This document shows, one piece after another, positions 1 to 34,975 of a stretch of 34,975 nt of DNA. The position numbers were made by a program, and so were the translations under genes. The notes under the pieces are model-generated. The model saw only the letters and a program-made list of their open reading frames with translations. It did no database searches and was not told where the DNA came from. The DNA lies in contig JAKQII010000114.1 in assembly GCA_029557535.1 (NCBI GenBank), positions 1 to 34,975 on the forward strand, in the 5' to 3' direction. Each line of letters opens with the position of its first letter. Position 1 is the stretch's first letter. The stretch comes from Acidobacteriota bacterium (lineage in GTDB: Bacteria > Acidobacteriota > Blastocatellia > Pyrinomonadales > Pyrinomonadaceae).

Positions 1-86
1 ACCGGGTTGTCCTCACTGATGTACTCGTCCAACGAAACCGGAAACAACACCTGCTGCTCTCTGGCAACTCCTCGGATATATCCCAT
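1..86 (-). CDS. IS1182-like transposase, N-terminal fragment cut by window edge
   Basis: Reading the minus strand from the ATG at 86-84 gives an open frame to the window edge that begins MGYIRGVAREQQ and continues with LFPVSLDEYISEDNPV. The pattern (Q-x-LFP-x-SLD-[ED]-Y-[IV]-x-EDNPV) is the characteristic N-terminus of IS1182-type transposases (DDE enzymes of IS5-like relatives). Only 28 codons are visible, so catalytic residues, length and the far inverted repeat cannot be judged. The IS end should lie between 87 and about 172, before the gpmI stop codon, but I could not delimit a terminal inverted repeat. An AGAATATTCC near-palindrome sits just upstream of the start. The family call rests on one motif; intactness is unknown. 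Confidence 0.72.
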   Translation of the reverse strand, partial: MGYIRGVAREQQVLFPVSLDEYISEDNP

Positions 87-172
87 ACAAGGAATATTCT
101 AACCCGAAATGCTAGAATCGCTACTGTTTTGACACGGCCTCTGACGCAGGCGGTACTGACATCACCCGGTCG

Positions 173-1741
173 CTACCGCTCCCGGTTCGGACTCTTTTGC
201 CGGAGGTCCGTTCCGGTCATTTCAGGGGGTTTTTCGATTCCAAGAATGCCGAGGATCGTCGGGGCGACATCCTGCAAGGCGCCGTCCGAACGGAGTTTGA
301 CGTCCGCCGCCGATTCGTCGATAAGATGAAACGGAACTTGGTTGGAGGTGTGCGAATTGTTGATCGCGCCGGTAACGACGTCGGTCATTTCCTCGATGTT
401 CCCGTGATCGGATGTTACGATCGCAACGCCGTTCGTCTCGCGTATCTTCTCGAGAATGCCGCCGAGACAAGTGTCGACATACTGCACGGATTCGATCGTT
501 TTCCGCAGATTCCCCGAATGCGCAACCGCGTCGGGCGCCGCGATATTGACAATGAAAACATCGCTCTGAGCTTCATCGATCGAGTTCAGCAAACTGTCCG
601 TGACCTTGAAACAGCTCATCTCCGGAGTCGTCTCGACCGCCGTCCGCTTCAATGACGGCAGCATCAGCCTCTGCTCGCCGTGAAGGGCGTTCTCGACCCC
701 GCCGTTCAAAAAATAGGTGATATGCGCGTACTTGTCGGATTCACCGATCCGGGCGTTCTTTACACCGTTTTCGGCAAAGACCTCGGCAAGTGTGCGTTCC
801 TCACGTTCGGGGCGGAACGCGACCGGTACGCGGAATGTCCGGTCGTATTCGGTAAGACAAACGGTATCGATCAGCGGCTTTGTGAGCGCCGGATTGCCGG
901 TCTCGTCCGGGATTGAAATCGCGCGCACTATTTGCCGCATTCGGTCGCCGCGATGATTGAAGAAGATGACGACATCGCCGTTCCTGATAGTCGCTACCGG
1001 TTCGCCGGAATCGCGTTCGAGGACGATCGGCTGAATGAATTCATCGGTGATTCCGCGCAGAAATGAACTTCGAATAGCCGAAACTGCATCCAACGCACGT
1101 TCACCTTCGCCGTGGACGAGCATCGTGTAGGTTCGAACGGTCCGGTCCCAGTTCGCGTCGCGGTCCATCGCGTAATACCGGCCGCAAAGCGTCGCGAGCT
1201 TGCCGATACCGATATCGGCCATCTTAATCTCGACCGCCTCGGCATAGATATCGGCCGTCCGCTGCATGACGTCGCGGCCGTCGAGGATCCCGTGCACGAA
1301 AACGTCTGTCAGTCCTTCGCGCTTCGCCATTCGAAGCAGCGCGAAAAGCGTTTCGGGCGACGAATGAATCTCGCCGTCGCTCATCAGACCGATCAGATGA
1401 ACCGCGCCGTTACGGGAGCGGGCCGCATCGAACGCATTCTTGAGCACGCCGTTGCGGAAGAATGAACCTGATCGGATCGCATCCGAAATTCTCGAAACGT
1501 CCGTCTTCACGATGCGTCCGGCACCAATGCTCAGATGTCCGACCTCCGAGCTTCCCGGAGCGTCCGGCGCGAGCCCGACGCGTGTTCCGGATGCCGCCAG
1601 CAGCGTCATCGGATATTTTTCTCGAATCTCGTCGTAATACGGTGTATGCGCTAGCGCGATGGCGTTTCCTTCCTGCCGCGGCGAATAACCCCAGCCGTCT
1701 AGAATGACAAGCGCAAGCGGTCGTTTCGTTCTGTCTGTCAT
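173..1741 (-). CDS. gpmI: 2,3-bisphosphoglycerate-independent phosphoglycerate mutase
   Basis: Interconverts 3- and 2-phosphoglycerate in cytosolic glycolysis/gluconeogenesis through a phosphoserine intermediate, with two divalent metals (family knowledge). Visible signatures are LVILDGWGYS at the N-terminus (metal Asp), GSSEVGHLSIGAGR with the nucleophile Ser, LMSDGEIHSS, DAVAHSGN, the VTSDHGN metal motif and NNSHTSNQVPF near the C-terminus. The chosen ATG at 1741 gives 522 aa, close to the usual 510-520. A further in-frame ATG at 1789 would add 16 residues of non-conserved leader and would overlap the end of the GNAT gene, so coupled translation from there is possible. Neither start has a clear Shine-Dalgarno. 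It is last in the eno unit, directly next in the pathway to enolase. Confidence 0.95.
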   Translation of the reverse strand: MTDRTKRPLALVILDGWGYSPRQEGNAIALAHTPYYDEIREKYPMTLLAASGTRVGLAPDAPGSSEVGHLSIGAGRIVKTDVSRISDAIRSGSFFRNGVLKNAFDAARSRNGAVHLIGLMSDGEIHSSPETLFALLRMAKREGLTDVFVHGILDGRDVMQRTADIYAEAVEIKMADIGIGKLATLCGRYYAMDRDANWDRTVRTYTMLVHGEGERALDAVSAIRSSFLRGITDEFIQPIVLERDSGEPVATIRNGDVVIFFNHRGDRMRQIVRAISIPDETGNPALTKPLIDTVCLTEYDRTFRVPVAFRPEREERTLAEVFAENGVKNARIGESDKYAHITYFLNGGVENALHGEQRLMLPSLKRTAVETTPEMSCFKVTDSLLNSIDEAQSDVFIVNIAAPDAVAHSGNLRKTIESVQYVDTCLGGILEKIRETNGVAIVTSDHGNIEEMTDVVTGAINNSHTSNQVPFHLIDESAADVKLRSDGALQDVAPTILGILGIEKPPEMTGTDLRQKSPNRER

Positions 1742-1778
1742 GGACGACTCTGATCGCAAACTGGGGAGTCGAATGTCT

Positions 1779-2219
1779 TCAATACGCATCGGTTGCCGGC
1801 TTTTCCATCCAACGTTCAGGATGGACGAGTTCTTGGAATCCGAACTTCTCGTAAAGGGTGTGTGCGTCCCGCGTCGCCAGAATCCATCGTCTGAATCCCT
1901 GCAGCTGAGGGTGATCGACGATGACCCGCATCAGCCATTTGCTGAGGCCGCGTCCGCGGAATTCTCCTATGACATAAACATCGCCAAGATAGGCAAATGT
2001 CGCAAAATCAGTTACAACGCGTGCAAACCCGATTTGATTTTCGCCTTTGTAGAGTCCAAAAGGCAAGGAATTTCTTATCGCGGTCTCGGTTTGTTCACGG
2101 GTCCGGTTCCGCGCCCAGTACGATTCTTCGGCTAGAAACCGATGGATCGCGTCCACGTCGAGCAGCGACGGATCGGTGCTGATCGTGAATTCTTCCAGTT
2201 GGGCTTCGTAGTGGTTCAT
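1779..2219 (-). CDS. GNAT family N-acetyltransferase
   Basis: Small cytosolic acyl-CoA-dependent acetyltransferase of unknown substrate, 146 aa from the ATG at 2219. The centre carries the GNAT core: a beta-strand GFARVVTDFATFAYLGDVYV, then FRGRGLSKWLMRVIV, which is motif A (R/Q-x-x-G-x-G/A) binding the acetyl-CoA pyrophosphate. The C-terminus has ILATRDAHTLYEKFGF, the usual motif B with its Y-x-K-x-GF ending. The frame stays open upstream to 2399, but those 60 residues are Arg-rich, lack similarity to the fold and overlap the preceding kinase-like gene, so the downstream ATG is preferred. It lies 35 bp after the kinase-like gene, and its stop overlaps the alternative gpmI start. Its neighbours suggest shared transcription with glycolytic genes but do not reveal the substrate. 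Confidence 0.85.
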   Translation of the reverse strand: MNHYEAQLEEFTISTDPSLLDVDAIHRFLAEESYWARNRTREQTETAIRNSLPFGLYKGENQIGFARVVTDFATFAYLGDVYVIGEFRGRGLSKWLMRVIVDHPQLQGFRRWILATRDAHTLYEKFGFQELVHPERWMEKPATDAY

Positions 2220-2254
2220 GTGCTCAGGAACGGCTTTTTGATCAACTCTCGGAA

Positions 2255-2770
2255 CTATCCGGCAATCGCGAATTCGGCAACGAACTGCTCGACCTGCGCC
2301 GCTGAATGGAGTCTGATGACGGTGACGTGGCCGCCTGCGCGCGCGATCTTCGCTTCGCAGTCGGTCCGATCCGAATTCGGGTAACGCCAAAGCCACCAAA
2401 GAAACTCAAGATCGAGCTTCTCATTACATCCGTCCGCCATGTCGGGACGATTTGTCCCGCGAAAACTCAGCCGACGCTTGATCACACGATAAAAACAAAG
2501 ATAGCGCGGCATGTCGAGAAAAACCACGGTGTCGGCGCGCGACAATCGAAGATCGAGCGAACCGTCGAAGTTCCCGTCCATTATCCATTGATCCGACGCG
2601 ATCAAAACCGCGACGTCTTCGATCCATTCGGCCTTCGGCGTCTGATGCCAACCCGCACGCCAATAGTGCCGGTCAAGGTGAATTAGCGGAATTCCGGAAA
2701 TCTTGCTCAATCTTCGCGCAAGCGTCGACTTTCCGGCGCCGCCCGAACCGATGATCAAAATCCGCTTCAT
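2255..2770 (-). CDS. P-loop kinase-like protein (adenylate kinase / topology-modulation type)
   Basis: 171-aa nucleotide-binding protein. The N-terminus ILIIGSGGAGKSTLARRL is a Walker A P-loop; IPLIHLDRHYW and the later WIMDGNFDGSLDLRLSRAD followed by VVFLDMPRYLCFYRVIKRR are the arrangement seen in small shikimate/adenylate-kinase-like proteins often named DNA topology modulation protein (FlaR-like). The product name is historical: the enzyme probably phosphorylates a small molecule, but the substrate is not known from sequence. The C-terminal HVTVIRLHSAAQVEQFV segment is the typical closing strand/helix. It begins 66 bp after the enolase stop and ends 35 bp before the GNAT start, all on the same strand without an evident terminator, so co-transcription with eno is likely. 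Confidence 0.8.
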   Translation of the reverse strand: MKRILIIGSGGAGKSTLARRLSKISGIPLIHLDRHYWRAGWHQTPKAEWIEDVAVLIASDQWIMDGNFDGSLDLRLSRADTVVFLDMPRYLCFYRVIKRRLSFRGTNRPDMADGCNEKLDLEFLWWLWRYPNSDRTDCEAKIARAGGHVTVIRLHSAAQVEQFVAEFAIAG

Positions 2771-2836
2771 TGTACAAAAAGCGAACGAGAGAGAACGCTT
2801 CCGACTCCTCTCCCGTCCGATTGTCGAATTCGCCGA

Positions 2837-4261
<1,425 letters not shown>

Positions 4262-4479
4262 TCAGAACCGGGAGCGGCCGCCAGCGGCAGATCGAAGGCA
4301 GGCGAGTCAGAGTCGGTTTCGGAAGCGACCGATTCAAACTTTTGAGTACGCCTTTGGAATGATCTCGATCGCAAGATCGTTCGAACGGATCGATATCGGG
4401 TTGCCGTTCTTTCCGACGGAGCGAACTGGACCCCGGTGTCGCCCGAAAGGATTTGTGCATTTATCGATGGCGGCGACGT

Positions 4480-4509
4480 TTAATCGAACTGTGCATATAT
4501 GGCAGTCAA
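4480..4509 (-). promoter_or_regulatory. Candidate sigma70 promoter for the eno unit
   Basis: On the minus strand TTGACT is followed after 18 bp by GATTAA, an excellent -35 with only a fair -10. It would give a leader of about 350 nt that includes the C/T tract. A nearer promoter around TGCTAATAA is equally possible. Confidence 0.3.
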
Positions 4510-4536
4510 TGATAGATATTCACTCAGATATTGTTG

Positions 4537-5907
4537 CTACGGGTTCCGTCGTTCCATCCGCACTTTCAGGATCCGGCGCTTTTCGACCTTTTCGATCCTG
4601 AAGACGTGGCCGTTGAAAGGAACAACATCGCCTTCTGAAAGAATCCGGCCCGACTCGCTCATCAGGAACCCGGCGATCGTCGTGTAGCCTTCGGAAAGGG
4701 GAAGGTGAATGTCGAGCCTCTTGTTGAGATCGCGGACGGCGAGCCCGCCGTCGAGTATGAACGCGTCGCCGACCGTCTGGATCTGCTCGTTGACCTCTTC
4801 GTCGTGCTCGTCGGAAATGTCGCCGACGATCTCTTCGAGCAAGTCTTCGAGCGTGATGATGCCTTCGACGCCGCCGTGCTCGTCCACCACGAACCCGAAG
4901 TGGAATTTTGCGCGCTGCATCTGCCTGAGGACGTCCTCGAGCCTTGCCGTATCGACGACATACGTCGCCTTTTGCAGCACCTTTTCGATCTTAAACAGTT
5001 TCGGTCTCAGCAGAAACGGCATCAGGTCCTTGCTGTGAATGAACCCGGCGATGTCGTCGAGCGAACCCCGGAAGACCGGAAGCCGAGAATATCCATGCTG
5101 ACGGAACGCCTTTGCGATCTCCTCGAGCGTCGACGTGTACGGGATAGCGACGATCGCCGTCCGCGGTACCATCGCCTCGCGGACTGTCGTTTCCGAAAAT
5201 TCGAATACCTTGTCGATCAGCCGTTGTTCTTCTTCATTGAGATGGCCGCTTTCCTGCGAAAGCTTGACGAGCTGCCGGATCTCGTCCTCGGTGTAGACCG
5301 CACTTTCCTCAAGCGACGCTTTCAGCCCGATCAGCCGCGCTATCCCGCCCCCGACCTTGTTGAATACCCAAAGCAGCGGTGCGAATACCTTCGCGAAGAT
5401 CTCGAGCGGACGCGAAGCAATGATCGCGAACGATTCCGCCTTCTCGAGCGCAAACATCTTCGGCACGAGCTCGCCCAAAACGATATGAAGAAAACTGACG
5501 AACGCGAACGAGATGATGATCGCGGTGATATGGACAACGTACGCGAGGGAACCTTCCGAAGCGATCTTCGCTGCCAGAGGTTCGATGATCTTGGCGACGG
5601 TCGGCTCGCCGACCCACCCAAGCGCGAGCGAAGCAAGCGTCACGCCGAGTTGTACGGCGGAAATGAAAAGCGTCGGGTCTTCGAGAAGCCTCAGTGCAGC
5701 CTGAGCGCCCTTGCTTCCCTCGGAAGCCTTGGTCTCAAGGCGCGTTTTGCGGACCGAAACAAGCGAGAACTCTGCGGCGACAAAATACGCGTTGACGAGG
5801 ACGATAAGCATCATCAACGAGATCTCGAAACTGGCTTGCGCGATGGATATCGATGCGGCGTGTTCCGCGGCTTGCAGAAAGAGCGGGAAAGTACTGTCAG
5901 GGTCCAT
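4537..5907 (-). CDS. CNNM/CBS-domain membrane protein (CorC/HlyC hemolysin family)
   Basis: Inner-membrane protein of the CNNM (DUF21) plus CBS plus CorC_HlyC architecture; relatives are linked to Mg2+/Co2+ efflux or ion homeostasis, and the hemolysin name is historical. Of 456 aa, residues about 25-195 form the DUF21 membrane part with three or four hydrophobic helices, including LMMLIVLVNAYFVAAEFSLVSV near 31 and the HIVLGELVPK motif around 141-150. Two CBS modules occupy about 235-360 (MVPRTAIVAIP; FVVDEHGGVEGIITLEDLLEEIVGDI), and the C-terminal CorC_HlyC domain runs about 375-455. A good extended -10 promoter lies 87-94 bp upstream of the ATG. The Shine-Dalgarno is weak (GGAAA). It stands alone between the eno unit and the IscU-BFD gene. 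The transported ion cannot be told from sequence. Confidence 0.92.
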   Translation of the reverse strand: MDPDSTFPLFLQAAEHAASISIAQASFEISLMMLIVLVNAYFVAAEFSLVSVRKTRLETKASEGSKGAQAALRLLEDPTLFISAVQLGVTLASLALGWVGEPTVAKIIEPLAAKIASEGSLAYVVHITAIIISFAFVSFLHIVLGELVPKMFALEKAESFAIIASRPLEIFAKVFAPLLWVFNKVGGGIARLIGLKASLEESAVYTEDEIRQLVKLSQESGHLNEEEQRLIDKVFEFSETTVREAMVPRTAIVAIPYTSTLEEIAKAFRQHGYSRLPVFRGSLDDIAGFIHSKDLMPFLLRPKLFKIEKVLQKATYVVDTARLEDVLRQMQRAKFHFGFVVDEHGGVEGIITLEDLLEEIVGDISDEHDEEVNEQIQTVGDAFILDGGLAVRDLNKRLDIHLPLSEGYTTIAGFLMSESGRILSEGDVVPFNGHVFRIEKVEKRRILKVRMERRNP

Positions 5908-6000
5908 TCGGTTTCCGGCTTGGGACTTGGGATTTTTTGTTCAGATTCCCGACTGAATAATCTCCTCTGAATTTGATCGGCTCCCGCAGGAACGGCACCG

Positions 6001-6030
6001 ATTATAGCATAACGACGGGTTCCCGATTCA
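6001..6030 (-). promoter_or_regulatory. Extended -10 promoter upstream of the CorC-type gene
   Basis: The minus strand shows TGCTATAAT at 6009-6001, a perfect -10 hexamer with an extended TGn. The -35 region (TTTGAATC, over the stop codon of the upstream gene) is poor and offset by 19 bp, as tolerated by extended -10 promoters. The predicted transcript would start near 5994 with a leader of about 87 nt. Confidence 0.5.
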
Positions 6031-6576
6031 AAGTTCCGACATGGCCGAATCGATGATTTCCGCGATCAACATCCGACACGAGCCGCATCCGGTTCCGGCG
6101 TTCGTACGCTCCCCAACCTCTTCGACCGATTGCGCCCCGCATCGTTCGATCAACTCTTCTGAAATACCAAAGCATGTGCAGATCAACGCCTTCTCACCAG
6201 GAAACTCTTCGAGCTGCGTCTGCCGAAACCTGGCGAATGCCTCTTTGAGGGCGTGCCGCGCGACTTCAGCGCACCGCATGCGATCCGCGGCAAGTTCTTC
6301 GAATCCCGAGAAATTGCACTCATGAAGTTCGGTCAGTTTGGCGTTGGCGACTGCCGCGGCGCAGGTTTCGGCGGCGGCGATCATGTATCCGCAGCCGTTC
6401 GAGCGGAATCCGATCGCGCTTATTTTTTTGGAGTCCGGATCGATCGCCAATTCGAATCTGACAAACGCCCCGCACGCGAAACTCGCATCGGTCCCAACCG
6501 CATTCGCATCCTCGATCGGACCGGCAAAACGCGGCGCGAATGCAAGACGGGCGATCGAGTCGGGGTAAAGGGACAT
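6028..6576 (-). CDS. IscU/NifU-like scaffold fused to a BFD [2Fe-2S] domain
   Basis: Predicted Fe-S cluster assembly or carrier protein of 182 aa from the ATG at 6576. The first ~115 residues resemble the IscU/NifU N-terminal scaffold and keep its three Cys: C35 (FACGAFV), C62 (NGCGYMIAAAE) and C102 (MRCAEVARHALKEA). The last ~55 residues are a bacterioferritin-associated-ferredoxin (BFD/NifU middle) domain with C133, C135 (ICTCFGISEELIE), C164 and C167 (GTGCGSC). This is the NifU layout without the C-terminal Nfu thioredoxin-like domain. A start nine codons earlier is possible, but those residues are encoded by the neighbouring GGAATTC repeat array. No isc/suf genes adjoin it, so its partner and target are unknown. 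Confidence 0.85.
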   Translation of the reverse strand: MSLYPDSIARLAFAPRFAGPIEDANAVGTDASFACGAFVRFELAIDPDSKKISAIGFRSNGCGYMIAAAETCAAAVANAKLTELHECNFSGFEELAADRMRCAEVARHALKEAFARFRQTQLEEFPGEKALICTCFGISEELIERCGAQSVEEVGERTNAGTGCGSCRMLIAEIIDSAMSEL

Positions 6577-6578
6577 AA

Positions 6579-6728
6579 GGAATTCCAGAATTCCAAATTC
6601 CAAGATTCCAAGATTCCAGGTTCAAGAGTTCAAGAGTTCAGGAGTTCAATCTCGTTCAAGGCAGGTTTCTTGACACGATTTGCCCAGACCTTAACGTGGA
6701 ATCTTGGAATTCTGGAATCTTGGAATCA
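6579..6728. repeat. GATTCCA/TTGGAATC array forming a long inverted repeat
   Basis: Left part (6579-6649) is built of AATTCCA and GATTCCA heptamers grading into TTCAAGAG units. Right part (6696-6728) is built of TGGAATCT units, the reverse complement of the left. A transcript could fold with arms of about 30 nt and a loop near 80 nt. The array fills the whole gap between the stop of the dehydrogenase gene and the start of the IscU-BFD gene. Confidence 0.85.
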
Positions 6729-6732
6729 AAGT

Positions 6733-7848
6733 TCAGATCTCCTTCACCTCGAAATATGTCTTGATCGCCTTGTATTTCGCGCCGTTTTCGAGGATGTCGA
6801 ACGCCTGGGCAAAGTTCTCAAGTCCGACGACCTTGTGGGTCATCATCCGCGCAAGCCAGCCGGGATACATCGCCTCGCAAACCGCAAAATCGCGGACGCC
6901 CATCTCGAAATGCTCGCGGTTCGCGTTCACGGTCCCGACCATCGCGCGGTTGCCGAGGACGAATTGCTGATTGATCTTGTCGGACGGAACAGCGTCGGTC
7001 TTACGGTCGCCGCCGGTCACGGACGAAAGGATCAGGATCCCGTTTTCATTTAGCGACTGCATCGCGTCGAAGATGATCGGCGAATATCCCGTGCATTCAA
7101 AGACGAGATCGTATTGCCCGTACTTCGCGACCGAGTCCGTCACGCTCGTTTTTTGCGTCGAATCGTAAGTTGCGCCGATCGCACGGCACAATTCCGCATT
7201 GAGATAGTCCTCGGGCAGTTCCCAACCGAATCCGTGTACGTCGTAACCGCGCATCCGCAGCGCCATCACCGTCAGCAGGCCGACGTTTCCCGTTCCCAGC
7301 ACCGCCGCGGTCTTCGGATGCCAGATCTTGAGCCGTTCCTGAATGTCGGAAGCCTGTTTGAGGCCCTTTTCGATGATCGAGAGCGGCTCGAGAAGGACGG
7401 CGATCTCGGCGAGTTTCTCCGGGATCTTCACCAAGTATTCGACGTTCTCGGCATAATACTCGGCCATGTAGCCGTGAATCCGCGAGATCCCGCGCTCGAA
7501 ATACTTCTCATCCGTTGTGAAATCCTGCGTTCCGATCTTGTCGTAAATGCTCCTCCCGGGTCGTCGAACTGTCGCCACGACGAAATCTCCGACAGCTACC
7601 TCGCGGACGTTCTCACCAATCTCGACGACGCGTCCGAAGTTCTCATGGCCAAGCACGAGAAACTCGCTTCCCGGCGGCGCGACGCCGTATTCGCCGTTGT
7701 TGATCTCGCGGTCTGTTCCGCACGCACCGACACGCACCACCTCGACGAGAACACCTCGCCCGCCTTTCACATCACCCGCCGACGGTTTGTCCATTTCGAC
7801 GAGATGAACGCTATTCTCTTTCTTCGGAATGACCGCAACAGCTTTCAT
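6733..7848 (-). CDS. Zinc-type glucose 1-dehydrogenase-like medium-chain dehydrogenase
   Basis: 371-aa NAD(P)-dependent medium-chain dehydrogenase, closest in pattern to archaeal glucose 1-dehydrogenases that oxidise glucose to gluconolactone. The N-terminal catalytic domain has GACGTDREINNGEYG with C43, then VLGHENFGRV with H68-E69. E154 in VLLEPLSIIEKGL is another candidate ligand. The nucleotide-binding domain begins with VLGTGNVGLL (GxGxxG, 185-190). The lobe at about 95-125 has no cysteines, so the structural zinc common in this superfamily is absent, as in haloarchaeal enzymes; YFERGISRIHGYMAEYY here is typical of that group. It starts 5 bp after the glucosidase stop, which supports glucose or a related aldose as substrate. 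Other sugars cannot be excluded. Confidence 0.85.
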   Translation of the reverse strand: MKAVAVIPKKENSVHLVEMDKPSAGDVKGGRGVLVEVVRVGACGTDREINNGEYGVAPPGSEFLVLGHENFGRVVEIGENVREVAVGDFVVATVRRPGRSIYDKIGTQDFTTDEKYFERGISRIHGYMAEYYAENVEYLVKIPEKLAEIAVLLEPLSIIEKGLKQASDIQERLKIWHPKTAAVLGTGNVGLLTVMALRMRGYDVHGFGWELPEDYLNAELCRAIGATYDSTQKTSVTDSVAKYGQYDLVFECTGYSPIIFDAMQSLNENGILILSSVTGGDRKTDAVPSDKINQQFVLGNRAMVGTVNANREHFEMGVRDFAVCEAMYPGWLARMMTHKVVGLENFAQAFDILENGAKYKAIKTYFEVKEI

Positions 7849-7853
7849 AAAAA

Positions 7854-10532
7854 CTACTCCCGATAATCTCCGATCTGACGCAGGATCTTCGCGATGAGCC
7901 CTGTCCAGCCGGTTTGATGGCTGGCCCCGACACCCGAACCGTGGTCGCCGTGAAAATACTCGAAAAACAAGGGATAGTCGCGAAAATGATCGTCGGTCTG
8001 GAATTTCTCGTAATTACCGAAGACGGGCCGGAATCCCTCTTCGTTGCGAAGAAAGATCGCCGCCAAACGCTGCTCGAGTTCCTGCGCGACTTCCCACAGC
8101 GTCAGCTTACGCGCCGAACCGGTCGGAAATTCGACCTTGAATTCATCGCCGTAGAAGTAGTCGAACTTCTGCAGCGCCTCGATAAGAAGATAATTGACCG
8201 GCATCCAGATCGGACCGCGCCAGTTTGAATTGCCACCGAACATTCCGGTGCGCGATTCCGCCGGCTCGTACTCCACGCGATATTCCGTTCCGCCGGCTTC
8301 GAGAAAATACGGATTGTTCCGGTGAACACGCGAAAGAGCGCGAATTCCGAAATCGGACAAAAACTCGCTTTCGGAGAGCATCACGCGCAGGACGCGGCGC
8401 AGGCGTTCAGGATTGACGAGAGCGAGAAGAAATCGCGCGCACTGTCCGGGTCCCGTCATGCACGCGATCTGATCGGTCAGATCCGGACGGTTCTTGAGGA
8501 ACCACTCGGTGCGGCGCTTGAAGTCGGGCAAGGCGTCAAGAACCGCGGCTTCGATCGTTTCCACCGCGAACAACGGGATGAGTCCGACCATCGATCGCAG
8601 TCGCAATGGAAGGTCGTAGCCGTTCGGCATATGAAGGACGTCGTAATAAAAACCATCCCGCTCGTCCCACAATTCGGTGTTCTCTTCGCCGAGGTTGTTC
8701 ATCGCGTCCGAGATGTAAACGAAATGCTCGAAGAACTTAGTTGCGACGTCTTCGTAAACGCGATCGTCGCGGGCGAGCTCGAGCGCGATCGCCATCATGT
8801 TGAGGCAGAACATCGCCATCCAGCTCGTGCCGTCGGATTGTTCGATATGACCGCCAGTCGGCAGCGGCTTGCTGCGATCGAAGACACCGATGTTGTCGAG
8901 TCCGAGAAATCCGCCTTCAAACACGTTATTGCCCTCTTCGTCCTTTCGGTTGACCCACCAGGTGAAATTAAGGAGCAACTTGTGGAATATCCGTTCAAGA
9001 AAGGCCCGATCGGCGCGACCGCGCTGTTTCGCTTCGATCTGGTAAACGCGGAGCGCCGCCCACGCGTGAACCGGCGGATTGACGTCGCCGAACGCCCATT
9101 CGTAAGCCGGGATCTGGCCGTTCGGATGCATGTACCACTCGCGGAGCAGAAGCACGAGCTGACGTTTTGCGAATCCCGGATCGACAAGCGCGAGCGGGAT
9201 CGCATGAAACGCCAGGTCCCATGCGGCATACCACGGATACTCCCATTTGTCCGGCATCGAAATGATGTCTTCGTTATAGACATGAGTCCAATCTGCGTTA
9301 CGTCCCTTCAGACGCGATCGCGCCGGCTTCGGATACGCCGGGTCGCCGTCGAGCCATTCTCTGACGACATAGTGGTAGAACTGCTTTGACCACAGCATTC
9401 CGGCGAGCGACTGTCTCATCACGAGCCTCTCGTCGTCGCTCAGGCTCGCGGGGATTACGTCTCGGTAAAACTCGTCGGCCTCCTCGATCCGCGTCGCCAA
9501 AACCTCTGCGCATTCAGCAGCGAATTCGTCGCCGTCGGCGTAAGGCCGACCCTGATCTTCGGATGTGAGTCTCAGCCAGACCGATTCTGATGCGCCACTC
9601 TCGATCTCAAAGGTGTAATGCGCCGCCGCTTTGGTTCCGGTCCGGGCTGGATTCACCGCGCTTTCGTCCCCGCGCGTCACGAAGCGGCCGATCCCGTCCT
9701 TGGCGTACGTCTCCGGGTTCTTGCCGCCGTAGAGTGCCGCGAAGTTTGTCTCGTTCTCGGTGTAGAGCAGTTGCGGCGCATCTTCACAAAGAAGCGCGTA
9801 GCCGCCGACTTTTTCACACTGTGCGGAGATCCCCGCTATCGAGTCGGCGGTCCCGCCAAGTTCCGACAGGCGCGGTTTCGGCGGATGATCGAACCAGGAC
9901 CAGCGATTGCGGAACCAGAGCGTCGGCAAAATATGAATTGTCGCCGTTTCGGGGCCGCGGTTGACGGCGGTGACGCGGATGACGAGATCGTCGCAGTCGG
10001 CCTTCGCGTACTCGACAAAGACGTCAAAGTACCGGTCTTCATCGAAGACGCCGGTGTCGATCAGTTCGTACTCGGGGTCGGACTTTCCGCGGCGCTTGTT
10101 TTCATTGCGCAACTGAGCGTAAGGAAACGCTGCTTGTGGATACTTGTAGAGGAATTTCATGTACGAGTGCGTCGGCGTGCTGTCGAGATAGTAGTAGCAC
10201 TCTTTCACGTCCTCGCCGTGATTGCCTTCCGGACCCGTGAGCCCGAACAGTCGTTCCTTCAGGATCGGATCGCGTCCGTTCCATAACGCAATCGAGAAAC
10301 AGAGATACTGACGCCGGTCGCAAATGCCGGCGAGGCCGTCCTCGTTCCATCGAAAAGCACGCAGATGTGAATGATCGAACGGAAAATAGTCCCAGGCCGA
10401 ACCGTCCGGCGAATAATCTTCGCGTACGGTTCCCCAAGCCCTTTCCGACAAGTAAGGCCCCCACCGTTTCCAATCCTGCTCCCGGGCATTCGTCCGTTCG
10501 AGACGGATCAGTTCGGCATTTTCGTCTGACAT
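7854..10532 (-). CDS. GH63/MGH1-like glucosidase
   Basis: 892-aa predicted glycoside hydrolase of the family usually annotated glucosidase, with an (alpha/alpha)6-barrel of the GH63/mannosylglycerate-hydrolase type. Recognisable stretches are [18 protein letters not shown] and [16 protein letters not shown] at the N-terminus, [19 protein letters not shown], and [20 protein letters not shown]. The barrel contains [42 protein letters not shown] (likely acidic catalytic region) and [16 protein letters not shown]. No signal peptide is seen, so it probably acts in the cytosol on imported or stored oligosaccharides. It is transcribed first, with the glucose-dehydrogenase-like gene 5 bp downstream; together they could release and oxidise glucose. 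The exact glycosidic bond is not predictable from sequence. Confidence 0.88.
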
Positions 10533-10565
10533 ACTTTTTCGAAGTTTGTCAGATTTTCAGCACCG

Positions 10566-10593
10566 AGTCTAGTTTTTCCACCTTCGTTGTCAC
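10566..10593 (-). promoter_or_regulatory. Candidate sigma70 promoter for glucosidase-dehydrogenase
   Basis: Minus strand GTGACA, 16 bp, TAGACT: five and four matches to the consensus hexamers. The start site would fall near 10559, about 27 bp before the glucosidase ATG. Confidence 0.4.
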
Positions 10594-10799
10594 CACAGAA
10601 TTGTCTGGACGAGGCCTGAAATCTCTGGTAAATTCGTCGGGTATTGCATCGCAACGTCAGCAAAATAATCCCGCAACAGCGCCGTTCACTGAAATCCGGT
10701 GTCGATTGGCCATTTTTTGAACGAAACCGCGTAATTTGTTGGATATACTAGTCTTTCCGATTCGGATTCGATTCGGATCTGACGGGATCATCAGTCAGG

Positions 10800-13700
10800 A
10801 TGAAGGCGCAAAAGTTAAAGTCGATCTCACGGCAGCAGTCCGAGGAAGTCGGTCGCGCTGTCGAAGAAAAGCTTGCAGCCGGCTTCTCGGCACAGGCTGA
10901 GCAACTCCTCGTCGAGTCGCTGGAGAACTATAAGCACGCCCCGGACGACCTTGCGAACTTGCGCCGACTCCTTTCATACACTCTCGAAACACTCGGACGC
11001 TACAACGAAGCTCTCGACGCCATTAGTGACTACGAGAACGAAGAAGTTCTTCAAAAACTCCAACTTGAGACCCAACTCCGCGTTATCACTCAACTCGCGA
11101 TCGGATACAGCAACAATTCCGACTATCCGAAGGCAGCGACGTTGCTCAAAGAAACGCTCCAGAAGGCGCAGTTCGCCGAACTGACAAGTGTTTTGGGCGT
11201 TATCTACAATGCGTTGTCGCGCGTCTACCGGAAACTGAACCAGCATTCGATCTCGGCGGGTTACGCGACCGAAGCGCTGAACAACTTTCGCGAGAACGGC
11301 GACTGGTACGGGATGGCCGAAGCCTACCAGTTGATCGCGACCGCGTCGTATCAGGAAGGTAATATCGAGCGCTCGCTTGAGAATTACGAATTTGCGATCA
11401 AGATTATCGGCGACCGTGCCGCGCCGTTCCTTCTCGGACGAATCTATTCCGATCTTTCGGGCGTTTACTGGCTCCTCAGACGTCCGCAGGACGGGATCGC
11501 GTGTCTCGAAAAATCGATCAAGTTCTTCGACCAGACGGATCATCGACTGAATTCGGTGATCGCATACAACAATCTCGGCATGAACCTAATGCTGATCGGT
11601 GACTGGTCGCGGGCCGAACAGAATCTCAAGGTCGCGCTCGAGATCGCGACCGAAGCCAATCACGCGCACGTCGCGGGCGTCCTCGATTCGCTTGGCGAAT
11701 TGCAAATGCTCCGCGGGAAGCTCGAGGAAGCGTGCGAGATGTTCGGGCGCAGCATCGACTTTGCTCTCGAGCGCAAGCGCGAGTGGTACGTGATCCAATC
11801 ACTGCGCAACCTGGGTCGGTGTTATCTGGCGGCGAACCAACCGGACAAAGCGATCGAAGCAACGGAAAGAGCGATCGAGATCTGCCGTGTCGTCGGTGAA
11901 AAGCATATTCTTTACATGGTGCGGCTTGTCCTTGCCGAGGCGCATCTGGAACTGGGCGATCTCGAAAAGTGCGAGGAAGAATTGAAGTCGATCGAGGAAG
12001 CGGAGCCGACGAACGACTTCTTCGTGCTCGGGACGATCCAGCGGATCCGGGGTCTTTCGGCGCTGGAGAACGGCGACGAACAAACCGCCGCTTATCATTT
12101 CAACCGCGCCCTGACGATCTTCGAAACTGCGGAAGACCTTTATCACATAGCCTTGACGCGATTCCTGCTGGGGCGCACCGTATCGGAGTCCGATCCCGCA
12201 ACGGCCATAAAACATTTGATATCGGCGAGCGAGGTCTTTCGCAAATTGGGCGTCGACGGATTTTATGAAGGTTCGGAAAGGCTGATCGCGAAGCTCAAAA
12301 GCGCCGGCGAACCCACCAAAAAACCCGGCGTCAGCGCGGGCTCGCAATTGCTCATGCTCCGGCTTGCCGAGGCGACTGCGTCGCGCGAACTGCTTTTCCG
12401 CGAATTGGTTGCGGTGCTTCGCCAGGAAGGGAAAGCGCGACGTATCATCGTCACCGAAACCGGTGAGGGACGCCGCCTGTTTCCATTCATTTCGCAGGAT
12501 TTCACGCCACAGGAGGCGGCGGAACTCGTCGACAACCTGCAGCAGGCGATTCTGAAGGGCAAACTCGAAGATTTCGCAAAGACGAAGAACATGGCAGTCT
12601 TCGATCTAAAGGCTCCGAACGCCCCGCCGGCGATGCTGTTGCTCTTTCCGCGTTCGGGCGCCGTTCTCAACGACGGAGGTTCGATCGAGCCGCTGCTGCG
12701 CGTTGTTTCGCTCGGAATGGATGTCTGCGCTCTGCGAGACAAAGACCGCTACAAGCAGGTCGACACCGAGGCGAGCCCGTACATTTCCAGCAATCTCATG
12801 CCGGGCTTCATCCATTCGTCGCCGGCGATGACCGCGCTTGTCGAAGAGGTTTACAAGATAAGATCGTCGGACGTAACGGTGCTCGTCACCGGCGAATCGG
12901 GAACCGGCAAGGAACTCGTGTCGCGCGCGATCCACGCGATATCGAACCGCAAGGACCGCGTCTTCATTCCATTCAATTGTACGGCCGTACCGAAGGAACT
13001 GGCGGAAGGTCATCTCTTCGGATACCGTAAAGGCGCCTTTACGGGCGCTGTCAGCGACTCGCCCGGCATGATCCGCGCGGCCCATGGCGGCACGCTTTTC
13101 CTTGACGAGGTCGGAGATCTCCCGCTCGACGTCCAACCGAAACTTCTCAGATTCCTGCAGGAAGGTGAGGTTCAGCCGATCGGCGAAAAGACCCCGATCA
13201 AGGTCGATGTGCGCGTCATCGCGGCAACGAACATGCTGCTTGAGCAAAAGGTCGCCGACGGCAGTTTCCGCGAGGACTTGTATTATCGGCTTAATGTCAT
13301 CCGGCTGCGCGTACCGCCGCTTCGGGAGCGGAGAACGGAAATCCCGCCGATCATCAACTATTACATCAACCATTATTCGTCCCGTTTCGGAAAGCGCGGA
13401 ATCACGATCACGCCGCAGACGATAGATCTCCTGATGGTGTGTGAATGGGAAGGAAACGTCCGGCAGCTATGCAACGAGATTCAGCGCATCGTCGCGCGGG
13501 CCGAGGACGGCGACGTGATAACTCCGAACAGCCTTTCGGCCGAACTCAAGCGCAGCGCCACACCGATCGCGCCGCTCGACGGTCTTGAAAACGTACGGAC
13601 GATCTCGTCGGTCGGCGGATTCGGCGGTTACAGCGTTGGGAAGCAGGGATCGACTCTTGAAGAAGCCGTTTCGGAACTCGAAACTCAGATGATACAGGAT

Positions 13701-13811
13701 GCGTTGCGTCGGCACGACTGGAACATATCCCGCGTCGCCCGCGAACTCGGACTTACCCGCCGCGGACTCTACCTGAAGATCGAGCGATACGGAATCGAAC
13801 GAGCAGCCTAG
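10800..13811 (+). CDS. Sigma54-dependent activator with TPR sensor half
   Basis: 1003-aa cytosolic transcription activator. Residues about 15-500 are a row of TPR helices (for example DWYGMAEAYQLIATASYQEGN and REWYVIQSLRNLGRCYLAANQ), a likely protein-binding sensor. Residues about 515-650 form a less clear linker, perhaps GAF-like (RRIIVTETGEGRRLFPF). The AAA+ sigma54 domain covers about 665-895 with Walker A GESGTGKE (698-705), the GAFTGA sigma54-contact loop (745-750), Walker B GGTLFLDE (763-770) and an LNVIRLRVPPLRER sensor region. A Fis-type helix-turn-helix ends the protein (NISRVARELGLTRRGLYLKIERYG). There is no receiver domain, so it is not a classical response regulator. The start ATG overlaps an AGG; a GGGAT sits 13 bases upstream. 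It is divergent from the glucosidase unit, a possible target. Confidence 0.93.
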   Translation: MKAQKLKSISRQQSEEVGRAVEEKLAAGFSAQAEQLLVESLENYKHAPDDLANLRRLLSYTLETLGRYNEALDAISDYENEEVLQKLQLETQLRVITQLAIGYSNNSDYPKAATLLKETLQKAQFAELTSVLGVIYNALSRVYRKLNQHSISAGYATEALNNFRENGDWYGMAEAYQLIATASYQEGNIERSLENYEFAIKIIGDRAAPFLLGRIYSDLSGVYWLLRRPQDGIACLEKSIKFFDQTDHRLNSVIAYNNLGMNLMLIGDWSRAEQNLKVALEIATEANHAHVAGVLDSLGELQMLRGKLEEACEMFGRSIDFALERKREWYVIQSLRNLGRCYLAANQPDKAIEATERAIEICRVVGEKHILYMVRLVLAEAHLELGDLEKCEEELKSIEEAEPTNDFFVLGTIQRIRGLSALENGDEQTAAYHFNRALTIFETAEDLYHIALTRFLLGRTVSESDPATAIKHLISASEVFRKLGVDGFYEGSERLIAKLKSAGEPTKKPGVSAGSQLLMLRLAEATASRELLFRELVAVLRQEGKARRIIVTETGEGRRLFPFISQDFTPQEAAELVDNLQQAILKGKLEDFAKTKNMAVFDLKAPNAPPAMLLLFPRSGAVLNDGGSIEPLLRVVSLGMDVCALRDKDRYKQVDTEASPYISSNLMPGFIHSSPAMTALVEEVYKIRSSDVTVLVTGESGTGKELVSRAIHAISNRKDRVFIPFNCTAVPKELAEGHLFGYRKGAFTGAVSDSPGMIRAAHGGTLFLDEVGDLPLDVQPKLLRFLQEGEVQPIGEKTPIKVDVRVIAATNMLLEQKVADGSFREDLYYRLNVIRLRVPPLRERRTEIPPIINYYINHYSSRFGKRGITITPQTIDLLMVCEWEGNVRQLCNEIQRIVARAEDGDVITPNSLSAELKRSATPIAPLDGLENVRTISSVGGFGGYSVGKQGSTLEEAVSELETQMIQDALRRHDWNISRVARELGLTRRGLYLKIERYGIERAA

Positions 13812-13866
13812 ATTGGAGTTCCGCCTTCAGGCGGCCCTTCCATTGCGGATTGCGGATTTGGGATCT

Positions 13867-14020
13867 GGGAATCCAGATTCCAGGATTCCAAATTCCATGA
13901 TTCCAACATTCCTGGCGCTCCACGCCGGGGCATGAAAAACAATGAAGCTGCGAAGGCACGTCTCGAACCTTGAATCTTGAATTTCGAATCGAAGCGCTGG
14001 AATCATGGAATTTTGAAATC
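13867..14020. repeat. GATTCCA-type array with a 16-bp perfect inverted repeat
   Basis: Between convergent genes. The left part (13867-13912) is a run of AATCCAGATTCCAGGATTCC-like units. The 16-mer AAATTCCATGATTCCA at 13890-13905 is exactly complementary to 13998-14013, whose right arm covers the stop codon of the universal stress protein gene. The loop is 92 nt. A small CCGCC-TTCA-GGCGG hairpin at 13821-13834 follows the activator stop but lacks a T-run. Confidence 0.8.
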
Positions 14021-14917
14021 CTGTCCGCGTTTCCCCCTCACGATCTCAACCGAACAATGCGCCCGGGTGACGATCGCCGACGCGACGCTGCCAAGAAGAT
14101 ATTTCGTAAGCACATCGTCGAACCGCGTTGCGCCGAGGAAGATCGCGTCAGCGCCGAAGGTTTTCGCTTCCCCGACGATCAGGCTCTTCGGATTTCCCTC
14201 AACGATTGCGAGCGATGCCTTAAGGCCGGCCCCTTCAAGTCGGTCGGCAACCGACCGGCCAATCCGTTCGACGTGCTCATCTTCGATCTCGAATGATTTC
14301 CGGATCAAGGCGGTGTCCTGAACCAAAACGACCCGGACCTCGGTACCCGGCGCCCACTGCCGTTCCGCGATCGACGCCACGGCACGGTCCGCGCCCGCGG
14401 TACCGTCGTAACCGACGATCAATCTTGCCGGCGACGGTTCGACCTCGACCCTTCCGCGCGCGACCCGGACCGAGCACGGCGCCTCAGTCACGATCTTCTG
14501 CGCGACGCTTCCGATCAACAACTCCTTCAATCCAACGACGCCCTGGGCGCCGACGACGATGAGATCCGGCTTGAAGTCTTCCGCTCGAAAGAGGATCTCC
14601 CACGCGGCCGAACCGTAAGTCGCTTCGGCCGTTATCGTCCAGTTCGGGAACATCGTCCCCACACGTCTGGCGGCCGCTTCCGCCAAATCGCGGGCCGCCG
14701 CGAATACCTCGAGGTTCTCTTCGTAATGCGCCTTGAGTTCGGGAACGACGAAAACCGGGGGTTCGCCGTTCTTCTGGGGCGGGAGCCAGACTTCGGCAAC
14801 ACTTAAGACAAGCGCCTCGACAGTCTGAGGCAATCCGGCGGACCGCAGATCGTCGAGCGCGGCGTCCGCAAAATTCGATCCGTCGTACGCGATCAAGATT
14901 TTGAATGTATCTGACAT
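14003..14917 (-). CDS. Tandem universal stress protein (UspA)
   Basis: 304-aa cytosolic protein with two Usp domains. Domain 1 starts ILIAYDGSNFADAALDDL and ends with the ATP-binding pattern VVGAQGVVGLKELLIGSVAQKIVTEAPCSVRV (G-x2-G-x9-G-S/T). Domain 2 starts LIVGYDGTAGADRAVASI and ends IFLGATRFDDVLTKYLLGSVASAIVTRAHCSVEIVRG. Both halves keep the start Asp and the G-loop, so nucleotide binding is plausible in each. Such proteins are induced by starvation or stress, but their action is mostly indirect. A strong GGAGGTGA lies 7 bases before the ATG and a fair sigma70 promoter about 40 bp upstream, suggesting efficient expression. Its 3' end sits in an inverted-repeat array shared with the convergent sigma54 activator. 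Confidence 0.92.
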   Translation of the reverse strand: MSDTFKILIAYDGSNFADAALDDLRSAGLPQTVEALVLSVAEVWLPPQKNGEPPVFVVPELKAHYEENLEVFAAARDLAEAAARRVGTMFPNWTITAEATYGSAAWEILFRAEDFKPDLIVVGAQGVVGLKELLIGSVAQKIVTEAPCSVRVARGRVEVEPSPARLIVGYDGTAGADRAVASIAERQWAPGTEVRVVLVQDTALIRKSFEIEDEHVERIGRSVADRLEGAGLKASLAIVEGNPKSLIVGEAKTFGADAIFLGATRFDDVLTKYLLGSVASAIVTRAHCSVEIVRGKRGQDFKIP

Positions 14918-14957
14918 TTTCCGATCACCTCCGAACTATTTGTTTCACTCTGCTTAA

Positions 14958-14986
14958 ATTATCCGACTCCGGGCGATCGAACACAA
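14958..14986 (-). promoter_or_regulatory. Candidate sigma70 promoter for the universal stress protein
   Basis: Minus strand TTGTGT, 17 bp, GATAAT: the -10 is 5/6 and the -35 has the core TTG. The transcript would begin near 14951 and carry the strong GGAGGTGA site. Confidence 0.45.
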
Positions 14987-15204
14987 TCGCCGCGCATCTG
15001 AAGCGGTCGGGCAATTTTCAAAGTTCTGTGCTATCTTTTGGTTCGAAGCCAACCGACCTAGTAGAAATCGATGCCAAATTTCGACCTGACAAGTCAATCG
15101 CGGTCACGTATTCCGTACGGCGGCATTGTGAGGAGCATTCCGATTGACCCGGTCGGAGATGATCGAGCGTTGGTTCGCTTTGCGGTTGAATGATCTGAAA
15201 GATG

Positions 15205-15225
15205 TTGCGGACCGTCCGTCCGCAA
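15205..15225. repeat. 8-bp perfect inverted repeat in intergenic DNA
   Basis: TTGCGGAC, five-base spacer CGTCC, GTCCGCAA. No T-run follows on either strand, so it is not a standard terminator. It lies about 175-195 bp before the symporter start and could be an operator or an RNA hairpin. Confidence 0.6.
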
Positions 15226-15400
15226 TTCCCGTACCGTGCATGCGTGTGCCCTGGGTGGCGGCATCGCTATCCCGAAGAATCGAGGGCGTTCTGGTCCTGA
15301 AGTACCCCAGCGTCGGTATGTGTCGCAGCGCATCGAATGAACCTAGCTGCCCGGCTTCGATTCCGATTCATCAAAGCAAGCAGACCGATTAATCGATACG

Positions 15401-16792
15401 ATGAGTGAAAAAAAGACTGAGAACAACGAGTACGCATACGAGCAGGAATTGAGGACCGACCTCGATGACCACACCCGCGACAAGCCGAAGGGGATGGCGC
15501 TTCATACCAAGATTCTCCTCGGCTTGGTCGTCGGTGCCGGCGGTGGCGTAATCGTCAACTACATAGTCGGGGGCACGAACGAGAATCTGGTTTGGTTCAT
15601 TAAGAATTTCACGGAACCGATCGGACAGTTGTTCCTCAATTTGCTGCTGATGATCGTTGTTCCGTTAGTGTTCTCGTCGTTGATCGTCGGCGTCGCCGGG
15701 ATCGGTGACATTCGCAAGCTCGGTCGGATCGGGCTGAAATCATTCGGCTACTGCGTCATTATCTCAGCGATCTCGGTCGTCATCGGACTGACGCTCGCCA
15801 ACACCATCCAGCCCGGCAAGCGCATCGCACCCGACATCGCCGAGCAGATGAAGACGCAGTTCGGAGGGGATGCCGAGAAGCGGGTTGAGGACCAGAAGAA
15901 ACTTGCCGAGGCAGCGAAGAGCGAAACCGCGTTGATGCAGGTCGTCAAGACCATCGTTCCGAAAAACCTTTTTGGCTCGATCGGCGGCGAGAATCCGAAC
16001 ATGCTTCACCTGATGTTCTTCGCACTGATCGTTGGAATCGCGATCACCCTTTTGCCGGGAACTATCTCCGCGCCGTTCGTCGGGGTCATGGATTCTCTTT
16101 TCCGTATTACCTCGAAGATCATTGATATGGTGATGAAGCTCGCGCCATACGCCGTCGCGTGCTTGATCTTTACCAACGTTGCGAGGTTCGGGGTCGAACT
16201 TCTTGGGGCGCTCGGATGGTTCGTTGCGACCGTTCTCGTAGCGCTTTCGATCCATATGTTCGGCGTTTACTCGCTGTCGGTGGCGTTGCTCTCCCGGATG
16301 AATCCGATCGAGTTCTTCAGCCGCATAAAGACGGTCATCGTGACGGCGTTCTCGACTTCCTCGTCGAACGCGACGCTTCCGACGGCGCTTCGCGTCAGTG
16401 AAGAGAACCTCGGAGTTCCCAAAGAGATCAACAGCTTCGTACTGACCGTCGGAGCGACGGCGAATCAGAACGGAACGGCACTATACGAGGGCGTCACGGT
16501 TCTGTTTCTGGCACAACTCGCGGGCGTTGAACTGACACTCGCTCAGCAGTTGATGGTCGTATATCTGGCGATCCTCGGCGGCATCGGAACCGCCGGTGTC
16601 CCGTCCGGTTCGATCCCGTTCATCATCGGGATCCTGGCGATGATCGGCATCAACCCGGCGCTGATCGCGATCATTCTCGGCGTCGATCGAATTCTCGACA
16701 TGTGCCGCACGACGCTGAACGTCGCCGGCGACATCACGGCGGCGACATACGTTGCCCGGAGTGAGGGTGTGAAGCTTCTTGGCGGAAGGTAG
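15401..16792 (+). CDS. Dicarboxylate/amino acid:cation symporter (SDF/DAACS family)
   Basis: 463-aa inner-membrane carrier that takes up C4-dicarboxylates or acidic/neutral amino acids with Na+ or H+ (family knowledge). Family signatures in order: LFLNLLLMIVVPLVFSSLIVGV in the third helix, the serine-rich re-entrant loop TAFSTSSSNATLPT, the NMDGT-equivalent region GATANQNGTALYEGV, the second loop GTAGVPSGS and the substrate-binding helix DRILDMCRTTLNVAGD. An unusually long soluble insert (about residues 140-190, rich in Lys/Glu) separates helices, as in several bacterial members. The N-terminal 30 residues are charged and cytosolic. No evident Shine-Dalgarno precedes the ATG. It is monocistronic, closed by the terminator at 16816. 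The NMDGT variant (NQNGT) means the specificity should not be assumed. Confidence 0.93.
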   Translation: MSEKKTENNEYAYEQELRTDLDDHTRDKPKGMALHTKILLGLVVGAGGGVIVNYIVGGTNENLVWFIKNFTEPIGQLFLNLLLMIVVPLVFSSLIVGVAGIGDIRKLGRIGLKSFGYCVIISAISVVIGLTLANTIQPGKRIAPDIAEQMKTQFGGDAEKRVEDQKKLAEAAKSETALMQVVKTIVPKNLFGSIGGENPNMLHLMFFALIVGIAITLLPGTISAPFVGVMDSLFRITSKIIDMVMKLAPYAVACLIFTNVARFGVELLGALGWFVATVLVALSIHMFGVYSLSVALLSRMNPIEFFSRIKTVIVTAFSTSSSNATLPTALRVSEENLGVPKEINSFVLTVGATANQNGTALYEGVTVLFLAQLAGVELTLAQQLMVVYLAILGGIGTAGVPSGSIPFIIGILAMIGINPALIAIILGVDRILDMCRTTLNVAGDITAATYVARSEGVKLLGGR

Positions 16793-16815
16793 CCGGGCGG
16801 CTATCGCTGATCGAT

Positions 16816-16846
16816 ATGGCGCGGTCTTTGATCCGCGCCATTTTAT
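16816..16846 (+). terminator. Rho-independent terminator after the symporter
   Basis: Stem ATGGCGCGG / CCGCGCCAT (9 bp) with an 8-base loop, followed by TTTTATT. It begins 24 bp after the symporter stop. Confidence 0.8.
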
Positions 16847-16961
16847 TGCGTTTCGATCCCGTTTGGGGTAAATTTCAGGGTATTCAAGGTTTCCGCGTCG
16901 CTCGGCCCGTAATTATCGGGGCGGTTCGCGCATCAAATTCCGGTTTCAAGGAAGATCCGAC

Positions 16962-19900
16962 ATGAAATTCAAAGTCTTTGTTTTCGGCAGAGGTCCGTTT
17001 GCGATCCTCGCGCTTTTATTGGTCCTCGCGTTCGCCGCTCCTCACGCTCCCGCACAGTGGAAGGCCGATCTGGCGAAGGGTCTCAAGTACCGGATGATCG
17101 GCCCGTACCGCGGCGGACGCGTCGGTGCCGTCGCGGGCGTCGCAAGCCAGCCGAACGTCTTCTATTTCGGCGCGACCGGCGGCGGCGTCTGGAAAACGAC
17201 GGACGGCGGGCGGACATGGCTGCCGGTCGCAGACGACTACCTCAAGACCGGATCGGTCGGCGCGATCGACGTTTCAATGTCGGATCCAAACGTCGTCTAC
17301 GTCGGTATGGGCGAGGAAACCGTCCGCGGCAACGTCTCTCACGGCGATGGAGTTTATCGCTCGGATGACGCCGGAAAGACCTGGAAGTTCATCGGACTCG
17401 GCGACACGCGGCAGATCGGACGGATCCGAATCCATCCGAAGAATCCCGACATCGCTTACGTCGCCGCGATCGGACACCTTTGGGCGGGCAACGACGAGCG
17501 CGGCGTTTTCAAGACGACCGACGGCGGAAAAACTTGGAAGAAGGTGCTTTTCCGCAACCGCGATACCGGCGCCAACGACATCATTCTCGACCCTTCGAAT
17601 CCGAACGTCGTTTATGCGTCATTCTGGCAGATCCGCCGGACTCCGTGGGGATTCGATTCGGGCGGACCCGGAAGCGGATTGTTCAAATCCACCGACGGCG
17701 GCGAAAACTGGACGGAGATCACGAAGAACAAGGGACTCCCGAACGGCGTCATCGGAAAGATCGGGATCACCGTTTCGCCGGTCGACACAAATCGCCTTTG
17801 GGCGATGGTCGAAGCGGCCGACGGCGGGCTTTTCCGCTCGGACAATGGCGGTGAAACCTGGCAGCGCGTGAACAATGACCCGCGGTTGACGCAACGGCCT
17901 TGGTATTACTTCCGCGTCTATGCCGATCCGGTGTCGGCCGATACCGTTTATGTCCTGAACGTGCAGTTTCACAAGTCGATCGACGGCGGACGCACGTTCA
18001 CGAACGTCGGAACACCGCACGGAGACAATCACGATCTTTGGATCGCCCCAAACGATCCGAGCCGAATGATCGAGGGCAACGACGGCGGAGCGAACGTCAC
18101 GTTTGACGGCGGCAAGTCGTGGTCCGAACAGGATCAACCGACGGCTCAGTTCTACCGCGTCGCGCTCGATAACGAATTCCCGTACAACATCTACGGCGCC
18201 CAACAGGACAATTCGACCGTCAAGATACCTTCACGAACGGCAGACCGCGGCATCAGCGAAACACACTGGTACGATGTCGGCGGCGGCGAATCCGGCTGGA
18301 TCGCGCCGCACCCGAAGAACTCCGACATCATTTTCGCCGGCAGCTACGACGGACTTCTCACGCGCTACGATCACCGCACGAAACAGATGCGCGAGGTCGA
18401 TGTTTATCCCGAAAACCCGATGGGTTCGGGCGCTGAAGGCATGAAGTACAGGTTTCAGTGGAATTTCCCGATCCTCTTTTCGCCGCACGAACGCGACGGC
18501 AAGTATGCGCTTTATGCAGCTGCGAACGTCCTTTTCCGATCGTTCGACGAGGGTCAAAGCTGGGAGGCGATCTCGCCCGATTTGACCCGCGACGACAAAT
18601 CGAAGCAAGGTCCTACCGGCGGTCCGATCTCGAAAGACAACACGAGCGTCGAGTACTACGACACGATCTTCACTGTCGCCGAATCGCCGATCGTAAAGGG
18701 AGTCATTTGGGCCGGAACCGACGACGGTCTCGTGCAGCTTACGAAGGACGACGGCAAAACGTGGAAAAACGTGACCCCGAAGGGCCTGCCGGAATGGATT
18801 CAGATCAATTCGATCGAGGCCTCAAGTTTCAACGACGCCACGGCTTTCATCGCGGCGACCGCATACAAGCTCGACGACTACCGTCCTTATCTTTACCGGA
18901 CCGATGATTACGGCGAGACGTGGAAAAAGATCGTCAACGGCATCCCCGACGGCGCGTTCACGCGCGTGATCCGCGAAGACCCGAACACAAAATTCCTGTA
19001 TGCGGGGACCGAAACCGGAGTCTATTATTCGGCCGACAGCGGCGCGACCTGGAAGTCGCTTCGCCTGAACATGCCCGCGGTTCCGATCACCGATCTCGCG
19101 ATCCAGAAACGCGACAACGATCTGATCGTGGCCACGCAGGGGCGTTCCTTTTACGTCCTCGACGATCTCTCGCTGCTGAAACAGATCGAGGAACTTGAGG
19201 AAAGTACCGTCCATCTTTTCAAACCCGAGACGGCTTACAGGACTGCCGGATTCGGCGGCTTCCCGATCCCGCCGGGAGTTCCGATCGGAGCCAATCCGCC
19301 GAACGGGGCGGTATTCAGCTACTACCTTCGCGAAAAGCCCAAAAAGGACATCACGCTCGAGATCGTCGACGATAAGGGAAATTCGGTTCGCAAGATCGTC
19401 ACGCGCGTTTCCCGCGACGGAGCGCCGTCCGGACCGCCATCGTTCGGCGAACCACAGCTTCCGATGGAGATCGGGCTGAACAAGTTCGCGTGGAACCTTC
19501 GCACGCCGAACGCGACCGGGCTTCCGGGATTGATCATGTGGGGCGGAAGTCTCAACGGCCCGAAGGTCGTTCCGGGAAACTACACGGCAAGACTTAGTGT
19601 CGACGGCAATCAGTACACGGCCCAGCCGCTGACGATCAAGGCCGATCCGCGTCTTGCAACCACGCAGGCGGAATTTCAAAAGCAGTACGATTTCATGATC
19701 CGCGGACGCGACAAGCTGACGCAGACGCATGAATCGATCCTTGAGATCCGCGACATCCGAAAACAGCTTGATGAGCTTTCAGGACGGCTGAAGGCGGATC
19801 AGAAAGAACTCAAGGACAAGGCCGCCGCGATCGCCAAGAAACTGACGGCGGTTGAGGAAGAGCTGATCCAGACGAAGATCAAGTCGTCGCAGGACGCGCT

Positions 19901-20123
19901 GAACTTCCCGATCAGGCTGAACAACAAGCTGGCCGCCCTGAATTCTTCGGTCGACGGCGCCGATTACGCGCCGACGAATCAGGCGTACGTGGTTTACGAT
20001 GATCTCGCGCGCCGGATCGACGCCCAGCTCGCGATCTTCAACGAGATCAAGTCGAAAGACGTTGCCGAGTTCAACCGTATGTACAACGAGAAGGGACTGC
20101 CGGTGATTTCTGTGAGAAAATAG
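16962..20123 (+). CDS. Secreted Asp-box (VPS10/sortilin-like BNR) protein
   Basis: 1053-aa exported protein. The N-terminus is a signal peptide (basic MKFKVFVFGRG, hydrophobic LALLLVLAFA, cleavage after about HAPAQ). About ten Asp-box motifs (S/T-x-D-x-G-x-T/S-W) follow, for example TTDGGRTW, SDDAGKTW, TTDGGKTW, STDGGENW, SDNGGETW, FDEGQSW, TKDDGKTW, TDDYGETW and SADSGATW, indicating one or two beta-propellers over about residues 40-720. A beta-sandwich-like region (about 790-900) and a Lys/Glu-rich helical C-terminus complete it. Relatives are often labelled glycosyl hydrolase or VPS10, but no sialidase catalytic set is evident, so binding of protein or glycan is as likely as catalysis. An AAGGA lies 9 bases upstream of the ATG. 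It is alone or first in the plus-strand series. Confidence 0.88.
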   Translation: MKFKVFVFGRGPFAILALLLVLAFAAPHAPAQWKADLAKGLKYRMIGPYRGGRVGAVAGVASQPNVFYFGATGGGVWKTTDGGRTWLPVADDYLKTGSVGAIDVSMSDPNVVYVGMGEETVRGNVSHGDGVYRSDDAGKTWKFIGLGDTRQIGRIRIHPKNPDIAYVAAIGHLWAGNDERGVFKTTDGGKTWKKVLFRNRDTGANDIILDPSNPNVVYASFWQIRRTPWGFDSGGPGSGLFKSTDGGENWTEITKNKGLPNGVIGKIGITVSPVDTNRLWAMVEAADGGLFRSDNGGETWQRVNNDPRLTQRPWYYFRVYADPVSADTVYVLNVQFHKSIDGGRTFTNVGTPHGDNHDLWIAPNDPSRMIEGNDGGANVTFDGGKSWSEQDQPTAQFYRVALDNEFPYNIYGAQQDNSTVKIPSRTADRGISETHWYDVGGGESGWIAPHPKNSDIIFAGSYDGLLTRYDHRTKQMREVDVYPENPMGSGAEGMKYRFQWNFPILFSPHERDGKYALYAAANVLFRSFDEGQSWEAISPDLTRDDKSKQGPTGGPISKDNTSVEYYDTIFTVAESPIVKGVIWAGTDDGLVQLTKDDGKTWKNVTPKGLPEWIQINSIEASSFNDATAFIAATAYKLDDYRPYLYRTDDYGETWKKIVNGIPDGAFTRVIREDPNTKFLYAGTETGVYYSADSGATWKSLRLNMPAVPITDLAIQKRDNDLIVATQGRSFYVLDDLSLLKQIEELEESTVHLFKPETAYRTAGFGGFPIPPGVPIGANPPNGAVFSYYLREKPKKDITLEIVDDKGNSVRKIVTRVSRDGAPSGPPSFGEPQLPMEIGLNKFAWNLRTPNATGLPGLIMWGGSLNGPKVVPGNYTARLSVDGNQYTAQPLTIKADPRLATTQAEFQKQYDFMIRGRDKLTQTHESILEIRDIRKQLDELSGRLKADQKELKDKAAAIAKKLTAVEEELIQTKIKSSQDALNFPIRLNNKLAALNSSVDGADYAPTNQAYVVYDDLARRIDAQLAIFNEIKSKDVAEFNRMYNEKGLPVISVRK

Positions 20124-20174
20124 TAAAAAACTCCCGCAAATCGTTACTATCATTACCGAAGGAGGTGTATGGAA

Positions 20175-20546
20175 ATGGGGAATGTCATGACGATGCCGAA
20201 AATGAACACGCCGTCAACATGCGGAACTCCTATTTCAGGGGCCTTGCGGCACTCTTTGGAGTCTAAATTTCAGACGGATCTCTCAAACGTCCGTGTCCAT
20301 GAGGGCAACGAAGCAGTCCATCTCGGCGTGCGTTCGTTTACCAAAGGGAACGATATCTATTTCGCTCCCGGCCAGACGCCGCCGCCGTTGGCGGCACACG
20401 AAGCCTGGCACGTCGTGCAGCAGGCAGGAAGCAGTCGGGGCGGCAGGAATAACGAAAACCAAGAAGACCGGACACAGGCCCCGACATTAGCAAACGGTCT
20501 GGTTGAAGTGGCCGAACAATCACAAGAAGTCCGTTCGAGTCGCTGA
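20175..20546 (+). CDS. Mini DUF4157 protein (zincin-like HExxH)
   Basis: 123-aa protein consisting of little more than one DUF4157 domain. LRHSLESKFQTDLSNVRVHEG is the typical domain start and ALGTxDIYFAPGQ-like text appears as TKGNDIYFAPGQTPP. APLAAHEAWHVVQQ-type sequence gives the metal motif HEAWH at 75-79. DUF4157 is otherwise known at the N-terminus of large toxins and extracellular contractile-injection cargo. Here there is no cargo: after the motif come only about 40 polar residues. GGAGG at 20161-20165 is 3 bases from a first ATG (20169) and 9 from the second (20175), so the second is preferred. It precedes a rhomboid protease by 70 bp. The protein is either a free-standing member or the remnant of a longer one. 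Confidence 0.85.
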   Translation: MGNVMTMPKMNTPSTCGTPISGALRHSLESKFQTDLSNVRVHEGNEAVHLGVRSFTKGNDIYFAPGQTPPPLAAHEAWHVVQQAGSSRGGRNNENQEDRTQAPTLANGLVEVAEQSQEVRSSR

Positions 20547-20616
20547 CCTTTGACGGCGCATTCGGCACGGTTTTACCCGGCGGCGTGGTATTTTCTTCGT
20601 TAGTTCGCAGCTATCT

Positions 20617-21324
20617 ATGTTCCCAATCGGCGACGACAACTCGGAAATACACATCACGCCGTACGTCAACTACGTGATCATCGCCCTCAACGTGCTGGTC
20701 TTCGTACTTCTACAGGGACTGGGTGGCAACGAGGCATTTACCTACGCCTTTTCTCTTGTTCCGAAGGAGATCACGACCGGCACCGATCTGGTCGGATATC
20801 AGTTGATCACCGACGGGCTCGGTCAAGTCGGAAAGATTCCGCAGTACGCGACACCGCTCCCCGTCTATTTCAACTTCCTCAGCTCGATGTTCATGCACGG
20901 CGACATCGGCCATATTCTTGGGAACATGCTCTTCCTGTGGATCTTCGGCGATAACATCGAGAACCGGATAGGTCATATCCGGTTTGCGGTCTTTTATCTG
21001 ATCTGCGGACTCGCCGCCGCTTTTGGACAGATTCTGATGGACACCGGATCGGTGATCCCGATGCTCGGTGCATCGGGCGCGATCTCGGGCGTTCTCGGCG
21101 GCTACGTGCTTCTCTTTCCGACGAATCGGGTGCGGGTCATTATCGTCCGGTTCATGGTTCAGACGGTTCCGGCGTGGGTCGCGCTCGGTCTTTGGATCGG
21201 AATGCAGGTCGTCCTCGGCTACCTGTCGTCGTCCGGCGGCGGCGGAGTCGCATACGCGGCGCACATCGGCGGATTCGTTGCGGGATTTGCACTGATCAAG
21301 GTATTCGCGATCGGGAAAAAGTAA
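20617..21324 (+). CDS. Rhomboid family intramembrane serine protease
   Basis: 235-aa inner-membrane protease that cleaves within transmembrane helices of substrate proteins. The catalytic Ser153 lies in GASGAISG (GxSG) and the paired His216 in AAHIGGFVAGF. The oxyanion-helix motif HGDIGHILGNMLFLWIFGDNIE supplies H94, H99 and N103. Six hydrophobic segments fit the basic bacterial rhomboid fold, with a loop of about 45 residues (46-80) between helix 1 and the catalytic core. No zinc finger or TPR is attached. The N-terminus MFPIGDDNSE is usual for this subgroup. No clear ribosome site is seen. The stop is 11 bp before the 188-aa gene, which has its own strong Shine-Dalgarno, so the two are probably co-expressed. 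The substrate is unknown. Confidence 0.93.
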   Translation: MFPIGDDNSEIHITPYVNYVIIALNVLVFVLLQGLGGNEAFTYAFSLVPKEITTGTDLVGYQLITDGLGQVGKIPQYATPLPVYFNFLSSMFMHGDIGHILGNMLFLWIFGDNIENRIGHIRFAVFYLICGLAAAFGQILMDTGSVIPMLGASGAISGVLGGYVLLFPTNRVRVIIVRFMVQTVPAWVALGLWIGMQVVLGYLSSSGGGGVAYAAHIGGFVAGFALIKVFAIGKK

Positions 21325-21335
21325 GGAGGAGATCG

Positions 21336-21902
21336 ATGGGACTTCGGGAACGGGTGATGCTGATACTCCGCAGCAGCGACGCCCAAAGGATCAGCTTTTC
21401 GATAACCGGAGCGTCCGGAAGCGCGATCACCGTCAACGGTGCGATGCTTGGGCAGGTCGCGCAGGCGATCGAAGACGGGACGATAACCGTTCAGTCCGGC
21501 GGGGTCGGCGACGGTTGGGCGAAATACAGCGCGAGAGCTGAGGGTTCGGACGCCGCGAACACGCTCTATGTCGGCACGAACAATACCGGATCGCGCGATT
21601 TTGCCGGGCTGATCGTTCACGAGGCGGTGCAGGCGGCGTTTGACCTGGCACGGACGACGATCCCCTGGATCGACAACGAGGTCGTCGCCTACATTGCCCA
21701 AGGCTACTATTACCGGAATTCAGGATTCCGGACGAGCCGGATGGATCCGCTCGGGATGCCTTATCTTGGCCGGATGATCGTCGATGACATTCGTTCGGGC
21801 GGGGACGCCGGCGACTTTTGGATCGGCGAACTGCGTGCGTCGCTGCTCGCCGATCCGACTTATCATTCGTACATTCGAGGAACCTTCACCGGCGACGGCT
21901 GA
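21336..21902 (+). CDS. Uncharacterised protein with degenerate zincin-like motif (HEAVQ)
   Basis: 188-aa protein that I cannot assign to a named family. The ATG at 21336 has a perfect GGAGGAGAT 3-10 bases upstream; the frame is open farther left, but only through rhomboid coding sequence with Arg-rich content. No signal peptide or membrane segment is evident. The notable part is LIVHEAVQAAFDL (H95-E96-A97-V98-Q99) followed by WIDNEVVAYIAQGYY with E115. This resembles the HExxH plus downstream E..AY.A arrangement of zincin-like proteins, with the second His replaced by Gln. If so, it may be a non-catalytic relative. It lies 11 bp after the rhomboid gene and 60 bp before the MFS gene. The similarity is my reading of the motif, not an alignment. 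Confidence 0.6.
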   Translation: MGLRERVMLILRSSDAQRISFSITGASGSAITVNGAMLGQVAQAIEDGTITVQSGGVGDGWAKYSARAEGSDAANTLYVGTNNTGSRDFAGLIVHEAVQAAFDLARTTIPWIDNEVVAYIAQGYYYRNSGFRTSRMDPLGMPYLGRMIVDDIRSGGDAGDFWIGELRASLLADPTYHSYIRGTFTGDG

Positions 21903-21962
21903 TCGGGTTTTGCATTTTTGTCGAACAACATCGGATAATCCGTTTTCGACGTTTCGAAGATC

Positions 21963-23138
21963 ATGCCGCAAGACCGTTCCCGACAGGTTTCATTCCTCAA
22001 GCTTCTGCTTCACGCGGGATTCTTCGTTTCGGGAATCTCGACCGTCCTGATCGGGCAGGTTCTGCCCGTACTCTCGACGAAATTCGCACTCAACGACGAA
22101 CTTACCGCGAACTTCTTTCCCGCTCAGTTTGCCGGATCGCTGACCGGGACATTTCTGACGAACTGGTTCGGGAACAGAGGCCGATTTCTCGCCGCGAGCT
22201 ACATCGGGTGCGCGCTGATGGCGATCGGCGTCCTCCTGCTGAACCTCGGCAGCTATGAGGTCTGTCTTCTCGGATTCGTCGTCAACGGTCTCGGCATCGG
22301 ACTGACGCTGCCTGCGATCAACATGCTCGTTCTCGAACTATCGCCGGAAAGCACGACCGCGTCGCTCAACGTACTTAACTTCTTCTGGGGCTTCGGGGCG
22401 ATCGTCAGCCAGCCGTTCGTCGATCTTCTCGGCCGCGGAACCGACATCCTCGTCCCGACCGGGCTTTTGTCGGGTATGCTCGCGCTGATCGCGGTCGCTT
22501 TAGCCCTTTCGCCGTCAGGGATCGAGAAGAAGCCGATGGCGGTCGCGGAGGACGATGACGGCGGATTGCTACCGATCTGGACAACTACCGTCGCATGGAT
22601 CATTGCAGCCTTCAATTTCATCCACGTCGGTTTCGAGAGCGCGATGGGCGGCTGGCTGAAAACGTACACCCAAAGGCTCGATCCGATTGCTACCGGCCTG
22701 TTTCCGCCGATCCTCATCTACTTCATCTTCTTCGTCGTCGGCCGCGGCGTCGCGCCCGTCTTCTTTCGGTTCCTCAACGACAATCGGATGATCCTGGTGA
22801 GTCTGGCGCTGACGATGACCGGCGTCGTGCTTTTGCTCTGGTCGTCAACCGTCGCCACGCTCGGCATCGCGGCCGCGATCGCCGGATTCGGAACATCTTC
22901 GATCTTCCCGACAAACATGTCGCGATTCACGAAGACGTTCGGACCGACGGCTTCGCGTCGGGCAACGCCCTTCTTCGTCTGCGGGACGCTGGGCGCGGCG
23001 TGCACGACCTGGTTGGTCGGACTCGTTTCGACCAAATTCGACAGTCTCCGATCGGGTATGTTCCTTTTGTTGTTCGGACTTGCGGTCCTTGTCCTGCTCC
23101 AGACTTATCTCACTGCACGGCGCACTTCCATGGCGTGA
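21963..23138 (+). CDS. Major facilitator superfamily transporter
   Basis: 391-aa inner-membrane carrier with about 12 hydrophobic helices in two halves joined by an acidic cytoplasmic loop near EKKPMAVAEDDDGG (about residue 185-195). Helix 2-3 loop NWFGNRGRFLAASYIGCAL resembles MFS motif A. LNVLNFFWGFGAIVSQPFVDLL and later FGTSSIFPTNMSRFTKTFG are reminiscent of the fucose permease (FucP-like) subgroup. Sugar transport would therefore be the first guess, but the substrate cannot be stated. The ATG lacks a strong Shine-Dalgarno (GAAGAT at -9). The gene lies 60 bp downstream of the 188-aa gene and 63 bp upstream of the CPBP gene, all in the same direction. Confidence 0.87.
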   Translation: MPQDRSRQVSFLKLLLHAGFFVSGISTVLIGQVLPVLSTKFALNDELTANFFPAQFAGSLTGTFLTNWFGNRGRFLAASYIGCALMAIGVLLLNLGSYEVCLLGFVVNGLGIGLTLPAINMLVLELSPESTTASLNVLNFFWGFGAIVSQPFVDLLGRGTDILVPTGLLSGMLALIAVALALSPSGIEKKPMAVAEDDDGGLLPIWTTTVAWIIAAFNFIHVGFESAMGGWLKTYTQRLDPIATGLFPPILIYFIFFVVGRGVAPVFFRFLNDNRMILVSLALTMTGVVLLLWSSTVATLGIAAAIAGFGTSSIFPTNMSRFTKTFGPTASRRATPFFVCGTLGAACTTWLVGLVSTKFDSLRSGMFLLLFGLAVLVLLQTYLTARRTSMA

Positions 23139-23201
23139 TCCAATCAAACCGGGAATAATTTCGTCGGAACACTGATCCATGCAATTGCGTTTCATTGAGC
23201 T

Positions 23202-24143
23202 ATGAACCTGAGAACGATCAGTTGGATCATTGCCGCATTCGTGGTCTACGCGGCGAGCGTCGCCGCTCTTCTCCGCAGTCCCGTCTATTCGCCGGAGGAG
23301 GCGATCTTCGCCTTGATCATCTTCGGCATATTCTTTCCGGGCGTCGCATGGTTGCTGACATGGCGTGCCCGAAGGCTTGATTTCAGCTGCACGCCCGGAA
23401 CACGAGAGATGATCGTGGTCGCGGCCTACGTGGCCGTTGTCTTCATCTATCTTGTTTACGGCGTTTCGGCGATCGACAGCCTCGTGCCCGCCGTGATGGC
23501 GGCGAGCCCGAAGGCGCAATTCATTTTGGCGACCGTCAAGAAATTGCTGGTTTTTGTAGTCATTCCGTATCTTATTTTCTCGCGCATTTTCGGCTACACG
23601 CTTCGTGACTTCGGATTTCGCCGCGAAGCGCTGACGGCGCTGGTCCGCTCGCATCTACCCGCTCTGATCGTCCTCGGCGTGCTGCTCACCGCACTGCAGT
23701 ATTTCATCGGAAACGGCGCCGCACCGATCAGAAAGGGTGAATTTTCGGGATTCGAGATCGCGCTCTCGCTGCCGCTCTGTTTTGCCGCGCTGTGTCTTGA
23801 GGTAGGAGTTGTCGAGGAATTCTTCTACCGGTCGTTCCTTCAGTCCCGCGTCGCCGGATTCTTCCGGTCGGAGATAGCCGGACTGGTCGTAACGGCGATC
23901 GTCTTTGCGGTTTCGCACGCGCCGGGAATGATCTTGCGACAGGCCGGCACGGTCGACGGTCTCGGTACCGCACCGATGGCTTGGGAAGCGGTCACGTACA
24001 CGATCGCGACGATCTCGCTCGTATCGTTGATGTTCGGTATCCTTTGGATCCGAACGCGCAATATCTATTTGCTGATCGCCGTTCACGCGATCACCGACCT
24101 GCTGCCGAACCTGCCGGAGTTTATCCGCACCTGGCGGCTGTAA
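23202..24143 (+). CDS. CPBP family intramembrane glutamic protease
   Basis: 313-aa polytopic membrane protein with 8 or so hydrophobic helices. The CPBP (CAAX protease/bacteriocin-processing, ABI) motifs are complete. EExxxR appears as VEEFFYRSFLQSR (E205, E206, R210), FxxxH as FAVSHAP (H239), and a third motif HxxxD as VHAITDLLPN (H295). Members of this family cleave prenylated proteins, process peptides or give self-immunity to bacteriocins in other bacteria; which applies here is unknown. No prenyltransferase or bacteriocin gene was recognised nearby. It is the second intramembrane protease in the same strand series, after the rhomboid. No strong ribosome site is seen before the ATG. Confidence 0.9.
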   Translation: MNLRTISWIIAAFVVYAASVAALLRSPVYSPEEAIFALIIFGIFFPGVAWLLTWRARRLDFSCTPGTREMIVVAAYVAVVFIYLVYGVSAIDSLVPAVMAASPKAQFILATVKKLLVFVVIPYLIFSRIFGYTLRDFGFRREALTALVRSHLPALIVLGVLLTALQYFIGNGAAPIRKGEFSGFEIALSLPLCFAALCLEVGVVEEFFYRSFLQSRVAGFFRSEIAGLVVTAIVFAVSHAPGMILRQAGTVDGLGTAPMAWEAVTYTIATISLVSLMFGILWIRTRNIYLLIAVHAITDLLPNLPEFIRTWRL

Positions 24144-24214
24144 GTTCGCCCGTTGGAATAAATCATTTGCGAATCCGGCTTCACTCAATGCAACTTTCGA
24201 CCAAGGAGTGAAGC

Positions 24215-25174
24215 ATGAAAGCAGCTAACGAAATTACCCATGGCGGCATGAGCGGCGCCCCGCGATGCGCCGTCATCCTTGCGGGCGGCGACGGATCGAG
24301 ACTGAGGTCGCTGACCCGCGTCATCACCGGCGACGAGCGCCCCAAACAGTTCTGTCCGCTTCTTGACGGCGAAACACTGCTGGACGTAACACGCCGACGT
24401 GTCGCGCGCGGCGTTGCCGCCGAGAACACATATTTCAGCCTCAACGCGCGGCACGAGCGTTACTTCCGCTCCATTCTGGCCGACACGCCGCAATCGCGTC
24501 TTAGCATTCAGCCTGAGAACAAAGGTACAACTCCGGCGATACTTTACAGTCTGCTTCAAGTCGCTCGCGAGCATCCCGACGCAACCATCGCGCTATTTCC
24601 GTCGGATCACTATTTTTCAAACGACCATGCGTTCATGACGAATGTTGAGAAGGCATTCGCCGCCGCCGAGATCAACCCGGCTTCGCTCGTCCTGCTCGGG
24701 ATCGAACCCGACTCCGCAGAGACGTCATACGGCTGGATCGAACCGCATGAATCCCTGTTCGGGCCGCTTTCTGGTTCGGTGACGCGCGTCCGGCGATTCT
24801 GGGAGAAGCCGACGCCGAAGACGGCGCGCGAGCTGATGATGCGCGGATGTTTGTGGAACAGCTTTGTAATGGTCGGTAAAGTTTCGACGATCCTGTCGAT
24901 GATCCGTCGTTCGTTGCCGGACCTCTTCCGACTCTTCGCCGCCGCGCTCAAATCTAAAAGTGCGGCGCAGGAAAAAACTGCGATGCGTTCGGTCTACGTG
25001 TGGATCAATGAGTCGAACTTCTCGACGGAGGTTCTCGAGAAATGTCCGGAAGAACTCTACGTAATGCGGGTCGGCGACATTGCGTGGAGCGACCTTGGGG
25101 AACCGCAGCGCGTTCTGGGAACGCTCAATGGCTTGGGAATGACGCCGGATTGGATGGCCGCGACCGCGGCGTGA
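24215..25174 (+). CDS. Mannose-1-phosphate guanylyltransferase-like nucleotidyltransferase
   Basis: 319-aa cytosolic sugar-1-phosphate nucleotidyltransferase. The N-terminal pyrophosphorylase signature is AVILAGGDGSRLRSLTR (22-35) followed by ERPKQFCPLLDGETLL, where RPKQF is typical of GDP-mannose pyrophosphorylases. Later come LFPSDHYF (metal/nucleotide loop), YGWIEP, RRFWEKPTP and LWNSFVMVGK, in the family order. The usual bifunctional C-terminal isomerase domain is missing, as expected for this shorter branch. The likely product is GDP-mannose for glycans or exopolysaccharide, but the first motif (GGDGSRLRS instead of GGSGTRLWP) makes the nucleotide uncertain. AAGGAG lies 6 bases upstream of the ATG. 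Its stop codon abuts the stop of the convergent SMI1 gene with no base between them. Confidence 0.85.
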   Translation: MKAANEITHGGMSGAPRCAVILAGGDGSRLRSLTRVITGDERPKQFCPLLDGETLLDVTRRRVARGVAAENTYFSLNARHERYFRSILADTPQSRLSIQPENKGTTPAILYSLLQVAREHPDATIALFPSDHYFSNDHAFMTNVEKAFAAAEINPASLVLLGIEPDSAETSYGWIEPHESLFGPLSGSVTRVRRFWEKPTPKTARELMMRGCLWNSFVMVGKVSTILSMIRRSLPDLFRLFAAALKSKSAAQEKTAMRSVYVWINESNFSTEVLEKCPEELYVMRVGDIAWSDLGEPQRVLGTLNGLGMTPDWMAATAA

Positions 25175-25588
25175 TTAGCTCTCGCCGTCGATCCAGACTT
25201 CCTTGATCCACGTCGCGAGGTTGCCCCACTTGCCGGATGTTTCGCCTCCCGACCAGAGTTCGACCTCGCCGTTGCGGTTCATGCAATAGTAATCGCCGTT
25301 GTCTTCGCAGAACGGAAGAACACTGAGCGGGATCTCCATCTCGTCCCACGCGTATTCGGCGATCTCGACAAGGTCGAGATAATCGCAGTCAGGAGTAACG
25401 ATGGCCGGTTCGAGGGAACCGAAATTAACATCGCTGGCTTCGAGAAGATATCGGCGGTAGTCGCTGTGAAACGTTACGTTGAGGCGTTTTTCCGCTGCGC
25501 TGACCTCGTCGACCGTTGGCAGCCTGAACGGCTCCGGCACGTCTTCGTTCAGTCCACGCAACTCGTCGATCACGTCCGTTAAATTCAT
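25175..25588 (-). CDS. SMI1/KNR4 (SUKH) family protein
   Basis: 137-aa soluble, acidic protein of the SMI1/KNR4 superfamily. The domain core is visible as PTVDEVSAAEKRLNVTFHSDYRRYLLEASDVNF, the usual helix pair with LP..Y..FL-type motif, followed by IPLSVLPFCEDNGDYYCMNRNGEVELW, where the GDYYCM strand is characteristic. Many bacterial members are immunity proteins against polymorphic toxins; others regulate cell processes. No toxin gene adjoins it, so an orphan immunity gene or a housekeeping role remain open. A very good promoter (25648-25677) lies 60 bp upstream, but no Shine-Dalgarno was found. The 3' end is back to back with the nucleotidyltransferase gene. Confidence 0.85.
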   Translation of the reverse strand: MNLTDVIDELRGLNEDVPEPFRLPTVDEVSAAEKRLNVTFHSDYRRYLLEASDVNFGSLEPAIVTPDCDYLDLVEIAEYAWDEMEIPLSVLPFCEDNGDYYCMNRNGEVELWSGGETSGKWGNLATWIKEVWIDGES

Positions 25589-25647
25589 AACTACTGGTTT
25601 TGGATAGGCAAACCATGTGAAAGCGTCCGATTCGGTTTGTCAGAACT

Positions 25648-25677
25648 TTTATAATCCAAATCATCGGTTGTTGGCAA
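25648..25677 (-). promoter_or_regulatory. Sigma70 promoter with overlapping dyad, SMI1 gene
   Basis: Minus strand TTGCCA, 18 bp, TATAAA: both hexamers 5/6. A perfect 6-bp dyad (AATCAT at 25659-25664, ATGATT at 25677-25682, 12-bp spacer) spans the spacer and -35, as an operator would. Predicted start near 25641, leader about 53 nt. Confidence 0.55.
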
Positions 25678-25695
25678 TGATTTTCTGATTCGGCG

Positions 25696-26439
25696 TCAGT
25701 CACCGAGCATTCGGTCGTAGTCGATCGGCGACGTCAGATCGTCAAGATTGAGCCGCGTCATTCCGCCGGCATCCGAATATGCGGGCATGGCGGCCCGGCG
25801 CTGTTCGCGGATACGGAAAAAAACGTAGCCGCTGATCCCCCCGGTCACCAGAACAAACACGACGCTGATCACGATCAGGAGCGCGGTCGAGATGATAACG
25901 TCCGCCGTCGAGGTCGCAAGGTAGCGTTCGGCCTTCTTCATATAGTTCGGATCTTCGCCGAGCCATTGAACGGTCTTCTCATACTTGACCTGATCGAGAA
26001 GCGCCGCCGCGGCCTGGGGATCCTTTGCGTCGAATACGAATGCGTTGTAATTGCCGATCCGGCGGTAGACCGTCGGCGGATCGCTCGGGCGCGAAGAGAG
26101 CCGTTCGAGAAATGCGGTGTCCGCGTCGACGCTCGCCTGCGGTGTCGGATACTCAACTATCAGAAGTCGTCCGACCCCGTCGTAGTTCGCTGTCACTGCC
26201 TCGGTGCCGCCGGCGAATTCGATCAGATCGAGCACTTCGCGCTCGCCGACGGCAATCCGAAGCCGGTCCCGAGTACGCGCGAGAACGGCAGTCGGCAGTA
26301 CCGACTCCCAATCAGGAAGATGCCTCAGCAGTTCGGGAAATTCCTCTTCGTCGACAACCCGGATCGCCGTCTGGGCAGACGCAAACGAAACGAAGAGCAG
26401 AAAGGACAAAATCAGGGGAAAATAGGTCTTAATCAACAT
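25696..26439 (-). CDS. Exported single-TM protein of unknown function
   Basis: 247 aa from the ATG at 26439. The N-terminus is a signal peptide (MLIKTYFPLILSFLLFVSFASAQ, cleavage after about residue 23). Residues about 25-190 are a soluble, presumably periplasmic domain with LLIVEYPTPQASVDADTAFLERL and NYNAFVFDAKDPQAAAALLDQVKYEKTVQWL as its most ordered-looking parts. A single membrane helix (about 198-222, IISTALLIVISVVFVLVTGGISGYVFF) is followed by a basic stop-transfer RIREQRR and a short cytosolic tail, so it is a type I membrane protein. An upstream in-frame ATG (26472) would put 11 residues before the signal peptide and lies above a likely -10 (TAGTAT at 26468-26463), so it was rejected. 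I do not recognise the family. It is divergent from the ECF sigma gene. Confidence 0.75.
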   Translation of the reverse strand: MLIKTYFPLILSFLLFVSFASAQTAIRVVDEEEFPELLRHLPDWESVLPTAVLARTRDRLRIAVGEREVLDLIEFAGGTEAVTANYDGVGRLLIVEYPTPQASVDADTAFLERLSSRPSDPPTVYRRIGNYNAFVFDAKDPQAAAALLDQVKYEKTVQWLGEDPNYMKKAERYLATSTADVIISTALLIVISVVFVLVTGGISGYVFFRIREQRRAAMPAYSDAGGMTRLNLDDLTSPIDYDRMLGD

Positions 26440-26656
26440 CTCGTGACACCGCCGCGAATTCGATACTAGCACGCCCGGCGCGAATCGGTAAGAGAGCCTG
26501 TATGGCGAAATCGTATACCATCTGGCTCAAAAGCTACACGTTTTGGTTTGCGAGACTGGGATTGGATGCGCCGGTTTGTCCATAGTATGTCCGAAAAAAA
26601 CGCACATTACGGCTTTTTTCTCCACATTTTGCCCGAATTTACGACACTAACCCGCT

Positions 26657-26672
26657 TTGGCACGCCAATTGA
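26657..26672 (+). promoter_or_regulatory. Candidate sigma54 (-24/-12) promoter of the ECF sigma gene
   Basis: TTGGCACG, four bases, TTGA: this matches the YTGGCACG-N4-TTGC consensus except the last C. The start site would be about 26683, leaving a 15-nt leader that holds the G6 ribosome site of the downstream ATG at 26698. The same bases include a perfect dyad TTGGC-AC-GCCAA (26657-26668), so a repressor operator is the alternative. The -12 GC is normally highly conserved, and its change lowers confidence. Confidence 0.4.
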
Positions 26673-26697
26673 ATTCATGTCGGCGGGGGGAATTGAG

Positions 26698-27363
26698 ATG
26701 GCTACAACAGAAACATTAGAGCTTTCGGTACTTGGTGGGTTGGCTGCGACTGATGTCGATGAGTTCGAGATTGTCGAAACAGCAACTATCGAAAACGTCG
26801 GAAAAGCAAGCGACATCGAGCTTGCGAAGTCGGCCGCGATGGGCGACATGATGGCCTTTGAAGAGCTTTATCAGCGCCATCATCGCCGGGTCTATTCGAT
26901 TTGCCTTCGAATGCTCCAGAGTCCGTCGGAGGCGGAAGATCTGACGCAGGACGTGTTCATCCAGCTTTACCGCAAGATCGGAAGTTTCCGTGGCGACTCG
27001 GCGTTTACGACCTGGCTGCACCGGATGACCGTGAACCAGGTCTTGATGCACTTCCGCAAGCGGACGGTGAAGTTCGAGAAGACGACAGATGAAGGCGAAA
27101 CGCCGGTTCAGATCGTGAACGGAACCGAGAATCACCGCAAGATGCCGATCGTCGACAAGATCGCTCTCGAGCACGCGATCGCGCAGCTTCCGGACGGTTA
27201 CAAGAGCGTCTTCGTGTTGCACGACGTCGAGGGTTACGAGCACGAAGAAGTCGCGCGTATCCTCGGATGCTCGGTCGGAACCTCGAAATCGCAGCTCCAC
27301 AAGGCGCGTCTCAAGCTGCGCAAACTGCTCCAGAAGAAGACGAACCCGCGTCTGATCTGGTAA
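26698..27363 (+). CDS. ECF (sigma-E-like) RNA polymerase sigma factor
   Basis: 221-aa sigma70-family group 4 factor. Region 2 begins with [48 protein letters not shown], the standard core-binding and -10 recognition helices, then [20 protein letters not shown]. Region 4 is [55 protein letters not shown], the -35-binding helix-turn-helix. An N-terminal extension of about 45 acidic residues precedes region 2. The ATG at 26698 is preceded by GGGGGGA; starts at 26677 and 26548 are open but lack ribosome sites, and the first would fall upstream of the proposed transcription start. No anti-sigma gene follows: a terminator closes the gene at once, so control must lie elsewhere. Confidence 0.92.
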
Positions 27364-27391
27364 TGCGAATCTGAATTGCCCCAATGGTTTG

Positions 27392-27422
27392 AAGGCCCGT
27401 CGGAATCGGCGGGCCTTTTTGA
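27392..27422 (+). terminator. Rho-independent terminator after the ECF sigma gene
   Basis: AAGGCCCG / CGGGCCTT stem (8 bp) around a 10-base loop, then TTTTT. It lies 28 bp after the stop codon and 16 bp from the end of the convergent reductase gene, so it may serve both strands in part. Confidence 0.85.
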
Positions 27423-27437
27423 ATTGGCAAAAGTGAC

Positions 27438-28586
27438 TTAGAAATCCGAGCTTTCTTTGATGATGATGTCGCGACGCGCAAGCTCCGCGACGAATGCGAC
27501 CGGCTCGATCGCCTTCTCCTGCGGCGTCGCGCCGCGCTTGAGGACGTCGCCCTTCGCCATCATCTGGGCAATGATCGAAGCCGGAAACGCGGTCGTGCGC
27601 ATCATTGCGCTCATTTTTGTCGCCGGATCGAATTTGTCGACGATGTCGTATCGGAGTTTGTGTTCCCGACCGTTCACGACGCCGGCGAAATCGAGTCGCA
27701 CGAGGACGTAATCGGGTTTGTCGGCCGGCAGATTTCGGGTCAATAGTTCGCCGAACAAGCGTCTGGGCCGGACCGCCGTTCCGTCGATCTCAACTTCGTC
27801 GCTTGAGCAGAGTCCGAGATCGATCATCGTCTTGAATTTCTCGCAATGGCCGGCGTAACGGATCGTCTTGTAATCGAGTTCGTCGATTCCGCCCAAGAAA
27901 GTGTCGGGAAGCGTCGAAGTCCCGCCCGAGGTCTGGAACGCCTCGAGCGCCGGGAATCCGTCGAAAGTCAGCGACTCGATCTCGGTCATCGACTCGACTT
28001 CGGTGAGTTTGCCGCCGCGGATGACGCGCGCGACTTCGATGTATTCGTTGATGAGGCCTTCGACCGAGAAGACAAGTTGATAATTCAGCGGCGGTTTCGG
28101 ATCTTGCGGCAGTCCGCCGACGCGAATGTGGATCTCGCGGATCTTGTCGAACCGCTGTGCGCCGTGCATCGCGAGGATCGAAACCATTCCCGGCGCGAGC
28201 CCGCAGTCCGGAATTATGTTGACTCCGGCTGCCCGCGCCGCGTCATCCATCGCAAGCTGTTCGTCGACGATATAGTTGTTGCCGCCAAGATCGCAGAAGT
28301 TGCGGCCGGTTTCGATCGCGGCCCGCGACAGTTCGGCGTTGTACCAGTAGTTGACGCACGAAATAGTGGAGTCGTGCTCGCCGATCAATTTCATTGCGGC
28401 GGCGCCGTTGGAGACGTCGAGCGTGACCGGGACGACCTTGTCCGAACCAATGATGGCCGCGACCCATTCAGCCTTCGAGCCGTCCGCATCCGCGACCGTG
28501 ATGCTCTCAACATCCGCGGAATTGCGCGCCAGGTCGAAAACTGCGCCAAGGCCCATGCGCCCGGCGCCAAGTACTAAAATACGCAT
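27438..28586 (-). CDS. Saccharopine dehydrogenase-like oxidoreductase
   Basis: 382-aa cytosolic NAD(P)-dependent reductase of the saccharopine dehydrogenase (Lys9-like) family from the ATG at 28586. The N-terminal Rossmann fold opens with MRILVLGAGRMGLGAVFDLA (GxGxxG) and continues with VESITVADADGSKA, the acidic strand-2 end favouring NAD. CDLGGNNYIVDEQ and GVNIIPDCGLAPGMVSILA are the conserved C-terminal-domain entry motifs. Members act in lysine degradation/synthesis, in carboxynorspermidine synthesis or on unknown substrates, so only the class is sure. The frame extends 40 codons further upstream, but that stretch is repeat-derived. No clear Shine-Dalgarno precedes the chosen ATG. The PilZ gene lies 82 bp upstream on the same strand, with an inverted repeat in the gap. 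Confidence 0.88.
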   Translation of the reverse strand: MRILVLGAGRMGLGAVFDLARNSADVESITVADADGSKAEWVAAIIGSDKVVPVTLDVSNGAAAMKLIGEHDSTISCVNYWYNAELSRAAIETGRNFCDLGGNNYIVDEQLAMDDAARAAGVNIIPDCGLAPGMVSILAMHGAQRFDKIREIHIRVGGLPQDPKPPLNYQLVFSVEGLINEYIEVARVIRGGKLTEVESMTEIESLTFDGFPALEAFQTSGGTSTLPDTFLGGIDELDYKTIRYAGHCEKFKTMIDLGLCSSDEVEIDGTAVRPRRLFGELLTRNLPADKPDYVLVRLDFAGVVNGREHKLRYDIVDKFDPATKMSAMMRTTAFPASIIAQMMAKGDVLKRGATPQEKAIEPVAFVAELARRDIIIKESSDF

Positions 28587-28602
28587 AAATTGTTTGGATT
28601 TC

Positions 28603-28663
28603 GGAATTCGGATTTGGGGCCGGGAGTCTGCTCGATCCGAACTCCAGAATTCCAAATCCGAAT
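28603..28663. repeat. GGATTTGG-type inverted repeat between PilZ and reductase genes
   Basis: ATTCGGATTTGG (28606-28617) is exactly complementary to CCAAATCCGAAT (28652-28663) with a 34-base loop. A second nested pairing is GGAATTC with GAATTCC. It is the same type of sequence as the arrays at 6579 and 13867 and fills the gap between the two genes. Confidence 0.75.
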
Positions 28664-28668
28664 CGCGT

Positions 28669-29040
28669 CTACCATTCGTCAGTTTCGTCCGGAGCCTGGT
28701 TCGCAACGATCTCGGCAGCGTGTTCCCAAACCTTCTTCTTCCAGAGACGCAGGGAATCCGTCAGTTGAAACGCCGCTTGCGGATGCGCGGCGTTGCGTTC
28801 GAGACGGATAACCTGGGCGGTTACCGAGACTTCGTCATCGGCATTCTCGGTAACAGTCAGATTGACCTTGCTACCAACCGTCGGAAGCAAACGCGGTAGG
28901 AAGACAAGAGTGCCATGCGGGCCGACGTTCTCAGTCAAGCCTTCCTCGACGACCTCCCGGCCCGTGTCATCCTTCCACTTGATCCGAACGGGAAACGAGA
29001 TCACGAATCTCGACCCGTTTCGACGTTCATTCATATTCAT
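28669..29040 (-). CDS. PilZ domain protein
   Basis: 123-aa soluble single-domain protein, potentially a cyclic-di-GMP receptor. The N-terminus MNMNERRNGSRFVISFPVRIKW has the R-R-x4-RF pattern resembling the RxxxR binding arm. TENVGPHGTLVFLPRLL stands where the D/N-x-S-x-x-G motif is expected, but reads N-V-G-P-H-G: the Ser is missing, which may weaken nucleotide binding. VTAQVIRLERN and AAFQLTDS continue the beta-barrel. A GGAGG lies 4 bases before the first ATG and 10 before the second (29034), so either may be used. No pilus, flagellar or c-di-GMP enzyme gene is present in the window, so its target is unknown. Confidence 0.85.
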   Translation of the reverse strand: MNMNERRNGSRFVISFPVRIKWKDDTGREVVEEGLTENVGPHGTLVFLPRLLPTVGSKVNLTVTENADDEVSVTAQVIRLERNAAHPQAAFQLTDSLRLWKKKVWEHAAEIVANQAPDETDEW

Positions 29041-29363
29041 TCAACCTCCGGAAATACCGAAAATTCCCCTTTGGAGCGACTTTTTACACTCTTTCGCAAT
29101 TATTGTCAGCACGACACTTACAGTATACCAAAAGCGCCAATCGGAGCCCGTCGCTTGGATCAGGGGTGGACAGCGGCTGTTTAAGGATGTTAGCATTAAC
29201 TACGTTTTCAGTGAGGAACTCCCTTGCGACCTATGATTCGCAACAGTTCCTTTCTGCATTTTCAGGGGTCACAGTCGAGATTTTCAGTTCGATTCAAGCA
29301 TTTAACGAGCTTGAGGCGCGACTTCTGAAAAGTCAGAAAATTGAAAAAGGAGCATTTGAAATA
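29041..29363. other. 323-bp region between PilZ and the 3D-domain gene
   Basis: Divergent spacer without a credible gene; the open frame running into the 3D gene has no ribosome site or recognisable sequence before 29364. Composition drops to AT-rich from about 29240. On the minus strand a TATACT box lies near 29123-29128 (possible PilZ promoter, poor -35). An AAAAAGGAG about 12 bases upstream of the 3D gene is its ribosome site. Confidence 0.5.
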
Positions 29364-29879
29364 ATGAAAAATACAGCTAGAGGAAGCGTGCTCCTCGGCT
29401 TGATTGCGTTGATTGCAGGAAGTCTGTTCTTGTATCAACCTACAGCCGAAGCCGTTACAATAGCGATTGAATCGCAGAAAGATAATAAACAGGTAGATCA
29501 AGAAAAATCAAATTTTTATCAACAGAATTTTGAAGTGACGGACGATCAGTCGAACAACTTTTCAACGGAAGTAATTAAGGACGCCAGAGACGGCAACAAA
29601 AAGGTATTTGAAGGACAGTCTTTCAAGGCAACGGCATATTGCCTTAAAGGAAGAACGGCAAGCGGATCTTCGGTGAGACGAGGAATCGTGGCAGCCGACA
29701 GGCGGGTATTGCCTCTCGGCACGAAGATCTCGGTGAGCGCCGGATCTTACAGCGGAACGTACGTCGTCGCCGATACCGGTAGCGCAGTGCGGGGACGGAT
29801 CCTGGATATCTGGGTTCCGAGCTGTTCCGAAGCAACCCGGTTCGGACGCCGCAACATTAAGGTAACTGTCCTGAAATAG
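29364..29879 (+). CDS. Exported 3D-domain protein (probable murein-active)
   Basis: 171 aa. The N-terminus MKNTARGSVLLGLIALIAGSLFLYQPTAEA is a signal peptide, followed by a polar linker of about 50 residues rich in Asn, Gln and Lys. The C-terminal 3D domain holds FKATAYCLKGRTASGSSVRRGIVAADRRVLPLGTKISV and TYVVADTGSAVRGRILDIWV, with three conserved Asp (AAD, VAD, ILD) that name the domain. 3D domains share the double-psi barrel of lytic transglycosylases such as MltA, so peptidoglycan binding or cleavage in the periplasm is likely. GGAG lies about 12 bases upstream of the chosen ATG; the frame stays open another 87 codons without sense. The first ~270 bp are clearly more AT-rich than other genes here. 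A strong terminator closes it. Confidence 0.88.
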   Translation: MKNTARGSVLLGLIALIAGSLFLYQPTAEAVTIAIESQKDNKQVDQEKSNFYQQNFEVTDDQSNNFSTEVIKDARDGNKKVFEGQSFKATAYCLKGRTASGSSVRRGIVAADRRVLPLGTKISVSAGSYSGTYVVADTGSAVRGRILDIWVPSCSEATRFGRRNIKVTVLK

Positions 29880-29901
29880 CTTTTTTTCAACTTGAAACCG
29901 A

Positions 29902-29931
29902 ATGGCCGCTTTTCGAAGCGGTCATTTTTTG
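29902..29931 (+). terminator. Rho-independent terminator with UUCG tetraloop
   Basis: Ten-base-pair stem ATGGCCGCTT / AAGCGGTCAT (one G-U pair) closed by TTCG and followed by six T. It lies 22 bp after the stop of the 3D-domain gene. Confidence 0.9.
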
Positions 29932-29940
29932 TGCCGTGGT

Positions 29941-29969
29941 TTGACCGCGCGTTTTCCGTTTGCTAAACT
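29941..29969 (+). promoter_or_regulatory. Sigma70 promoter for the MATE gene
   Basis: TTGACC, 17 bp, TAAACT, with an extended TGC before the -10. It follows the terminator directly and predicts a leader of about 115 nt before the exporter start. The leader includes a six-codon open frame (29980-30000). Confidence 0.6.
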
Positions 29970-30092
29970 CCGCCTCATTATGAAAATCATTGTCCGCTAA
30001 ATCTCGCATCGACAATATTTTTGGCCGATCTCAAAAAAGGCCGAGAATTTTCTTCAGCTCAATCGTAATACAAACGACCAGATAGGTTTTTT

Positions 30093-31517
30093 ATGCAACT
30101 TGATTCGGTGAACTCCGTTTCGGAAACGGAGAACAACGCTTTTTGGGCCGTTGTGCGTGAGGCATTCGTCGGTTCGACCCGTGACTTCACGAAGGGCTCG
30201 ATCGGCGTCGCGATATTCATTCTCAGTGTCCCGATGATCATCGAGATGTTCGCGGAGAGTCTCTTTGCGCTCTTCGATATCTTTTTCGTGGCACATTTGG
30301 GAGCCGACGCGGTCGCGGTCGTCGGTTTGACGGAATCGATGATGGCGCTCGTTTACGCCGTTGCTTTCGGACTCGCGATCGGCGCGACTGCAACCGTTGC
30401 TCGTCGGATCGGCGAAAAGGATCTCGACGGCGCGGCCAAGACGGCGACGCATGTCCTTTATCTCGGCGTCATCGTCTCGATCGCGATGAGCATTCCCGGG
30501 ATCATTCTCGCCCCGGCGATTTTAAGGATACTCGGCGCTGAGCCGCAGGTGATCGAAGCCGGCGTAACGTTCATGCGGATCATGCTCGGCTGCAACGCCG
30601 CCGTCGTGTTTATCTTCCTGCTCAACGCGATCTTTCGCGGCGCCGGCGATGCGGCAATCGCGATGCGCGTGCTTTGGTTCGCAAATGTCCTGAACATAAT
30701 CCTTGCGCCGTGCTTCATATTCGGCGTCGCATTTTTCCCGCAATTGGGAGTCACCGGTGCGGCCGTCGGAACGACGCTCGGACGAAGCGCCGGCGTGCTT
30801 TACGCGCTCTGGTTTCTGTTTCGCGGCGAAAAGCGATTCGAGATTCATCGCGATCATTGGAAGCTTGACCCGGAACTGCTGGTGAGGATCGTGAAGCTGT
30901 CGGCCACCGCAGTTTTCCAGTTTCTGATCGGCACCGCGAGTTGGAGCGTCCTGGTAAGGGTCGTCGCGGGTTTCGGCAGCGTCGCAATCGCGGGATACGT
31001 CATCGGCTTGCGCGTGATAGTTTTCGCGCTTTTACCGGCGCTCGGTTTGAGCAATGCGGCGGCGACGCTCGTTGGGCAGAACCTCGGTGCAGGTAAGCCG
31101 GGAAGGGCCGAACGATCGGTTTGGACTGCCTCGATCGTGAACGCCGTGATTTACGGGGCGATCGGATTGGTCTTCGTGTTTCTCGCTGTTCCGATCGTCA
31201 AGATCTTCACGCAGGATCCGGAGATCACCGGCTACGCTGTGTCGTGTTTGCGGATCGTTTCGTACGGATTTCTGTTCTACGGATTCGGGATGGTGCTCGA
31301 ATCGGCATTCAACGGCGCCGGAGATACCTGGACACCGACGTACATCAACCTTTGTCTCTTCTGGCTGTTCGAGATCCCGTTGGCTTACGTCCTCGCGTAC
31401 GTCTTCGATCTTGGTCCGCAGGGCGTCTTCTGGGCGATCATGATCGCATTTTCGGCGCTCGCGGTCGTTTCCGCGCTGCTTTTCAGCCGAGGGAAGTGGA
31501 AACTGAAGAAAGTTTGA
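30093..31517 (+). CDS. MATE family efflux transporter
   Basis: 474-aa inner-membrane exporter using Na+ or H+ gradients. About 12 helices lie in two similar halves: the first starts IFILSVPMIIEMFAESLFALFDIFFVAHLGADAVAVVGL, the classical MATE N-terminal signature, and AIFRGAGDAAIAM ends its conserved loop. The second half has ALGLSNAAATLVGQNLGAGKPGRAERS and SAFNGAGDTWTPT, the repeated pattern. Relatives expel cationic drugs, dyes or metabolites; substrate is not predictable. The N-terminal ~35 residues are polar and cytosolic. It has its own promoter and no clear Shine-Dalgarno (AGGTTTTTT before the ATG). A purine/pyrimidine repeat with a 17-bp hairpin lies directly downstream. Confidence 0.93.
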   Translation: MQLDSVNSVSETENNAFWAVVREAFVGSTRDFTKGSIGVAIFILSVPMIIEMFAESLFALFDIFFVAHLGADAVAVVGLTESMMALVYAVAFGLAIGATATVARRIGEKDLDGAAKTATHVLYLGVIVSIAMSIPGIILAPAILRILGAEPQVIEAGVTFMRIMLGCNAAVVFIFLLNAIFRGAGDAAIAMRVLWFANVLNIILAPCFIFGVAFFPQLGVTGAAVGTTLGRSAGVLYALWFLFRGEKRFEIHRDHWKLDPELLVRIVKLSATAVFQFLIGTASWSVLVRVVAGFGSVAIAGYVIGLRVIVFALLPALGLSNAAATLVGQNLGAGKPGRAERSVWTASIVNAVIYGAIGLVFVFLAVPIVKIFTQDPEITGYAVSCLRIVSYGFLFYGFGMVLESAFNGAGDTWTPTYINLCLFWLFEIPLAYVLAYVFDLGPQGVFWAIMIAFSALAVVSALLFSRGKWKLKKV

Positions 31518-31522
31518 GCCGA

Positions 31523-31806
31523 TAAAAAGGGAAAAGGGGAAAAGTGAAAAAGGGGAAAAGGGGGAAAGTGCAGGAGATCGATATCCTTTTCACTTTTCCC
31601 CGTTTTCACTCTTAACCTTTTAGCCTTTCCCCTTTTTCACTTTTCCCCTTTTCCCTTTCCCCTTTTCCCCTTTTTCACTTTTCCCCTTTTCCCTTTCCCC
31701 TTTTCCCCTTTTCCCCTTTTCCCCTTTTCCCCTTTTCCCATTTCCCCTTTCCCCCTTTTCCCCTTTTCCCATTTCCCCTTTTTCACTTTTTCCTTTTTAC
31801 TTTCTA
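31523..31806. repeat. G4A4/C4T4 tract, 284 bp, inverted, upstream of asnB
   Basis: A purine arm (31523-31570) of GGGGAAAA and GTGAAAAA units is followed by a short unique spacer and about 220 bp (31586-31806) of pure C/T made of CCCCTTTT units with interspersed TTTCAC and CCCATTT. GGGGAAAAGTGAAAA (31536-31550) pairs with TTTTCACTTTTCCCC (31587-31601), so a hairpin of about 17 bp can form. The tract fills the entire gap between MATE stop and asnB start. Its minus strand has more than 20 G runs. Confidence 0.9.
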
Positions 31807-31810
31807 AAGG

Positions 31811-33724
31811 ATGTGCGGAATTGCCGGACTGATCACGAACAACCCTGAAAAGTCGATCGGCCCGATGCTCAAATCGATCGAGCACCGCGGCTTTGACGAC
31901 GCGGGCGTTTTTGTCTCCGAACCTTTTGGCGACGGGCTGCGGGCGTGCCTCGGACACAAACGGCTCTCCATCATCGATACCTCTGAGGGCGGCCATCAGC
32001 CGTTCTCGTCGGCCGACGGGCGTTTGGCGATGACGTACAACGGCGAACTATACAACTTCCGCGATCTACGCTCACGCATGGAATCGCGCGGACACTCATT
32101 TCGGACCGAGTCGGACACTGAGGTCTTGATCGAGAGCCTTCGCGAACGCGGAACCGAATGTCTGACGGACCTCAACGGGATGTTCGCCTTCGCCGTTTGG
32201 GACGACCGCGAAAGGACGCTGACGCTCGTACGCGACCGCGCCGGGATCAAACCGGTATATTACGCCGAGATTGAAGGCGGTATCGTTTTTGCCTCGGAAA
32301 TCAAGGCGATTCTCGCGTCGGGATTGATCCGGCCTGAACTCGATCGCGAAGGTCTTCATCAATTCCTGACATTCCTTTGGACGGTACCGCCGCATACACT
32401 GTTTGCAGGGATCAAACAACTACCGCCGGGGCATTTTCTTGTTTGGAAAAACGGTCGAACGACCGTCCGCGAATGGTGGGACCTCGACTTTTCATTCGAA
32501 GAGGCGGATACAAATGAAAAGCGTTGGTGCGATCGCGTTCTTGAGACGCTCGACCGAGCGGTCGAGATGGAAATGGTCTCGGACGTTCCGCTCGGCGCGT
32601 TCCTTTCAGGCGGCGTCGATTCGTCGTCGATCGTCGCGCTGATGTCGAAACATGCGAAACGCGTTTCGACATACACGACAGGGATCTCGGCGGACGATCT
32701 CGAGTTTGACATCATCCCGGACGACGTCGAATGGTCGCGGTACGTCGCCAAGCTGCTCCCCGTGGATTACCATGAGACCTTGCTCACGGCCGATGTCACC
32801 GACCTTCTGCCGAAACTCGTCTGGCACATGGACGCGCCGGTTATCGACATGGCGATCCCGTCATATCTGATCTCGAAACAATCCCGCGAAACGCAGAAAG
32901 TAATGCTCTCGGGAATGGGCGGCGACGAGGTTTTTGCCGGTTATCCGCGGCAGATGGCGATGAAGCTCTCGGGCGCGACGGACTTGATTCCGTCGATGAT
33001 CCGAAGACCACTGATGCGGGCGATCGATTCCGCGCTCTACGGCGGCGTCAAGGGAAAACTGACGGCTCCGCTGAGAAACGCGAAGAAATTTGCGCGCAGT
33101 GCCGGCATGGATTTTGAAGATCGCTACCTCGGATTCGGCACGTATTTCACGGACGAAATGAAGAGACGGATCTATTCGAGAGAACTGGCACCGTCGATGT
33201 CCGGGTTCGACGCTTTTCGATACCATCGAGGGTACTTCGAGAGGTCTCGGTCGTGGTCGCCGCTCAACCGGTTGCTTTACGTCGATTTCAAGACCTTCAT
33301 GCCGGCGCTGAATCTCGACACGACGGACAAGACATCGATGGCGGCCAACCTCGAGGTCCGCGTCCCGTTTCTCAATCACGACCTCGTAACGCTCGCCGAG
33401 CGGTTGCCGTCAAATCTCAAAATAAAAGGAATCAAGCGAAAGTATGTTCTCAAGAAGGCGGCTGAGGCGCTGCTTCCGAAGGACGTGATTTGGCGAAAGA
33501 AAGCGGGATTCTCGGCGCCGGTCAGGTCGTGGGTGCGAACGTCGTTGCGCCCGATGATCGATGATCTGCTGTCCAAGGAGACGATAAAGCGACGGGGACT
33601 TTTTGATTCGGACGAAGTCCGGCGCCTTATCGACCTCAATCATTCAGGCCGCGAGGACTACAACCTTCAGGTCTTCCAATTGCTCAATCTTGAGCTTTGG
33701 ATGCGGGCATTTATTGATCGCTGA
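31811..33724 (+). CDS. asnB: Asparagine synthetase, glutamine-hydrolysing
   Basis: 637-aa class II amidotransferase that makes asparagine (or amidates another carboxylate) from glutamine and ATP. The protein begins MCGIAGLI, so Cys2 becomes the N-terminal nucleophile; RLSIIDTSEGGHQP, YNGELYNFRDLR and SDTEVLIE complete the glutaminase pocket. The synthetase half has the ATP pyrophosphatase loop LSGGVDSSSIVAL (about 265-277) and LSGMGGDEVFAGYPR. VRVPFLNHDLVTLAERLP and KRKYVLKKAAEALLP are the conserved C-terminal motifs. The length is that of the longer AsnB group often found in polysaccharide loci, so a glycan- or peptide-modifying role is an alternative. The only purine run near the start, AAAGG, touches the ATG, so ribosome loading is unusual. 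Its 3' end is 3 bp from the convergent lpxA. Confidence 0.92.
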   Translation: MCGIAGLITNNPEKSIGPMLKSIEHRGFDDAGVFVSEPFGDGLRACLGHKRLSIIDTSEGGHQPFSSADGRLAMTYNGELYNFRDLRSRMESRGHSFRTESDTEVLIESLRERGTECLTDLNGMFAFAVWDDRERTLTLVRDRAGIKPVYYAEIEGGIVFASEIKAILASGLIRPELDREGLHQFLTFLWTVPPHTLFAGIKQLPPGHFLVWKNGRTTVREWWDLDFSFEEADTNEKRWCDRVLETLDRAVEMEMVSDVPLGAFLSGGVDSSSIVALMSKHAKRVSTYTTGISADDLEFDIIPDDVEWSRYVAKLLPVDYHETLLTADVTDLLPKLVWHMDAPVIDMAIPSYLISKQSRETQKVMLSGMGGDEVFAGYPRQMAMKLSGATDLIPSMIRRPLMRAIDSALYGGVKGKLTAPLRNAKKFARSAGMDFEDRYLGFGTYFTDEMKRRIYSRELAPSMSGFDAFRYHRGYFERSRSWSPLNRLLYVDFKTFMPALNLDTTDKTSMAANLEVRVPFLNHDLVTLAERLPSNLKIKGIKRKYVLKKAAEALLPKDVIWRKKAGFSAPVRSWVRTSLRPMIDDLLSKETIKRRGLFDSDEVRRLIDLNHSGREDYNLQVFQLLNLELWMRAFIDR

Positions 33725-33727
33725 CGA

Positions 33728-34507
33728 TCATTTCACGACCCCGCGCGTCGACGTTTCGATGAACTCAACGAGGTAATCGACTTCGGCGCAATCCGTGATC
33801 TCATCCCGGATACGTTCAACTGCCTGCGTGGTGTTAAGTTTGGAAGACAACAACAGATGATAAGCGCGGTGAAGTTTCTCGATGGTTTCTTTCGAATATC
33901 CGCGGCGCTTCATTCCGATCCGGTTCATCCCGTAGCACTTGGCGTGGTTGCCCTGCGAAATAGCGAACGGCAGCGCGTCCTTGACGACCACCGAATAACC
34001 GCCGACGAATGCTTCGCGTCCGACGCGGCAAAACTGATGCACGCCGGAATAGGCGCCGACGTTCGCCCGGTCGGCGATCTCGACGTGGCCGGCGAGCGTC
34101 GCTGCGTTCGCCATGATGACCTCGTTCCCGATCGTGCAGTCGTGCGCCACATGCACCTGGGCCATCAGCAGGTTATCGTCGCCGACCTGAGTGAGACCGC
34201 CGCCGCCCGCCGTCCCGCGGTGGATGGTTACGAACTCGCGGATGTGGTTGCGCTTGCCTATCCGGGTTGCCGTCGGTTCGCCTTTGTATTTGAGATCCTG
34301 TGGCGCATGGCCGATGGAAACGAACGGAAACGCGCGTGTTTCATCGCCGATCGACGTCATTCCGTCGATCACGACATGTGATTCGAGATGAACTCCGCTT
34401 CCGAGGGTCACCTCGGCTCCGATCGTGCAAAAGGGCCCGATGTGACAGTCTTCGCCGATAACGGCGCCGTCGGCAATGATGGCCGTAGGGTGAATCAAGG
34501 CAGGCAT
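33728..34507 (-). CDS. lpxA: Acyl-ACP--UDP-N-acetylglucosamine O-acyltransferase
   Basis: 259-aa cytosolic enzyme for the first step of lipid A synthesis: transfer of a 3-hydroxyacyl chain from ACP to UDP-GlcNAc. A left-handed beta-helix of hexapeptide repeats runs from IHPTAIIADGAVIGEDCHIGPF to about residue 185. The catalytic His122 is in VAHDCTIGN, and the family motifs HQFCRVGREAFVGG and ISQGNHAKCYGMNRIGMKRRGYS follow; the C-terminal helices complete the trimer-forming fold. Length agrees with E. coli LpxA (262). It follows the 66-aa membrane-protein gene by 6 bp and is in the same run as fabZ, the classical fabZ-lpxA association. Its presence shows a diderm cell with lipid A. The ribosome site is weak (AAGAA). 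Confidence 0.96.
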   Translation of the reverse strand: MPALIHPTAIIADGAVIGEDCHIGPFCTIGAEVTLGSGVHLESHVVIDGMTSIGDETRAFPFVSIGHAPQDLKYKGEPTATRIGKRNHIREFVTIHRGTAGGGGLTQVGDDNLLMAQVHVAHDCTIGNEVIMANAATLAGHVEIADRANVGAYSGVHQFCRVGREAFVGGYSVVVKDALPFAISQGNHAKCYGMNRIGMKRRGYSKETIEKLHRAYHLLLSSKLNTTQAVERIRDEITDCAEVDYLVEFIETSTRGVVK

Positions 34508-34513
34508 TTCTTG

Positions 34514-34714
34514 TTACGGGACGTCGATGTCGGCATCGGCTGACGCGGTCTCTTCGTCCGATACGCTTGCCGACGCAGCCGCCGAGGCACCCTCCGCGAC
34601 GCGCGCGGAAGGTTTCCTCAAAATGAGCCAGACAAAAACAATCACGACGATCAGCGAGAACAGACTCCAAGCGGCACCGGCAACAATCGACGCGGCGAAG
34701 CCGATGATCGCCAA
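34514..34714 (-). CDS. Small single-TM protein between fabZ and lpxA
   Basis: 66-aa protein from a TTG start at 34714-34712, preceded by AGGAAG immediately upstream. Residues about 8-32 (ASIVAGAAWSLFSLIVVIVFVWLIL) are a membrane helix, followed by RKPSAR and a tail of Ala, Ser, Asp and Glu. No family recognised. It starts 6 bp after the stop of the 35-aa gene and in the same reading frame, and ends 6 bp before lpxA, so it is translated as part of the lipid A cluster. The start is uncertain because no ATG is available. Confidence 0.6.
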   Translation of the reverse strand: MAIIGFAASIVAGAAWSLFSLIVVIVFVWLILRKPSARVAEGASAAASASVSDEETASADADIDVP

Positions 34715-34720
34715 CTTCCT

Positions 34721-34828
34721 TTACCCCCGATAGAGTCCGAGCGCGAGCGGAATCAAGCCCAGAGCAAAACCGACCCCGATCCCGATCAAGACCATCTGGC
34801 GGTAAGTCACTTCATATGTTTGCTGCAT
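34721..34828 (-). CDS. 35-aa single-TM micropeptide gene
   Basis: The ATG at 34828 begins MQQTYEVTYRQ and continues with one hydrophobic helix, MVLIGIGVGFALGLIPLALGLYRG, before TAA at 34723-34721. A purine stretch (AATAGAAGAAT) overlapping the fabZ stop provides a weak ribosome site. It starts 6 bp after the fabZ stop codon. Too short for family assignment. The tight spacing on both sides and the regular helix support translation; coding conservation was not tested. Confidence 0.5.
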   Translation of the reverse strand: MQQTYEVTYRQMVLIGIGVGFALGLIPLALGLYRG

Positions 34829-34834
34829 ATTCTT

Positions 34835-34975
34835 CTATTCGGCAGGGCGGTCACCGAGAACGCACATGATCTCGGCTTCCGCCGTGATCTGACCGTCGAC
34901 GCGCGTCTCGCCGCGCATCTTCTGGACCTTGGATCCGATCCTGAGCGCGACGACCTCGATCGTTAGCGTGTCGCC
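34835..34975 (-). CDS. fabZ: 3-hydroxyacyl-ACP dehydratase FabZ, C-terminal fragment
   Basis: 46 codons read in from the right edge and end at TAG (34837-34835). The text GDTLTIEVVALRIGSKVQK, MRGETRVDGQITAEAEIMC and the final VLGDRPAE matches the last strands of the FabZ hot-dog fold (GD-x-L-x-[IVL]-x-V...; G-x-x-x-VDG-x-x-AEAE). FabZ dehydrates beta-hydroxyacyl-ACP in fatty acid synthesis and competes with lipid A synthesis for the same pool. The position upstream of lpxA agrees. The active-site His and Glu lie outside the window. An LpxC-FabZ fusion cannot be excluded. Confidence 0.85.
   Translation of the reverse strand, partial: GDTLTIEVVALRIGSKVQKMRGETRVDGQITAEAEIMCVLGDRPAE

Follow-up and report, generated by a model that had tools for sequence, protein, structure and literature searches.

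A tandem-octamer array with inverted arms at the MATE–asnB junction is one of a family of repeats at gene junctions in a Pyrinomonadaceae genome

In the window analysed here (the whole stretch of 34,975 nucleotides, from a member of the Pyrinomonadaceae, Acidobacteriota), the spacer separating a MATE family transporter gene from asnB is occupied by tandem octamers arranged as two inverted arms, and arrays of the same family are found at gene junctions throughout the genome, where about half of the internal sites would form a repeat-armed stem–loop. We propose, with a confidence that we would call evenly poised, that these arrays are rapidly turning-over tandem-repeat hairpins at gene 3' ends, having a role at the RNA level and changing by slippage together with copying from arm to arm. 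Such an element would probably act on the RNA at the gene end, through either termination or 3'-end protection.

The positions of the features are collected in Table 1. The MATE stop codon (TGA) lies at 31517 and the asnB ATG at 31811, leaving a spacer of 293 bp (31518-31810), and the repeat block at 31524-31805 fills it with low-complexity purine-then-pyrimidine DNA and a hairpin, as the preliminary description had stated. That description had also named it the longest simple-sequence block of the window, in agreement with the tandem-repeat search (TRF), where this array is the top-scoring one: the right arm appears with period 8, 27.8 copies and a score of 232 over 31585-31798, and an overlapping row of period 38 scores 234. 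Its reading as a C4T4 expansion holds for the period-8 array but not for the purity of the unit, since in the right arm C4T4 is interspersed with TTTTTCAC, CCCTTT and similar variants. Expansion by slippage, which had likewise been suggested, appears plausible in view of an exact 38-bp tandem duplication and of the different unit that a congener has at its orthologous junction; to judge from its sequence, the duplication is the footprint of a recent expansion.

Table 1. Coordinates of the array between MATE and asnB, of its neighbouring genes and of a second array in the window
Feature	Position	Strand	Details
MATE family transporter gene	30093..31517	+	ORF; Pfam MatE E=1.9e-63; upstream of array
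Left (purine) arm	31524..31568	+	45 bp, ~5.6 octamers AAAAGGGG/AAAAGTGA; onset 6 bp past MATE stop
5' arm of best inverted repeat	31526..31566	+	41 nt, 98% complementary to 31656-31696; inverted-repeat search, RNA fold
Non-repeat core separating arms	31569..31583		15 bp
Right (pyrimidine) arm	31584..31805	+	222 bp, ~28 octamers CCCCTTTT/TTTTTCAC and variants; finishes 5 bp short of asnB ATG
Exact tandem duplication within right arm	31629..31704		38-bp block
3' arm of best inverted repeat	31656..31696	+	inverted-repeat search, RNA fold
asnB, glutamine-hydrolysing asparagine synthetase	31811..33724	+	ORF; Pfam Asn_synthase and GATase_7; downstream of array
Second array, one-armed, same octamer family	4176..4239	purine on +	49 bp from start of minus-strand gene 2837-4126

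A hairpin of 17 bp had originally been described in this spacer; the arms of the best inverted repeat proved far longer (Table 1). The spacer RNA is predicted to fold with −82.6 kcal/mol (z = −7.8), and none of 200 shuffled sequences folded as well. In a transcript that runs on past MATE, the purine arm would pair with the pyrimidine arm to give a long hairpin with unpaired, C/U-rich RNA on its 3' side, and this combination may lead to transcript termination (hairpin- and/or Rho-assisted) or to protection of the 3' end. Transcripts of the opposite strand would adopt an equal fold, again with the purine arm first and the pyrimidine arm second. We consider assistance by Rho possible because the RNA of the right arm is nearly free of G and rich in C and U. 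The earlier suggestion that the hairpin acts on the ends of MATE transcripts is plausible. The consensus scan for intrinsic (Rho-independent) terminators detected none at this array: instead of the compact GC-rich stem with a loop of 3-8 nt and a T run that such terminators have, a long stem is predicted. An Rfam scan of the whole window returned no match.

The octamer family was then followed across the genome, a MAG of 4.77 Mb in 404 contigs. A two-unit pattern with one mismatch allowed gave 525 matches genome-wide, far above chance. The exact 24-mer (CCCCTTTT)3 occurs 72 times in the MAG, in one or two copies in two of the three congeners, and not at all in the other relatives searched. We read 49 array sites, of which 17 are no more than 350 bp away from a contig end, about six times the expected rate (expected 6%, p=1.5e-9); therefore, the true number of sites is probably greater than 49. 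The octamer arrays fragment the assembly of this genome, which indicates one way in which MAG assemblies come to be broken. The same excess at contig ends would also fit an assembly artefact, with the length or the joining of the arrays being wrong, and the exact length of the MATE–asnB array may be affected by misassembly. Overall, an artefact seems to us extremely improbable, as the MATE–asnB array lies inside its contig, away from the ends, and dozens of sites, as well as other assemblies, show such arms and units independently.

The preliminary description had suggested that the array could act as a contingency locus tuning asnB. In such a locus, the number of units would vary from cell to cell and set the expression of asnB, whose start codon the array abuts. 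The short distance between the array and the asnB ATG (Table 1) and the recent expansion recorded by the 38-bp duplication are in line with this idea; moreover, no promoter-like site was found within 31300-32000, so that spacing could matter. Nevertheless, a switch specific to asnB is not favoured, because arrays of this family adjoin many different, apparently unrelated genes at 49 or more sites (formal annotation covering only MATE, asnB and the neighbour of asnB), and in the congener G002 an asnB with an orthologous junction carries another repeat. We consequently rate the contingency locus as quite improbable; for comparable heptamers, phase variation was also judged unlikely (Rehm et al. 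2015, PMC4692102).

By inspection, the spacers and flanks appear to differ among the array sites; copies of a REP or MITE would have a conserved element body or terminal repeats in common. The second array of the window (Table 1) has its pyrimidine strand as the sense strand of the minus-strand gene 2837-4126. As a separate observation, a dispersed REP-like repeat, CAGAACCGGGAGCGGTAGC, has copies at 4263-4281 and 172-190, with 47 matches in the genome and none in a reversed control; some of them fall within ~150 bp of A4G4 arrays. Exact A4G4 arrays are also present in Desulfobacterota, Luteitalea, Thermoanaerobaculales, Methylomicrobium and others. By inspection, several of these outside arrays closely follow a stop codon, their purine strand being the sense strand, and some (L063, L068, L076 and L077) show the purine-then-pyrimidine order.

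The array sites obey strict rules of placement relative to the flanking genes. Specifically, the purine arm is on the left and the pyrimidine arm on the right in 15 out of 15 two-armed sites, and 19 of the 20 one-armed sites flanked by genes on both sides carry their arm on the expected side. Arm borders lie within tens of bases of start or stop codons, frequently with a 2-bp overlap of the codon. Convergent junctions outnumber divergent ones by 12 to 2 (p=0.013), and neither of the latter two is beyond doubt (L018, and L037, which lies within a gene). An RNA-level role is suggested because the purine-5'/pyrimidine-3' geometry holds on both strands, the arrays are placed at gene ends, convergent junctions are enriched and plain short hairpins stand at some array-free junctions of congeners; on these grounds we infer an effect on RNA. 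A strong hairpin is present at 14 of the 31 internal A4G4 sites, while the other 17 are one-armed, and this argues against such a role, as does the negative terminator scan.

The one-armed sites also fit a neutral origin, which is the main rival explanation. According to it, these would be neutral or selfish simple repeats, expanding by slippage and spreading through template switching, whose presence is tolerated only if promoters and genes are left unharmed; the hairpin would be a by-product of the way in which the arrays grow. We regard this as quite possible, if well short of even probability. One unit family is expanded in the species of the MAG only, and selection against promoter damage would equally yield the avoidance of divergent junctions. 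In addition, an A4G4 array at L037:1369-1457 lies in frame within the ORF of a membrane protein; at the same place the congener G003 has AAAAGTGA-type repeats with an inverted arm, both in frame in the coding sequence, G001 has a TTTTCCA heptamer, and G002 has none. The array within the L037 ORF and the in-frame arms of G003 fit neutral expansion better and count against termination. Slippage alone, however, does not account for the strict polarity of the arms, nor for the preference of hairpins for convergent junctions, seen with many unrelated units. A mobile insertion at the L037 gene was also considered and discarded, given that two congeners already carry other short repeats at that place and growth in situ fits better.

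Junctions were sampled in the MAG and in two congeners, 478 altogether. A hairpin was found at 163 of them, compared to 2 in shuffled sequence, and it was present at 49 of 78 convergent versus 13 of 82 divergent junctions (p=9e-10). Among the hairpins with repeat arms, G exceeds C in the left arm of 47, and C exceeds G there in 11 (p=2e-6). The intergenic tandem arrays of the sampled genomes have periods of almost only 7, 8 and 9 (or 14), and their units include TTTCGGA, AGTCTTG, GAGAAGAG, AACTTCCCA, GCGCAAAG, CTTTTTCA and more.

Among the three congeners, only G002 has an orthologue of the MATE–asnB junction (asnB 78% identical), the upstream neighbours of asnB being different in G003 and G001. 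In this case, the junction reads (TTTCGGA)n...(TCCGAAA)n, and the right arm formed by this unit contains no U run, a finding which speaks against termination. Different units were also observed at other orthologous junctions: GAGAAGAG in G002 and AAAAGTGA in G003 at L053; GCGCAAAG/GCGCGAAG/GCGCGGAG/GCGCAGAG in G002, the variants following the same order in both arms, and A4G4 in G003 at L055; CACAAAGA in G003 at L050. At L035, G002 carries GAGAAGAG and G003 a plain hairpin. By inspection, some congener junctions devoid of an array show a short, plain hairpin and a T run, namely L054 in both, L035 in G003 and L028 in G002. Arrays occur at the same junction above background in G003 (p=0.015-0.023) and not significantly in G002, where arrays are very common; overall, the signal that arrays persist at a given junction more than background is weak. 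A further observation concerns the region 5' of asnB in G003 and G001 (L082, L083), where a TATAAT precedes the ATG by less than 15 nt, suggesting a leaderless asnB mRNA; in the window, the repeat array ends at the equivalent place.

The two arms of one site have rare k-mers in common more often than arms of different sites do (permutation p 0.002-0.009 with common k-mers dropped; weak, p 0.02-0.09, with all k-mers kept). Here we infer a copying mechanism: the arrays would grow and change by replication slippage, while the complementarity of the arms may be upheld by arm-to-arm copying (hairpin templating) or by selection for pairing, and over time the unit could be exchanged and the junction hairpin persist. 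A broader version of this proposal, which we put forward tentatively and consider rather doubtful, is that the stem–loop of a junction is kept as its unit is swapped for an unrelated 7-9-mer, and that one unit type spreads within one species to dozens of junctions (concerted evolution by inter-locus copying), which would make these arrays 3'-end elements conserving structure and not sequence.

The G-runs of the arms raise the alternative of a G-quadruplex element, in which each arm, with its four or more G-runs, would adopt a G4 structure as DNA or RNA and control the adjacent gene. Repeats of GGGGAAAA satisfy the G-run pattern, and G4 formation in vitro has been described for comparable G-rich heptamers (PMC4692102). 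On the other hand, repeat hairpins at orthologous junctions are built from units without G-runs (GCGCAAAG, CACAAAGA and AAAAGTGA), and TTTCGGA has only GG. These units argue against the G-quadruplex as the common denominator of the junctions, and we consider an element of this kind improbable. The retention of hairpin geometry with such units at some junctions points to the inverted arms, and not to G4, as the shared feature.

The closest known repeats are the heptamers GGGNATC (GGGAATC) of Xanthomonas and GGGGAYT of Nostoc, intergenic tandem repeats distributed genome-wide (Rehm et al. 2015, PMC4692102). Their G-rich strand is the coding strand just past a stop codon or the non-coding strand just before a start codon; inverted pairs are in convergent orientation, and the repeats are under-represented between divergent genes (PMC4692102). 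They adjoin genes of all functions, no function was found for them, and 83% of the Xcc repeats are retained in Xac as G-rich repeats within an unchanged gene context (PMC4692102). The octamer arrays resemble them in the tandem repetition of G-run-containing units of 6-9 nt at numerous sites (period 8, AAAAGGGG, 49 sites), in the side rule of the G-rich strand and its closeness to the ORF, and in having convergent inverted pairs (order 15/15) and few divergent cases (12 vs 2). They differ in their 8-nt unit (AAAAGGGG/AAAAGTGA, not GGGNATC or GGGGAYT), in belonging to Acidobacteriota, and in that Pyrinomonadaceae relatives have other 7-9-mers, several of them without G-runs, at the same junctions. 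The octamer arrays are a variant of the kind described in 2015, outside its sequence family. That study left the function open and focused on G-quadruplexes (PMC4692102); the question of the inverted arms can be tested by comparing junctions across species.

The nearest precedent for unit replacement under a retained hairpin is the P6b stem–loop of the Nostoc tRNA-Leu intron, made of degenerate heptanucleotide repeats of Class 1 or Class 2 (PMC3488679). Like the octamer arrays it has both arms of its hairpin built from tandem repeats, with variable copy number and two repeat classes at one locus (PMC3488679); unlike them, it consists of heptamers and is confined to one intron locus, the octamer arrays being found at dozens of gene junctions. 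The TAACTGA direct repeats of Beggiatoaceae, Cyanobacteria and Bacteroidetes (MacGregor 2015, PMC4679880) are likewise short intergenic tandem units with many copies per genome, often by start codons, but they are direct, essentially without inverted arms, and use one fixed heptamer. Searches of the literature on the common unit strings, on terminators with repeat arms and on tandem repeats of Pyrinomonadaceae retrieved nothing relevant. Several families of repeated heptanucleotides coexist in one genome in the case of the cyanobacterial STRR heptamers of Calothrix, which differ from the octamer arrays in unit sequence and length. New here are the octamers in Acidobacteriota, the unrelated 7-9-mer hairpins at orthologous junctions of congeners, and the rare unit variants common to both arms of one site. 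Unit replacement under a retained hairpin is possibly a new evolutionary behaviour and indicates how bacteria might quickly rebuild hairpins at gene ends.

Other short-unit repeats were noticed in the same window and beyond asnB. At 6580-6649 and 6697-6727 there is a repeat-armed hairpin, with GATTCCA/AAGATTCC on the left and TGGAATCT on the right, and at 13868-13912 an array of 7-8-mers (GGATTCCA/AATTCCA) lies downstream of a 1003-aa ORF (10800-13811) resembling a putative sigma54-type regulator. Degenerate heptamers (AGTCCAG AGTCCAA AGTCTAA AGTCCAT) make up a near-perfect hairpin 3' of asnB in G001 (L083, ~2490-2580), the variants following the same order in both arms, and the same junction of G003 has CGCGAAATA arms.
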